Source: Burkholderiales bacterium (GTDB lineage Bacteria > Pseudomonadota > Gammaproteobacteria > Burkholderiales > Burkholderiaceae_C). From it: a stretch of DNA of 64,000 bases. The position numbers were made by a program, and so were the translations under genes. The stretch spans positions 16,670 through 80,669 of the forward strand of contig JAIXKN010000065.1 in the NCBI GenBank assembly GCA_026932425.1, written 5' to 3'. Of the stretch, positions 1-64,000 are shown piece by piece. The notes under the pieces are model-generated. The model saw only the letters and a list, made by a program, of their open reading frames with translations. It searched no databases and had not been told where the DNA came from. The first letter of the stretch is position 1; the number at the start of each line of letters is the position of its first letter.

Positions 1-2548
1 CGGTGCGGTCGCTCGCGGTCACGGTGAGCAGCCAGCGCTGCGCGCGCTCGTCGGGTGCAAGCGTCACGCTCGGTGCGACCGGGAACGAGCGCATCCGGCG
101 CGAGACGCGCACACGCCCCGGTTCACGCAGCGGGCGCTCGTCGGCGAGCGCGCGCATTGCCTGCGCCTGCATGCGCGCCCGCAGCGCGCGTTGAGCGGCC
201 TCGTCCGCGTCGCCATCGTCGCCCTCGTGCAGCCGGGTGCCGACGACCTGGAAGGTGTCGAGCGCATAGCCGTCGCTCGTCGTGTGCACGCGCGCGTCCT
301 GGATGCTGAAGCCGGCCGCGTCGAAGTAGCCGCAGATGCGCGCGAAGAGGTCGGGCCGGTCGCGCACGTAGAACAGCATCTGCAGCCCCTGGCCGTGGGC
401 CGAGGCGCGTGCGCGCACGACCGGATCAAGGCTACCGACATGCGCAGCCAGCTCGAGCGCGTGCCAGGCCAGCTCGTCGGCGTCGTGGCGCGCGAAGTAG
501 CCCACGTCCAGCGTTTGCCACAGCGCCTCCTCGCTGCCGGGCGCGCCACCCATGCGGGCCAGGCGCTGCCGCGCCTCGGCGCGCCGCGCCTCGATCTCGG
601 CCTGCAGGTTCGGTCGCGCGCCGCCGAGCGCGCGCAGCGCGAGCCGGTAGAGATCCTCGAGCAGCTTGCCCTTCCACGCGTTCCACACCGTCGGGCCGGT
701 GCCACGGATGTCGGCCACCGTCAGCAGGTACAGCGCGGTGAGCGTGCGCTCGTCGCCGACGAGGGCGGCAAAGCGCGCGATCACCTCCGGGTCGTAGAGG
801 TCTTCCTTCTGCGCGACGCGGCTCATCGTCAGGTGCTCGCGCACGAGGAATTCGATCAGGCGTGCGTCCTCGCCCTGGATGTCGTGTGCACGGCAGAAGC
901 GCCGCGCCTCGCGCGCGCCGAGCTCGCTGTGGTCTCCGCGCCGACCCTTGGCGACGTCGTGGAAGAGCGCCGCCACGTACAGCACCCAGGGCGCATCGAA
1001 GCCCGCGGCGAGCTGGCTGCAGAGCGGGTACTCGTGCGCGTGCTCGGGGATCAGGAAGCGGCGCACGTTGCGCACCACCATCAGGATGTGCTGGTCGACC
1101 GTGTAGACGTGGAAGAGGTCGTGCTGCATGCGCCCGACGATGCGGCGGAACACCCACAGGTAGCGCCCGAGCACGCTGGTCGCGTTCATCTGCCGCAGCG
1201 CGTGCGTCTGCCCGCTCGGCTGGCGCAGGATCTGCATGAAGAGCTCGCGGTTGCGCGGGTCGCGCCGGAAGGAGGCGCCCATCAGCGTGCGCGCGTTGTA
1301 GAGCGCGCGCAGCGTGCGCGCCGAGAAGCCGCGCAGCCCCGGCGTCTGCTGGAAGACGAGGAAGGTCTCGAGGATCGCGTGCGGGTCCTCCTCGTAGAGC
1401 CGGTCGTGCGCGACCTCGAGCATGCCGCCGCGGTCGAGGAAGCGTTCGTTGATCGGCTGCATCGGCGCGCGCTCGGTGCCGGTGATGCGCTCCTCGATGT
1501 TCAGCAGCACGATCTCGTTGAGCTGCGTCACCGCCTTGGCCGCCCAGTAGTAGCGGTGCATCAGCCGCTCGGAGCAGTGCTGCTCGTCGGTGGAGCACAG
1601 CTGGAAGCTCTCGGCCACCGCGGTCTGCAGGTCGAAGAGCAGGCGGTCCTCGCGCCGGCCGGCAACGAGGTGCAGCCGCGCGCGGATGAGCTTGAGCGTG
1701 CCTTCGTGCTGGCGCAGCCGCCGCGCCTCGAAGGGCGTCAGCAGGCCCTTGGCACAGAGCTCGCTCCAGTTGCGCCCCAGGCCCGCGGCGCGGGCGACCC
1801 AGATCAGCACGTGCAGGTCGCGCAGCCCGCCGGGGCTTTCCTTGCAGTTGGGTTCGAGCGCGTAGGGCGTGCCCTCGTACTTGACGTGGCGCTGTCGCAT
1901 CTCGAGCGTCTTCGCGCGCAGGAAGGCGCGTGCGTCCATCGCCGCGTCCATCGTCTCGACGAGCTGCTGGAAGAGCGCAGGCTCGCCGCAGACCAGCCGG
2001 CTCTCCAGCACCGCGGTCTGCACCGTGATGTCGCGCAAGGCCTCGGAGCGGCACTCGGCGACGCTGCGCACCGAGGAGCCGATCGCCAGGCCGCTGTCCC
2101 AGCACAGCGTGACGAAGCGCTCGATCGCTTCGCGCGTCGGCGCTTCACCGCGATGCGGTCCGCCGGCCTCGTCCACCTCATCTGCATCACACGCCTCGGG
2201 TCGCAGCACGAGCACGTCGACGTCGGACTCCGGGAAGAGCTCGGCGCGCCCGTAGCCGCCCACGGCCACGAGCGCGAGGCCGGCCGGGACGCCGGCCTGC
2301 TGCCAGAGCGTGGTGAGCGTGCGGTCCACATGCTGCGTCAGCGCGCGCACGAGCCGCGCGGTGGCCGCCACGCGCGGCGGCGCGGCGGCGAACTCGGCGA
2401 GCAGCCGCGCCTTGCCGTCACGGTATTGCGCGCGCAGCGCCGCGAGATCGGCCGCGGCTGGCTGCATCGGCGCTTCGGGTCTTGCCGACGTCTGCGGCGG
2501 ACCGCCGAGTTCGGACGCCACGGGCGAGGGCAGCGCCGCCGCGCCCAT
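1..2548 (-). CDS. glnD: PII uridylyltransferase / uridylyl-removing enzyme, 3' end cut by window edge
   Basis: Senses glutamine and adds or removes UMP on the PII proteins (GlnB/GlnK), so it controls nitrogen assimilation. About 849 residues are visible and the last part of the protein runs off the window. The nucleotidyltransferase motif GGYGRAELFPESDVD is at about residues 97-111, with Asp109 and Asp111 as metal ligands. The HD domain that does the uridylyl removal has its HD pair at about 530-531 (ALFHDVAKGRRGDHS). A first ACT domain is complete near the C-terminus (starting around GLQMLFYVRDRPDLF) and the second ACT domain is broken off. The ATG at 2548 lies 14 bp after the map stop, so map and glnD are probably one transcript. 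This map-glnD order is common in Burkholderiales. Confidence 0.95.
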   Translation of the reverse strand, partial: MGAAALPSPVASELGGPPQTSARPEAPMQPAAADLAALRAQYRDGKARLLAEFAAAPPRVAATARLVRALTQHVDRTLTTLWQQAGVPAGLALVAVGGYGRAELFPESDVDVLVLRPEACDADEVDEAGGPHRGEAPTREAIERFVTLCWDSGLAIGSSVRSVAECRSEALRDITVQTAVLESRLVCGEPALFQQLVETMDAAMDARAFLRAKTLEMRQRHVKYEGTPYALEPNCKESPGGLRDLHVLIWVARAAGLGRNWSELCAKGLLTPFEARRLRQHEGTLKLIRARLHLVAGRREDRLLFDLQTAVAESFQLCSTDEQHCSERLMHRYYWAAKAVTQLNEIVLLNIEERITGTERAPMQPINERFLDRGGMLEVAHDRLYEEDPHAILETFLVFQQTPGLRGFSARTLRALYNARTLMGASFRRDPRNRELFMQILRQPSGQTHALRQMNATSVLGRYLWVFRRIVGRMQHDLFHVYTVDQHILMVVRNVRRFLIPEHAHEYPLCSQLAAGFDAPWVLYVAALFHDVAKGRRGDHSELGAREARRFCRAHDIQGEDARLIEFLVREHLTMSRVAQKEDLYDPEVIARFAALVGDERTLTALYLLTVADIRGTGPTVWNAWKGKLLEDLYRLALRALGGARPNLQAEIEARRAEARQRLARMGGAPGSEEALWQTLDVGYFARHDADELAWHALELAAHVGSLDPVVRARASAHGQGLQMLFYVRDRPDLFARICGYFDAAGFSIQDARVHTTSDGYALDTFQVVGTRLHEGDDGDADEAAQRALRARMQAQAMRALADERPLREPGRVRVSRRMRSFPVAPSVTLAPDERAQRWLLTVTASDRT

Positions 2549-2562
2549 GACGGTCGATCGGC

Positions 2563-3432
2563 TCAGCTGGCCGCGGCCGGCGCCGGCGCCGCGGCGTGCG
2601 CGCCGCCGTAGCCCTGCGTCGCGAAGGCCGGTGGCGGCGGGCTGCCGGCGGACACCGTCAGCACCTCGTAGCCGGTTTCGGTGACGAGCACGCTGTGCTC
2701 CCACTGCGCCGACAGCGAGCGGTCGCGCGTGACGATGGTCCAGCCGTCGTAGGGGCGGCCGCCCTTGCGGTCTTCCTTGATCTCGCGCCGGCCGGCGTTG
2801 ATCATCGGCTCGATCGTGAAGATCATCCCCGGCACCAGCTCCTCGAGCGTGCCCGGGCGGCCATAGTGAAGCACCTGCGGCTCCTCGTGGAAGCGCGCGC
2901 CGACGCCGTGGCCGCAGAACTCGCGCACGACCGAATAGCCGTGGTGTTCGGCGAAGCTCTGGATCGCGTGGCCGATGTCGCCCAGGCGCGCACCGGGGCG
3001 CACCTTCACGATGCCCTTCCACATCGCCTCGAAGGTGATCTGGCACAGGCGGCGCGCGGCGATGCTCGCGTCGCCGATCACGAACATGCGGCTGTTGTCG
3101 CCATGCCAGCCGTCCTTGATGATCGTGACGTCGACGTTGAGGATGTCGCCGTTCTTCAGCGGCCGGTCGTCGGGGATGCCGTGGCAGACGACGTCGTTGA
3201 GCGAGGTGCACAGCGACGCCGGGTAGGCCGGATAGCCCGGCGGCTGGTAGCCGAGCGTGGCCGGCACGCCGCCCTGCACGTTGACCATGTAGTCGTGCGC
3301 GAGGCGGTCGATCTCGCGCGTCGTGACGCCCGCGCGGATGTGCGGCGTGAGCATGTCCAGCACCTCGGACGCCAGGCGCCCGGCCACGCGCATCGCTTCG
3401 ATTTCCGCGGCGTTCTTGATCGGAATGGCCAT
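2563..3432 (-). CDS. map: methionine aminopeptidase type I
   Basis: Removes the initiator methionine from new proteins in the cytosol. The 289-residue product carries the five metal ligands of the family at Asp101, Asp112 (HGDNSR), His175 (GHGVG), Glu208 (TIEP) and Glu245 (QWEHS), with His84 in the substrate pocket. The start [15 protein letters not shown] matches the family N-terminus, so I chose 3432 over further upstream in-frame codons. The last ~35 residues are an Ala/Pro/Gly-rich tail not found in the 264-residue E. coli enzyme. It lies upstream of glnD on the same strand and is divergent from purL, with only 70 bp between the start codons. Confidence 0.96.
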
Positions 3433-3502
3433 CGCGGGATTATTCCATCGCCCACCTAGAATCTCCGTTTCCCTCCACGTTTGCCCTTGCGGGCGGGTTG
3501 GC

Positions 3503-6500
3503 ATGCCCCCGACGAGTCTTCATCTGCTGCACTTCGAGGGGGGCGATGCGCTTCCCGCGTTCCGCGCGCAGGCGCTGCTGGCGCGCCTGCAGGCTGCCTG
3601 CCCGCGCGTGGCGGCGGTGGCCGCGCGGCACGTGCACTGGGCGGGCTTCGATGCGGCGCCGGCCGCAGCCGAGGTCGACAAGCTCGCCGCGCTGCTCGAT
3701 TACGGACCGCGCTACGCGGGGCCGTCGACCGGCGAGTGCGTGCTCGTGATGCCGCGCCTGGGCACGGTCTCGCCCTGGGCGAGCAAGGCGACCGACATCG
3801 CGCGCAACTGCGGGCTGCCGGTGCGGCGCGTCGAGCGCGTCACCGAATACCGGCTCACGCTCGAGAAGCGGCTGCTCGGCGCGGCCAGGCCGCTGACGGA
3901 CGAGGAGCGGCAGGCGCTGGCTGCACTGCTGCACGACCGCATGACCGAGAGCGTGGCCTTCGAGCGCGCGGCTGCGCGCGCGCTCTTCACGCCGCAGCCG
4001 GCGGCAGCGCTCGAACGCGTCGACGTGCTCGGCCGCGGCCGCGAGGCGCTCGTGCAGGCCAACGCCGACTGGGGCCTGGCGCTGGCCGACGACGAGATCG
4101 ACTATCTGGTGGACGCCTTCGGCCGGCTCGGCCGCAACCCGAGCGACGTCGAGCTGATGATGTTCGCGCAGGCCAACAGCGAGCACTGCCGGCACAAGAT
4201 CTTCAACGCGCGCTTCACGATCGACGGGCAGGCGCAGGAGCGCTCGATGTTCGAGATGATCCGCCACACCGAGCGCGTGAGCGGACAGCACACCGTCGTC
4301 GCCTACCACGACAACGCCGCGGTGATGGAAGGGCAGACGATCCGCCGCTGGCTGCCGCAGGGCTTCACGAACGCGCCCGCGTATGCCGCGCGCGAGGAGC
4401 TCGTGCACGTGCTGATGAAGGTCGAGACGCACAACCACCCGACCGCGATCAGCCCCTTCCCGGGTGCCAGCACCGGCGCCGGCGGCGAGATCCGCGACGA
4501 GGGTGCGACCGGGCGCGGCGCGCAGCCCAAGGCCGGCCTCACCGGCTTCTCGGTCGGCCACCTGCACCTGCCGGGCACCGACGAGCCCTGGGAGCGCACG
4601 ACCATCGGCCGGCCCGCGCACATCGCCAGCGCGCTGCAGATCATGACCGAGGGACCGCTGGGCGGTGCGGCCTTCAACAACGAGTTCGGGCGACCCAACC
4701 TCGGCGGCTACTTCCGCGTCTTCGAGCAGCCGGTGGCTGGCGTGATGCGCGGCTATCACAAGCCGATCATGATCGCCGGGGGCCTGGGCAGCATCAGCGC
4801 TTCGCAGACGAAGAAGCGGCCCTTCGGCGAGGGCACGCTGCTGGTGCAGCTCGGCGGCCCGGGCATGCGCATCGGCATGGGGGGCGGTGCCGCGAGTTCG
4901 ATGGCCGCGGGCAGCAACACCGCGGCGCTGGACTTCGACAGCGTGCAGCGCGGCAACCCGGAGATCCAGCGCCGCGCGCAGGAGGTCATCAAGCACTGCT
5001 GGAGCTTGGGGCGCGACAACCCGATCCTCGCGATCCACGACGTCGGCGCCGGGGGGCTGTCCAACGCCTTCCCGGAGCTGGTCGACGGTGCCGGCAAGGG
5101 TGCGATCTTCGACCTGCAGCGCGTGCCGCTCGAGGAAACGGGGCTTGCGCCGAAGGAGGTCTGGTGCAACGAGAGCCAGGAGCGCTACGTGCTGGCCCTC
5201 GACCCGAACCTGCTGCCGCTCTTCGAGCAGATGTGCGCGCGCGAGCGCTGCCCGTTCGCGGTCGTCGGCGTGGCCACCGAGGCGACGCAGCTCGTCGTCG
5301 AGGATGGCCCCGAGCGCGAGGACGGCAGCCGTGTGCGAGTGATCGACATGCCGATGGAGGTGCTGCTCGGCAAGCCGCCGCGCATGCACCGCGAGGTGCA
5401 GCGCGTTCAGCGCCGCGAGGCGCCGCTCGATCTCACCGACGTGGCGCTCGAGGAGGTGATGCTCTCCGTGCTGCGCCATCCGACGGTCGCCAGCAAGCGC
5501 TTCCTCGTGACCATCGGCGACCGCAGCGTCGGCGGCCTCTCGCACCGCGATCCGATGGTCGGCCCCTGGCAGGTGCCGGTGGCCGACGTCGCGGTGACGC
5601 TGGCCGACTTCGAGGGCTTCGCCGGCGAGGCGATGTGCATGGGCGAGCGCACGCCGCTGGCCGCACTCGACGCGCCGGCTTCGGGCCGGATGGCGGTGGG
5701 CGAGGCGATCACGAACCTGCTCGCCGCGCCGATCGAGCTTGCGCGCGTCAAGCTCTCGTGCAACTGGATGGCCGCCTGCGGCGAGCCGGGCGAGGACGCC
5801 GCGCTCTACGACACGGTGCAGGCGGTGGCGATGGAACTCTGCCCGGCGCTGGGCATCGGCGTTCCGGTGGGCAAGGATTCGCTCTCGATGCGCACGCGCT
5901 GGAGCGAGGACGGGCTACCGCGCCAGGTCACCGCGCCGGTGTCGCTGATCGTCAGCGCCTTTGCGACACTCGATGACGTGCGCGGCACGCTGACGCCGCA
6001 GCTGCAGCCGGGCGACACGACGCTGATCCTCATCGACCTCGGCGCCGGCAGGCGGCGCATGGGCGGCTCGATGCTCGCGCAGGTGCTGGGCCAGTTCGGC
6101 GACCAGGTGCCCGACCTCGACGACCCGGCGCGGCTCCTTGCGCTCGTCGCCGCGATCAATGAGCTGCGCGGGCAAGGGCGCATCCTCGCCTATCACGACC
6201 GCAGCGACGGCGGCCTCTGGGCCACCGTCTGCGAGATGGCCTTTGCCGGGCGCCGCGGCGTGAGCCTGAACGTCGACATCCTCGTCACCGAAGGCGACGG
6301 CATCAGCGACAGCCGCGCCGACCACGGCGATTCGAAGAACTGGGCGACACAGGTCGGGCAGCGCCGCCAGCAGCACACGCTGGAGGCGCTCTTCAACGAG
6401 GAACTGGGTGTCGTGATCCAGGTCGAGAGCGCGCGCCGCGACGAGGTCTTCGCGCTGCTGCGCCGCCACGGTCTTTCGCGTGACGCGCACGTCATCGGCA

Positions 6501-7507
6501 AGACCAACGACCGCGGCGTGATCGAGGTCTGGCGCGACGCCAGGTGCCAGGCGAGCGCGCCGCTGTCGACGCTGCTGCAGGCCTGGGACGAGGTGAGCTG
6601 GCGCATCGCGCGCGAGCGCGATCACCCGGAGCTGGCCGACGCCGAGCACGCCGCGGTCGCCGCGAGCGACGACCCCGGGCTGCACCTGCACCTGAGCTTC
6701 GACCCGGCCGAGGACATCGCCGCGCCGATGATCGCCAAGGGCGCGCGCCCGGCGGTTGCGATCCTGCGCGAGCAGGGCGTGAACTCGGCGGTCGAGATGA
6801 GCTGGGCGCTCGCGCGCGCGGGCTTCGACGCCTTTGATGTCCACATGACCGACCTGCAGGCCGGGCGCGCGCGGCTCGATGCCTTCCAGGCTGTTGTCGC
6901 CTGCGGCGGCTTCAGCTACGGCGACACGCTGGGCGCGGGCGAAGGCTGGGCGCGCTCGATCCTCTTCAACCCGCAGCTTGCCGAGGCCTTCGCGGCCTTC
7001 TTCAACCGCGACCAGACGCTGACCCTGGGCGTGTGCAACGGCTGCCAGATGCTGGCCGCGCTCTCGCCGTTGATCCCGGGCACGCAACACTGGCCGCGCT
7101 TCACGCGCAACCGCAGCCAGCAGTTCGAGGGCCGGCTCTCGCTGGTCGAGGTGCTGGACAGCCCGAGCCTCTTCTTCACCGGCATGGCCGGCAGCCGCAT
7201 CCCCATCGTCGTCTCGCACGGCGAGGGCCTGGCCGACTTCTCGCAGCGCGGCGACGCCGCGAAGGTGCAGCGCGCGCTGCGTTTCGTCGACCACCATGGC
7301 CAGCCGACCGAGGCCTATCCCTTCAACCCCAACGGCAGCCCCGGCGGCCTGACCGGCGTGACCACGGCCGACGGCCGGGTGACCGCGCTGATGCCGCACC
7401 CCGAACGCGTGCTGCGCAACGTCCAGATGAGCTGGAGCGGCGGCGACACCAGCGCCGACAGCCCCTGGCTGCGGATGTTCCGCAACGCCAGGCGGGCGTT
7501 GGGGTAG
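3503..7507 (+). CDS. purL: phosphoribosylformylglycinamidine synthase (large, fused form)
   Basis: Catalyses step four of purine synthesis: FGAR plus glutamine and ATP give FGAM. The 1334-residue product is the single-chain proteobacterial form, with an N-terminal PurS-like region, two AIRS-like synthetase halves and a C-terminal glutaminase. Recognisable motifs are [15 protein letters not shown] and [17 protein letters not shown] in the first synthetase half. The glutaminase nucleophile is Cys1178 in GVCNGCQML, and His1299 and Glu1301 of PHPER complete the triad. The frame is open further upstream, but that stretch is antisense to map. The ATG at 3503 gives the expected N-terminus. Confidence 0.97.
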
Positions 7508-7513
7508 AGGCGG

Positions 7514-7624
7514 ATGCGTGCCGACCGAGGCCCCGCTGCGCGCCCTTCGCTGAAGGAGTTGCTGCTCGCGGACGAGGCGCGGGCAGATCTGCTGGTGCGC
7601 GACCGTGGATCGCGCCCGGAGCGC
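7514..7624 (+). pseudogene. remnant of a Phd/YefM-type antitoxin C-terminus
   Basis: A short stretch reads RPSLKELLLADEARADLLV followed by RDRGSRPER. This resembles the C-terminal toxin-binding tail of Phd/YefM antitoxins in proteobacteria, where a Pro-Ser-Leu-Lys-x-Leu-Leu-Leu block is followed by a small acidic helix and an Arg-rich end. The N-terminal DNA-binding half is absent: the purL stop codon lies just upstream. It sits immediately before a stretch that looks like the middle of a PIN toxin in another frame, which is the gene order of such pairs. This is pattern recall only. A random GC-rich reading frame is the alternative. Confidence 0.4.
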
Positions 7625-7799
7625 GGTGATGATCGGCGAGGTCCGGACCTGCGTTGCGAAGATCCGAAAAACGGACCCTGGGAAGGCTGCACAGACCGGG
7701 GCTCGACTCGCGTCGCTGGCCACAGCGGCGAAGGTGCTGCCGATGGATGTCGCGGCCTTCAAGGCGTTCGGCGTGAAAACGTTTGACCCGCGCTCATGA
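7608..7799 (+). pseudogene. remnant of a PIN-domain (VapC/FitB-like) toxin
   Basis: The frame reads RSAVMIGEVRTCVAKIRK and later AAKVLPMDVAAFKAFGVKT. Intact VapC/FitB toxins have a similar middle: a Ser-x-x-Thr-Ile-Gly-Glu-Ile/Leu-Arg helix carrying a catalytic Glu, then Val-Leu-Pro-x-Asp-x-x-Ala-x-x-x-Gly. The N-terminal strand with the first catalytic Asp (LLDTN) is missing and a stop follows after about 64 codons, so the gene would be dead. Together with the antitoxin-like piece just upstream it fills the only gap over 300 bp in the window (7508-7859). Nothing else is visible there. Confidence 0.4.
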
Positions 7800-7859
7800 G
7801 CGGCAGCGCCAGGGCACCCTGATCCGGTGCTGTGCCGCTGCGCATGGGAGGGTGGGGTG

Positions 7860-9688
7860 TTACATCCAATCCTCGGGAACGCGCACCGGCATCGCCAGCA
7901 GGACTTGCGCCATGCCCTTGCCGAGCGCGTCGTTGCGCAGCGAGGCCATGCCGCCGCCGGCCAGGGCCTGTTCGCAGACGAAGTTGAAGGCGTGGATGCC
8001 GGGGACCTCGTAGCGCGTGACCTTGCCCTGCACCAGGTGCGCGAGCCAGTCCTTCACGCGCGCCTCGGTGAGCTGTTCGCCAAGCCACGTCAGCCACTCG
8101 GGGCGGCGAGCGATGACGCCGATGTTCGACGTATCGCCCTTGTCGCCCGACCGCGCCCAGGCCAGCCGGATCAGCGGAACCTCGACCATCGGCCCGCTCA
8201 CCGCAGCAGAGCCTGCCGGCCCCGTGCCTTTCGCCGCTGACGGCCCGGGTTCTGCCCGCGCCTGGCGCGAAGCCTGCGAAACCGAGGTCGCGGGGGGAGG
8301 CGGCAGCGGCACCGGTTCGCCGTCCAGCGTCACCACCGGCGTCACGCGTGCCTTGTCGAGCAGGAAGGCGTACTGGCGGATCAGCGGCGAGACGGTCGCG
8401 CGACCGCCGGCGCCGGTGGTGCCGGGTGCCCAGGAGGTTGCGGCCGGCGCGACCTCGCGCGCCAGCAGCTCCAGCGCGGCCTTCTCGCGGTGGTGGGCGC
8501 CAAGGCGCAGCACGGCCTCGCGCAGCTGCGCCGCTGCCGGCTGCGCGTGCGGGCCATAGGGCGTCTCCGAGCCCAGCACCTCGATGCGCGTTGCACTGAA
8601 GGGCGGCAGGCCCTGCTGCGCGAGCAGCTCGCCGACGCGCTCGAGGATCGCCTCGCCGCTGCGCTGCGCCTTGGCCACCGCGTCGAAGCCGACGATCGTC
8701 AGCTGCGCCGAGGTCTTGTAGCCGTCGAGATAGGTTGCGCTGACCTTGTAGCGGTCGCTCGGCGCAAGGCCGCGCGCGCCCTGCACGCGCACGCGCCCGG
8801 GTCCGTCCTGCGTGATCGTGACCTGCGTGAAGTCGCACGCCACGTCGGGCAACAGGTAGCGCGCCGGGTCGTGGATCTCGTAGAGGAGCTGCTCGGCCAC
8901 GCACTGCGGCGCGATCAGACCGCCGGTGCCCGCCGGCTTGGTGACGCTGAAGCTGCCGTCGGCTTCGCACTCGACGATCGGGTAGCCGATGTGCGCCCAG
9001 TCGGGAACGTCCTGCCAGTCGGTGTGCAGGCCGCCGGTGGCCTGGCAGCCGCACTCGATGATGTGGCCCGCGAGGCTGCCACCGGCCAGCCGGTCGTGGT
9101 CGTCCGGCGACCAGCCGAACTCGTGCATCAGGATGCCCAGTGTCACCGCCGAATCGACACAGCGGCCGGTGATGACGATCTGCGCGCCGGCATCCAGCGC
9201 CGCCTTGATCGGCAGCGCACCGAGGTAGGCGTTCGCCGTGATCACCTTGCTCGGCAGCGGCGCGCCGCTCTGCAGCTCGGCGACGGGCGGCTGCTGGCCG
9301 CGCAGCTCGGGGATCAGCGGCAGCACATCGTCGCCGCTGACGGTGGCGATCTTCACCTCGACACCCAGCTCGTGCGCCAGCGCGCGCAGCGCGTCGGCGC
9401 AGCCCTCGGGGTTGACGCCGCCCGCGTTGCTGACGACGCGGATGCCCCGCGCCACCACTTCCTCGAGCACCGACCTCATCGCGACCGTCACGAAATCGGT
9501 CGCGTAGCCGAGTTCGGGTTTCTTCATCCGCGCCGCGGCGAGGATCGACATCGTCAGCTCGGCGAGGTAGTCGAAGGCGAGGTAGTCGACCTGGCCACTG
9601 GCCACGAGTTGCGGTGCGGCGACACTGGAGTCGCCCCAGAAGCCGCTCGCGCCGCCGATGCGGACCGTCTTCGCCGCCGCGGGCGCGC

Positions 9689-9692
<4 letters not shown>
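7860..9692 (-). CDS. atuA: AtuA-family protein (DUF1446 plus C-terminal AtuA-like domain)
   Basis: AtuA is needed for acyclic terpene (citronellol/geraniol) use in Pseudomonas, but its reaction is unknown. The 610-residue product begins with a Gly-rich KTVRIGGASGFWGDS segment and holds a DUF1446 domain (about residues 1-450) with ITGRCVDSAVTLG and IIECGCQATGG motifs. A Pro/Ala-rich linker leads to a C-terminal domain of about 105 residues (LIRLAWARSGDKGDTSNIG). I chose the GTG at 9692 because it overlaps the upstream crotonase stop as GTGA, which is a translational-coupling junction. It is the last gene of the TetR-headed operon. Whether the substrate is a terpene or another branched acyl-CoA cannot be read from sequence. 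Confidence 0.85.
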
Positions 9693-10471
<779 letters not shown>

Positions 10472-10494
10472 CGTCGCTTCCGCTTGCTCGGTCC

Positions 10495-11184
10495 TCACGC
10501 GGGCCTGCCGCCAGGCAGCGGCATGCCCAGCACCTCGTCGATCGCCAGGCCCTGGCGCCGGATCGCGTCCTTCTGCGCCTGCTGCGCGCGCGCGAGGCCT
10601 TCGCGTGCGCTCAGGCGCTGCCAGTACGCGGCCACCGCAGGGCCGTACTGCGCGTCGAGCTGCAGCAGGGTGCCGAGCATCAGCGCGTAGCCCACCGAGA
10701 CGTCGGCGACGGTGAAGCGCCCTGCGCACAGGAACTCGCGCCCATCGGCGAGGGCGGCTTCGACCGCGCGCAGCCGCGCGAGGAACCACTGCGCATAGTC
10801 CTGCGCCACCTGCGGCTGGCGTCGCTCCCTGGGTTCGAAGCGCGAGTAACGCAGCACCAGCGTCTGCGGGAAGGTGAGCGTCGCCTCGCCGAAGTGTGTC
10901 CAGTTTAGGAACGCGCCGTAGTCCGCCTCGTCCACGCCGACCGCGAGCGGGCTCGGCCCGTGGCGCGTGGCCAGGTAGTGGCAGATCGCCGCCGACTCGG
11001 TCATCCGCGTCGCGCCGTCGAGCAGCAGCGGGACGGTGCCGAGCGCGTTGAGCTGCTTGTACTCGGGCGCGGCCGCCCGCGGCGGGAACGGCAGCAGCGT
11101 GAGCTCGTAGGGCAGCCGCATCTCCTCGAGCGTCCACAGCGGGCGAAAGGAGCGTGCGTTGATGCAGTGGTAGAGGTGGATCAC
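10495..11184 (-). CDS. glutathione S-transferase family protein
   Basis: A 229-residue cytosolic GST. The N-terminal thioredoxin-fold half is LYHCINARSFRPLWTLEEM, with the glutathione-binding Val-Pro-Leu-Leu strand at ALGTVPLLLDG and the MTESAAICHYLA helix. The C-terminal half is all-helical with FTVADVSVGYALMLG. Ser12 of NARSFR is a plausible catalytic residue. It sits inside the TetR-AtuA operon, 7 bp after the ligase stop and 23 bp before the crotonase start, so it is likely co-transcribed. GSTs are not part of the described Atu or Liu routes. It may detoxify a reactive enoyl intermediate or aldehyde, but that is inference. Confidence 0.85.
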   Translation of the reverse strand: MIHLYHCINARSFRPLWTLEEMRLPYELTLLPFPPRAAAPEYKQLNALGTVPLLLDGATRMTESAAICHYLATRHGPSPLAVGVDEADYGAFLNWTHFGEATLTFPQTLVLRYSRFEPRERRQPQVAQDYAQWFLARLRAVEAALADGREFLCAGRFTVADVSVGYALMLGTLLQLDAQYGPAVAAYWQRLSAREGLARAQQAQKDAIRRQGLAIDEVLGMPLPGGRPA

Positions 11185-11191
11185 GCGAGCC

Positions 11192-12781
11192 TCACGCGCC
11201 GAAGACCTGGCGGGCGAGATCGGCGAACTGCTGGCGCAGCCGGTGCTTCTGCACCTTGCCGGTCGAGGTCGCGGGCAGCTGGTCGACGAACTGCACGAGC
11301 TTGGGCACCTCGAAGTCGCCCAGGTGCGCGCGGCAGTGCGCGAGCACGCTGACCTCGTCGAGCTCGGCGCCGGGCTTCTTGACGACGAAGGCGCACACCG
11401 CCTCGGTCCAGTGCGGGTGCGGCATGCCGATCACGCCCGCCATCGCGACGCCCGGGTGCGAGAGCAGCACCGCCTCGACCTTGACGCTGGCGACGTTCTC
11501 GCCGCCGGTCTTGATCATGTCCTTCTTGCGGTCGAGGAACATCATCTGCCCGCCCGGCCCCCACATGCCGAGGTCGCCGGTGTGGTGCCAGCCGTGCTTC
11601 TGCGCGGCGGCGGTGGCCGCGGGATCCTTGAAGTAGCCGAGCATCGCGTTGGCGCCGCGGTGCACGATCTCGCCGGGCTGGCCCTCGCCCAGCAAGTTGC
11701 CCTCGTCGTCCATCACCGCGGTCTCGTTGTGCGGCAGCGAGACGCCCCAGTAGTTGGCGTCCAGCCCCGGGTGCTCCAGCGGGCGGAAGGTCATCGTGCC
11801 GGGATACATCTCGGTCTGGCCGGTGGCCAGTTGCACGTTGCTCGACATGCGCTCGGCGATCTGCGGGATCAGGGGCTTGGGGATCGGCGCCATCGCGTAG
11901 ATGCACAGGCGCATGTGATCGTCGCAGCGGAAGGCCGGATCGGCCAGCAGCGCGCCGTACATCATCGGCAAGCCGGTGAAGGCGGTGTACTTCTCCTTGC
12001 GGATCGACGCGCGCACCTCGTCGGGCACGAAGCCGCGCAACAGCACCGCGCAGGCACCGGCCGCATGCACGGTGGCCACGAGGGCGTGCTGGGCGCAATG
12101 AAAGAGCGGCAGCACGCCCGAGAACACGTCGCGCTCGGTGATCTCGAAGCCCGCCATGTTGCCCATCACCGCGGCCGCCACCGAGGCGTGCGAATGCACC
12201 GCGCCCTTGGGATGGCCGGTGGTGCCACTCGTGTACATGATCAGCGCAGCCGCGTTGCCGTCGATCCCGATGTCTGGCAGTTCGGCGCTCTGGCCCTCTT
12301 CGGCCTGCGCCAGCGTCGTCGCGCCGGCGATCGCGCTGCCTGCCTGGCCTGTCATCGTCACGATCAGCGGCACGCCGAGCGCGGCCAGCATCCCGGCGAT
12401 GCCCGGCGCGGCGTGGAAGGCCTCGTCGACGACGACCGCCGAGACCTCGGCGTGGCGCAGGATGTAGTCGATCGACGCGACGTCGAGCCGGATGTTGACT
12501 GGCACCCAGACGTTGCCCGACTTGTGGATGCCGTTGTAGGCCACCGCCATGTCGGCCGAATTCGCGCACAGCATGCCGATCTGCCGTCCGCTGCCGACCG
12601 CGCCGATCAGGTGGTGCGCGAAGCGCGAGCTGCGCGCATCGAACTCGCGGTAGGACAGGCGCGTGTCGCCGTCGACCACCGCGATGCGCTCGGGGAACCT
12701 GAGCGCGCTGCGGTGCACGAAGTCGCCGAGGGCGACGCGGCGGATGCGGCGCAGCGCGTCGGTGTCGGGCATCTCGATCAT
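11192..12781 (-). CDS. AMP-dependent acyl-CoA ligase
   Basis: Activates a carboxylic acid to its CoA thioester through an acyl-adenylate. The 529-residue product has the P-loop YTSGTTGHPKG, the ATP/adenine region TGQTEMYPGT, the hinge GWHHTGDLG and the C-terminal lysine segment PATSTGKVQKHRLR. I chose ATG 12781 (MIEMPDTD) because an AAGGAGA ribosome-binding site stands before it. An in-frame start at 12856 would add 25 residues with no such site. It lies 99 bp downstream of an acyl-CoA dehydrogenase, which is the loosest junction in the operon. It probably supplies the CoA ester to the pathway (AtuH-like role); the acid itself is unknown. Confidence 0.88.
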   Translation of the reverse strand: MIEMPDTDALRRIRRVALGDFVHRSALRFPERIAVVDGDTRLSYREFDARSSRFAHHLIGAVGSGRQIGMLCANSADMAVAYNGIHKSGNVWVPVNIRLDVASIDYILRHAEVSAVVVDEAFHAAPGIAGMLAALGVPLIVTMTGQAGSAIAGATTLAQAEEGQSAELPDIGIDGNAAALIMYTSGTTGHPKGAVHSHASVAAAVMGNMAGFEITERDVFSGVLPLFHCAQHALVATVHAAGACAVLLRGFVPDEVRASIRKEKYTAFTGLPMMYGALLADPAFRCDDHMRLCIYAMAPIPKPLIPQIAERMSSNVQLATGQTEMYPGTMTFRPLEHPGLDANYWGVSLPHNETAVMDDEGNLLGEGQPGEIVHRGANAMLGYFKDPAATAAAQKHGWHHTGDLGMWGPGGQMMFLDRKKDMIKTGGENVASVKVEAVLLSHPGVAMAGVIGMPHPHWTEAVCAFVVKKPGAELDEVSVLAHCRAHLGDFEVPKLVQFVDQLPATSTGKVQKHRLRQQFADLARQVFGA

Positions 12782-12880
12782 GGTCTCGTCTCCTTGTCTC
12801 GTCTCGTGTGGCCTCGTCTCAACTCGCGCGGGGCGCGACTGAGTCATTGGGGGCATCGGGTCATCGGTGCATCGGGTGCG

Positions 12881-14044
12881 CTACAGGATGCCCCACTGGC
12901 GCGCGGCCAGTTCCTTCATGATTTCCTCGGTGCCGCCGCCGATCGTGACCACCTTCACCTCGCGGTAGATGCGCTCGCACACCGTGCCGCGCATGTAGCC
13001 CATGCCGCCGAGGATCTGCACGCCGGCGTCGGCGCAGAACTGCAGGGTCTGCGTGGCCTGGTTCTTGAGCGTGCAGACCTCGGCGACCCAGTCGGGCGAG
13101 GCCTCGCCCTCGTCGGCGCGCGCGGCCAGGTCCTCGAGCCAGGCGGCGCTGGCGCAGATGCGCTGGCGCATGTCGACCAGCTTGTGCCGGATGACCTGGT
13201 GCTCAACCAGCGGCTGACCGAAGGTCCTGCGCTGCTGCGCCCAGGCCAGCGCCTCGTCGAAGCAGGCTTCGGCGTAGCCGATCGCGCCCGCGGCCAGGCC
13301 CAGGCGCTCGCCGTTGAAGTTGGCCATGATCGCCTTGAAGCCCTGGCCTTCCTCGCCCAGCAGGTAGCGCGCCGGCACGCGCACGCCCTCGAAGCGCAGC
13401 TGCGCAGTGTCGGAGCAGAGCCAGCCCATCTTGTCCAGGCGCGTGCGCGAGAGCCCCTGGCTGTCGCCCGGCACCAGCAGCAGGCTGATGCCCGAGGCGC
13501 CCCTGCTCTCGCCGGTCCGCACCGCGAGCGTGATCCAGTCGGCGCGCATGCCCGAGGTGATGAAGATCTTCTCGCCGTCGACGACGTACTCGTCGCCCTC
13601 GCGGCGCGCGGTGGTTCGCAGCGCCGCGACGTCCGAACCGCCGCCGGGTTCGGTGATCGCCAGCGCGGAGATCCGCTCGCCGGCAAGCACCGCGGGCACC
13701 ACCTCGCGGCGCACGTCCTCGCGCGCGAGGTGCAGCACCGGCGGCAGCCCGATGCTGTGCGAGAAGAGGCTGGCCTGCACGCCGCCCGAGGCGCCGTGCC
13801 GGCACAGCGCGCGCCACATGGCCAGACGCAGCACGTGCGGTGCCGGGGTGCCTCCGTAGGCCTCGGGGTAGCCCAGGCCCAGCAGGCCAAGCTCGGCCGC
13901 GCGGCGATAGAGCGCGCGCGGAAATTCGCCGGCCGCGTCCCACGCGGTGACATGTGGTGCGATCTCGGCGCGCGCAAAGCGCGTCACCGTGTCCACGAGC
14001 GCGCTGCGTGCCGCGCGCAGTTCGTCGCGATCGAGTTCAGGCAT
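12881..14044 (-). CDS. acyl-CoA dehydrogenase, branched-chain type (first of two)
   Basis: FAD enzyme of 387 residues that makes 2-enoyl-CoA. Family signatures are LAITEPGGGSDVAALRT (flavin/substrate contact), GEKIFITSG, and the C-terminal GVQILGGMGYMRG and VVTIGGGTEEIMKE. The usual catalytic Glu of medium-chain enzymes (in a YEGT motif) is absent (GGGT instead). A Glu in NGERLGLA at about residue 246 takes the position used by isovaleryl-CoA dehydrogenase, which suggests a branched substrate. Its start codon overlaps the end of the biotin carboxylase gene by 8 bp, so the two are translationally linked. Confidence 0.9.
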   Translation of the reverse strand: MPELDRDELRAARSALVDTVTRFARAEIAPHVTAWDAAGEFPRALYRRAAELGLLGLGYPEAYGGTPAPHVLRLAMWRALCRHGASGGVQASLFSHSIGLPPVLHLAREDVRREVVPAVLAGERISALAITEPGGGSDVAALRTTARREGDEYVVDGEKIFITSGMRADWITLAVRTGESRGASGISLLLVPGDSQGLSRTRLDKMGWLCSDTAQLRFEGVRVPARYLLGEEGQGFKAIMANFNGERLGLAAGAIGYAEACFDEALAWAQQRRTFGQPLVEHQVIRHKLVDMRQRICASAAWLEDLAARADEGEASPDWVAEVCTLKNQATQTLQFCADAGVQILGGMGYMRGTVCERIYREVKVVTIGGGTEEIMKELAARQWGIL

Positions 14045-16055
14045 CGGCGGCTTCCTCCTGTGCGTCCTGTGCGCGTGCAGCGGACGCCGGTGGATGCTCG
14101 GACGCGAAGCGCAGCAGCACCTGTCCGGGCGCGACCTGCTGGCCCTCGCCGACCAGCACCTCGGCCACGGTCGCCGCCGCGCGCGGCGCGAGGCTGTGCT
14201 CGAGCTTCATCGACTCGATCACGACCGCGGTCTGCCCGGCGGCAAGCAGCTGCCCGGCCTGCACCGCAACGCGCACCACGCGGCCGTTGAACGGCGCCTT
14301 GAGCTCGGTCGCCGCGTCTGCTCCGCCGCCGGCCGTGACGGGTTCGAACGAGACGTCGTCGAACCACCAGTCCACGCCGCCGGCCTGTGCGTGCCAGCGC
14401 GGGGCATCCTGTGCTGCGGGCACGCGCAGCGCGCGCACGAGCTGGCTGCGCCCGCCTTCGCTGCAGCGCACGCCGCCGTCGGCCAGGGCCTGCAGCGCAA
14501 GCGTGCGTGCGGGCGCATCGTCGCCCTGAACGCTGACCTGCACGCCGCCCGCATCGGGCCGCACCGAGAGCGCCAGCACCCGATCGCGATGGGCAAGGCG
14601 CAGCGGCAGCGCGAAACGGCACGGCAGCGCGCTGCCTCCCCGCGGGAAGGCGACCGCGACCGCGCAGGCGGCGTGCGCGCGCTGCTCCTTCTCGCGCAGC
14701 CGCTTGCGCAGCGTGTCGCCATGCTCGGAGAGGAAGGAGATCAGCGCCTCGCCGCGCCGAAAGCGCGGGTCGTCCAGGCATTCCATCAGGAAGCCGCGGT
14801 TGCTCGGCAGCCCGAGCAGCTCGGTCTGCGCGAGCGCCGCAAGCAGCGCGTCGATCGCCTCGTCGCGGCTGGGCGCATGGACGATCAGCTTGCCGAGCAT
14901 CGCGTCGTACCAGGGCGTGACCTCGGCGCCGGCGTCGATCGCGTGGTCGAAGCGCAAGGCGCCGCACGCGAAGGCCGCGGCATCCGGCGCGGCGAAGTGC
15001 AGGATGCGCCCGGTGTGCGGCACGTGGTTCTCGTCCTCGGCGCACAGGCGCACTTCGATCGCGTGGCCCTCAAGCTGCACCTGCTGCTGGGTGAGCGGCA
15101 GCGGCTCGCCGCGGGCGACGCGGATCTGCCATTCGACGAGATCGAGCCCGGTGAGGGCTTCGGTGACGGGATGCTCGACCTGCAGGCGGGTGTTCATCTC
15201 CATCAGGAAGAACGCCTGACCCTCGAGCAGGAACTCGACCGTGCCGGCGCCGACGTAGCCCGCGCCGCGTGCCAGGGCCACCGCGCACGCCCCCATGCGG
15301 GCACGCAGCTCGGGTGAGACCGCGGGGCTGGGCGCCTCCTCGATGATCTTCTGGTGGCGCCGCTGCACCGAGCAGTCGCGCTCGCCCAGGTGCAGCACCT
15401 GGCCATGCGCGTCGGCCAGCACCTGGATCTCGACGTGACGCGGCTGCATCACGGCGCGCTCGATCAGCAGATCGCCGTTGCCGAAGCTCGCCTGCGCTTC
15501 GGAGCGGGCGCTGGCCAGCGCGCCGGCGAGCTCCCGGGGCCCCGCGACGAGCCGCATGCCGCGCCCGCCGCCGCCGGCCACCGCCTTGACCATCACCGGA
15601 TAGCCGATCTGCTCGGCCTCGGCGGCAAAGCGCGCATCGGACTGGTCGACGCCGGCGTAACCGGGCAGGCAGGGCACGCCTTGACGGGTGCCCAGCGCCT
15701 TGGCGGCAGCCTTGTCGCCGAGCGCGCGGATCGCCGCGGGCGGCGGACCGATCCAGATGAGCCCCGCGTCCTGAACCGCCTGGGCGAAGCCCGCGTCTTC
15801 GCTCAGGAAACCGTAGCCCGGGTGCACTGCGTCGGCTCCCGTGGCACGCGCGGCTTCGAGCAGCTTGTCGACGCGCAGATAGCTCTTTGCCGAGCTGCTG
15901 CCGCCGAGCGCGAAGGCGACGCTCGCCTCGCGCACGTGCAGCGCGTTTGCATCCGCGTCGGAGTGCACCGCGACGGTCTCGATGCCCATGCGCCGTGCCG
16001 TCGCGATGACACGGCGCGCGATCTCGCCCCGATTGGCGACCAGGATGCGCTTCAT
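14037..16055 (-). CDS. acyl-CoA carboxylase biotin carboxylase/BCCP subunit (AtuF/LiuD-like)
   Basis: The biotin-bearing alpha subunit (672 residues) of a geranyl-CoA or methylcrotonyl-CoA type carboxylase. The N-terminal biotin-carboxylase domain begins MKRILVANRGEIARR and has the ATP-grasp Gly-rich loop AVAGGGGRGMR, the EAPSPAV segment and the MEMNTRLQVEHPVTE catalytic region. A middle linking domain follows. The C-terminal biotinyl domain has its biotin Lys at about 617 in VIESMKLEH. ATG 16055 overlaps the upstream dehydrogenase stop as ATGA. It works with the carboxyltransferase at 17261-18913. No separate biotin ligase is in the window. Confidence 0.92.
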   Translation of the reverse strand: MKRILVANRGEIARRVIATARRMGIETVAVHSDADANALHVREASVAFALGGSSSAKSYLRVDKLLEAARATGADAVHPGYGFLSEDAGFAQAVQDAGLIWIGPPPAAIRALGDKAAAKALGTRQGVPCLPGYAGVDQSDARFAAEAEQIGYPVMVKAVAGGGGRGMRLVAGPRELAGALASARSEAQASFGNGDLLIERAVMQPRHVEIQVLADAHGQVLHLGERDCSVQRRHQKIIEEAPSPAVSPELRARMGACAVALARGAGYVGAGTVEFLLEGQAFFLMEMNTRLQVEHPVTEALTGLDLVEWQIRVARGEPLPLTQQQVQLEGHAIEVRLCAEDENHVPHTGRILHFAAPDAAAFACGALRFDHAIDAGAEVTPWYDAMLGKLIVHAPSRDEAIDALLAALAQTELLGLPSNRGFLMECLDDPRFRRGEALISFLSEHGDTLRKRLREKEQRAHAACAVAVAFPRGGSALPCRFALPLRLAHRDRVLALSVRPDAGGVQVSVQGDDAPARTLALQALADGGVRCSEGGRSQLVRALRVPAAQDAPRWHAQAGGVDWWFDDVSFEPVTAGGGADAATELKAPFNGRVVRVAVQAGQLLAAGQTAVVIESMKLEHSLAPRAAATVAEVLVGEGQQVAPGQVLLRFASEHPPASAARAQDAQEEAADA

Positions 16056-17236
16056 GCCGCTTGCCCGGGTCGCCTGGCCATGCCCATGGTCTTGGCGATG
16101 ATGCCCATCATCACTTCGTCCGCCCCGCCGCCGATCGAGGCCAGGCGGCCGTCGCGGTAGAGGCGACCGGCGCGGTTCTCCCACGTGTAGCCCATGCCGC
16201 CCCAGAACTGCAGGCAGGTGTCGGCGACCTGCCGCATCAACCGCCCGGCCTTGAGCTTGGCCATGCTCGCCCACTGCAGCACGTCGTCGCCGGCGATGTA
16301 GCGCTCGCCCGCGGCCCAGGTGAGCGCGCGCAGCGCCTCGACCTCGGTCTGCAGCTCGACCAGCTTGAACTGCACCCACTGCTGGTCCAGCAGCGTGCTG
16401 CCGAACATGCGGCGCTCGCGCGCCCACTCGATGGTCTCGCGGATGCACTCGTCCAGCGCGGTGAGCGCGTTGGCCGCCGCCCACAGGCGTTCCTCCTGGA
16501 ACTGCTGCATCTGGTAGATGAAGCCCTGGCCTTCCTCGCCGATGCGGTTGCGCTGCGGCACGCGCACCTCGTCGAAGTAGATGAGCCCGGTGTCGCTGCT
16601 GTCCATGCCGATCTTGCGGATCTTGCGCGCGACCTCGATGCCCTGGGTCAGCTTGCCGTTGCGGCCCTCGCGCATCGGCACCATCACCAGGCTCTTGTTC
16701 TTGTGCGGCGGGCCGTCGCCGGTGTTGACCAGCATGCACATCCAGTCGGCCTGCAGGCTGTTGGTGATCCACATCTTCTGGCCGCTGATCAGGTAGTCAT
16801 CGCCGTCCTTGCGCGCGCGGCTTCGGATCGCCGAGACGTCGCTGCCCGCACCCGGCTCGGAAACGCCGATGCAGCCCACCATGTCGCCGGCAATCGCCGG
16901 GGCGAGGAACTCGCGCTTGAGCGCATCGCTGCCGAAGCGAGCGAGAGCCGGCGTGCACATGTCGGTCTGCACGCCGATGGCCATCGGCACGCCGCCGCAG
17001 CGGATCAGGCCCAGGGTCTCGGCCATCACCATGCTGTACGAGTAATCGAGCCCCATGCCGCCGTACTCGACCGGCTTGGTCAGCCCGAGCAGCCCGAGCT
17101 CGCCCAGGCCCTTGAACACCTCGTGCGCGGGGAAGGCCTGCGCGTCCTCCCACGCGTCGACGTGCGGGTTGATGTGCTCGTCGATGTAGCGCTTCAGCGT
17201 GTCCTTGACCTGCTCGTGCTCGTGCGTGAGCTGCAT
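16052..17236 (-). CDS. acyl-CoA dehydrogenase, AtuD-like (second of two)
   Basis: A 394-residue FAD acyl-CoA dehydrogenase. Motifs seen are CIGVSEPGAGSDVSAIRS, GQKMWITNS, FWGGMGYTWENRAGR and the C-terminal SIGGGADEVMMG. As in its neighbour, the medium-chain catalytic Glu position is replaced (GGGA), and a Glu in FQEERLWAA (about residue 249) fits the isovaleryl-CoA dehydrogenase site. That is expected for citronellyl-CoA or other 3-methyl-branched substrates. Starts at ATG 17236, 24 bp after the carboxyltransferase stop, and ends in a 4-bp overlap with the biotin carboxylase gene. Substrate preference relative to the first dehydrogenase is not decidable from sequence. Confidence 0.9.
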   Translation of the reverse strand: MQLTHEHEQVKDTLKRYIDEHINPHVDAWEDAQAFPAHEVFKGLGELGLLGLTKPVEYGGMGLDYSYSMVMAETLGLIRCGGVPMAIGVQTDMCTPALARFGSDALKREFLAPAIAGDMVGCIGVSEPGAGSDVSAIRSRARKDGDDYLISGQKMWITNSLQADWMCMLVNTGDGPPHKNKSLVMVPMREGRNGKLTQGIEVARKIRKIGMDSSDTGLIYFDEVRVPQRNRIGEEGQGFIYQMQQFQEERLWAAANALTALDECIRETIEWARERRMFGSTLLDQQWVQFKLVELQTEVEALRALTWAAGERYIAGDDVLQWASMAKLKAGRLMRQVADTCLQFWGGMGYTWENRAGRLYRDGRLASIGGGADEVMMGIIAKTMGMARRPGQAA

Positions 17237-17260
17237 CGCGTTGCTCCTGTCGTGTGCTGC

Positions 17261-18913
17261 CTACATGCGCGCGACGCCGAACTGCATCGGCCGCATCGCG
17301 CGCGCGGCGCCCTCGGCCATCGTGTCGAGACAGAAACGCAGCACGGCACGCGTGTCGCGCGGGTCGATCACGCCGTCGTCGAGCAGCAGGCCGCTGGTCG
17401 TGAAGGCGTCCTGCTGGCGCTCGAACATCGCCACCACGGCGTCGAACTGCTGCTGCATCTTTGCCGGGTCGGGCTCGACGCCCTTGCGTCGCAGCGCCGC
17501 CTCGGTGACCATGCGCATCGTGCCGGCGGCCTGCTCGCCGCCCATCACCGCGGTCGTTGCACCGGGCCAGCTGAAGAGGAAGCGCGGCGCGAAGCCGCGC
17601 CCGCACATGCCGTAGTTGCCTGCACCGAAGCTCGCGCCGCACTGGATCGTGAGCTGCGGCACCGTGGCGTTGGTGACGGCCTGGATCATCTTGCTGCCGT
17701 GCTTGATCATGCCGGCCTGCTCGACGTCCTTGCCGACCATGTAGCCGGTGGTGTTCTGCAGGTAGACGATCGGATGGCCGAGCTGGCACATCCACTGGAT
17801 GAAGTGCGTGGCCTTGTTGGCGCCGGGGTTGTCGATCGGGCCGTTGTTGGTGATGATGCCGACGGCGTGTCCGCCGATGCGTCCCTGCGCACACACGGTG
17901 GCGCTGCCGTAGCCGGCCTTGAACTCGAGCAGCTCGCCGCGGTCGACCAGCCGCACCGCCACCTCGCGCATGTCCACCGGCTCGCGATGGTGTGCCGGCA
18001 TCAGCGTCAGCAGCTCGTCGGCCGCAAACGGAGGCTCGTCGGCTTCCCCATCGACCGCCTGTGCCCGATCGGGTGTCGCTGCGGGTGGCGCTACCGAGCG
18101 TTTCGCCCATTCGAGCGCGGCGACGACGCGCCGCGCGATGCCCAGCGCCTCGCGGTCGCCGCGGGCCAGGTATTCGCCCAGGCCCGAGACCGTGCTGTGC
18201 ATCAGCGCGCCGCCCAGCTCCTCCTCGGTCGCCACCTCGCCGGTCGCGGCCTTGAGCAGCGGCGGGCCGGCGAGGAAGGCGCGCGAGCGGCCCTCGACCA
18301 TGATCACGATGTCGGAGAGCCCGGGCATGTAGGCACCGCCGGCGGTGCCCGAGCCGTGCAGCACCGTGATCACCGGGATGCCGGCGGCCGACAGGCGCGC
18401 GAGGTTGCGAAACAGCGTGCCGCCGATGACGAAGGTCTCGACGCGGTAGCGCATCAGGTCCGCGCCGGCGCTCTCCACCAGGTGCAGGAAGGGCAGGCGC
18501 TCGGCGAGCGCGATCTCCTGCACGCGCAGGATCTTGTCCAGGCCGCCGGGCTGGACCGCGCCGGCGTCGATGCCCGAATCGCTGGCGACCACCATGCAGC
18601 GCGTGCCCGAGACGAAGCCGATGCCGGCGATCATTCCGCCGCCGGGCACCGACTTTGCGGGGTCGGGCACGTCGCGCAGGTAGCCGGCAAGCGTGGCCAG
18701 CGGCAGCCAGGGCGCACCGCGGTCCAGCAGCAGCGCCACGCGCTCGCGCGGCAGCAGCTGGCCGCGTTTGGCAAAGCGCGCCGCGGCGGCGCCGGACTTG
18801 GCTTCGGCGCGCTGCTCCAGCTGGCGCCAGGCGGCGATGCGCTCCAGCATCACCGTGCGCCGAGCCTGCGCCTGGGCGCTGGCGGGGTTCCAGCGGGATT
18901 CGAAAGCGATCAT
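17261..18913 (-). CDS. acyl-CoA carboxylase carboxyltransferase subunit (AtuC/LiuB-like)
   Basis: The beta subunit (550 residues) that moves CO2 from biotin to the acyl-CoA. The N-terminal half binds acyl-CoA (GSGTAGGAYMPGLSD, FLAGPPLLKAATGE) and the C-terminal half binds biotin (SFGAGNYGMCGRGFAPRF, AVMGGEQAAGTM). The segment NNGPIDNPGANKATHFIQ is closer to what I recall of AtuC (geranyl-CoA carboxylase) than to the LiuB form, which has a Phe-Ser-Glu-x-x-x-Lys-Gly segment there. This weakly favours the terpene route. Its ATG overlaps the tetR stop as ATGA, so regulator and first enzyme are coupled. Confidence 0.9.
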   Translation of the reverse strand: MIAFESRWNPASAQAQARRTVMLERIAAWRQLEQRAEAKSGAAAARFAKRGQLLPRERVALLLDRGAPWLPLATLAGYLRDVPDPAKSVPGGGMIAGIGFVSGTRCMVVASDSGIDAGAVQPGGLDKILRVQEIALAERLPFLHLVESAGADLMRYRVETFVIGGTLFRNLARLSAAGIPVITVLHGSGTAGGAYMPGLSDIVIMVEGRSRAFLAGPPLLKAATGEVATEEELGGALMHSTVSGLGEYLARGDREALGIARRVVAALEWAKRSVAPPAATPDRAQAVDGEADEPPFAADELLTLMPAHHREPVDMREVAVRLVDRGELLEFKAGYGSATVCAQGRIGGHAVGIITNNGPIDNPGANKATHFIQWMCQLGHPIVYLQNTTGYMVGKDVEQAGMIKHGSKMIQAVTNATVPQLTIQCGASFGAGNYGMCGRGFAPRFLFSWPGATTAVMGGEQAAGTMRMVTEAALRRKGVEPDPAKMQQQFDAVVAMFERQQDAFTTSGLLLDDGVIDPRDTRAVLRFCLDTMAEGAARAMRPMQFGVARM

Positions 18914-19569
18914 CGGGAGGTCGGCCGGGGGTGGATGAACAGGCGCAGCGCCTGCTCGGTCAGCTCGTCGAGCGAGAGTGGCCCGGCAGGGTCGAACCAC
19001 TGCGCGGCCCAGTTCAGCGCACCGAAGACGAAGAGCCGTGCGACCGCCGGACGCGCCTTCAGCTCGCCGGCGCGATGCAGGCGCTCGAGGGTGGGCATCC
19101 AGGCGGCCTCGTAGGCGTCCTTGAGCACGAGGATGTCGGCGCGCTGCGGGGGCGTGAGCGCGCGCCACTCGTAGAGCATGACCGGGATGAAGTGACTCTC
19201 GGCGCCGACGACGACGCCCAGGTGGTGGCGGATCAGCGTCTGCAGTCCTCGCCGCGCGCTCGCGCGGCGATCGAGCGCCGCGAGCGCCTGAGCCTGGCTC
19301 TCGAAGGCCTGCGTCATGCCGTCGCGCATCACCGCGAACAGCAACGCGCTCTTGCTCTCGAAGTAGTAGAAGGGCGAGCCGCTCTGCATGCCGGCGGCCG
19401 CCGCGATGTCGCGGATGCTCGTCGCATCGAAGCCCTGCGCGCGGAAGAGGCGCGCGGCCTCGCGCAGCAGCTCCGTGTGCCTCGGGTTCTCGCTGCGCTC
19501 CCGCTCGCTCTTGCGCGGGCGGCCGCGCCGGGCGGGTCGCGCAACGGGCGGGCTTGCGGCCTGATCCAT
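18910..19569 (-). CDS. TetR-family transcriptional regulator of the AtuA-type operon
   Basis: A 219-residue TetR protein. A basic N-terminal arm (RRGRPRKSERE) precedes the helix-turn-helix at about residues 30-75 (AARLFRAQGFDATSIRDIAA, SGSPFYYFESKSALL). The C-terminal helical part is a ligand-binding domain, probably for a CoA ester of the pathway. It is the first gene of the leftward operon and overlaps the carboxyltransferase start by 4 bp. The palindrome at 19598-19615 in front of it is the likely operator, which would mean autoregulation together with the whole operon. AtuR of Pseudomonas is also TetR-type; orthology is not shown. Confidence 0.88.
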   Translation of the reverse strand: MDQAASPPVARPARRGRPRKSERERSENPRHTELLREAARLFRAQGFDATSIRDIAAAAGMQSGSPFYYFESKSALLFAVMRDGMTQAFESQAQALAALDRRASARRGLQTLIRHHLGVVVGAESHFIPVMLYEWRALTPPQRADILVLKDAYEAAWMPTLERLHRAGELKARPAVARLFVFGALNWAAQWFDPAGPLSLDELTEQALRLFIHPRPTSR

Positions 19570-19597
19570 GCCGCAAGCATCTCACGCCTGCTGAATT

Positions 19598-19615
19598 AAA
19601 GCAAGCGCTTGATTT
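19598..19615. promoter_or_regulatory. candidate TetR operator palindrome
   Basis: AAAGCAAGCGCTTGATTT: a perfect 10-bp core CAAGCGCTTG (19602-19611) flanked by AAA and TTT arms that also pair. It lies 29 bp before the tetR start codon in an AT-rich patch that stands out from the surrounding GC-rich DNA. The position between tetR and the next upstream gene fits an autoregulated operator. Binding is inferred. Confidence 0.6.
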
Positions 19616-19687
19616 GTAAAAATGGATCGAGCGGTGAAGCGGAGCGCCCGAGGGCCGCCGACGGTTCGTCGTGCGCGCCGCCGCGCG

Positions 19688-21643
19688 TCAGGACGGCTGG
19701 TCCGGCGGGTTCCGGCTGGGGCTCTGGCGCTCGTGCTCTTCCTCGAATTGCATCGCGGCGGCGAGCAGGTCGCTGCCGGAGCCGGTCCATTCGGTGGGAA
19801 CCCCCGAGGGCGATCCCGATCCGCTGCGGAAGGCCATCGCCTGCTCGGGGACGAGGTGGCTCACCGGCGGCGGCACCGGCGCGCGCCTGCGCGTGAGTTC
19901 CTCGGCGATCTGCACCGCCGACGCGGGCCGGCCGGCGACCGTGGGCCGGATCCCGGGGCTTGCAGCGAGTTCCTCCGCAGTCGGCGCATGCGGCTGGAAG
20001 CTGTGCGCGTCGGACAGCGGCCAGTAGAGCCGATAGGTGTTGTGTTGGTGCTCGAGGTCGTCGAGGATCGCGCCGACGCGCATCGTCGGCATCATCGCCG
20101 AGAGCAGGCGCACGCGGGTGGCGTCGATGCGGCGCACGATGTGGTGCGTGTAGAGCTGATCCGGGTGCATGAGCCCCGCGGCCTGCAGCAGTTCCTTCAG
20201 CGCGTGCAGGGTGTTGGCGTGATACTGCGCCACGCGCGGCGCCTTGTCGGCGACGACCAGCGCGCGCTCGCGCAGCGGATCCTGCGTCGTGATGCCGGTC
20301 GGGCAGCGCCCGGTGTGGCAGACCTGCGCCTGGATGCAGCCCAGCGCCATCATGAAGCCGCGGCCCGAATTGCACCAGTCGGCGCCGAGCGCGAACATGC
20401 GCGCGAGGTCGAAGGAGTTGATGACCTTGCCCGCGGCGCCGACCTTGACGCGGTGGCGCAGGCGCACCCCGATCAGCGTGTTGCTGACCAGGTTCAGGCC
20501 CTCCTGCACCGGCGCGCCCATGTGGTCGGCGAACTCGATCGGCGCGGCTCCGGTTCCGCCTTCGGCGCCGTCGACGACGATGAAGTCGGGCGTGATGTCG
20601 GTCTCGAGCATCGCCTTGACAATGCCGAACCATTCCCAGATGTGGCCGATGCAGAGCTTGAAGCCCACCGGCTTGCCCCCCGAGAGCTCGCGCAGCCGCG
20701 CGATGAAGTGCATCAGCTCGACCGGGGTCGAGAACGCGCTGTGCGCCGACGGCGAGACGCAATCCTGCCCGACCGGGATGCCGCGCGCGGCGGCGATCTC
20801 GGGTGTGACCTTGGCGCCGGGCAGCATGCCGCCGTGCCCCGGCTTGGCGCCCTGGCTCAGCTTGATCTCGATCATCTTGACCTGCGGGTCGACCGCCTGC
20901 GCCGCGAAGCGTTCGGGGCTGAAGCTGCCGTCGTCGTTGCGGCAGCCGAAGTAGCCCGAGCCGATCTCCCAGATCAGGTCGCCGCCATGCTGGCGGTGAT
21001 AGCGGCTGATGCCGCCTTCGCCGGTGTCGTGGGCGAACCCGTCCATCTTCGCGCCCAGGTTCAGCGCCATGATCGCGTTGGCGCCCAGCGCCCCGAAACT
21101 CATCGCCGAGATGTTGAAGACGCTGGCGTTGTAGGGCTGCGTGCACGGCGACTTGCCTTCGCGAGCGACGCCGGGCTGGCCGCCGATCCAGATGCGGAAG
21201 TCGTGCGATTCGATGTGCGTGGTCTGCAGCGAATGGTTGATCCACTCGTAGCCGTTGGCGCTCACGTCCAGCTTGGTGCCGAAGGGCCGCACGTCGGGCA
21301 CGCCCTTGGCGCGCTGGTAGACGACGCTGCGCTGCGCGCGCGTGAAGGGCTCGCCCTGCTCGACGTCGCCTTCGATGAAGTACTGCCGGATCTCCGGCCG
21401 GATGAACTCGAGCGCAAAGCGCAGGTGGCCGAGGATCGGGTAGTTGCGCAGGATCGCGTGGCGCGTCTGCTGCAGGTCGTAGACCCCGACCACCACCAGC
21501 GCCGCGAACAGCAGCAGCAACAGCGCCGAGACCCAACCGAATCCGGAGAGAACGCCCCAGAGCAGGCAGAGCAGCACGCCCACGGCGGCGATCGCGAGCG
21601 TGCTGTAGCGGACGGTGCTGGCGAAGAAGTTGTGGACGGACAT
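19688..21643 (-). CDS. membrane-anchored FMN-binding glutamate synthase family protein
   Basis: The 651-residue product matches the synthase domain of glutamate synthase but lacks the glutaminase and the small-subunit domains. Two hydrophobic segments near the N-terminus (about residues 10-50, TLAIAAVGVLLCLLWGVL and SALLLLLFAALVVVGV) should anchor it in the inner membrane. FMN-site signatures are visible: ISAMSFGALG, DTGEGGISRYH, SQGAKPGHGGMLPG, VDGAEGGTGAAP. The 3Fe-4S cysteines appear in CIQAQVCHTGRCPTG. I chose ATG 21643 (MSVHNFF), which has a GGAG site, over an ATG nine codons upstream. It is monocistronic, so its reductant is unknown. True glutamate synthesis is not established for this family. 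Confidence 0.85.
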   Translation of the reverse strand: MSVHNFFASTVRYSTLAIAAVGVLLCLLWGVLSGFGWVSALLLLLFAALVVVGVYDLQQTRHAILRNYPILGHLRFALEFIRPEIRQYFIEGDVEQGEPFTRAQRSVVYQRAKGVPDVRPFGTKLDVSANGYEWINHSLQTTHIESHDFRIWIGGQPGVAREGKSPCTQPYNASVFNISAMSFGALGANAIMALNLGAKMDGFAHDTGEGGISRYHRQHGGDLIWEIGSGYFGCRNDDGSFSPERFAAQAVDPQVKMIEIKLSQGAKPGHGGMLPGAKVTPEIAAARGIPVGQDCVSPSAHSAFSTPVELMHFIARLRELSGGKPVGFKLCIGHIWEWFGIVKAMLETDITPDFIVVDGAEGGTGAAPIEFADHMGAPVQEGLNLVSNTLIGVRLRHRVKVGAAGKVINSFDLARMFALGADWCNSGRGFMMALGCIQAQVCHTGRCPTGITTQDPLRERALVVADKAPRVAQYHANTLHALKELLQAAGLMHPDQLYTHHIVRRIDATRVRLLSAMMPTMRVGAILDDLEHQHNTYRLYWPLSDAHSFQPHAPTAEELAASPGIRPTVAGRPASAVQIAEELTRRRAPVPPPVSHLVPEQAMAFRSGSGSPSGVPTEWTGSGSDLLAAAMQFEEEHERQSPSRNPPDQPS

Positions 21644-21852
21644 CGCTGAACTCCGATCTTGATCGCGCACTCCGGGAGCGCCTTGACCGCTCGCCGACGC
21701 CTACGCCGACACGCCTGGGATCGTCTCCGAGCGCCGCACCGCGCCGCAAGCCGTCGTCATGCCTTGGGGCAGTCCTCGGCCGCGGCAACGCGCGAAGTAG
21801 AGCATATCGGCCGCCGCGCCATTCCTGCGTGCCTTTCTCGGTTACTGACGCA

Positions 21853-21872
21853 ATATCAGAGCGTACTGATAT
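21853..21872. promoter_or_regulatory. inverted repeat in the sqr promoter region
   Basis: ATATCAG at 21853-21859 and CTGATAT at 21866-21872 are perfect inverted arms separated by 6 bp. The right arm runs into TATATAAC, which looks like a -10 element, so a protein bound here would cover the promoter. The site is about 60 bp before the sqr start. A sulfide/persulfide-sensing repressor of the BigR/SqrR (ArsR) type is a reasonable candidate, but none is encoded nearby. Confidence 0.5.
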
Positions 21873-21932
21873 ATAACGCAGGGGCGGTGCAGAAGCGACC
21901 GGACGCGGTCAGCCTGTACCAAGGAGGCAAGC

Positions 21933-23219
21933 ATGGCGCACATCGTGATCCTCGGGGCCGGGCTGGGCGGCTCGATCATGGCCTACGAGATGGCCGAACA
22001 GATCCGCAAGGAAGACCGGATCACCGTGGTGACCAAGGATCCCGTCTATCACTTCGTTCCGTCCAACCCCTGGGTCGCGGTCGGCTGGCGCAAGCGCGCC
22101 GACATCACGGTCGACCTGGCGGCAACGATGAAGAAGAAGGGCATCGAGTTCAAGCCGGTCGCCGCGCAGAAGCTGCTTCCCGAAGAGAACCGCCTCGAGC
22201 TCGAGGACGGCAGTTCGGTTTCCTACGACTACCTGATCATCGCCACCGGGCCCGAGCTCGCCTTCGACGAGATCGAGGGCTTCGGACCGGACGGCGGCTA
22301 CACGCAGTCGGTCTGCCATGTCGACCACGCCGAGAAGGCCTGGGCCGCGTTCGAGGCGTTCTGCAAGAAGCCGGGGCCGGTGATCGTCGGCGCCGTCCAG
22401 GGTGCCTCCTGCTTCGGGCCGGCCTACGAATTCACCTTCATCCTCGAGACCGAGCTGCGTCGCCGCAAGATCCGCGACCAGGTGCCGATCACCTACGTGA
22501 CCTCCGAGCCCTACGTCGGTCACCTGGGACTCGACGGTGTCGGCGACACCAAGGGCCTGCTCGAGTCCGAGATGCGCGAGAAGCACATCAAGTGGATGAC
22601 TTCGACGCGCGTGTCGCGCGTCGAGCCGGGCAAGATGTTCGTGCAGGAGATCGCCGACGACGGCAGTGTGAAGGCGGAAAAGGAGTTGCCCTTCGGCTTT
22701 GCGATGATGTTGCCGCCGTTCCGTGGCATCAAGCCGCTGATGGGGCTGGAGGGCCTGGTCAATCCGCGCGGCTTCGTGATCGTCGACAAGCACCAGATCA
22801 ATCCGAAGTACCGCAACATCTTCGGCGTCGGCGTCTGCATCGCGATCCCGCCGATGGGCCCGACGCCCGTGCCCTGCGGCGTGCCCAAGACCGGCTTCAT
22901 GATCGAGAGCATGGTGACCGCGACCGCGCACAACCTGGGCAACATCCTGCGCGGCAAGGAACCCGACGAAGTCGGCACCTGGAACGCCGTGTGCCTGGCC
23001 GACTTCGGCGACAGCGGCGTGGCCTTCGTCGCGCAGCCTCAGATCCCGCCGCGCAACGTCAACTGGGCCTCGTCGGGCAAGTGGGTGCACCTGGCCAAGG
23101 TCGGCTTCGAGAAGTACTTCATCCAGAAGGTCAAGAAGGGCACGTCCGAGCCTTTCTTCGAGAAGGCGACGATGCGCATGCTCGGCATCCACAAGCTCAA
23201 GGACGGCGGCAAGACCTGA
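21933..23219 (+). CDS. sqr: sulfide:quinone oxidoreductase
   Basis: A membrane-associated flavoprotein (428 residues) that oxidises sulfide to polysulfide or persulfide and passes electrons to quinone. The N-terminal FAD Rossmann motif is VILGAGLGGSIMAYE. Three cysteines stand at 128 (SVCHVDH), 160 (GASCFGPAYE) and 354 (NAVCLADFG). This matches, in number and almost in position, the Cys128/160/356 set of the well-studied Acidithiobacillus enzyme. The ribosome-binding site AAGGAGG lies just before ATG 21933. It has its own AT-rich promoter with an inverted repeat. A phosphatase-like gene converges from the right, and no persulfide dioxygenase is adjacent. Confidence 0.92.
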   Translation: MAHIVILGAGLGGSIMAYEMAEQIRKEDRITVVTKDPVYHFVPSNPWVAVGWRKRADITVDLAATMKKKGIEFKPVAAQKLLPEENRLELEDGSSVSYDYLIIATGPELAFDEIEGFGPDGGYTQSVCHVDHAEKAWAAFEAFCKKPGPVIVGAVQGASCFGPAYEFTFILETELRRRKIRDQVPITYVTSEPYVGHLGLDGVGDTKGLLESEMREKHIKWMTSTRVSRVEPGKMFVQEIADDGSVKAEKELPFGFAMMLPPFRGIKPLMGLEGLVNPRGFVIVDKHQINPKYRNIFGVGVCIAIPPMGPTPVPCGVPKTGFMIESMVTATAHNLGNILRGKEPDEVGTWNAVCLADFGDSGVAFVAQPQIPPRNVNWASSGKWVHLAKVGFEKYFIQKVKKGTSEPFFEKATMRMLGIHKLKDGGKT

Positions 23220-23245
23220 TCGCCGCCGCCCTGCACGGAGCAGGG

Positions 23246-23275
23246 CGCGCACGGGCGCAGATGCGTCCGTGCGCG
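23246..23275. terminator. strong hairpin between sqr and the convergent phosphatase gene
   Basis: A 13-bp stem (23246-23258 with 23263-23275, one G-T pair) with an AGAT loop, directly between two converging stop codons. A smaller hairpin CCCTGC/GCAGGG (23229-23245) precedes it. On the plus strand the DNA after the stem is TTCAGAATTTCT, a weak T-rich run. It probably serves as a bidirectional terminator. Confidence 0.65.
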
Positions 23276-23276
23276 T

Positions 23277-23756
23277 TCAGAATTTCTCGATCAAGCCCTG
23301 CTGCAGCGCCGACTCGGGGTTCGAGCCGGCGTCGCGCACGCGCTGCAGCGCGACCGCGGTGGGTGCGCCCAGGCGCTTGAGCAGGCAGGCGGCCGTGGTT
23401 CCGGTGCGTCCGATGCCCGCGGCGCAGTGCACGAGCACGACACCGCCAGCGCGCACGCTCGTCGCGACGTCGTCGATCGCCGCGCGGTAGGCCCCCAGGG
23501 CTTCGGCCAGCCCGAAATCCTGCATCGGCATGTGCGTCCAGCGAAACGGCAGCGTCCCCGCGGCGATCGCCTGCGCGTACTGCGGCGAGAGGCGCTGGAT
23601 CTCGAACATCGGATTCAGGCAGAGCACCTGCCCGAGCCGACGCTCGCGCGCTTCCCGCAGGAATTCCGACCAGGGCTCGAAGCGGCCGGGCATCGACGCG
23701 AGCCAGACCTGCCCGAACCCGGGTTCGGGAGGCAGTTCCAGCGCCCGGAACGGCAT
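23277..23756 (-). CDS. dual-specificity/protein-tyrosine phosphatase-like protein
   Basis: A 159-residue cysteine phosphatase. The P-loop is HCAAGIGRTG with His110, Cys111 and Arg117, matching HCx5R. Asp80 in MPMQDFG is a fitting general acid. There is no signal peptide or extra domain. The gene is read leftwards towards sqr and ends just beyond the shared hairpin. Its substrate is unknown; related small phosphatases in proteobacteria act on phosphotyrosine, on phosphoinositide-like molecules, or have no known target. A link to sulfide metabolism by position alone would be weak. Confidence 0.8.
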   Translation of the reverse strand: MPFRALELPPEPGFGQVWLASMPGRFEPWSEFLREARERRLGQVLCLNPMFEIQRLSPQYAQAIAAGTLPFRWTHMPMQDFGLAEALGAYRAAIDDVATSVRAGGVVLVHCAAGIGRTGTTAACLLKRLGAPTAVALQRVRDAGSNPESALQQGLIEKF

Positions 23757-23801
23757 CGCGTCCTCGCTCCTGCGCCGGTTTGCCGATTCCCCCCGCGTGC
23801 C

Positions 23802-24797
23802 TCAGTGCGTCGCCGCACCCTGCCACTGCTCGATGCCCGCAATGGCCCAGTTGCGGCTGCCGTCGGCGGGCCGTGCCAGGTGCCAGACCTCGTCGACCGC
23901 CACCGGCGCCGCGCCGGCCTCCTCGCGCACCTGGCCGCGCATGCGGACGCTGACGATCTGGCGGCCGTCCTCCTCGGCGACGTCGAGCACTTCGGAATCG
24001 ATGTCGAGCACCTCGGTGTGCTGCGGCTTGCCGCCGCGCTCGCGCAGGTCCATGCTCAGCTCGGCGAATACCTCCGGTGTCGTGAAGGCGCGCAGGTCGT
24101 CGAGGTCGCCGGCGTCGTTGGCGGCCTGCAGGCGGATGAAGATCATCTTCGCGGTGCGCGCGAAGCCCTCGCTGTCGAAGGCGGCCGGAACGAAGGCCCG
24201 GGCGATGGGCGCAGCCGGCGCCGCAGCGGGAGCTTCCGGGGCCGCCGGCTCGAACCGCGCCGACGCGCCTGCTGCGGCGGCCACCGGTTCGGGGTCGCTC
24301 TGCTTCGGCCACGACACCTGTGCGCCGCCGGCACCGGCCATGCGGTAGCTGGCGCTGGCCGCTTGCGCTGGCTGCCGCCGCGCGAGCACCATGCGGATCA
24401 CGGCCAGCGCGACGAAGGCCAGCAGCAAGAGCATCATGAAGCTCGCGAATTCCTCGCCCAGGCCCAGGTGGCTCATCAGCGCGGCCAGGCCCAGTCCGGC
24501 GGCAAGGCCCGCGAGCGGCCCCATCCAGCTGCGCTTGGGCGCGGCCGCCTGCGCGGCGGCGGCGTTCGGTGCGCCGGCCTGAGTCGGCTGCCTGGCCGGG
24601 GCCGCCTGCTGGCCTGCCGCGCCCTGCTGCGCCGGGGTTGCCGGTTGCGGCGGCGGCGTGTTGGGCGCGGTGCGCTGCGGCATGTTCCGTTGCATGCCGA
24701 AGGATTTGCCGCCTCCCATGCGCCGCGCGTCGGCGTCGATCGGGGCGAGGGCGGTGGCGATGGCCAGGCCGAGGGCAGCGAAAAAGGCGATCTTCAT
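23802..24797 (-). CDS. Tim44-domain (Tim44-like) exported membrane protein
   Basis: The 331-residue product starts with a signal peptide (MKIAFFAALGLAIATALAPI, cut after ADA). A Pro/Gln/Ala-rich low-complexity stretch follows (about residues 35-90), then a small hydrophobic hairpin (PLAGLAAGLGLAALMSHLG and FMMLLLLAFVALAVIRMVL). The C-terminal Tim44-like domain runs from about residue 205 (SEGFARTAKMIFIRLQAAND) to the end (DEVWHLARPADGSRNWAI). Bacterial Tim44-like proteins sit at the inner membrane and some are linked to growth or cell-envelope control; no firm reaction is known. I chose ATG 24797, which gives the signal peptide, rather than the upstream in-frame ATG. Confidence 0.82.
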   Translation of the reverse strand: MKIAFFAALGLAIATALAPIDADARRMGGGKSFGMQRNMPQRTAPNTPPPQPATPAQQGAAGQQAAPARQPTQAGAPNAAAAQAAAPKRSWMGPLAGLAAGLGLAALMSHLGLGEEFASFMMLLLLAFVALAVIRMVLARRQPAQAASASYRMAGAGGAQVSWPKQSDPEPVAAAAGASARFEPAAPEAPAAAPAAPIARAFVPAAFDSEGFARTAKMIFIRLQAANDAGDLDDLRAFTTPEVFAELSMDLRERGGKPQHTEVLDIDSEVLDVAEEDGRQIVSVRMRGQVREEAGAAPVAVDEVWHLARPADGSRNWAIAGIEQWQGAATH

Positions 24798-24960
24798 CGT
24801 TGGAGTCGGTCCGAGTCGTTGATGGAAAGTGGGTGAGAGGTTCAGGGCGGCCATCGTACATGCTTGTGTCACAAGCCACTGACGCCCGGTGAGATGGCCC
24901 GCATGCGCCGGCTATGCTGCAGCGTTTGCCCGCTCGAGGCCATGTGGGAAGGAGTTGCGG

Positions 24961-25455
24961 ATGGGTATCGACTGGATGGCGTGGGCCGGCTGGGGACTGT
25001 CTGCGCTGCTGATCGTGCTCGGGCTTGCCGGCACCGTGCTGCCGGCGCTGCCGGGGCCGGCGCTGGTGCTTGCAGGCATCGTCGTCGGCGCCTGGATCGA
25101 CGACTTCACGCGGGCCGGTCCGGTGACGGTCGCGGTGGCGGCGGTCCTTGCGGCCCTTGCCTGGCTGCTGGACTACCTGGCGGCGCTGCTGGGCGCGCGT
25201 CGCGCCGGCGCGAGCCCGCAGGCCTTGACCGGCGCGACGATCGGCACGGTTGTCGGCCTCTTCATGGGCTTCGTCGGCGTCTTCGTGCTGCCCTTCGTCG
25301 GCGCCATGATCGGCGAGTACCTCGCGCGCCAGGACCACGGGCGCGCGCTGCAGGTGGGCTTCGGTACCTGGATCGGGATCATGCTCGGGATCGTCGCGAA
25401 GGTCGTGTTGAGCCTGGTGATGGTCGGGCTCTTCGTCGCGGCGCTCATCTGGTGA
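24961..25455 (+). CDS. DUF456 family membrane protein
   Basis: A 164-residue, very hydrophobic protein. It has about four to five membrane segments with the family-typical pattern LGLAGTVLPALPGPALVLAG near the N-terminus and TGATIGTVVGLFMGFVGVFVLPFVGAMIGEYLA in the middle, rich in small residues (the latter described by its ends, residues about 90-120). Start ATG 24961 has an AAGGAG site 7 bp upstream. The family has no established function; small-residue packing suggests oligomerisation in the inner membrane. It stands alone between two leftward genes. Confidence 0.85.
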   Translation: MGIDWMAWAGWGLSALLIVLGLAGTVLPALPGPALVLAGIVVGAWIDDFTRAGPVTVAVAAVLAALAWLLDYLAALLGARRAGASPQALTGATIGTVVGLFMGFVGVFVLPFVGAMIGEYLARQDHGRALQVGFGTWIGIMLGIVAKVVLSLVMVGLFVAALIW

Positions 25456-25491
25456 CGATCGCGCGCGAGCCGGGCGCCGGCGCGCGCGGCA

Positions 25492-26301
25492 TCAAGCGCC
25501 CGCGAGCAGGCCCAGCCATTCGTGCAGCACGTAGCGGCTGCGCGTGATCGCCAGCGGCGACGGGAGGAAGTCGCCCCAATCCCAGTCGGCCCCGCGTTCG
25601 CGCGCGTTCACCGGGGCGGCGACGATCTCGAACGACAGGCCGGCGGTATCGCGCGCACGCTCGAAGTTGCGCATCGCGCGGGGCACGTGCAGGTCGTGCG
25701 TCACGAGGATCAGCCGGCCGATGTCCTCATCGCGCAGCAGGCGCACCGTCAGCAGCGCGTTTTCCCGGGTGTTCCGTGATGCGTCTTCGGCCCAGCGCAG
25801 CGGGTGGCGGAACTCGTGTTGCGCGATGCTGCGCGCGAGCTCGCCCTCGCTCGGGCCGTCCAGGCCAGGCGCCTTGCCGCCGCTGAAGGCCAGCGCGATG
25901 CCCGTCTGCCGGCTGATCTGGACCCCGTATCGCAGTCGTTGCAGCGACAGCGCGTTCAGCGTCACCTGACCGTATTCGGGCGCCTCGGTGCGGCCGCCCC
26001 CGAGCACGAGGATCAGCTGCCGGCCGCGCGCAGGCGGTCTCTCCAGAAGCTGCGCAGGGCGCGAGAGCGCCGGCGGCGGATCCAGCAGCATGGTGGCAAG
26101 CGCCTCGGCACCAGCCGGCGTCCAGAGCGCGATCTGCACCAGGGCGCTGCCGAGCAGCAGGCTCCAGCCAAACCGCGGCCGGCGCCGCAGCCACCACGCG
26201 CCCGCCAGCATCAGCAACAGCAGCGATATCGGGGGGAAGAGCAGCGCCAGGACAATGGGCTTGAGGCCGTCGAGGCCGAGCGCTTGCAGCCAGGCGTTCA
26301 T
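25492..26301 (-). CDS. YdcF/ElyC-like DUF218 membrane protein
   Basis: A 269-residue protein with two N-terminal membrane segments (around residues 13-38 and 46-65). A DUF218 domain in the periplasm or at the membrane face follows: LILVLGGGRTEAPEYG, ALAFSGGKAPG, DASRNTRENALLTVRLL and LVTHDLHVPRAMRNF. These are the conserved blocks of ElyC/SanA/YdcF proteins; ElyC affects use of the undecaprenyl-phosphate carrier in E. coli. The start is uncertain. ATG 26301 places the membrane segment near the N-terminus; an in-frame ATG at 26379 would add 26 residues. Neither has a clear ribosome-binding site. Confidence 0.82.
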   Translation of the reverse strand: MNAWLQALGLDGLKPIVLALLFPPISLLLLMLAGAWWLRRRPRFGWSLLLGSALVQIALWTPAGAEALATMLLDPPPALSRPAQLLERPPARGRQLILVLGGGRTEAPEYGQVTLNALSLQRLRYGVQISRQTGIALAFSGGKAPGLDGPSEGELARSIAQHEFRHPLRWAEDASRNTRENALLTVRLLRDEDIGRLILVTHDLHVPRAMRNFERARDTAGLSFEIVAAPVNARERGADWDWGDFLPSPLAITRSRYVLHEWLGLLAGA

Positions 26302-26491
26302 GCGCGGGATCGGATATGGTTTCGCATCGGTGCGGGCAGCGCCGCGGGCGGCCGGTTGCTGCGACCGCGACATCGGCACGGAGTGTGTGAGCGCGATGCG
26401 TCGATGCCGGGGATTGTCGGTGCTGAGCGTCCCGGCCTCGCCGGCACTGCGTCACGCTGCCGGGAAGGACGCCAGAAACACGAGGAACACG

Positions 26492-27025
26492 ATGAGCGTG
26501 CAGACGATCACCCTGGCCGGCGGCTGCTTCTGGTGCCTGCATGCCGTCTACGAACAGTGCGACGGCGTCACCGAGGTGGAGTCGGGCTATGCCAACGGTC
26601 ACGTCGCGCAGCCCAGCTACGAGCAGGTCTGCCGCGGCGACACGGGCCACGCCGAGGTGGTGCGCCTGCGCTTCGACGACGAGCGCATCTCGCTGCGCGA
26701 AGTCCTCGAGATCTTCTACGCGATCCACGACCCGACGACGCGCAATCGCCAGGGCAACGACATCGGGCCGCAGTACCGCTCGGGCATCTACTGGAGCGAT
26801 CCGGTGCACGAGGCCATCGTGCGCGAGGTCAGCGCCGAGGCGAACGCGGCGCACGGCGGGCGGCTCGTGACCGAGCTGATGCCGCTGTCCAGCTACTGGC
26901 CGGCCGAGGCCTACCACCAGCGCTATTTCACGAACAACCCGAACCAGGGGTACTGTGCGGCGGTCGTCGCGCCCAAGGTCGAGAAGTTCCGGCGCACCTT
27001 CCGCGCTCGCATTCGCGCAGCATGA
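26492..27025 (+). CDS. msrA: peptide-methionine (S)-S-oxide reductase
   Basis: Repairs oxidised methionine (S form). The 177-residue product has the active-site motif AGGCFWC, with nucleophile Cys12 and a second Cys15, and the family blocks SGYANGH and GDTGHAEVVRLRFD. The C-terminal part YFTNNPNQGYC carries a candidate resolving Cys. The ribosome-binding site GAGGAAC precedes ATG 26492. No msrB is adjacent. There is no signal peptide, so it is cytosolic. Confidence 0.95.
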   Translation: MSVQTITLAGGCFWCLHAVYEQCDGVTEVESGYANGHVAQPSYEQVCRGDTGHAEVVRLRFDDERISLREVLEIFYAIHDPTTRNRQGNDIGPQYRSGIYWSDPVHEAIVREVSAEANAAHGGRLVTELMPLSSYWPAEAYHQRYFTNNPNQGYCAAVVAPKVEKFRRTFRARIRAA

Positions 27026-27075
27026 TGGACTGCCGCTCGCGCTGCATCGCGCGCTGATCGCGAGGGCGCCCGGTA

Positions 27076-27933
27076 TCAGCGGCTCTCGATCATCGACAGC
27101 ACCGTCCGGGCGGTCTCAGCGGGCCGCTCCATCGGGAAGAGGTGCGTGCCCTCGATCCACGCGAAGCGGTCCTGCACGAGACGGCGGGTGGCCGTCAGTC
27201 CGACCTGACGCAATTCGGCCGAGCGCGTGCCGCCGATGAACGCGATCGGCGCCCTTGGCGGGTGGCGTCGCAGCAAGGCGCCCATGTGATGGGGCAGTGT
27301 GTTGTAGAAGCGCGTCTCGATTTCGCGCTGGAAGGCCAGGCGCAGGCCGCCGGCGGGATCGGGCTCGAAGCCTGATTGCAGATAGTCGGTCAGCACCTGC
27401 GGATCCCAGGCCGCGAAGCTGCGCTTCGGCGCGAAATGTGCGTGGACCGCATCGCGGTTGGGCCAGTGGTGGCGCCGCCGCCGGGAGATGCGTCCCGGTG
27501 TGACCCGATCGATCAAGCCGGTGCTCTTGACCACGCGCACCCCGTGCGCCCGCCAACCGTCGAGGACAGGCGAGTCGAGCATCACGACGCCGCGCACCAG
27601 TTCGGGCCGCTTGCAGGCCACGAGCAGGCTCAGGTAGCCGCCAAGCGAATGTCCGACGAGCTGCACCGGCTGCCCGGGCGCCTCGCGCTCGATGAAGCCG
27701 ATCAGCTCGTCACGCGAGGGCCGCCAGTTGCTCTGCACCGGCCAGGCCGGGTCGTGGCCGAACTTCTCGGGCGCCAGCACGCGCCAGCCGGCGTCCTGCC
27801 AGTGCTCGAAGAGCGCACGGTAGGTGCCGGCCGGGAAGCCGTTGGCGTGGGCGAAGACAAGGGTGGGGGTCGTGAGGGTCGTCAAGATCGGGATCGAGGC
27901 CCTTGCGGGCTCCTCGGGATTCACAGCCTTCAT
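27076..27933 (-). CDS. alpha/beta hydrolase
   Basis: A 285-residue alpha/beta-fold hydrolase. The early HANGFPAGTY loop supplies the oxyanion hole. The nucleophile elbow is VGHSLGGYLS, with Ser as nucleophile. The acid probably lies in the strand around APIAFIGGTRSAE, and the base is the His of IEGTHLFPMERP near the C-terminus. There is a basic cap segment (RISRRRRHHWPN). Substrate unknown. It is read in the same direction as, and 92 bp downstream of, mutS, so it might be read through from it, but nothing links them functionally. Confidence 0.85.
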   Translation of the reverse strand: MKAVNPEEPARASIPILTTLTTPTLVFAHANGFPAGTYRALFEHWQDAGWRVLAPEKFGHDPAWPVQSNWRPSRDELIGFIEREAPGQPVQLVGHSLGGYLSLLVACKRPELVRGVVMLDSPVLDGWRAHGVRVVKSTGLIDRVTPGRISRRRRHHWPNRDAVHAHFAPKRSFAAWDPQVLTDYLQSGFEPDPAGGLRLAFQREIETRFYNTLPHHMGALLRRHPPRAPIAFIGGTRSAELRQVGLTATRRLVQDRFAWIEGTHLFPMERPAETARTVLSMIESR

Positions 27934-28025
27934 CGGCACGGCTTCATCGGGACCGCAATTGTGCGCGCAGCGCGTCCGGTCCGAGGCCAACGAGGATTCG
28001 GCCCTGCCCTGTGCCCAGCCTGTCC

Positions 28026-30662
28026 TCAGGTGAGCAACGCCTTCAACCGATAGAGTGCCTCCAGCGCCTCGCGCGGCGAGAGGGTGTCGGGGTCGATGGA
28101 GGCCAGTTCGACCTCGACGCGCGAGGGTTCGACGGGCGCTGCGGCCGGCGGCGGCGCGAAGAGGTCGACCTGCGCCTGACCCTCCTGCGCCTTGGCCTCC
28201 AGCGCCTCGAGCGTGGCGCGCGCCTGGCGGATCAGCGTCTGCGGCATGCCGGCCAGGCGCGCCACCTGCACGCCGTAGCTGCGGCTGGCGGGGCCGGGTT
28301 CGATCTGGTGCAGGAAGACGATGTCGTGGCCGCTCTCGGCGGCGCCGACGTGGACGTTGAGCGCGCGCTCGTGCCGCGCGGGGAACTCGGTCAGCTCGAA
28401 GTAGTGCGTCGCGAAGAGCGTGAAGGCGCGGTTGCGGTCGTGCAGCTGGGCGGCGATCGCGCTGGCCAGCGCCAGGCCGTCGAAGGTGCTGGTGCCGCGT
28501 CCGATCTCGTCCATCAGCACGAGGCTTTGCTCGGTCGCCTGATGCACGATCGCCGCGGCCTCGGTCATCTCGAGCATGAAGGTCGATTGCGCGTTGGCCA
28601 GATCGTCGGCCGCGCCGATGCGGGTGTGGATCGCGTCGATCGGGCCCAGGCGGCAGGCCGCCGCGGGGACGAAGGAACCCATCGCCGCGAGCAGCACGAT
28701 CAGCGCCACCTGGCGCATGAAGGTGCTCTTGCCGCCCATGTTGGGGCCGGTGACGATGAGCATGCGCGTCTTCGCGTCGAGCCGGCAGTGGTTGGCGATG
28801 AAGGGCCCGGCACCGGTCTCGGCCAGTCGCGCCTCGACGACCGGGTGGCGACCGGCTTCGATCTCGAGGCAGGGGTAGGGCACGAACTCGGGCCGGCACC
28901 AGTTGAGCGTGGCCGCGCGTTCGGCAAGAGCCGCGAGCGCGTCCAGGCTCGCCAGCGCCTGGGCGAGCGCGGTGAGCGGCCGCAGGTGCTGCTGCAAGGC
29001 CTCGACGAGCTGCTCGAAGAGCCACTTCTCGCGCGCAAGCGCTCGCTCCTGCGCCGAGAGCGCCTTGTCCTCGAAGGCCTTGAGCTCGGGCGTGATGTAG
29101 CGCTCGGCGTTCTTCAGCGTCTGCCGGCGCTGGTAGTCGGCCGGCACGCGCTCGAGGTTGGACGCGGTGACCTCGATGTAGAAGCCGTGCACCTTGTTGA
29201 ACTGCACGCGCAGGTTCGCGATGCCGGTGCGCGCGCGCTCGCGCTGCTCGAGCTCGAGCAGGAAGGCGTCGCAGTTCTGCGCGATACCGCGCAGCTCGTC
29301 GAGCTCGGCGTCGACCCCTGGGGCGATCACGCCGCCGTCGCGCAGCAGCGCCGCGGGCTCTTCGGCGATGGCAGACAGGGCATCGGCGATCGCCGCGTCG
29401 GGCGAGAGCGCCTGCACGAGCGTCTCCAACAGGGCTGCGCCCTGCGGCACCTGCGCGCGCAGCCCGGGCAGGGCGGCGAGGGTCGCGCGCAGCCCGGCGA
29501 GCTCGCGCGGGCGCACCTGACGCAGCGCGATGCGCGAGGCGATGCGCTCGACGTCGCTCACCCCGCGCAGCGAATCGCGCAGGCCCTCGAAGCCGTGCGT
29601 CAGCAGCGCGGCGACCGCCTCGTGGCGCGCGCTTGCGTCGCGGCGGTCGCGTCGCGGCGTCGTCAGCCAGCGTCGCAGCGCCCGGCTGCCCATGCCGGTG
29701 CGGCAGGTGTCGAGCAGCGAGAGCAGCGTCGGCGCGTCCTCGCCGCGCAGCGTCTGCACGAGCTCGAGGTTGCGGTGCGTCACCGGCGGCAGATCCAGCA
29801 GCTCGCTCGTGCGCGCCACCGAGACGCTGCGTACGTGCTGCAGCATCGGCGTGCCCTCTGCGCTGGCGGGTGCGCCGGCGGGCGCGCTGCCGCCGGTCGT
29901 GTGTTCGGCGAAGCTGAGCACCGCTGCCGCGGCTGCGTGCGCCAGCGGCAGCTCCTGGGCGCCGTAGCCGGCCAGCGTCGTCACGCCGAGCTGCGCACAG
30001 AGCTTGCGCACGCCCAGGGCCGCGTCGAACTGCCACGGCGGCCGCGCGGTGCGCGCAGCGCGGGCTTGCAGGATCGCGTCGGGCAGCGCGCCGCTGCCGT
30101 CGTGCAGGATCTCGGCGGGTGCGATGCGCGCGAGCCACCCGGGCAGCTCCGCCTCGCGGCACTCGGCCAGCCCCAGCTCGCCGCTGGCCAGGCTCAGCCA
30201 CGCCAGACCCAGGCCTTGTCGCGCGCGATGAACCGCGAGTAGCCGCGTGTCGGCGCGCTCGGCGAGCAGCTCACTGTCGGTGACCGTGCCCGGGGTGACG
30301 ACGCGCACCACCTTGCGCTCGACCGGCCCCTTGGCGGCGCCGACCTCGCCGACCTGTTCGGCGATCGCCACCGCCTCGCCGAGCTTGATCAGCCGGGCGA
30401 GGTAGTTCTCGAGCGCGTGCACCGGCACGCCGGCCATCGTCACCGGCTCACCCGCGCTCTGGCCGCGCGTGGTCAGCGTGATGTCCAGCAGCCGGTTGGC
30501 GCGCCGCGCGTCGTCGTAGAAGAGCTCGTAGAAGTCCCCCATGCGGTAGAGCACGAGGGTGTCGGGGAACTCGGCCTTGATGCGCAGGTACTGCGCCATC
30601 ATCGGCGTGTGCGCGGACAGGTCGCCCTCCCATGGCGGTGCGCTGGCAATCGGGTCGGACAT
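28026..30662 (-). CDS. mutS: DNA mismatch repair ATPase MutS
   Basis: Recognises mismatches and small loops and signals to MutL. The 878-residue product has the mismatch-reading Phe-x-Glu motif at Phe44-Glu46 ([12 protein letters not shown]). Connector, core and clamp domains follow, then the ATPase with Walker [15 protein letters not shown] near residue 640 and Walker B/ABC signature [18 protein letters not shown]. The C-terminal dimerisation helix-turn-helix is present ([17 protein letters not shown]). ATG 30662 ([14 protein letters not shown]) is chosen; the frame stays open far upstream, but only as antisense to the CoA transferase. Confidence 0.97.
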
Positions 30663-30818
30663 GAGGCGGGCGATCTTAGGGCAGGCCTGTGCAATGACAG
30701 GCGACGTGCGAGACCGGTGAGGCCGTTGATACGCCTGGCGGGGGATATCGGAAGCAGGTCCGTTCGCGCGTCGAGGATGCTCCGATCGTGTTTCCATCCC
30801 GCGTAGAGTTGCCGAACC

Positions 30819-32078
30819 ATGACGATCTCCGACCCTGCCGTGCCCGCTTCGGCCTCTTCCGCCCACGCCCTCGCCCCCGCCCCCGCCCCCGACCCCGTGC
30901 TGCCGCTGGTCGGCCTGCGGGCCGTCGAGTTCACGCACATGGTGATGGGGCCGACCTGCGGTCTCGTGCTCGGCGACCTCGGTGCCGAGGTGATCAAGGT
31001 CGAGCCGATCGAGGGCGAGGCGACGCGCACGCTGCTCGGGGCGGGTGCGGGCTTCTTCCCGATGTTCAACCGCAACAAGAAGAGCATCGCGATCGACCTG
31101 CGCCAACCCGAGGGCGCGGCGCTGGCGCGGCGGCTGGCCGCCACCGCTGACGTCGTCGCCGAGAACTTCCGCCCCGGGACGCTCGCGAAGTACGGGCTCG
31201 ACTACGAGACGCTCTCGACGGGCAACGAGCGGCTCGTCTACGTCAGCCTCAAGGGCTTCCTGCCCGGGCCCTACGAGCAGCGCACGGCGCTCGACGAAGT
31301 CGTGCAGATGATGGGAGGCCTCGCCTATATGACCGGCCGGCCAGGCGACCCGCTGCGCGCGGGCAGCAGCGTCAACGACATCATGGGCGGAATCTTCGGC
31401 GCCGTCGGCGTGCTCGGTGCGCTGGTGCGGCGTGGCATCGGCGGGCGAGGCATGCACGTGCAGAGCGCGCTCTTCGAGAACAACGTCTTCCTCGTCGGCC
31501 AGCACATGCTGCAGTACGCGGTGACCGGCCGCGCGCCGCCGCCGATGCCCGCGCGCGAGATGCCCTGGGCGATCTACGACGTCTTCACGGTCAAGGACGG
31601 CGAGCAGATCTTCCTCGCGGCGGTCAGCGACTCGCAGTGGCAGACGATGTGCAAGGCGCTGGGCTTCGAGGACCTGATGGCCGATCCGGCCTTCGCGACC
31701 AACAACGACCGCGTGCGCGAGCGGGCGCGGCTGCTGCCGCTGCTGGCGCAGCGCCTGGCCGGGCATTCGGCCGCGGAGCTCGCGCGCGTGTTCGAGGACG
31801 CGGGTCTGCCTTTCGCGCCGATCAGCCGGCCGCAGGACCTGCTCGATGACCCGCACCTGCTCGCGACCGGCGGTCTTGCCGACATCGTGCTTCCCGATGG
31901 GCAGCGCGCCGGGCAGACGGTGAAGACGACGCTGCTGCCGCTGGCGCTCGATGGCCAGCGCCTGCCGGTGCGGCTGCAGCCGCCGCATCGCGGCGAGCAC
32001 ACGCGCGCCTTGCTGCTGGAGCTGGGCTGTACCCCCGCGGAGATCGACGAGCTGCTGGCGCGCGCGGTCGTCGCTTGA
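30819..32078 (+). CDS. CaiB/BaiF family CoA transferase
   Basis: A 419-residue type III CoA transferase. The N-terminal blocks [18 protein letters not shown] and [13 protein letters not shown], then [17 protein letters not shown] and [16 protein letters not shown], are family hallmarks. An Asp in [14 protein letters not shown] is the likely covalent CoA carrier. The N-terminus carries an Ala-Pro repeat coded by three CGCCCC hexamers (about 30872-30889). It starts a possible two-gene catabolic unit facing the amidase (convergent, 15 bp apart). Donor and acceptor acids are unknown. Confidence 0.88.
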
Positions 32079-32092
32079 GGCGCCGCCGGCTT

Positions 32093-33454
32093 TCAGCGTG
32101 CGGCGGCAAGCGCCGTCTCCACCGCGAGGCCGAGCGCGAGGATACGCGCGTCGTGGCCGCCGGCTGCGGCCAGCATCAGGCCCACCGGTGCGCTGCCGGG
32201 CTCGTGGCAGGGCAGCGAGATCGCGCAGCCGTCGAGGAAGTTGATGAAGGTCGGGTTGCGCAGCACCAGGGCGTTGGTCTGTGCGTAGAGCGCGTCGTCG
32301 GCCTGCAGCGGCGCGATCGGCGGCGCGACGATCGGCACGGTCGGCATCAGCAGCGCGTCGACGCCCTCGATGCAGGCGCTGACCTCGGCGATCCAGCGCT
32401 GGCGCGCGGCCTGCAGGTCCAGCAGGTCGGCTGCACCCATCGTCGCGCCCGGGCGCATGCGCGAGAGCACGCGCGGGTCGTAGTCGCCGGCGTTCGTCTC
32501 GACGAGCGCGCGGTTGGCCGCCCAGGCCTCGGCGGTGGCAAGCGTTCCGCGTGCGTGCAACTGCGGCAGCTGCGCCAGGGCCGGGATGGGGACGCGGCCG
32601 ATGCGCGCGCCCTGCTGCGACAGCCGCGCGCAGGCGGCGTCGAAGCTGCGCGCGACGTGCTCGTCCATCGCGCCGAGCACCACGTCCTCGGGGATCGCCA
32701 GGCGGGCGCCGTCGAGCTCGGCGGGCACGAGGGGCTGCGGCGTCTCGCCCGCGAGGATCGCGTCGACGAGTGTGCAGCAGCGCACCGAGGCAGCCAGCGG
32801 GCCGATCGAATCGAGCGCGCGCGACAGCGGCAGCGTCCCTTCCATCGGCACGCGGCGCGCGGTCGGCTTGAAGCCGGTGAGGCCGCACAGCGCCGACGGG
32901 ATGCGCACCGAGCCGCCGGTGTCGGTACCGATCGCCACCGCGCACATGCCGTCGCTGACCGAGACGGCCGAGCCCGAGGACGAGCCGCCCGGGATGCGGC
33001 CGCTGCCGTCGCTGCCGCGGCCCCAGGGGTTGCGCGGCGTGCCGTAGTGCGGGTTCAGGCCCAGGCCCGAGAACGCCAGCTCGACCATGTTCGTGCGGCC
33101 GACGATGACCGCGCCGGCGGCGATCAGGCGATCGACGATGGTCGCGTTGCGCGTGGCCGGCGGCTGCTTGCGCCGCACGACGGAGCCCGCGAGCGTGACC
33201 TCACCGGCCACGTCGAAGAGGTCCTTGATCGAGACCGGAATGCCTTCGAGCGGCGAGCGCACGATGCCCGCGGCGCGTAGCGTGTCGGAGGCGCGCGCCA
33301 TCGCCAGCGCCCGCTCACGGTAAAGCCGCGTGAAGACGCGCGCGCCTTCGCCGGCCGGATCTTCGGCGCGCGCCAGCGCCGCTTCGGCAAGCGCCAGCGC
33401 GCTCGTGCGGCCGGCGGCCAGATCCTGCTCGAGCTCTTGCAGCGTGATGGGCAT
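32093..33454 (-). CDS. amidase signature family hydrolase
   Basis: A 453-residue amidase. The Ser-cisSer-Lys triad is visible: Lys77 in PVSIKDLFD, the Ser-rich loop GGSSSGSA at about 156-163, and Ser182 in [12 protein letters not shown]. Length and layout fit amidases acting on small amides or carbamates rather than GatA, which would have gatB/gatC neighbours. It lies 22 bp downstream of suhB on the same strand, so the two may share a transcript. Substrate unknown. Confidence 0.87.
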
Positions 33455-33476
33455 GACGCAGTTCGATTCGCTCCGC

Positions 33477-34316
33477 TCAGCGAGGCACTTCGCCCGCCTC
33501 GGGCTGCGGGATCACGCGCGAGTAGGGCGTGAGGATCTGCACCAGCTGCCCGTAGACCTTGGGCGTGCCCGCGACGACCTCGCGCTGGTAGAGGTAGTCG
33601 GCCTCGCCGGTGAAGTTGCCGATCAGGCCGCCGGCCTCGGTGATCATCAGCGAGCCCGCGGCGACGTCCCAGGGGCTGAGTCCCGTCTCGAAGAAGCCAT
33701 CGTAGTAGCCGGCGGCGACATAGCAGAGGTCGAGCGCCGCCGCACCGGGGCGGCGCAGCCCGGCGCAGTTCTGCATGACCTCCTCGAACATCTTCACGTA
33801 GCGCTTGAAGTTGTCGCCCTTGCGGAAGGGGAAGCCGGTGCCGATCAGGGCCTCGGCCATGCGCGTGCGCTTGGAGACGCGCAGCCGCCGGTCGTTGAGG
33901 TAGGCGCCGCGCCCGCGCGAGGCGTAGAAGAGGTCGTTGCGCGTCGGGTCGTAGACGACGGCCTGCTGCACCTGATTGCGGTGCGCGAGCGCGATCGACA
34001 CCGCATACACCGGGAAGCCGTGCAGGAAGTTGGTCGTGCCGTCCAGCGGATCGATGATCCAGGTGAACTCGCTGTCCTTCGCGCCGTGCGTGCGCCCCGA
34101 TTCCTCGGCCAGGATGCCGTGCGTCGGGTAGGCGTCGAGCAGGGTTTCGATCACGGCCTGCTCGGCGGCGCGATCGACCTCGCTGACGAAGTCGTTCGGA
34201 CCCTTGCTCGTGACCTTGAGCAGGTCCAGGTCGAGCGAGGCCCGGTTGATGATCGCCCCCGCTGCACGGGCCGCCTTGACGGCGATGTTGAGCATCGGAT
34301 GAAGGGTCTGCGACAT
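33477..34316 (-). CDS. suhB: inositol monophosphatase family protein SuhB
   Basis: A Mg-dependent phosphatase that in E. coli also joins the ribosomal RNA antitermination complex. The 279-residue product starts [20 protein letters not shown], the usual SuhB opening, with a start at 34316. Metal-site motifs: EESG (first Glu), [17 protein letters not shown], and the C-terminal [17 protein letters not shown]. It is divergent from trmJ-cysE, an arrangement I recall as conserved in betaproteobacteria. A TAGAAT-like -10 element at about 34410 on this strand may be its promoter. Confidence 0.94.
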
Positions 34317-34446
34317 GGCGGCGGGCCCGCAGCCGGTGGCCGCAGGCGTGAGGAAGGGCGTGGCGGTGATGAAAGAGCGCTGCGACGACAATGCGCGGCA
34401 AACGCGCAATTCTATCCGCCGCCCCTGGTGGCAAGGCCCTGCCGCG

Positions 34447-35220
34447 ATGTCGGATCCGACACGTTTCGTGCTCGTGCACACCAGCCACGCCGGCAACGTC
34501 GGCGCGGCGGCGCGCGCGATCAAGGTGATGGGCTTCTCCGAGCTCGTGCTCGTGCGCCCGCGCTTTGCCGACATCGCCGGCCGCGCCGAGGCGCGGGCGA
34601 TGGCCAGCGGCGCGACCGACGTGCTCGATGCCGCGCGCGTCGTCGACACGCTCGACGAGGCGCTTGCCGGCTGCACGCATGCCTGCGCGACGGCGATGAC
34701 GCCGCGCGACTTCGGACCGCCGACGCACGCGCCGCGGCCTTATCTCGGCGAGCTGGCGAGCCACGGCACGCGGCTGGCGCTCGTCTTCGGGCCGGAGCGC
34801 ACGGGCCTAGCCAACGAGGACGTCTACCGCTGCCACGCCTGCCTCTCGATCCCGACCGACCCCGCCTACGGGTCGCTCAACCTCGCGCAGGCGGTGCAGC
34901 TGCTGGCCTACGAGTGGCGCCAGGCGCTGGGCGGCTTCCCGGTGCAGCCGCGCACGGCGCCGGTGGTCGCTGCCGATCTCGCCGCCGTCCAGGGCACGCT
35001 CGCGCACTGGGAGCAGGTGCTCGTGAAGATCGGCTTCCTCGATCCGGCAGCGCCCAAGAAGCTGATGCCGCGCCTGCAGCAGCTGCTGCTGCGAGCCGGG
35101 CTGAACACGCAGGAGGTGCACATCCTGCGCGGCATCGCCCGCGCGGTGGACGAGGCGGCCGCCGCGGCCGGACGCAGCCGCCACGAAGCCCGCAGGGACA
35201 GGCTGCAGCGGCCGCGCTAG
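34447..35220 (+). CDS. trmJ: tRNA (cytidine/uridine-2'-O-)-methyltransferase TrmJ
   Basis: Methylates the ribose of nucleotide 32 in several tRNAs. The 257-residue SPOUT-family protein has the N-terminal [20 protein letters not shown] block. The knot region that binds S-adenosylmethionine is [17 protein letters not shown], followed by [24 protein letters not shown]-terminal helical extension mediates dimerisation in the family. ATG 34447 (MSDPTRFVL) is chosen over in-frame starts that lie in the suhB upstream region. cysE follows 40 bp downstream and is probably co-transcribed. Confidence 0.93.
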
Positions 35221-35260
35221 CAGGGGACTACACTTCCTGCGTCCCCGAGCGAGCTCCCCC

Positions 35261-36040
35261 ATGTTCAGCCGACTGCGCGAAGACATCGCCTGCATCCGCG
35301 AGCGCGACCCGGCGGCACGCTCGTCGTGGGAGGTGCTGACCTGCTACCCCGGCCTGCACGCGGTGCTGTTCCACCGCCTCTCGCACGCGGCGTGGCAGCG
35401 CGGCTGGCTGTGGCTCGGGCGCTTCGTCTCGCACCTGGGGCGCTTCTTCACCGGCATCGAAATTCACCCCGGGGCCACGATCGGCCGGCGCGTCTTCATC
35501 GATCACGGCATGGGCGTCGTGATCGGCGAGACCGCCGAGGTTGGTGACGACTGCACGATCTACCAGGGCGTGACGCTCGGGGGCACGACGCTTGGGCGCG
35601 GCACCAAGCGGCATCCGACGCTGGGCCGGGGCGTGATCGTCGGCGCCAACGCGCAGGTGCTGGGCAGCTTCACGGTCGGCGATGGTGCGCGCGTGGGCTC
35701 CAACGCCGTCGTCGTGAAGCCGGTGCCTGCGGGTGCCACCGCGGTCGGCAACCCCGCGCGCATCATCCAGGCCGATGCCGACGCCACGCGCGAGGCCGCC
35801 GCGGCGCGCATGGGCTTCTCGGCCTACGGCGTGACCCAGGGTGATGATCCGCTGTCGCAGGCGATGAAGGGGCTGATCGACAGCACCGCGGGGCACGAGC
35901 ACCAGATCGCGCTGCTCTGGGCCGCGGTGGAAAAACTCTCCAGCCGCTCACGCGAGCTGCCCGCGGCCGACTGTGTGCCCGAGGACGCGCACACGACCGA
36001 GCGCTTCGACGCCGAGAGCCTGAACCGCCTCGTCAAGTGA
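35261..36040 (+). CDS. cysE: serine O-acetyltransferase
   Basis: Makes O-acetylserine, the acceptor for sulfide in cysteine synthesis. The 259-residue product has a short N-terminal helical domain and a left-handed beta-helix built from hexapeptide repeats. Visible are [25 protein letters not shown] (catalytic His in the IDHG turn; quoted by its ends, residues about 66-90), GVTLGGTT and [20 protein letters not shown]. The C-terminal tail is longer than the minimal fold and rich in charged residues. cysE next to trmJ is a common betaproteobacterial pair. Feedback inhibition by cysteine is typical of the family. Confidence 0.95.
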
Positions 36041-36049
36041 TCGGAGCGC

Positions 36050-36643
36050 TCACGCCCGATTCGGCGGCCGGATCGCGTTCTTCGGGCGGAAGGCCTTGCA
36101 GACCGTGTCGTCGGTTTCGAGGTAGGGGCCGCCGATCAGGTCCACGCAGTACGGCACTGCGGCGAAGATGCCGTGCACGCCGCGCTCGGGCAGGCCTTGC
36201 AGCGTTTCGGCGATCGCCTTGGGCTGACCGGGCAGGTTGATGATCAGCGCGCGGCCGCGGATCACCGCGACCTGGCGCGAGAGGATCGCGGTGGGAACGA
36301 AGGCCAGGCTGATCTGGCGCATCTGTTCGCCGAAGCCCGGCATCGTCTTGTCGGCAACGGCCAGCGTCGCCTCCGGCGTCACGTCGCGCGGCGCCGGCCC
36401 CGTGCCGCCGGTGGTCAGCACGAGGCTGCAGCCGGCGGCATCGGCGAGCTCGCGCAGCGCGGCGCTGATCAGCTCCTGCTCGTCGGGCACGAGGCGTTCG
36501 TGCCAGCGGATCGGGTTCTTCAGCGCGCGCCCGAGCCAGTCCTTGAGCGCCGGGATGCCCTTGTCCTCGTAGACGCCGCTGCTCGCGCGGTCGCTGACCG
36601 AGATCACGCCGATGGTCACCGGGTCGAAATCGCTTTCACTCAT
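36050..36643 (-). CDS. mog: molybdopterin adenylyltransferase
   Basis: Adenylates molybdopterin, a late step of molybdenum cofactor synthesis. The 197-residue product has the MoaB/Mog fold with IGVISVSDRASSGVYEDKG at the N-terminus, the molybdopterin-binding TTGGTGPAPRDVTPEA and LIINLPGQPKAIAE. ATG 36643 gives MSESDFDPVTIG. The start region is duplicated: a second ATG-AGT lies 13 bp upstream, out of frame. moaA is encoded about 24 kb away at 60573-61715. Confidence 0.93.
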   Translation of the reverse strand: MSESDFDPVTIGVISVSDRASSGVYEDKGIPALKDWLGRALKNPIRWHERLVPDEQELISAALRELADAAGCSLVLTTGGTGPAPRDVTPEATLAVADKTMPGFGEQMRQISLAFVPTAILSRQVAVIRGRALIINLPGQPKAIAETLQGLPERGVHGIFAAVPYCVDLIGGPYLETDDTVCKAFRPKNAIRPPNRA

Positions 36644-36662
36644 GGGTCGCACTCATGGGTCA
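36637..36662. repeat. 13-bp tandem duplication over the mog start codon
   Basis: Two copies of CACTCATGGGTC(G/A), identical in 12 of 13 bases. Each copy holds an ATG-AGT on the minus strand. The upstream copy opens a six-codon frame (Met-Ser-Ala-Thr-His-Glu, start 36656, stop at 36636-36638) that overlaps the true mog start at 36643. Confidence 0.85.
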
Positions 36663-36719
36663 CACACCTGGGTTGAGGCATCGCGGAAGGTTTGCCGCCC
36701 GGCCGCGCGTGGGCAGGGT

Positions 36720-37268
36720 TCAGGGCAGCGGGATGTAGGGTTTGAGGAACTGGAAGAGCTCGCGCGCCGACCTCGGCTGGCGGCCCTGCGGGTCGGCGCC
36801 GGCCGCGTCGTGCCGCGCGGCGCGCACGAGGCTGCGCAGCCGCTGCGCGTCGGTCTCGGGGTGCAGCTCGAGCCAGCGCGTGAGCGCGCCGTCGTCGCCG
36901 ATCAGCTCGGCGCGCCAGCGCTCGGTCTCGTGCAGCTGCATCGCCACGCGCGCCGGGCCGAGTGCCGCGGCAGCCACCGCCTCGCGCAGCGGCGCCTCGT
37001 CGGCGCTGCGCATCAGCTTGCCGATGTACTGCATCTGGCGTCGCCGACCTTCGTGCGAGCGCGTGCGCCGGTATTCGTCGATCGCCTCGCGCAGCGGCTC
37101 GGGCATCTCGACGGCCTGCAGCTGCTCGGGCGAAAGCGCCGCCAGCGCCTGGCCGAGCGCCTGGAGCTCGTGCGACTGCTGCTTGCGCTGCGTCTTGCTC
37201 GGCCGCCCGTCGTCGGCGTCGCCATAGTGGGCGTCGATGCCGCGGTGCGGTGCGGCGCGTCGGTTCAT
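36720..37268 (-). CDS. darP: ribosome-associated protein DarP (YjgA, DUF615)
   Basis: A 182-residue, charged, helical protein of the DUF615 family, which assists late assembly of the 50S subunit. Family blocks: PSKTQRKQQSHELQALGQAL at the N-terminus, RRRQMQYIGKLMR in the middle and ARELFQFLKPYIPLP at the end. It is divergent from pmbA, the same arrangement as yjgA-pmbA in many proteobacteria, which supports both calls. There is a possible -10 element (TATCAT) in the 141-bp gap on the pmbA strand. Confidence 0.92.
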   Translation of the reverse strand: MNRRAAPHRGIDAHYGDADDGRPSKTQRKQQSHELQALGQALAALSPEQLQAVEMPEPLREAIDEYRRTRSHEGRRRQMQYIGKLMRSADEAPLREAVAAAALGPARVAMQLHETERWRAELIGDDGALTRWLELHPETDAQRLRSLVRAARHDAAGADPQGRQPRSARELFQFLKPYIPLP

Positions 37269-37409
37269 CGGCTGGGGAGAGCAGGCGTGGGGAGGCGCTC
37301 GGTATCATAGTCGCGGCCTTTCGTTCGGGCGGCTGGCTCTCGCAGGCATTTCGGTACGGTCGAGCCGCCCGCGCTGCCTTGGCCGGCTCCACGCCACACC
37401 ACGCACTTC

Positions 37410-38783
37410 ATGAGCTCTTCCCAGCCCGAGCCCGGCTTTGCCTATCGCCGCGAGCAGTTCCAGCAGATGGTCGAGGACACGCTGGCGACGGCACGCCAGC
37501 TCGGCGCGACCGACGCCGGCGTCGACGTCTCCGAAGGCGTCGGCCTGTCGGTCTCGGTGCGCATGGGCGAGCTCGAGAACGTCGAGCGCAACCGCGACAA
37601 GTCGCTCGGCGTCAGTGTCTACCTCGGGCAACGGCGAGGAAACGCGAGCACCTCGGATTTCTCGCCGCAGGCGATCGCGCGCACCGTGCAGGCGGCGTAC
37701 GACATCGCACGCTTCACTGCCGAGGATCCGGCCGCCGGCCTGCCCGACGCCGACGATCTGGCGCGGCCCGACGAAGTCGCGCACGACCTCGAGCTCTTCC
37801 ACCCCTGGCCGATCGACGCCGGGGACGCCGCGGCGATCGCGCTGTGCTGCGAGGACGCTGCACGCGCGACGAGCCGGCAGATCAGCAACAGCGAGGGCGC
37901 GAGCGTCTCGGCGCAGCAGTCGCACTTCTGGGCGGGCAACACGCGCGGATTTCGCGGCGGATACGCGAGCTCGCGGCACTCGATCTCGGTGTCGCCGATC
38001 GCCGGTCGCGGCGAGCACATGCAGCGCGACGCCTGGGCAAGCTCGATGCGCGATCCGGCCGAGCTCGCCTCCCCCGAGGCGATCGGTCGCTACGCCGCCG
38101 AGCGTGCGCTGTCGAGGCTGCGGCCGCGACGGGTGCCGACCGCCGAGGTGCCGGTGCTGTTCGAGGCGCCGGTGGCTGCGGGGCTGCTGGGTGCGCTGGT
38201 CGCCGCGGTCTCGGGCGGCGCGCTCTACCGCAAGGCGAGCTTCCTGCTGGACAGCCTGGGCACGCGCGTCCTGCCCGAGCATGTCGACGTCTTCGAGGAC
38301 CCGCACGTGAAGAAAGGCAAGGGCAGCTCGATGTTCGACGACGAGGGCGTGCGCACGCGCGCGCGCCGCGTCGTCGACGCCGGCCTGCTCGAGGGCTATT
38401 TCCTCTCCAGCTATTCGGCGCGCAAGCTCGGGCTGAAGACGACCGGGCACGCCGGAGGCGCGCACAACCTGGCGCTGACGAGCCGGCTCACCGCCGCCGG
38501 CGACGATCTCGACGCGATGGTCCGGCGCCTTGGCCGCGGCCTTTTCGTGACCGAGCTGATGGGGCAGGGAGTCAATCCGGTCACCGGCGACTATTCGCGC
38601 GGCGCTGCCGGCTTCTGGGTCGAGGACGGCCGCATCGCCTACCCGGTGCAGGAGATCACGATCGCCGGCAACCTGCGCCAGATGCTGCGAGACATCGTCG
38701 CCGTCGGTGCCGACGCCTATACGGCGGGTACGCGCACGATCGGCTCGGTGCTCATCGAGCGCATGAAGCTCGCGGGCGCGTAG
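37410..38783 (+). CDS. pmbA: metalloprotease-associated protein PmbA/TldE
   Basis: Partner of TldD. The TldD/TldE heterodimer cleaves unfolded peptides, matures microcin B17 and degrades CcdA in E. coli. The 457-residue product has the family blocks LSVSVRMGELENVERNRD, HVDVFEDPHVKKGKGSSMFDDEG and QGVNPVTGDYSRGAAGFWVE. It lacks a HExxxH zinc motif, as expected for TldE (the protease site is in TldD). tldD is not in the window. Confidence 0.94.
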   Translation: MSSSQPEPGFAYRREQFQQMVEDTLATARQLGATDAGVDVSEGVGLSVSVRMGELENVERNRDKSLGVSVYLGQRRGNASTSDFSPQAIARTVQAAYDIARFTAEDPAAGLPDADDLARPDEVAHDLELFHPWPIDAGDAAAIALCCEDAARATSRQISNSEGASVSAQQSHFWAGNTRGFRGGYASSRHSISVSPIAGRGEHMQRDAWASSMRDPAELASPEAIGRYAAERALSRLRPRRVPTAEVPVLFEAPVAAGLLGALVAAVSGGALYRKASFLLDSLGTRVLPEHVDVFEDPHVKKGKGSSMFDDEGVRTRARRVVDAGLLEGYFLSSYSARKLGLKTTGHAGGAHNLALTSRLTAAGDDLDAMVRRLGRGLFVTELMGQGVNPVTGDYSRGAAGFWVEDGRIAYPVQEITIAGNLRQMLRDIVAVGADAYTAGTRTIGSVLIERMKLAGA

Positions 38784-38789
38784 CCGAAC

Positions 38790-38809
38790 CCGCGGCGTCG
38801 GCGCCGCGG
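38790..38809. terminator. GC-rich hairpin between convergent pmbA and the DUF442 gene
   Basis: CCGCGGCG and CGCCGCGG form a perfect 8-bp stem with a TCGG loop, placed 7 bp after the pmbA stop and before the convergent stop at 38821. No T-run follows on either strand, so intrinsic termination is not certain. Confidence 0.45.
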
Positions 38810-38820
38810 CGCTTCAGGCT

Positions 38821-39171
38821 TCAGATCTGCAGCGACAGATGGTAGAGGCGCGTCGAGCGCGCGCCCGAGCGGCAGAACAGCAGCAGCGGTCGCGGCAGCT
38901 CGACCAGCAGCTGCGCCAGTGCCGCGGCCTCCTCGGGCGACTGATAGGCGCCCGACACCGGCAGGAAGCGGTACTCGAGTCCCGCAGCGAGCGCCGCGGC
39001 CTCGATGTCGGCGTTCGCCGGCTGGTCGGGCCCGTGCTCGAAGTCGGGCCGGTTGTTGACGACCGCGCGAAAGCCGAGCCGCGCGGCTTCGGCCATGTCG
39101 GCAGGCCCAAGCTGCGGGGCCGCGAAGATGTCCTCGGCGATCGGCCGCAAGGGCAGCGGTCGGCCGATCAT
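38821..39171 (-). CDS. DUF442 (TIGR01244-type) phosphatase/sulfurtransferase-like protein
   Basis: A 116-residue protein of the beta-lactamase-hydrolase-like phosphatase domain family. It begins MIGRPLPLRPIAEDIFAAPQ and has FRAVVNNRPDFE and the active-site loop FCRSGARST with a single Cys and a following Arg. In other bacteria this domain is found alone or fused to persulfide dioxygenases, and acts as a phosphatase or a sulfur carrier; which applies here is open. It lies 34 bp downstream of the yqeY stop on the same strand, so the two are probably co-transcribed. A longer in-frame start at 39276 would overlap yqeY and is less likely. Confidence 0.8.
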   Translation of the reverse strand: MIGRPLPLRPIAEDIFAAPQLGPADMAEAARLGFRAVVNNRPDFEHGPDQPANADIEAAALAAGLEYRFLPVSGAYQSPEEAAALAQLLVELPRPLLLFCRSGARSTRLYHLSLQI

Positions 39172-39205
39172 CGCACCCGGCTCCGACGGGGGAGAGGGTC
39201 GTGAC

Positions 39206-39661
39206 TCATTGCGAGCCTTGCGCCAGCGCAGCCTTGACCGCTGCGGAGACGAGCGCCATGTCGGCCTTGCCCGCAAACTGAGCCTTCGCGGCGGCCATCA
39301 CCTTGCCCATGTCGGCAGGGCCGCTGGCGCCGAGCCCGGCCACCAGCCCGGCAACCTGGGCCTCGATCTGTTCGGCCGAGAGTCGTTCGGGGAGGTAGGC
39401 CCGCAGCACCTCGACCTCGGCGGCCTCCTTGGCCGCGAGTTCGCTGCGTCCGGCCTGTTCGAACGCGGCGATCGAGTCCTTGCGCTGCTTGATCAGCTTG
39501 TCGACGATGCCGACGACGGCGGCGTCGTCGAGTTCGATGCGCTCGTCGACTTCGCGCTGCTTGCACGCCGCAAGAAGCATGCGGATCGTGGACAGGCGCG
39601 GGCCGTCCTTGGCCCGCATCGCGGCCTTCATGTCATCGGTGATGCGGTCCTTCAGCTTCAT
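39206..39661 (-). CDS. GatB/YqeY domain protein
   Basis: A 151-residue helical protein of the YqeY family, similar to the tail domain of the GatB amidotransferase subunit. Blocks: LKDRITDDMKAAMRAKDGPR at the start, RLSTIRMLLAACKQREVDER, LIKQRKDSIAAFEQAGR and EVEVLRAYLPERLS. It is thought to bind tRNA, but no defined role is proven for the stand-alone form. It lies downstream of rpsU on the same strand, as in many proteobacteria. The rpsU terminator lies between them. Confidence 0.92.
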   Translation of the reverse strand: MKLKDRITDDMKAAMRAKDGPRLSTIRMLLAACKQREVDERIELDDAAVVGIVDKLIKQRKDSIAAFEQAGRSELAAKEAAEVEVLRAYLPERLSAEQIEAQVAGLVAGLGASGPADMGKVMAAAKAQFAGKADMALVSAAVKAALAQGSQ

Positions 39662-39770
39662 GGGCGGTCTCTGTGAGGGTGCGGATGCCGGTCGCGGCAA
39701 CAGACAACAGCTTGGCGCTCCGGGCGGGGAATTCGCGCGCGCCGGCGATCGCGGGATGGTGCTGCGACGC

Positions 39771-39801
39771 AAAAGGCCCGCTGCGGTTTCCCGCGCGGGC
39801 C
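39771..39801 (-). terminator. intrinsic terminator of rpsU
   Basis: Read on the minus strand, GGCCCGC (39801-39795) pairs with GCGGGCC (39781-39775) over a 13-nt loop and is followed by TTTTG. It lies 36 bp after the rpsU stop and would limit read-through into yqeY. Confidence 0.75.
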
Positions 39802-39836
39802 TGGCCGAAACTCGTGCGGCGTCGCCGCGACGCTTG

Positions 39837-40049
39837 TCAGTACAATTTCTTCGGCAGCTGCATGCTGCGCACGCGCTTGAAGTGCCGCTTGACCGCCGCC
39901 GCCTTCTTGCGCTTGCGTTCCGAAGTGGGCTTCTCGTAGAACTCGCGCGCGCGCAGCTCGGTCAGCAGCCCCATCTTCTCGATGGTGCGTTTGAAGCGGC
40001 GCAGGGCAACGTCAAACGGCTCGTTCTCTTTGACGCGGATCGTGGTCAT
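39837..40049 (-). CDS. rpsU: 30S ribosomal protein S21
   Basis: The 70-residue S21 protein of the small subunit, needed for efficient initiation on mRNA. It reads [20 protein letters not shown], with the basic C-terminal [17 protein letters not shown]. Length and sequence match the family. It has its own strong promoter (40088-40117) and its own terminator, so it is mostly monocistronic. Confidence 0.97.
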
Positions 40050-40087
40050 GCGAAAGTGGATTTCTGTTTGAATCAGGGCAACGGAAC

Positions 40088-40117
40088 ATTCTAGCACGCG
40101 CGGTGCTCGTTCGCCAA
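40088..40117 (-). promoter_or_regulatory. sigma-70 promoter of rpsU
   Basis: On the minus strand, TTGGCG (40117-40112), an 18-bp spacer and TAGAAT (40093-40088), preceded by TGC as in an extended -10. The predicted start of transcription is near 40081, giving a leader of about 30 nt. Confidence 0.7.
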
Positions 40118-40169
40118 GTTGCAACGCATCGTGTCCAGCCCGGCCCCGACTTCGACTAAGCTTCGCAAG

Positions 40170-41156
40170 ATGACGCTTGCGGATCCGGAGACCGACGCGG
40201 CTATGGCCTCGACGCCGCTGGCCGGAGCGCTGCTGGGCGCGTTGCTGGCCGACCAGTGCGCCATGCTGGCGCTGAAGGACGCGGGCAGCGGACGCTATCT
40301 GTACGTCGACGATGCGATGGCGGACTTCCTTGGCCGCCCGCGCGGGGCGATCCTTGGACGCAGCGATGCCGACTGGTTCGACGGCGCGACGCTGAGCGCG
40401 TTGCGGGCCGCGGAGCAGACCGCGATCGCGCAGGCAGCCCCGCTGTGGAGCGAGCATCGTCTGGAACGGCTGGGCCAGGTGCGCGAGTTTCGGGTGCTGC
40501 GCATCCACGGGGACGGGAGGCTCGGTGCCATCTGGCTGGACCTGGGCGGCGAGCGGCAGCGCCAGCAGCAGCTGCGCTCGGCGCTCGAGCAGATCGAGCA
40601 GTTGCAGCGCAGCAACGCCGAACTGAGGCGCGAACTCGCCGATCAGGCGGCACGCGACCCGGCGACGAGCCTCTACGCCCGCGCGCACTTCGAGGACCAG
40701 CTCCGGCGTGAGGCCGACCTGTCCTCGCGCGAGCATCGCGAGTTCGCGCTGGTGCTCGTCGAGCTCGATCCGCCCGGCGCCGCACTCGAAGCCGCTGGCG
40801 AACGCGGGCGTGCACTGGTGCTCGAGGCCCTGGGGCGGCTGCTGCGCAGCGGCACGCGCGCGATGGACGCTTCCTGCCGCTTCGACGAGAACCGCTTTGC
40901 CGTGCTGCTCTCGGGCGTGGGGCTCGCGACCGCACATGCGCGCATGGAGGGGCTGCGGCGGCGCTGCGCGACGCAACTTGTCCTGCTCGAGGGCAAGGAG
41001 CTCGGCTTCACGGTCGCGATGGGTGTGGCCAGCTTCCCGCACACCGCGCAGACACTGCCCGAGCTGATGCGTGCCTGCGAGTCGGCGCTGGCGGAAGCGC
41101 GCCGCCGCGGCGGCAATCACGTCACGCTGGCGAGCATCGCGCTGGGCGCCGGCTGA
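40170..41156 (+). CDS. PAS-GGDEF protein with degenerate GGDEF motif
   Basis: The 328-residue protein has an N-terminal PAS-like domain ([24 protein letters not shown], given by ends; RSDADWFDG). A coiled coil follows (about residues 120-160, [20 protein letters not shown]), then a diguanylate-cyclase fold ([19 protein letters not shown], ending [20 protein letters not shown]). At the signature position it reads [13 protein letters not shown] instead of R-x-GGDEFA, so the two glycines and the catalytic Asp-Glu pair are lost. It is almost surely not an active cyclase and may be a sensor or GTP/c-di-GMP-independent partner. The start is uncertain: ATG 40170 was chosen, and 40203 is also possible. 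Confidence 0.8.
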
Positions 41157-41975
41157 TCAGCCGCGCTGCGACTGCCAGGCCATGTACGCGGCCAGGCCGA
41201 AGAGCATGGTGGCGAAGATGCGCTTGAGCCGCCGGGTATCGGTGCGGTGCGCCACCCGCGCGCCCAGCGGCGCGAGGCTGACGCTGGCGACCGCCACGAT
41301 TGCCAGGGCCGGCAGGTAGAGGTAGCCGATCGCGCCGGGCAGCGGCGGCTTCATCGACCAGCCGGCGATCAGGTAGCCGACGGTGTTGGCCGCGGCGATC
41401 GGAAACCCGAGCGCGGCGCTCGTGCCGACGGCCTGGCGGATCGGGACGTTGCACCAGATCATGAACGGCACCGAGAGGAAGGCGCCGCCAGCGCCCAGCA
41501 GCCCGGAGATGAGGCCGATGAAACCGCCCGCAGCCGCCTGCCCGAAGGGGCCGGGCATCTGCCGCGAGGGCTTGGGCTTGCGGTCGCGCAGCATCTGCAC
41601 CGCCGAGAAGCCGATGAAGAGCGCGAAGAAGAGCGCCAGGCCCTGGCCCTTGAGCAGCGAAAACAGGCCCGCGCCGGTGAGCAAGCCCCCGGCGACGATG
41701 CCCGGCGCCAGGCCCCGAAGCAGGTCCCAGCGCACGACCCCGTGCGCGTGATGCGCGCGCACGCTCGAGATCGAGGTGAAGACGATCGTCGCCATCGAGG
41801 TCGCGATCGCGAGCTTCACCGCATCGCCCGGATTCACGCCCAGCGTACCGAAGATCCAGGTCATCGCCGGCACCATCATCATGCCGCCGCCGATGCCGAG
41901 CAGGCCGGCCATGAAACCGGCGACGCTGCCCAGCGCGAGCAGCTCCAGCACCAGGATCCAGCCGAGCTCGCTCAT
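41157..41975 (-). CDS. TauE/SafE family sulfite/organosulfur exporter-like permease
   Basis: A 272-residue inner-membrane protein with about eight hydrophobic segments. The paired family motifs are AGFMAGLLGIGGGMMMVPAM in the first half and GLISGLLGAGGAFLSVPFM in the second half, showing the inverted-repeat structure. Substrates in the family include sulfite, sulfoacetate and other small anions; none can be assigned here. Its stop codon abuts that of the GGDEF gene, and it lies downstream of the 6S RNA on the same strand. Confidence 0.88.
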   Translation of the reverse strand: MSELGWILVLELLALGSVAGFMAGLLGIGGGMMMVPAMTWIFGTLGVNPGDAVKLAIATSMATIVFTSISSVRAHHAHGVVRWDLLRGLAPGIVAGGLLTGAGLFSLLKGQGLALFFALFIGFSAVQMLRDRKPKPSRQMPGPFGQAAAGGFIGLISGLLGAGGAFLSVPFMIWCNVPIRQAVGTSAALGFPIAAANTVGYLIAGWSMKPPLPGAIGYLYLPALAIVAVASVSLAPLGARVAHRTDTRRLKRIFATMLFGLAAYMAWQSQRG

Positions 41976-42179
41976 CGGCGCGGACTCCGGCCCGCGTTGC
42001 GGTCCGCCCGGTGTGTGCGGCGGCGTTGCGGCGCGAGTCTTCGGATGGCGCGCCGGCCGGGACGTGCGAGAGGCGTCGGATCGAAGCGGGAGTTCACCCT
42101 GCGATGATGCCGCAGCGACGGGCAGGCACGGGCCAAGTCGGAACCGAGTAGGAACCCGGCGCGAACGCGCCCTGAGGGT

Positions 42180-42354
42180 GTCCGCCGTGCGCCGGGGCCG
42201 TGTCCCTGAACCTTCAGCAGAGGATCAGGTGGGCGAGGTCAGCAGGGCTTCGGGTTCATCTGACGCGAGACGCTCACACCAGCCGTGCGATTTTCCAAGC
42301 CCTGCTCATTGAGCATCGGAACAAGGAAATATGGACCCGCAGCACACGACGGAC
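42180..42354 (-). ncRNA. ssrS: 6S RNA
   Basis: Binds sigma-70 RNA polymerase and dampens transcription in stationary phase. The 175-nt segment folds as 6S should. The closing stem is 15 bp, 42340-42354 with 42180-42194 (GTCCGTCGTGTGCTG with CGGCGCACGGCGGAC, three G-U pairs). The inner stem AGCAGGGCTT/AAGCCCTGCT borders the apical arm. The 3' side of the central bubble has a hairpin CCTGA-T-CCT / AGG-T-TCAGG, as in the E. coli RNA. It follows zapA on the same strand, the classic zapA-ssrS order. A good promoter ends 7 bp before the 5' end. The rest of the 41976-42496 gap shows nothing beyond this RNA, its promoter and the tandem repeat. Confidence 0.88.
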
Positions 42355-42360
42355 GAAGCC

Positions 42361-42388
42361 ATTCTAGGACCGTCGCCCCCGATGTCGA
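42361..42388 (-). promoter_or_regulatory. sigma-70 promoter of 6S RNA
   Basis: On the minus strand, TCGACA (42388-42383), a 16-bp spacer and TAGAAT (42366-42361). The predicted start falls at 42354-42355, exactly at the 5' base of the 6S closing stem. Confidence 0.72.
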
Positions 42389-42458
42389 GCCCCGGCATGC
42401 GGCCGATGTCACGGCTGCGTGTGCCGCGTCGGCGCCGGGGCCTGCCGGACGAAGAGGG

Positions 42459-42502
42459 CCCGTCTACAGCCCGTCTACAGCCCGTCTACAGCCCGTCTAC
42501 AG
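42459..42502. repeat. four tandem 11-bp repeats starting at the zapA stop codon
   Basis: Four perfect copies of CCCGTCTACAG (minus strand CTGTAGACGGG) at 42459, 42470, 42481 and 42492. The zapA-proximal copy contains the last Leu codon and the TAG stop of zapA. Because 11 is not a multiple of three, the copies place TAG in all three frames. Confidence 0.97.
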
Positions 42503-42838
42503 CAGTTGGCCGTCGTCGCCGAGCGCGGCATCGACGCGCCGCATCAGCGCCTCGATGTCGACGCCGTCGTGGCCGAGGGCAGGACTGTCACCGGCATCGT
42601 CCCCTCGGGGCTTCGGCATCGCAGCCTGCGGGCGCGCCGCGTCCTCGGCGAGCTGGTAAGCGAGATTGAGCGCGGCAAGCACCGCGATGCGCTCGCGCGC
42701 CTTGACTTTGCCGCTGTCGCGGATCTGGCTCATTTCCTGGTCGACGCGCGCCACCGCCTGTGTCAGCAAGGCCTCGCCGCCGTCGGGGCAGCCGAGGACG
42801 TAGCCATGGCCCATGATCGTCACCTCGATCTGCTTCAC
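42497..42838 (-). CDS. zapA: cell division protein ZapA
   Basis: Crosslinks FtsZ filaments at the division ring. The 113-residue product has the ZapA start KQIEVTIMGHGYVLGCPDGG, the middle helix ARERIAVLAALNLAYQL and a short C-terminal coiled coil. The C-terminus is acidic and ends DGQLL, where the stop codon forms part of a tandem repeat. Its start overlaps the zapB-like stop by 4 bp. The 6S RNA follows downstream. Confidence 0.92.
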   Translation of the reverse strand: MKQIEVTIMGHGYVLGCPDGGEALLTQAVARVDQEMSQIRDSGKVKARERIAVLAALNLAYQLAEDAARPQAAMPKPRGDDAGDSPALGHDGVDIEALMRRVDAALGDDGQLL

Positions 42839-43050
42839 GGCTTGCCCTCCGCCGCGCCGCCGTCGGTGGGCAGGCGTGCCAGCAGGGCGTCGATGCGGGC
42901 GCGCGCGGCGGCCAGCCGCGACTTCAGGCTGTCGCGCTCGGCCGTGATCGCCTGAAGCTGCTGCTCCATCAGCTGGCTGGTGCGCTTGAGTTCCTCGTGA
43001 CGGAGCACGAGGCGATCCACGCGCTCGGCGAGGTCGTGCAGCTTGATCAT
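42835..43050 (-). CDS. ZapB-like small coiled-coil protein (TIGR02449 type)
   Basis: A 71-residue protein that is almost one long coiled coil: [53 protein letters not shown]. It sits just before zapA with an ATGA overlap at both ends (nth stop and zapA start). Proteins of this kind beside zapA are taken as functional relatives of ZapB, which binds ZapA at the divisome. Sequence similarity to E. coli ZapB is low, so the role is inferred from position and shape. Confidence 0.82.
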   Translation of the reverse strand: MIKLHDLAERVDRLVLRHEELKRTSQLMEQQLQAITAERDSLKSRLAAARARIDALLARLPTDGGAAEGKP

Positions 43051-43718
43051 GAGCCGTCCGGCAGGGCGTTGCGACGAACAGCCGCCGATTGTAGGTGCCG
43101 CCCGTAATCGCACCGGGCGCGCACGCTGCACTGCGCGCACAAGGGCTTGCGTGCCAGGCAGATGTAGCGGCCGTGCAGGATCAGCCAATGGTGCGCGTGC
43201 TGGCGAAACGGCGCCGGCACTCGCTGCAGCAGGCCCTGCTCGACAGCGAGCGGCGTGCGCCCGGGCGCGAGTCCCGTGCGGTTGGCGACGCGAAAGACAT
43301 GCGTGTCCACGGCCATCGTCGGCTCGCCGAAGGCGACGTTGAGCACGACGTTCGCGGTCTTGCGGCCGACGCCCGGCAGTCGCTCCAGCGCCTCGCGCGA
43401 TCGCGGCACCTGGCCGCCGTGCTCGTGGACGAGGATGCGGCAGGTCTGCAGCAGGTTGCGCGCCTTGGTGCGGTACAGACCGATCGTGCGCACGAGTTCG
43501 GTCACCCGCTCGAGCCCCAGGTCGAGCATCGCCTGTGGCGACGGCGCCAGCGTGAACAGCCGCGGGGTCGCCTTGTTGACGCCGGCGTCGGTCGCCTGCG
43601 CCGAGAGCAGCACCGCGACCAGCAGTTCGAACACGCTGCTGTAGGCGAGTTCGCTGCGCGGGTGCGGGTTCGCGGCGGACAGCGTCGCGAAGAAGGCCTG
43701 GATGTCGGCGTCGGTCAT
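43047..43718 (-). CDS. nth: endonuclease III
   Basis: DNA glycosylase/AP lyase for oxidised pyrimidines. The 223-residue product has the helix-hairpin-helix [12 protein letters not shown] (catalytic Lys in GRKTA) and the catalytic Asp in [11 protein letters not shown]. The 4Fe-4S cluster ligands are in [17 protein letters not shown] (C-x6-C-x2-C-x5-C). ATG 43718 overlaps the rsxB stop as ATGA, and its own stop overlaps the zapB-like start. Confidence 0.96.
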
Positions 43719-44422
43719 GATCCCGGCGCGTGCTTCTCTCGCTGCGCCCTCGCGCGGGCCAGCGCTGCCTCGATCGTCGCGCGCCGGCGCGCTGCATCGT
43801 CCGACGGCACGGTCGACCCCGCTGCCGGGGTCGCAGCATCGTTCACGCCGGGCGTCGTCTGCGTGAGCGTTGCCCGCGGCGGCACTGCCGCGCGCTCTGC
43901 AAGGCGAGTCTCGTGCTCGTGCCGCTCGCGCGCCAGACGCTCCTGGCGGAATTCGTAGCGCGCGCGCGCCGCGTCGGCCTGCGCCGGGCTCCATGCCGTC
44001 CAGCCGGTGCACCCCGGCGTCACCGGCTCCATCGCGATGCAGTCCACCGGGCAGGCGAGCACGCACAGTTCGCAGCCGGTGCATTGATCGTCGATCACCG
44101 TGTGCATCTGCCTCGGCGCGCCGATGATGCAATCGACCGGACAGGCCTGGATGCAGAGCGTGCAGCCGATGCACCAGGCCTCGTCGATCACCGCGAGTGC
44201 ACGCGGCGCTTCCTCACCGCACGACGGATCCAGCGGCAACGGTGGGCGGCCGCTCAGGCGCGCGAGGCGTTCGATGCCCTCGGCGCCACCGGGCGGGCAG
44301 CGGTTGATCTCGGCTTCGCCGTGCGCGATGGCCTGCGCGTAGGCTTCGCAGTCCTCGTAGCCGCAGCGCCTGCACTGCGTCTGCGGCAGTGCGGCGGCCA
44401 GCTGCGCCGGCGAAGCGCTCAC
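43715..44422 (-). CDS. rsxB: RnfB/RsxB-type ferredoxin, stand-alone
   Basis: A 235-residue iron-sulfur protein. The N-terminal Fe-S domain has Cys17, Cys20, Cys25 and Cys42 ([12 protein letters not shown]). Two 4Fe-4S ferredoxin motifs follow ([30 protein letters not shown]). It lacks the N-terminal membrane helix of RnfB, and no other rnf genes are near. An Arg/Glu/Ala-rich C-terminal extension of about 95 residues, with no recognised domain, is added. The GTG start at 44422 is set by its GTGA overlap with the phaZ stop. The rsxB-nth pair recalls the rnf-nth cluster of gammaproteobacteria. The electron partner is unknown. Confidence 0.87.
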
Positions 44423-45702
44423 TTCACGCGACGCACACCTCGTGCCGACGAAGCCATGGCGGGCTGGTCGTAGCGTGCGATGAAGCGACGCAGTTCGGGG
44501 ACGACGACTTCGCGCCAGCGGCGCCCTGAGAAGATGCCGTAATGCCCCGCACCCTTCACGTTCATCCGGAAGTGGTTCTCGCTCGGGATTCCGGTGCACA
44601 GATCGTGGGCCGCGTGCGTCTGCCCCGCGCCGGAGATGTCGTCGAGTTCGCCCTCGATCGTCATCAGCGCGGTGCGGCCGATGTCCTGCGGACGCACGAG
44701 TTCACCCTTGACATGCCAGGTGCCGTTGACGAGCGCGAAGTCCTGGAACACGGTCTTGATGGTGTCGAGATAGTACTCGGCCGGCATGTCGAGCACGGCG
44801 TTGTATTCGTCGTAGAACTGGCGGTGCGCCTCGGCGTTGTTGTCGTGACCCTGGATCAGGTCCAGGAAGTAGTCGTAGTGCGACGAGACATGCCGGTCGG
44901 GGTTCATCGCGACGAAGCCGGCGTGCTGCAGGAAGCCGGGGTAGACGCGGCGGCCCGCGCCGGGGTAATTCGGCGGAACCCGGTAGATGACGTTGTGCTC
45001 GAACCAGTGGTGGCTCTTGTTCATCGCCAGGTTGTTGACCGCCGTCGGGCTGCGCCGTGCATCGATCGGTCCGCCCATCATCGTCATCGTGCGCGGCGTG
45101 GGCTCGCCGTGGCTGGCCAGCAGCGAGATCGCGCCGAGCACCGGCACCGTGGGCTGGCACACCGAGATCACGTTGACGTGAGGGCCGATCTGGCGGATGA
45201 AGTCCTGGATGTAGCCGACGTAGTCGTCGAGGCGGAACGGCCCCTCCTCGAGCGGCACCATGCGCGCGTCGATCCAGTCGGTGATGTAGACCTTGTGGTT
45301 GTGCAGCATGCTGCGCACGGTGTCGCGCAGCAGCGTCGGGTGGTGCCCGGACAGCGGCGCGACGATCAGCACGGTCGGCTGCGACTTCATCACGTCCAAC
45401 GCCTTCGGGTTGTCGGTGAAGCGCTTGAAGCGCAGCAGCCGGCAGAACGGTCGGCTGGCGCGCACCTGCTCCTGCACCGCGACCTCGACGCCGTTGACGG
45501 TGGCTGTCGTGATGCCGAAGGCCGGCTTCTCGTATTCCTTGGCGAGCCGGTGCATCAGGTCGAATGCGGCCGAAATCCGCTGCGCCATCGGCAGGTGCGC
45601 GAACGGCGACAGCGGATGGTGGTAGAGCTTTGCCGACGCCTGGGCGAATTCCGCGAACGGCGCCATCAGCGCACGCTGCGTCTCATAGATCTGGTAGAGC
45701 AC
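44419..45702 (-). CDS. phaZ: intracellular polyhydroxyalkanoate depolymerase
   Basis: Mobilises stored PHB granules. The 427-residue product matches the PhaZ1-type intracellular depolymerases: it opens [20 protein letters not shown], and its nucleophile is a Cys in [12 protein letters not shown] (not Ser). The likely acid is in EGELDDISG and the base is His in [11 protein letters not shown] chose the GTG at 45702: a GAGGGGGA site lies 7 bp before it, and the N-terminus then matches the family. Its stop overlaps the rsxB start. It tells us the host makes PHA. Confidence 0.92.
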
Positions 45703-45797
45703 TGGTGGTCCCCCTCGCTGCATTGCACCGACGCCAGTCGGGCGACATCACGACCCGAGTGCAGGTCGATCGCTTGTTCTGTGACCTGGTGAAATGG

Positions 45798-45816
45798 TGC
45801 AGTGCAGCAAATTCTA
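45798..45816 (-). promoter_or_regulatory. phaZ promoter -10 with TGCA-rich repeat (candidate PhaR site)
   Basis: On the minus strand a TAGAAT -10 (45816-45811) is followed at once by TGCTGCACTGCA (45809-45798), about 100 bp before phaZ. The PHA-sensing repressor PhaR prefers TGC-rich repeats of this sort, and a site over the start of transcription fits repression. No clear -35 was seen. Confidence 0.45.
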
Positions 45817-45972
45817 CATCCATCCGGCCGATGCTGCACGCCGGCGGAGTTTCGCGGAGCCGCGAAAAGAACCGGGTCGCAGGGTCTTTTGGCTCTTCCT
45901 CGATCGGCTCTTCCCCGACGCGGCACCGAGCGCAGCCGGCGTGCCCGGGCACCGGCCGTCCCGGCCGGAGCC

Positions 45973-47184
45973 TCAGCCCATCACCTTGGCGAGCGCCGCG
46001 GCCACGGTGTCGATGTTGCGGCTGTTGAGCGCGGCCACGCAGATGCGGCCGGAGTCCAGGCCATAGATGCTGAACTCGCTGCGCAGGCGCTGCATCTGCT
46101 CCCTGGACAGGCCCGAATAGCTGAACATGCCCTTCTGCCGCGTGATGTAGCCGAGGTCGTCCCGGACCCCCGCGGCCTGGAGCCTGGACACCAGGGCCTC
46201 GCGCATCGCACGGATGCGATTGCGCATTCCCGCGAGTTCGCGCTCCCAGTCTGCGCGCAGCGCGGGCGTGCCGAGCACGGTGGCGACGAGCTGCGCGCCG
46301 TAGGTTGGCGGGTTGGAGTAGTTCGTGCGGATGACGATCTTGAGCTGAGAGAGCACGCGCGCGGCCTCGTCCCGGTCGGCGCAGACCACGCTCAGCGCGC
46401 CGACGCGCTCGCCGTAGAGCGAGAAGCTCTTCGAGAACGAGGTCGAGACGAAGAAGTCGACGCCGGCATCGGCGAAGAGCCGGACCGCGGCGCCGTCCTC
46501 GACGATGCCCTCGCCGAAGCCCTGGTAGGCCATGTCGAGGAAGGGAACGAGGCCGCGCGCCTTCACCACTTCCACCACCTGCGCCCACTGCGCGGGGGAA
46601 AGATCGCAGCCGGTCGGGTTGTGGCAGCAGGCATGCAGCACGACGATCGTTCCTGCCGGCGCCGCCTGCAGCGCAGCAAGCATGGCTTCGGCGCGCACGC
46701 CGCGCGTGGCAGCGTCGTAATAGGGATAGGTCTCGACGGAGAAGCCCGCCCGGGTGAAGAGCGCGCGGTGGTTTTCCCAGCTCGGATCGCTGATCAGGAC
46801 CTTGGCCGCGGGTGCCAGGCCCTTCAGGAAGTCCGCGCCCAGCTTGAGGCCGCCGGTGCCGCCGAGCGCCTGTACGGTGGCCACGCGACCCGCGGCCAGC
46901 AGCGGCGAGTCGGCGCCGAAGACGAGTGCCTGCACCGCCTTGTCGTAGGCGGCAATGCCGTCGATCGGCAGGTAGGCCTTGGGTTTGGATGCGGCCAGGA
47001 GCTGCTTCTCGGCTGCGGCGATGCATCCGAGCACGGGGAGGCGGCCGTCGTCGTCGACGTAGACACCCATGCCCAGGTTGATCTTGGCGGGATTCGGGTC
47101 GATCGCGAACTGCTCGTTGAGGCCGAGAATGGGGTCGCGCGGCGCCATCTCGACGCGGGCGAAGAGGGTGGGAGAGGCAGTCAT
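45973..47184 (-). CDS. aspartate/aromatic-amino-acid aminotransferase
   Basis: A PLP class I aminotransferase of 403 residues. Family blocks: KINLGMGVYVDDDGRLPVL, GGTGGLKLGADFL, HACCHNPTGCD, and the PLP Lys in STSFSKSFSLYGERVGAL. The C-terminal Arg-containing NSRNIDTVAAALAKVMG ends the fold. This matches AspC/TyrB-type enzymes; which amino acid is preferred cannot be told from sequence. The start is taken at ATG 47184, although upstream in-frame codons exist. It is divergent from uvrB, a pairing I recall in betaproteobacteria. Confidence 0.93.
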   Translation of the reverse strand: MTASPTLFARVEMAPRDPILGLNEQFAIDPNPAKINLGMGVYVDDDGRLPVLGCIAAAEKQLLAASKPKAYLPIDGIAAYDKAVQALVFGADSPLLAAGRVATVQALGGTGGLKLGADFLKGLAPAAKVLISDPSWENHRALFTRAGFSVETYPYYDAATRGVRAEAMLAALQAAPAGTIVVLHACCHNPTGCDLSPAQWAQVVEVVKARGLVPFLDMAYQGFGEGIVEDGAAVRLFADAGVDFFVSTSFSKSFSLYGERVGALSVVCADRDEAARVLSQLKIVIRTNYSNPPTYGAQLVATVLGTPALRADWERELAGMRNRIRAMREALVSRLQAAGVRDDLGYITRQKGMFSYSGLSREQMQRLRSEFSIYGLDSGRICVAALNSRNIDTVAAALAKVMG

Positions 47185-47329
47185 CGGAGGTGCGTCCTGA
47201 ACGCGAAGGTGCCGGGCGCCAGGGGAGTCCGCTGCTGCCGACCGAATCGTGCGACATGCGCTACCCTTTACTGTTTCGCCCGCGGGCGGCGTCTGCCGCC
47301 GGGCGCGCATTTTAGAGGGGAGCTCGGGG

Positions 47330-49488
<2,159 letters not shown>

Positions 49489-49492
<4 letters not shown>

Positions 49493-50055
49493 AGTCGATC
49501 CGTCGTCTGCTGGGCCTGACGCGCCCCGCCCCGGAACTGCGTGTGCTGATGGTCTGCTCGGGCAACATCTGCCGCTCGCCGACGGCCGAGGGCGTGCTGC
49601 GCGCGAGACTGCAGGCGGCCGGCCTCGAGGCGCGCATCGAGGTCGACTCCGCGGGCACTCAGGGCCTGCACGCGGGCCAAGCGCCGGACCCGCGTGCGAT
49701 TGCGATGGCGCGCCGGCGCGGCTACGATCTGTCGCGCTTGCGGGCGCGGCGCGTGACCGGCGATGACTTCCTTGCCTTCGACCGCATCCTCGCGATGGAC
49801 GAAGGTCACCTCGGGTGGCTGGAGAAGATCGCTCCGGTCGAGGCTCGGACCCGCGTCGAACTGCTGATGACCTATGCGTCGCGGCACCGCGACCGCAGCG
49901 AGGTGCCCGATCCCTACTACGGCTCCGAGCGGGACTTCGCACTGATGCTGGAGCTGGTCGAGGATGCGTGTGCCGGCCTCGCGAGATGTCTTGCCGATGA
50001 GCTGTCGGCGCGCCATCCGCGGTCCGGACCCGCGTCGAAGAATCAGAATACTTGA
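49489..50055 (+). CDS. low-molecular-weight protein-tyrosine phosphatase
   Basis: A 188-residue member of the LMW-PTP/arsenate reductase fold. The P-loop [10 protein letters not shown] has Cys23 and Arg29, and the general acid is in EVPDPYYG. It is some 35 residues longer than the minimal fold at the N- and C-termini. Its ATG overlaps the uvrB stop, so it is co-translated with uvrB. In many betaproteobacteria such a gene precedes iscR; here its stop codon falls inside the iscR -35 element. Confidence 0.93.
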
Positions 50056-50081
50056 TAATTTTACTGGGTTTTGTGTATACT
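50052..50081 (+). promoter_or_regulatory. sigma-70 promoter of the iscR operon
   Basis: TTGATA (50052-50057), an 18-bp spacer and TATACT (50076-50081), a near-consensus promoter inside an unusually AT-rich stretch. It gives an iscR leader of about 115 nt. The -10 is overlapped by the IscR box. Confidence 0.8.
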
Positions 50082-50101
50082 CGACTTGAGAAGTCGGGCT
50101 T
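50077..50101 (+). promoter_or_regulatory. IscR type 1 binding site
   Basis: A 25-bp site with left arm ATACTCGACT (50077-50086), a 5-bp centre and right arm AGTCGGGCTT (50092-50101). The arms match the type 1 consensus (ATA-S-YY-GACT and AGTC-RR-S). The centre departs from the usual A/T. It covers the -10 element and start of transcription, so [Fe-S]-IscR should repress its own operon. Confidence 0.75.
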
Positions 50102-50206
50102 TGGTTCGTATCGAACATGGGTTCGGCTGATGGCGCTCCAGCAGCACGCACCCGTTTCGAACGTGCGGCAGGGCGCCGCCCTTCAAGCGTTCGACAGGAG
50201 ACGATG

Positions 50207-50740
50207 ATGCGATTGACCACCAAGGGCCGCTTTGCGGTGACTGCCATGATCGACCTCGCGCTTCGATCGGGCGCGGGCCCGGTGGCACTGGCGGCAATCA
50301 GCCAGCGGCAGCGCATTTCCTTGTCCTACCTCGAGCAGCTCTTCGGCAAGCTGCGCCGCCACGAGCTGGTCGAGAGCACGCGCGGCCCCGGCGGAGGCTA
50401 TTCGCTCGGGCGTGCGGCCGGGGAGATCACGGTGGCCGACATCATCGTCGCCGTCGACGAGCCGCTGGATGCCACGAGCTGCGGCGGCAAGGAAAACTGC
50501 ATGGGCGAGCACACGGGCAAGTGCATGACGCACGACCTGTGGACGAGTCTGAACACGAAGATGATCGAGTACCTCGATTCGATCTCGCTGAAGAAGCTGG
50601 TCGACGAGCAGCTCGCCAAGGGCATCTCGATCGACGAGGCGCCGGTCAAGCGGGCGATCTCGAGCCAGCCGGTCGTCAAGCCGATCAAGATCACCGCGCC
50701 GAATTCGGTCTTCGCGCTCGGCGCAGCGATGCGCAAGTGA
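50207..50740 (+). CDS. iscR: Fe-S cluster assembly regulator IscR
   Basis: Rrf2-family repressor/activator that senses Fe-S status. The 177-residue product has the winged helix [20 protein letters not shown], then [19 protein letters not shown] and [13 protein letters not shown]. Cluster ligands are Cys92, Cys98, Cys106 and His109. In E. coli the third Cys and the His are at 104 and 107, so the loop CMGEHTGKC has two extra residues. The second of two adjacent ATGs (50207) is chosen because it stands 6 bp after AGGAG. It heads a three-gene iscR-iscS-iscA unit. Confidence 0.95.
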
Positions 50741-50771
50741 GGCTGCGGCGCCGCGGGCTTGCGACGTGAGC

Positions 50772-51971
50772 ATGCGCGCTCCCGGCGGACCGGGCGGGAC
50801 GTCCGGCGGCATGTCCGGGCGCATGCCGATCTACATGGATTACGGCGCAACGACCCCGGTCGATCCGCGCGTCGTGCAGTGCATGCTGCCCTGGCTGGCC
50901 GAGGACTTCGGCAACGCGGCCTCGGGTGGGCACGTCTACGGCTGGCGTGCGCAGGAGGCCGTGGAGACGGCGCGCGCGCAGGTCGCCGCGCTCGTCGGTG
51001 CGGAGGCGGCCGACATCGTCTGGACGAGTGGCGCCACCGAGAGCAACAACCTTGCGATCAAGGGCACGGCGCAGCTCGAGCCGCGGCCGCGCGGTCACAT
51101 CGTGACGCTGCGCACCGAGCACAAGGCGGTGTTGGACTGCGTGCACGCGCTCGAGGCCCAGGGCTTCGAATCGACGCTGCTCGAGGTGCGCGCGGACGGT
51201 CTGCTCGACCTCGACCGGCTGCGCGACGCGCTGCGCGAGGACACGATCCTGGTCTCGGTGATGATGGTGAACAACGAGATCGGCGTCGTGCAGGACATCG
51301 CGGCGATCGGCGCCGTCTGCCGCGAGCGCGGCATCACGCTGCACGTGGATGCGGCCCAGGCCAGCGGCAAGCTGCCGATCGACCTGCGCAGCTTGCCGGT
51401 CGACCTGATGAGCCTGACCGCGCACAAGACCTACGGCCCCAAGGGCATCGGCGCGCTCTTCGTCCGGCGCAGGCCGCGTGTGCGGCTGGTGCCGCAGATG
51501 CACGGTGGCGGACAGGAGCGCGGTCTGCGCAGCGGGACGCTGCCCACGCACCAGTGCGTGGGCATGGGCGAGGCCTTCCGCATCGCGCAGGAAGAGATGG
51601 ACAGCGAATGCGCGCGGATCGCGATCCTGCAGCGGCGGCTGCTGCAGGGGCTCGCAGGCATCGGCGGGGTCAGCGTCAACGGCGACCTGAAGCATCGCGT
51701 CCCGCACAATCTCAATGTCTGCTTCGACGGACTGGGCGGGCAGGCGCTGGCGCCCGAGCTGAAAGCCGTGGCCGCGAGTTCGGGTTCGGCCTGCAGCTCG
51801 GCCAGCCGTACGCCCAGTCATGTGCTCAAGGCCCTGGGCTGCAGCGACGAGCAGGCCCACGCCTCGCTGCGCCTGACCCTCGGTCGCTTCACGACCGAAT
51901 CCGAGATCGACGACACTGTGCGCGAGTTGCAGGCCTGTGTGGCGCGGCTGCGGGAGCTTGCGCACGATTGA
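50772..51971 (+). CDS. iscS: cysteine desulfurase IscS-like, lacking the C-terminal IscU-docking tail
   Basis: PLP enzyme that takes sulfur from cysteine. The product (399 residues from ATG 50772; a GTG at 50766 or ATG 50823 are alternatives) has [16 protein letters not shown] and [15 protein letters not shown]. The PLP Lys is in [11 protein letters not shown], and the mobile-loop Cys is in [17 protein letters not shown]. It resembles IscS up to [16 protein letters not shown], but ends at RLRELAHD. The E. coli protein continues for about 20 more residues, which contact IscU. A Gly/Met-rich N-terminal extension precedes the canonical start. The next gene is iscA, not iscU. Confidence 0.9.
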
Positions 51972-51987
51972 ACAGAGGAAGCTGAAG

Positions 51988-52311
51988 ATGGCCATCACGA
52001 TGACCGAGGCAGCGGCGCGTCACGTCACGCGCTCGCTGGCACAGCGCGGCAAGGGCGTGGGCGTGCGTCTGGGCGTCACGCCTTCGGGCTGCTCGGGCCT
52101 GTCCTACAAGCTCGAATATGCCGACGAGGTCTCGCCGGACGAGCTGGTCTACGAGATGCAGGGCATCAAGATCCTGGTCGATCCGAAGAACCTGCCGTTC
52201 ATCGACGGCACCGAACTCGACTTCGTGCGCGAGGGGCTCAACGAGAGCTTCAGGTTCCGCAATCCGCTGGAGAAGGATCGCTGCGGCTGCGGCGAATCGT
52301 TCCGCGTCTGA
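51988..52311 (+). CDS. iscA: iron-sulfur cluster assembly/carrier protein IscA
   Basis: A-type carrier of 107 residues, the same length as E. coli IscA and very similar to it. It has the three conserved cysteines in TPSGCSGLSYKLE and DRCGCGESFRV, plus GLRLGV-like and FVREGLNESFRFRNP blocks. It lies 16 bp after iscS, the place where iscU normally sits. No iscU, hscB, hscA or fdx follows. The operon ends here and mltD converges from the right. Confidence 0.95.
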   Translation: MAITMTEAAARHVTRSLAQRGKGVGVRLGVTPSGCSGLSYKLEYADEVSPDELVYEMQGIKILVDPKNLPFIDGTELDFVREGLNESFRFRNPLEKDRCGCGESFRV

Positions 52312-52322
52312 GCGGCGGCTGC

Positions 52323-52365
52323 GATCAGGCTCTCGAGCAGAGCGGCCCTGCCGCTTTGCCTGATC
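52323..52365. terminator. nested hairpin after iscA
   Basis: GATCAGGC (52323-52330) pairs with GCCTGATC (52358-52365), enclosing a second hairpin AGCGG/CCGCT (52341-52355). It lies 11 bp past the iscA stop. No T-run follows, so it may end or protect the isc transcript. Confidence 0.45.
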
Positions 52366-52446
52366 CCCGGCTGGGGGCGGGCTGGGCGCGGCTCGGCCCT
52401 GGGGAGCGTTCGGGAGCCAGCGGATCGTAAGCCGCGTCGCGCGTGA

Positions 52447-54123
52447 TCAGCGCGCTGCGGCCACCCGGGTCTGCGCCGCGCTGGGCTTGGTCTTCTTCGT
52501 GGCGTTGCGCGCGGTCTTCGTCGTCACTCGCTTGGTGTTGCGCGCGGCGGTGCGCTTGACTGCGGCAGCGGGCTTTCGGCTTGCGCGCGCCGTCTTGACG
52601 CTGCGCGCCGGCAGCGCGACGGAGACGAGCTGGCCGGGCTTGAAGCTGCTGTTGATCGCAACGCCGTTGATCGAGGCCAGCATGGCCGGCGTCATGCCAT
52701 GCCGACGGGCAAGCGCTGCGACCGTGACCGGCTTACGCCCCTGGACCTTCACGCGCCGTGTCCGCAGCGGCGGCGCCTCGGGCGCCAGCGCGATCTTCGC
52801 GCTCTCGGCGACCGTTTCGCTGACATCGGCGTGCTGGGTGCCGCGAGGCACGAGCAGCGTCGAGCCGGCCTTCACGAGCATGCGTGGGGGGATGTGGTTG
52901 ACCCGGCGCAGTTCGGCCTCGGTCATGCCCGTCATGCGGGCGGCCTCGGCCGGCTTGACCGTGCGCGGCGCGACCCAGGCCGTCCAGCTCGCCAGGTTGC
53001 CGCGGTAGCTGCGCAGGTTGCGCAGGAAGCGGTTGGCGTTGTCGTAGGGGAGCAGGACCTGCGGGGTCCCGGCAGCCAGGATCACGGGCTTGTTGTGCTG
53101 CGGATTGAGCTGCTGGAACTGCTCGAGCGTCAGGCCCGAGAGCTGCGATGCGAGCGCGAGGTCGATGTCGCGGTCGATCGCCACGGGCGTGAAGTAGGGG
53201 TGGTCCTCCAGCGGCGGCAGTGCGATGCCGAAATCCTGCGGGCGCGCGACGATGTTCTTGATCGCCTGCAGCTTGGGGACGTAGTTGCGCGTCTCCTCGG
53301 GCATGCGCAGGTTCTCGTAATCGGCAGGCAGCCCCGCCTTCGCGTTGCGCGCCTGGGCGCGCTGGACGTTGCCCTGGCCCCAGTTGTACGCGGCCAGCGC
53401 GAGGTGCCAGTCGCCGAAGCTGTCGTGCAGCATCTGCAGGTAGTCCAGGGCCGCGCGCGTCGATGCGAGGATGTCGCGACGGTCGTCCCGGAAGAGGTTC
53501 TGCTTGAGTTCGAAGTCGCGCCCGGTGCCCGGCATGAACTGCCACATCCCGGCGGCGCGTGCCACCGACAGCGCCTGGGGATTGAACGCGCTCTCGATGA
53601 AGGGCAGCAGCGCAAGGTCACCGGGCATGCGGCGACGCCTGATTTCCTCGACGATGTGCCAGAGGTAGCGCGATCCGCGCGCCGTCATGCGCTGGACGTA
53701 GTCGGGGCGCTCGGCGTAGTACTGCTCCCACTTGCGCACCAGCTCGTTGTCGAGATCGGGCATCGCGTAGCTCGCGCGCACGCGTTCCCAGAGATCGCCT
53801 CGCGCCGCATCCTCGAGGGGATCGAGGCGAAAGCGCGTCAGGGGCTCGCCCAGTGCCGGATCCTCGTCCGATGAAGCCTCGGGGGCGGACGCCTCGGCCG
53901 CACTGGAGGGGCTGGCGCCGTCGGCGATCGGTGATGCGTTCTCCGTCGCCCGCGGCGCTGCAGTCACGGCTGGCGCGATCGCGGAACCGGATTCCGTGTC
54001 GACGGCCGGTTCAGGCTGCGGATCGGGTTTCTGGGGAGGAATGGGTGCGACGCTGGCGCATCCGGCGAGCACGAGGAGCGCGAGCGCGAGCAGTGGGCGG
54101 CGCAACCAGGACGGCGTCATCAT
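52447..54123 (-). CDS. mltD: membrane-bound lytic murein transglycosylase D-like lipoprotein
   Basis: Cleaves peptidoglycan glycan strands. The 558-residue product starts with a lipoprotein signal (ALALLVLAGCAS, Cys lipidated). A Pro/Ala/Ser/Glu-rich linker follows (to about residue 95), then an SLT domain with the catalytic Glu in FIESAFNPQALS, MWQFMPGTGR and LALAAYNWGQGN. Two LysM-like repeats come next (around TVKPAEAARMTGMTEAELRR and KPVTVAALARRHGMTPAMLA). The last 53 residues are a Lys/Arg/Ala/Thr-rich tail with 17 basic and no acidic residues, unusual for the family. ATG 54123 overlaps the gloB stop. Confidence 0.92.
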   Translation of the reverse strand: MMTPSWLRRPLLALALLVLAGCASVAPIPPQKPDPQPEPAVDTESGSAIAPAVTAAPRATENASPIADGASPSSAAEASAPEASSDEDPALGEPLTRFRLDPLEDAARGDLWERVRASYAMPDLDNELVRKWEQYYAERPDYVQRMTARGSRYLWHIVEEIRRRRMPGDLALLPFIESAFNPQALSVARAAGMWQFMPGTGRDFELKQNLFRDDRRDILASTRAALDYLQMLHDSFGDWHLALAAYNWGQGNVQRAQARNAKAGLPADYENLRMPEETRNYVPKLQAIKNIVARPQDFGIALPPLEDHPYFTPVAIDRDIDLALASQLSGLTLEQFQQLNPQHNKPVILAAGTPQVLLPYDNANRFLRNLRSYRGNLASWTAWVAPRTVKPAEAARMTGMTEAELRRVNHIPPRMLVKAGSTLLVPRGTQHADVSETVAESAKIALAPEAPPLRTRRVKVQGRKPVTVAALARRHGMTPAMLASINGVAINSSFKPGQLVSVALPARSVKTARASRKPAAAVKRTAARNTKRVTTKTARNATKKTKPSAAQTRVAAAR

Positions 54124-54890
54124 CGAAATCGGTTCTTCCATTCACGCAGGGCGGCCAGCACCTGAGCGGGTTCCCGGCTCTCGGCGCCCTGCAGCTGCGC
54201 CGCAGCGACGACCGGCGGTTCACTGCAGCGCAGGAAGGGGTTGATTCGGCGCTCGAGCTCGAGGGTCGACGGCAGCGTGGGCTGGCCCTGCTCGCGCAGT
54301 GCCTGGCAGTGCTCCAGATGCGCGGTCACTGCCGTGTTGCCGGGCTCCACGGCCGCTGCGAAGCGCAGGTTGGAGAGGGTGTACTCGTGCGCGCAGCAGA
54401 CCCGCGTGTCGGCCGGCAGCGAGGCCAGCCGGGTGAGGGATTGCAGCATCTGCTGCGGCGTGCCCTCGAAGATGCGACCGCAGCCGCCCGAGAACAGCGT
54501 GTCGCCGCAGAAGAGCAGCGGCGCCTTCGGTGCGTCGACCTGCGCGTAGGCGATGTGACCCGCGGTGTGGCCGGGAACGTCGATCACCTCGAAGCGAAGG
54601 CCGAGGACGTCGATGTGCTGTCCATCCCGAAGCGGCTCGAAGGGCTGAGGAATCGATTCACGCGCGGGGCCCCAGACGGGGCCCTGCAGCCGGCTGCGCA
54701 GCGCATCGATGCCGCCGACGTGATCGGCGTGGTGATGCGTCACTAGAATGCCTGCCAGACGCAGGTGCAGCCGGTCGAGCGCGGCCGCCACGGGTGCGGC
54801 ATCGCCTGGGTCCACCACCGCAGCTTGCGCGCCGTCGTGCAACATCCAGATGTAGTTGTCGGCGAAGGCGGGAAGGGCAACGAGATCCAT
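54120..54890 (-). CDS. gloB: hydroxyacylglutathione hydrolase (glyoxalase II)
   Basis: Hydrolyses S-lactoylglutathione in methylglyoxal detoxification. The 256-residue product is a metallo-beta-lactamase-fold enzyme with the metal motif [11 protein letters not shown] (His52, His54, Asp56, His57), [11 protein letters not shown] and [14 protein letters not shown]. The substrate-contacting [15 protein letters not shown] follows. It is divergent from the methyltransferase-rnhA pair, as in E. coli (gloB, yafS, rnhA). Translationally coupled to mltD by overlapping codons. Confidence 0.95.
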
Positions 54891-54915
54891 GGCGCGGGAG
54901 GCTTCGATTATAGAG

Positions 54916-55677
54916 ATGGGGTGCTGGCTGCAGTCCGCGCCGGGACGGTACCTGCTCGAATGGGAGCAGGGTCGGCTGGAGGACGCGGTGGCGGATGCCT
55001 TCGGCTTTCACGCCCTGCAGCTGGGCTTGCCGGAGGTCGATGCGCTGCACGCGAACCGCATGCCGCACCGCTGGCGGATCGACGATCGTCCGGCCGCCCG
55101 TGTCGCGCTCGTGAGCGAGTTCGACAACCTGCCGTTGGCCGCCGACAGTGTGGACCTGGTGGTGCTGCCGCATACCCTCGAGTTCGCGCCGGATCCGCAC
55201 CTGACGCTGCGCGAGGTCGAGCGCGTGCTGCGTCCCGAAGGGCGTATCGTCATCACCGGCTTCAATCCGACCAGCCTCTGGGGCCTGCGGCAGCGGCTGT
55301 CCCGCACGCGGCTCGCGCTGCATCCGTCGCCGAGCCATCCCGAGCGGGAGCGCGAGGGCGAGTTCATCGGCTACTGGCGCGTGCGCGACTGGCTGCGCCT
55401 GCTCGGCTTCGCGATCGAGGGTGGACAGTTCGGCTGCTGGCGGCCACCGGTGGCCAGCGCGCGCTGGCTCGCGCGCTTCCAGTGGATGGACCGCGTCGGC
55501 GAACGCTGGTGGCCGGTGCTCGGCGCGGCCTACCTGATCGTTGCCGTCAAGCGCGTGAAGGGCATGCGGCTGGTGGGGCTGGCGCGGCCGTCCCGAAGAG
55601 GCGTGCGCGCCGCTGCGCCGGTGGCCGCGCGACGCGACGGGGTTGCCGCACGCGAGCGCGAACGGGAGCACGCGTGA
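54916..55677 (+). CDS. YafS-like class I SAM-dependent methyltransferase
   Basis: A 253-residue protein with a methyltransferase type 11 core: [20 protein letters not shown] is the motif around the end of strand 4 and [18 protein letters not shown] the next strand. The SAM Gly-rich motif I is poor, as in YafS-type members. It sits between gloB and rnhA, the position of yafS in E. coli. Function unknown. The start is uncertain: ATG 54916 is used, but ATG 54889, which overlaps the gloB start region, is also in frame. The C-terminal tail is Arg-rich, and the stop overlaps the rnhA GTG. Confidence 0.82.
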
Positions 55678-56111
55678 GCGAGGTCGTGATCTACACCGAC
55701 GGGGCCTGCAAGGGCAACCCGGGGCCCGGTGGCTGGGGCGCCTGGCTGCGCAGCGGCGCGCACGAGCGCGAACTCTGGGGCGGCGAGGCCAGCACCACCA
55801 ACAACCGCATGGAGCTGACGGCGGTGATCGAGGCGCTGTCGGCGCTGACGCGTCCGTGCAAGGTCGCGATCTACACCGACAGCGAATACGTGCGCAACGG
55901 CATCACGACCTGGATCCATGGCTGGAAGACGCGCGGCTGGAAGACCGCGGATCGCAAGCCGGTGAAGAACGCCGAGCTCTGGCGCCGGCTCGACGCGCTG
56001 CGCGATCAGCACGAGGTCGAGTGGCACTGGGTCAAGGGCCATGCGGGAGACCCCGGGAACGAGCGTGCAGATGCCCTCGCCAACCGCGGTGTGGCGTCGG
56101 TGATGCCTTAG
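55674..56111 (+). CDS. rnhA: ribonuclease HI
   Basis: Cuts the RNA strand of RNA-DNA hybrids. The 145-residue product has the four catalytic acids Asp9 ([12 protein letters not shown]), Glu47 (NNRMELTA), Asp69 (IYTDSEYV) and Asp133 (NERADALAN), with His123 in [10 protein letters not shown]. The basic protrusion [17 protein letters not shown] is present. A GTG start at 55674 is indicated by its 4-bp overlap with the methyltransferase stop and by the exact family length. dnaQ, its common partner, is not adjacent. Confidence 0.96.
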
Positions 56112-56176
56112 CCGCGTCGGCGCGGCGCGCGAAAACGTTACATTCGACTGCTTCGCGTTGATCCGAACGCCCCGAG

Positions 56177-57406
56177 ATGCCCAGCAGGAAGACCCACCTC
56201 GCGATTGCCGTGGTCGGCATCGCCGTCCTTGGCGGCTTGGCCTGGTTCTGGCAGAACAAGGGCACGGCGGGCATCGGTGCGCCGGTGGCCGGCGGCATGG
56301 CGGGAGCCTCGGTGCCCACATCGAAGCCGGGAGCAGCCGAGGCGACGCCGATCGAGGTCGGTACCGTCGAGGCGCTGACGGTGGCCGACGACGTGCAGGC
56401 GGTCGGGTCGCTGCGCTCCCGGCAGGGCGTGATGCTGCGGCCGGAGGCGGCGGGCCGCATCGTGCAGATCAACTTCGGCGACGGCCAGCGCGTGCGCCGG
56501 GGCCAGCTGCTCGTGCAGCTGGACGACACGCTCCAGCGCGCGCAGTTGCAGCAGGCCGACGCGCAGGCGGCGATCGCGCGCACGAACCTCGAGCGCAGCC
56601 GCGAGCTCGTCGCGCAGGGTTTCGTGTCGCAGAGTGCGGTCGACCAGAACGAGGCGGCACTGCAGGTTGCGCAGGCACAGGTGGCGCTGGCCAGGGCGCA
56701 GGTCGCGCGCATGAAAGTCCTCGCCCCTTTCGACGCAACCGCGGGCATCCGCCTGGTCGATCTTGGCGACTACCTGAAGGACGGGAACGACATCGTCAAT
56801 CTCGAGGACATGTCCTCGATGTCGGTCGATTTCCGCCTGCCGGAGCGCTATCTCTCGCGCGTGAAGGTCGGGCAGGCGGTCGACCTGTCGGTCGATGCGC
56901 TGCCCGGACACATGTTCAAGGGGCGGGTCGCGGCGCTCGATTCGGTTGTCGACGACAACGGACGCTCGCTGCTCGTGCGTGCGCAGGTCGAGAATCCGAC
57001 CGCGGTGCTGCGGCCTGGCATGTTCGCGCGTCCGCGCATCGTCTTCGCGGTGCGCCAGGGCGCACTCGTCGTGCCCGAGGAGGCGCTGCTGCCGCAGGGC
57101 AACCGCCAGTACGTGTTCCGGGTCGAGCCCGACGGCAAGGGCGGCGAGCAGGCTCGGCGGATCGAGGCGCGGCTGGGCCTGCGCCTGCCGGGCAAGGTCG
57201 AGCTGCTCGAGGGCGTGCAGGCAGGGGACCGCATCGTGATCGCCGGACAGGACCGATTGCGCGGCGAGCTGGCAGCGGTGCGCGTGGTTGAGCTCAAGCC
57301 GGCGGCATCGAGGGCTGGCGCCGCGGCGAGCGCACCGGGTGCATCTGGCGCGCCGGGCGCAGCGGCGTCGGCGGCGGCCGGCGGCCGCGGGCCCTCGCCC
57401 GCCTGA
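56177..57406 (+). CDS. RND efflux periplasmic adaptor (membrane fusion protein)
   Basis: A 409-residue adaptor with an N-terminal membrane anchor (LAIAVVGIAVLGGLAWFW). The lipoyl half-motif is LRPEAAGRIVQINFGDGQRV, and the alpha-hairpin has heptads (RAQLQQADAQAAIARTNLER). The second lipoyl half is ARMKVLAPFDATAGIRLVD, then the beta-barrel VDFRLPERYLSRVKVG. The C-terminus is an Ala/Gly/Ser-rich tail of about 30 residues. It is co-directional with, and 38 bp before, the RND pump. No outer-membrane channel gene is in the window, so an external TolC/OprM partner is assumed. Substrates unknown. Confidence 0.92.
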   Translation: MPSRKTHLAIAVVGIAVLGGLAWFWQNKGTAGIGAPVAGGMAGASVPTSKPGAAEATPIEVGTVEALTVADDVQAVGSLRSRQGVMLRPEAAGRIVQINFGDGQRVRRGQLLVQLDDTLQRAQLQQADAQAAIARTNLERSRELVAQGFVSQSAVDQNEAALQVAQAQVALARAQVARMKVLAPFDATAGIRLVDLGDYLKDGNDIVNLEDMSSMSVDFRLPERYLSRVKVGQAVDLSVDALPGHMFKGRVAALDSVVDDNGRSLLVRAQVENPTAVLRPGMFARPRIVFAVRQGALVVPEEALLPQGNRQYVFRVEPDGKGGEQARRIEARLGLRLPGKVELLEGVQAGDRIVIAGQDRLRGELAAVRVVELKPAASRAGAAASAPGASGAPGAAASAAAGGRGPSPA

Positions 57407-57444
57407 GGCCGGGGCCGAACGCAGCGACGCCCGGGAACCGCGCG

Positions 57445-60400
57445 ATGCGCCTTTCGGAGACCTCGATCCGCCGTCCGGTGCTGGCCACCGTGATGTCGCT
57501 GCTGCTGATCCTGATCGGTCTCGTGTCGTTCAAGGGGCTTTCGGTGCGCGAGTATCCGCGCATCGACGAGCCGCTGGTCACCGTCAGCACGCGGCTGCTC
57601 GGGGCGTCGAGCGAGGTCATCGAGTCGCAGGTCACGAAGCCGCTCGAGGACTCGATCGCCGGCATCGACGGCGTCGACATCATCACCTCGATCTCGCGCA
57701 CCGAGTTCAGCCTGATCACGGTGCGCTTTCGGCTCACCAAGGACCCGGACACCGCAGCGGCCGAAGTGCGTGATCGTGCGGCGCGCGCGCGGCGTCGCCT
57801 GCCCGACGCGGTCGACGAGCCGGTGATCGCCAAGGTCGAGGCCGACGCGACGCCGACGATCTGGCTGGCCTACACGAGCGAGACGCTCTCGCCGCTGGAG
57901 CTCACCGACCTCGTCAACCGCGTCGTCAAGCCCCGGCTGCAGACCGTGCCGGGCGTGGCCGACGTGCAGATCGGCGGCGACCGCGAGTTCTCGATGCGCA
58001 TCTGGCTCGACCCGGACAAGCTCGCCGCCTACAAGCTCACCGTGCAGGACGTCGAGGACGCGCTGCGCCGCCAGAACCTCGAGGTGCCGGCCGGGCGCAT
58101 CGAAAGCGTGCAGCGCGAGTTCAGCGTCACCGCGCGCACCGACCTGAACACGGTCGCGCAGTTCAACGACATCGCGCTCAAGACCGTCAACGGCTTCGTC
58201 GTGCGCATGCGCGACGTCGCGCGCGTCGAGGAGGGTGCAGCCAGCGAACGCTCGCGCGTGCGCCTGAACGGCGTGCCCTCGATCTCCACCGGCGTGATCC
58301 GCAACGCCACCGCGAATCCGCTCGAGGTCGCCGCGGGCGTGCGCGAGATCATGCCGCAGATCCAGCGCGACCTCCCCGATTCGGTCAAGGTCATCCAGGC
58401 CAACGACCTCTCGGTCTTCATCGACCGGTCGATCAAGGCGGTCTACACGACGGTGGCCGAGGCGGTCGTGCTGGTGGCGCTGATCGTCTTCGTCTTCCTG
58501 CGCACGCTGCGCGCCTCGTTCATTCCGCTGGTGACGATCCCGGTGAGCCTGATCGGCTCGTTCGCGCTGATCGCGCTGGCGGGCTTCACGATCAACACGC
58601 TGACGCTGCTGGCGCTGGTGCTGGCGATCGGCCTCGTCGTCGACGACGCGATCGTCGTGCTGGAGAACATCTTCCGCCACATCGAGGAAGGCATGACGCC
58701 CTTCCAGGCCGCGCTCAAGGGCGTGCGCGAGATCAGCTTCGCGGTCGTCGCGATGACGCTGACGCTGGCCGCGGTGTTCGCACCGCTGGCGTTCACGCCC
58801 GGGCGCACCGGGCGGCTGTTCGGCGAGTTCGCGCTGACGCTGGCCGGTGCGGTGCTGGTCTCGGGCTTCGTCGCGCTGACGCTCACGCCGATGCTGTGCA
58901 GCAAGCTGCTGCGCCACAACCCGAAGCCCAACCTCTTCGACCGCGGCATGGAGCGCGTGCTGGTGGCGCTGTCGACGCAGTACGCGCGCGTGCTGCGCGC
59001 GAGCCTGCAGGTGCGCTGGCTCGTCGTGCTCGTGATGCTCGCCGCGGCGGCAACGAGCTGGTGGCTCTTTAGCACCGCCAAGAGCGAGCTCGCACCGATC
59101 GAGGACCGCGGCGTGATCGGCATGCCGATCCGCGCGCCGGACGGCGCCTCGCTCGAGTACACGGCACGCTATCTCGACGAGATCGAGCGCATCACCTCGG
59201 AGTACCCGGAGTTCGACCGGCGCTTCTTCTTCATCGGCGGCGGTCAGGTCTCGAGCGCGTTCGGCTCGCTGCGGACGACCGACTGGGAGCAGCGCACGCG
59301 CTCGACGATCGAGCTGCAGCGCGACCTCGTGCCCAAGCTCTCGTCGCTGCCCGGCGTGAGCGTCTTCCCCATCACGCCGCCGAGCCTCGGGCAGGGCTTC
59401 CGCTCGCGGCCGCTCAACGTCGTCATCGTCAGCAGCGACAGCTGGGCGAACATGGCGCGCGTGACGCAGGCGGTGATGGCCGAGATCGCGAAGAACCCGG
59501 GCATCCAGCAGCCCGACGTCGACCTGCAGCTCAACAAGCCCGAGATCTTCATGGACGTCGACCGTGCGCGGGCCGCGGACATGGGGGTTTCGGTCGAGGC
59601 GGTGGCGCGCACCGTCGAGACCATGCTCGGCGGCCGGATCGTGACGCGCTACAAGCGCGACGCCGACCAGTACGACGTCATCGTCCAGACGGCGGCGGTC
59701 GGGCGCACGACGCCCGACGACATCGAGAAGCTCTTCGTGCGCGGGCGCGGCGACGTGATGGTGCCGCTGTCCTCGCTCGTGCGGGTGCGCGAGGCGGTGA
59801 GCCCGCGCGAACTGAACCACTTCAATCAGCGGCGCGCGGTCAGCATCACCGCCAACCTGGCGCAGGGCTACTCGCTCGGCGAGGCGCTGCAGTACATGGA
59901 CGAGGTCGCCGCGCGCACGCTGCCGCCGGGATACGCGACCGAGCTCAACGGCGTCAGCCGCGAGTTCCGCGATTCCTCGGGCGCGCTCGGCCTGGTCTTC
60001 GTGCTCGCGCTGATGTTCATCTTCCTCGTGCTCTCGGCGCAGTTCGAGAGCTTCGTCGATCCCTTCGTGATCCTGCTCTCGGTGCCGCTGTCGATGGTCG
60101 GCGCGCTCACCGCGATGCGGCTCACCGGCGGGACGCTCAACGTCTATTCACAGATCGGCCTGATCACGCTCGTCGGCCTGATCAGCAAGCACGGGATCCT
60201 GATCGTCGAGTTCAGCAACCAGCTGCGCAAGCAGGGCATGGAGACGCTCGAGGCGGTGGTGCGCGCGGCGAGCCTGCGCCTGCGGCCGATCCTGATGACC
60301 ACGGGTGCGATGGTGCTCGGCGCGCTGCCGCTGGCGCTGGCGCGCGGCGCCGGCGCCGAGAGCCGGCAGCAGATCGGCTGGGTGATCGTCGGCGGCATGT

Positions 60401-60555
60401 CGCTCGGAACGCTGCTGACGATCTTCGTCGTCCCGACCGTCTACACGATCTTCGCCCGCAAGGGCATCCCGGGCGAGATCACGACGCCGGAGGCGGTGGA
60501 GCCCCAGGCGGCAGCGTCGTCACCCGCGCTGCCCGCGGCGCACGGCGCCGAATAA
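57445..60555 (+). CDS. RND efflux transporter, HAE-1 type
   Basis: A 1036-residue inner-membrane proton-driven exporter with 12 predicted membrane segments in two halves and two large periplasmic loops. It starts RLSETSIRRPVLATVMSLLL. The proton-relay Asp pair lies in GLVVDDAIVVLENIFRHIEEG (described by its ends; TM4). A second-half signature is GLISKHGILIVEFSNQLRKQ in TM10. Length and motifs fit MexF/MdtB-type multidrug pumps rather than metal pumps. The C-terminus carries a short Pro/Ala-rich tail. It ends 17 bp before the convergent moaA stop. Confidence 0.93.
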   Translation: MRLSETSIRRPVLATVMSLLLILIGLVSFKGLSVREYPRIDEPLVTVSTRLLGASSEVIESQVTKPLEDSIAGIDGVDIITSISRTEFSLITVRFRLTKDPDTAAAEVRDRAARARRRLPDAVDEPVIAKVEADATPTIWLAYTSETLSPLELTDLVNRVVKPRLQTVPGVADVQIGGDREFSMRIWLDPDKLAAYKLTVQDVEDALRRQNLEVPAGRIESVQREFSVTARTDLNTVAQFNDIALKTVNGFVVRMRDVARVEEGAASERSRVRLNGVPSISTGVIRNATANPLEVAAGVREIMPQIQRDLPDSVKVIQANDLSVFIDRSIKAVYTTVAEAVVLVALIVFVFLRTLRASFIPLVTIPVSLIGSFALIALAGFTINTLTLLALVLAIGLVVDDAIVVLENIFRHIEEGMTPFQAALKGVREISFAVVAMTLTLAAVFAPLAFTPGRTGRLFGEFALTLAGAVLVSGFVALTLTPMLCSKLLRHNPKPNLFDRGMERVLVALSTQYARVLRASLQVRWLVVLVMLAAAATSWWLFSTAKSELAPIEDRGVIGMPIRAPDGASLEYTARYLDEIERITSEYPEFDRRFFFIGGGQVSSAFGSLRTTDWEQRTRSTIELQRDLVPKLSSLPGVSVFPITPPSLGQGFRSRPLNVVIVSSDSWANMARVTQAVMAEIAKNPGIQQPDVDLQLNKPEIFMDVDRARAADMGVSVEAVARTVETMLGGRIVTRYKRDADQYDVIVQTAAVGRTTPDDIEKLFVRGRGDVMVPLSSLVRVREAVSPRELNHFNQRRAVSITANLAQGYSLGEALQYMDEVAARTLPPGYATELNGVSREFRDSSGALGLVFVLALMFIFLVLSAQFESFVDPFVILLSVPLSMVGALTAMRLTGGTLNVYSQIGLITLVGLISKHGILIVEFSNQLRKQGMETLEAVVRAASLRLRPILMTTGAMVLGALPLALARGAGAESRQQIGWVIVGGMSLGTLLTIFVVPTVYTIFARKGIPGEITTPEAVEPQAAASSPALPAAHGAE

Positions 60556-60572
60556 GGCCGGGCGGGCGGCGT

Positions 60573-61715
<1,143 letters not shown>

Positions 61716-61753
61716 GGCCCGCATTGTGCCGCCCATGCGCGGCCCTCGTAGCT

Positions 61754-62419
61754 TCAGGGCTGAAGCTGCCCGCCCGATCCGGTGCGCGGCTGTGCCCCGC
61801 CGGCTGCGGCGCTCGAGACGTCGGCGCGCCGCGCGCCGTTGAAGCGCCTGGCCCAGTATGAGCCGCCCATGTCCTCGAGGCGGATACGTGCGCCGCTGCG
61901 TGGTGCATGGATGAAGCGCCCGCCGCCGACGTAGATGCCGACATGGCTGAACGCGCGGCGCATGGTGTCGAAGAACACGAGGTCGCCGGGTTGGAGTTCG
62001 TCGCGCTGCACCGACAGCAAGCCGGGCAGCTGCGCCTGCTCGTTGGCGCGCCGAGGCAGGATCAGCCCCAGGCTGTGCTCGAAGACGTGGCGCGTGAAGC
62101 CGCTGCAGTCGAAACCCTCGTCGGCCGAGTTGCCCCCGCGCCGATACGCGATCCCCAGGAAGCCGAGCGCCGAGACCACGAGATCCGACGCGGCGTCGCC
62201 CATGCGCCGGGCCAGGGCCTGCGGCGTGGCTGCAAGGCCCGCGGGAAGCAAGCCCTTCTCGTTCAGCAGCTGTGCCATCGGGTCGAGGGTCTCACTGCCG
62301 GCGGCTGCGCTCTCGGGTGCCGCCTGCGCAGTCGCCATGAGTGAGGTCAGGAGGACAGCCGAGACAAACAGGCGGGTGGACCGTGGCAGAGACTTGTGGT
62401 GCGGCTTGTGCTGGAGCAT
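61754..62419 (-). CDS. NlpC/P60 family peptidoglycan endopeptidase, exported
   Basis: A 221-residue cysteine peptidase. A signal peptide ([19 protein letters not shown]) is followed by an Ala-rich spacer and an NlpC/P60 domain. The catalytic Cys is in [12 protein letters not shown], the first His in [10 protein letters not shown] and the second polar residue is His in FIHAPRSG. It probably cuts stem peptides in the periplasm (D-glutamyl-meso-DAP type). The start is taken at ATG 62419; it has no good ribosome-binding site, and a longer N-terminus (62512) is possible. Not obviously linked to moaA, which lies 38 bp downstream on the same strand. Confidence 0.88.
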
Positions 62420-62669
62420 CGGTAGGAGGCGGACGTGCGGGTCTGCGAAGGCACGCACGCACCCTCCCCGACGTGACCATGTCGATCGCGCAAGAATAGG
62501 TCGGCCTTGCACATCGTGTCAACGCGTTAAGCTGGACGCGGGCGAAGTGGTGGTGCCAGCGTGTTGTGCCAGCGTCAGGCGCGCGTCAGTGCCGGCCAAC
62601 CTAATCGACCCAGCTTCGATCGATGGCGCACGCCGGCGGCGTGCGCCCGCATTCCGAGGAGACAACCGC

Positions 62670-64000
62670 ATGAACAAGCCCGACACGCGCTACGCCGACT
62701 TCCATCGCCGCTCGATCGAGGATCGCGACGCCTTCTGGCGCGACGAAGCCGCGCTGATCGACTGGAAGACCCCCTTCACGCAGGTCTGCGACTACTCGAA
62801 CCCGCCGTTCGCGAAGTGGTTCGTCGGCGGGACGACCAACCTGTGTCACAACGCGATCGACCGGCACCTGGCTGCGCGCGCCGACCAGAACGCGCTGATC
62901 TTCGTTTCCACCGAAACCGACCGGGAGCGCGTCTACAGCTTCCGCGAGCTGCACGCCGAGGTCCAGCGCATGGCCGCGACGCTGCAGGAGCTCGGCGTGA
63001 AGAAGGGCGACCGCGTGCTCATCTACATGCCGATGATTCCCGAGGCGACGTTCGCGATGCTTGCCTGCGTGCGCATCGGCGCGCTGCACTCGGTGGTCTT
63101 CGGCGGCTTCGCGAGCGTGAGCCTGGCCAGCCGCATCGACGACGCCGATCCGGTGGTGATCGTCAGTGCCGACGCCGGCAGCCGCGGCGGCAAGGTCGTG
63201 CCTTACAAGCCGCTGCTCGACGAGGCGATCCAGCTCTCCAGCCACAAGCCGGCCAAGGTCCTGATGGTCGATCGTGGCCTGGTGGCCTTCGAGCGCGTCG
63301 CCGGCCGCGACGAGGACTGGGCCAGCCTGCGCAAGCAGCACATGGACGCGCAGGTGCCCTGCGAGTGGGTCGAATCCACGCACCCGAGTTACACGCTCTA
63401 CACCTCGGGGACGACCGGCAGGCCCAAGGGCGTGCAGCGCGACACCGGCGGCTACGCGGTGGCGCTCGCTTCGAGCATGAAGCGCATCTTCTGCGGCAAC
63501 GCCGGCGAGACCTACTTCAGCACCAGCGACATCGGCTGGGTGGTGGGCCACAGCTACATCGTCTACGGGCCGCTCCTGGCCGGGATGGCGACGATCATGT
63601 ACGAGGGCCTGCCGATCCGTCCGGACGCGGCGATCTGGTGGAAGCTGGTCGAGAAGTACAAGGTCACGGTGATGTTCAGCGCGCCCACAGCCGTGCGCGT
63701 GCTGAAGAAGCAGGATCCGGCGGCGCTCACGCGCCACGACCTGTCGTCGCTGCGCACGCTGTTCCTCGCCGGCGAGCCGCTGGACGAGCCGACCGCGCGC
63801 TGGATCGCCGATGCGCTGAAGAAGCCGATCATCGACAACTACTGGCAGACCGAGACCGGCTGGCCGATCCTCACGCTGTGCGAAGGCATCGAGAAGCAGG
63901 AGGCCAAGTTCGGCTCGCCGGGCAAAGCCGTGTACGGCTACGACGTGAAGCTGATCGACGAGAGCACCGGCGAGGAGCTCACCGGCGCGAACCAGAAGGG
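62670..64000 (+). CDS. prpE: propionate--CoA ligase (acyl-CoA synthetase), 3' part outside window
   Basis: AMP-forming ligase; 443 of about 630 residues are visible. The N-terminus KPDTRYADFHRRSIEDRDAF and VCDYSNPPFAKWFVGG, with no long acetyl-CoA-synthetase leader, fits PrpE rather than Acs. The P-loop is YTSGTTGRPKGVQRD, the ATP region DNYWQTETGWPI and FGGFASVSLASRIDDA is the CoA-site helix. GAGGAGA stands before ATG 62670. The upstream gap of 157 bp separates it from the NlpC gene (divergent). Propionate activation is likely; acetate is a possible side activity. Confidence 0.9.
   Translation, partial: MNKPDTRYADFHRRSIEDRDAFWRDEAALIDWKTPFTQVCDYSNPPFAKWFVGGTTNLCHNAIDRHLAARADQNALIFVSTETDRERVYSFRELHAEVQRMAATLQELGVKKGDRVLIYMPMIPEATFAMLACVRIGALHSVVFGGFASVSLASRIDDADPVVIVSADAGSRGGKVVPYKPLLDEAIQLSSHKPAKVLMVDRGLVAFERVAGRDEDWASLRKQHMDAQVPCEWVESTHPSYTLYTSGTTGRPKGVQRDTGGYAVALASSMKRIFCGNAGETYFSTSDIGWVVGHSYIVYGPLLAGMATIMYEGLPIRPDAAIWWKLVEKYKVTVMFSAPTAVRVLKKQDPAALTRHDLSSLRTLFLAGEPLDEPTARWIADALKKPIIDNYWQTETGWPILTLCEGIEKQEAKFGSPGKAVYGYDVKLIDESTGEELTGANQK

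Follow-up and report, generated by a model that had tools for sequence, protein, structure and literature searches.

The cysteine desulfurase IscS is a hub that divides sulfur between the assembly of iron-sulfur (Fe-S) clusters and the thiolation of tRNAs and cofactors. In iscU-bearing members of the Rubrivivax-like genus studied here, it is encoded in the standard isc operon, iscR-iscS-iscU-iscA-hscB-hscA-fdx. According to two reports, ISC and SUF are mutually exclusive, and a genome as a rule has one of the two (PMC10631705, PMC11559095). Mycobacterium tuberculosis, as portrayed in two further papers, has a truncated ISC with iscS as its single gene next to a complete SUF operon (PMC10848736, PMC8300815). 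A study of Escherichia coli IscS describes contacts with IscU at residues 309-316 and 347, at the end of helix 11, and along the C-terminal helix (379-391) (PMC2854127). C-terminal deletion is reported there to abolish IscU binding, although the table entry reads "Low" and not "No"; the deletions began at 374 or 376, and IscU binding was retained in the point mutants L386R and M389R (PMC2854127). The modification linked to IscU in that study is s2C.

The window, a stretch of 64,000 nucleotides from the genome of a Burkholderiales bacterium, contains an isc operon of three genes, iscR-iscS-iscA, all on the plus strand (Table 1), as the sequence-only reading had proposed. It shares with the standard operon the order of these genes, the uvrB left flank and the IscR-type boxes, but it is without iscU, hscB, hscA and fdx, and its IscS has no tail and an altered IscU-contact helix. 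As had also been noted, iscA occupies the place of iscU behind the iscS stop codon (51969-51971) and is followed by a convergent mltD gene. The catalytic cysteine codon of iscS lies at 51792-51794, and translation could instead begin at an in-frame GTG (50766). IscR and IscA passed the cut-offs of their NCBIfam equivalog models, and IscS passed NF010611 (562 vs. 548) but failed TIGR02006 (554.7 vs. 643.2), its match to the latter stopping at model position 382 of 402. M. tuberculosis and the present case are alike in a truncated ISC, a retained IscS and SUF as the main system, but iscS stands there without other isc genes, whereas here iscR and iscA are present too and close relatives have the full operon. 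No description of the iscR-iscS-iscA layout was found in the open-access literature, as judged from titles and abstract openings.

Table 1. Features of the iscR-iscS-iscA locus, in positions of the window.
Feature	Position	Strand	Remark
Left flank: uvrB and low-molecular-weight phosphatase gene	47327..50055	+	Common to many iscU-bearing relatives
Two tandem 25-bp IscR type-1-like boxes (predicted)	50048-50072, 50077-50101	+	Each 19/25 to consensus
Sigma-70-like promoter TTGATA-18-TATACT, under both boxes	50052-50081	+	
iscR, Rrf2-type regulator, 177 aa	50207..50740	+	TIGR02010 208.8 vs. cut-off 207.55
iscS, group I cysteine desulfurase, 382 aa, without C-terminal IscU-binding tail	50823..51971	+	Alignment, NCBIfam
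Codons of the IscU-contact helix (E. coli IscS residues 309-316)	51735..51758	+	GGQALAPE here
16-bp iscS-iscA gap, iscU position in relatives	51972..51987	+	
iscA, A-type carrier, 107 aa	51988..52311	+	TIGR02011 152.9 vs. cut-off 150.6
mltD-like gene, convergent, changed right flank	52447..54141	-	

The genome that contains the window comprises 3.09 Mb on 110 contigs and is 84% complete. Its single NifU_N match is SufU (TIGR01994 145.1 vs. 92.5; iscU model 52.1 vs. 192.4), and profile searches of the genome gave no match to HscB or the Isc ferredoxin and only matches below the cut-off to HscA. Both ISC membership tests, one on the scaffold IscU and one on HscA/HscB with the Isc ferredoxin, came out negative. 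The suggestion that the scaffold genes had been moved elsewhere in the genome is not supported by these searches and was rejected. The expectation of a suf system elsewhere was correct: the genome has a sufB-C-D-S-U-T operon with an Rrf2 regulator gene behind it. SufB, SufU and SufT passed their cut-offs, SufD (160.4 vs. 222) and SufS (465.6 vs. 475.1) scored below theirs, and the SUF membership test was positive, with sufB, C, D, S and U in one operon. Given the absence of IscU, HscB, HscA and the Isc ferredoxin and the presence of a SUF operon, cluster assembly in this bacterium most likely proceeds through SUF. An 84%-complete genome in 110 contigs might hide iscU, hscBA and fdx in its missing part, but iscS and iscA are neighbors on a single contig and the same absences recur in genomes rated 98-100% complete (G070, G001, and G046), which makes this explanation extremely improbable. 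An assembly gap is ruled out as the cause of the layout, since the genes adjoin on one contig and eight further genomes show the same order.

IscU-type matches were detected in 66 of the 81 genomes of the genus. SufB/D was detected in 17, of which seven also had IscU and ten had neither an IscU-type NifU_N nor HscB. In contrast to the reported rule of one system per genome, ISC-only, SUF+ISC and SUF-only members all occur within these 81 genomes. With the full operon, both systems and the stripped operon side by side, the genus therefore amounts to a natural experiment in the removal of one partner. HscA above the cut-off was found in none of the ten SUF-only genomes vs. all eight ISC-bearing genomes, and the same was true of the Isc ferredoxin (0/10, with one weak match in G046, vs. 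8/8). Five genomes that are 73-93% complete had neither IscU nor SufB/D (G009, G022, G127, G028, and G069); they may be incomplete and were taken as gaps, not losses. One SUF-only genome, G050, gave no close IscS locus and was excluded; iscR-iscS-iscA was present in all nine assembled iscS loci of this group, iscR being cut by a contig end in G005. The sequence-only reading had allowed that relatives might share the layout and have an iscU cluster elsewhere; the layout is indeed shared by nine genomes, but an iscU cluster was found in none of them. Six of the ten SUF-only genomes have another IscS-like desulfurase with about 50% identity to the IscS of the window, located apart from the isc and suf genes (L106 5164-6330, G000:C94; also L105 and L107-L110). 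It could share the work of IscS.

In all nine iscU-less loci iscA lies 16-49 nt behind iscS; the right flank is mltD and gloB in five (the window, G013, G070, G066, and G005) and tsaD in four (G001, G029, G046, and G068). Eight right flanks of iscU-bearing loci were examined, and the five that reach tsaD (L146, L159, L169, L192, and L197) have the order iscA, an acetyltransferase gene (three of the five), hscB, hscA, fdx, tsaD. The four lines with tsaD behind iscA are therefore without iscU before iscA and without the hscB-hscA-fdx block after it. A minimal second machine, in which IscS and IscA under IscR build clusters for special targets (e.g., IscR) and IscA replaces the scaffold, would fit the retention of iscA between two losses in four genomes, which fall on at least two branches in the UvrB and IscR+IscA trees, the position of iscA close behind iscS, and the constraint on IscA pairs (dN/dS 0-0.34). 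We consider such a machine quite improbable: SUF is present in every genome with iscR-iscS-iscA, and the situation at the suf operon, where no IscA-like match at E 1 was found within 20 kb in the window genome, suffices to explain why iscA was retained.

We hold it highly probable, from the comparison of these genomes, that SUF replaced ISC and that the operon is a remnant of a normal isc operon, with IscS kept under IscR to supply sulfur generally and IscA kept as a carrier. The sufBCDSU-sufT operon would have taken over Fe-S cluster building, after which iscU before iscA and the hscB-hscA-fdx genes behind it would have been lost. IscR would keep sensing the Fe-S status of the cell and repress the operon through the two boxes. 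Freed from IscU, IscS would still be a desulfurase, most likely feeding tRNA thiolation, thiamine and molybdenum cofactor, and its tail and contact helix would have decayed once IscU was gone, because IscU would no longer bind there. IscA is most likely an A-type carrier of clusters made on SufBCD, a role proposed because no A-type gene lies within 20 kb around suf.

The promoter with its IscR box, described earlier as intact, proved to be covered by two predicted boxes, and iscR-iscS-iscA would through these still be under IscR control. No third place in the 64 kb scores 19/25 to the type-1 consensus, which was taken as printed in papers on P. aeruginosa; the remaining loci examined have best sites of 18-22 of 25 in front of iscR. 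The hairpin proposed behind iscA stands only as an 8-bp inverted repeat (52323-52330 and 52358-52365) and not as a terminator: the stretch folds no better than shuffled sequence (z -0.26), and the terminator scan reported none within 52312-52446. An IscR box was not found before sufB in 13 suf loci (best sites 13-16 of 25, one locus having only 72 bases upstream). A CATGC/GCATG or ATGCAT inverted repeat is present upstream of sufB (L002 at about 4260-4338; L112-L114, L120, and L122), which resembles an NsrR-like site; in G050, the one locus compared with the NsrR motif, the palindrome before sufB has one mismatch. In several loci the suf operon has an Rrf2 gene at its 3' end, and suf may be under a different Rrf2 regulator than IscR.

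The IscS of the iscU-less loci has lost the parts that bind IscU, a point that the sequence-only reading had missed. The tail, LSPLWxM...W.AH, was present in all 25 iscU-bearing loci of the genus and in six further SUF+ISC genomes, and in none of the nine iscU-less loci. The contact helix reads EGESLIMG in 31 of 31 iscU-bearing sequences of the genus and is altered in nine of nine iscU-less sequences. The alignment of the IscS of the window with that of E. coli spans residues 4-384 of the latter, and the window protein ends two residues further, so that equivalents are kept up to about residue 386 and about the second half of the C-terminal helix is missing together with everything behind it. 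This loss is smaller than the deletions made in E. coli IscS (PMC2854127). Counted over alignment cells, the match was 44% at the 16 conserved contact columns vs. 76% at all 328 conserved columns (permutation p 0.00015, in a test that treats columns as independent, ignores relatedness and counts residues 376-384 among the contacts). The corresponding values were 76% for the six TusA columns and 67% for the eight ThiI/CyaY columns. The catalytic cysteine C328, in its SSGSAC loop, is kept in all nine iscU-less sequences, and the IscS similarity test was positive.

Contacts with other partners were less uniform. The TusA-contact Trp45 is kept in six of nine and replaced by Arg in three (G001, G029, and G068); of the ThiI contacts, Arg220 and Arg237 are kept in all nine and Arg340 in eight, the window having Lys. 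Phe89 is kept in none of the nine, Met239 is Leu in all, Leu333 is kept in four, and residues 112, 116, 225, and 227 are variable. The changes at Trp45, Phe89, Met239, and Leu333 indicate that decay extends beyond the IscU face and do not support a uniform thiolation role; the contact residues appear to back a role of IscS in thiolation only in part. Comparison within the genus marks out those regions of IscS whose apparent purpose is to serve IscU.

All three genes are under sequence constraint, and the earlier description of a reshaped operon, not a wreck, was upheld. The IscR dN/dS was 0.02-0.12 (twelve pairs), and that of IscS was 0.18-0.41 in six iscU-less pairs vs. 0.05-0.12 in six iscU-bearing pairs. 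Decay of the operon into pseudogenes was rejected, since none of the twelve pairs exceeded 0.41. Relative to IscR+IscA, IscS diverged by a median ratio of 1.77 among iscU-less pairs (n = 25) vs. 1.13 among iscU-bearing pairs (n = 590). Judged by these rates, selection on the iscU-less IscS is relaxed and the gene is not dead.

The association of the tail with IscU extends to the order, which was surveyed with 160 genomes, 159 of them at least 95% complete and the remaining one that of the window. PF01592 alone does not separate IscU from NifU, and a gap in E-values was used. A tailed IscS was detected in 112 of the 160 genomes and in none of the 48 without IscU; these 112 are exactly the genomes that have an IscU-type match, and the IscS of one of them, G129, lies in two pieces on different contigs. 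Six of the 48 genomes without IscU had a tail-less IscS with 59-68% identity (G000, G117, G166, G200, G229, and G236), all six with SufB, and the other 42 had no IscS as close. As in the rule reported for ISC and SUF, the presence of IscU and that of SufB are mutually exclusive in this order as well, IscU being absent from 43 of the 48 genomes with SufB vs. five of the 112 without SufB. The tail was also present in 79 of the best 80 named loci among the candidates listed, the eightieth being Rubrivivax sp. SCN 71-131; of the 79, 77 had a full IscU match; of the other two, one has N in its locus and a split match, and one ends at its contig. Three apparent exceptions were rejected: as tailed IscS without iscU, L186 (iscU match split, 134 N in the locus) and L215 (locus ends shortly behind iscS), and as tail-less, L126, where the pattern call was NOTAIL and the tail motif is present with an extension. 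About 17 residues follow the motif in the L126 IscS. Three IscU-bearing genomes of family f8 have a second, standalone, tail-less IscS beside the tailed one (L231, L232, and L233), and the absence of a tail therefore does not in itself indicate the absence of IscU. The tail can serve as an easy sequence mark of whether the main IscS of a genome still cooperates with IscU. A stop codon suspected inside an f8 second copy (G135) was the ordinary gene end. The roughly 11-12 kb around each tail-less IscS gene of families f47 and f11, and around the f8 second copies, contained no match to iscR or iscA, and the three-gene layout is therefore confined to this genus among the genomes searched.

Trees differed in the number of losses, with at least two by UvrB and by IscR+IscA and one by IscS. 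The UvrB tree, for which six of the nine iscU-less lines were available, rejects a single clade (AU p 6e-5) and places G046 next to an iscU-bearing genome (100/100). The IscR+IscA tree places G046 beside the iscU-bearing G064 (100/95) and joins the other eight lines (99/97), although one clade is not rejected (p 0.35). Two scaffold losses are the most economical reading that these two trees suggest. In place of repeated decay, a ready-made iscR-iscS-iscA or an iscS allele could have arisen once and then spread horizontally. This would agree with the IscS core tree, which joins all nine lines (100/100) with the contact helix and tail columns left out, and with TsaD, where G001, G029, and G068 are joined (100/99; four of nine lines available) and one clade including G046 is not rejected (p 0.07). 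The UvrB result and the position of G046 argue against it, and the union in the IscS core tree is perhaps long-branch attraction, since the branches are long and the bootstrap is unsettled. We give such a spread a small but real chance. It is unlikely that scaffold loss and decay of the IscS surface occurred repeatedly in parallel within one genus and left a stable, IscR-controlled IscS-IscA unit for scaffold-free sulfur and cluster delivery. The genus makes the sequence of steps in a switch from ISC to SUF testable. The SufB sequences of 16 of the 17 SUF-bearing genomes of the genus form one clade. That of G034 (L081) groups with other families of the order, outside the genus, and its SUF is probably a separate acquisition.
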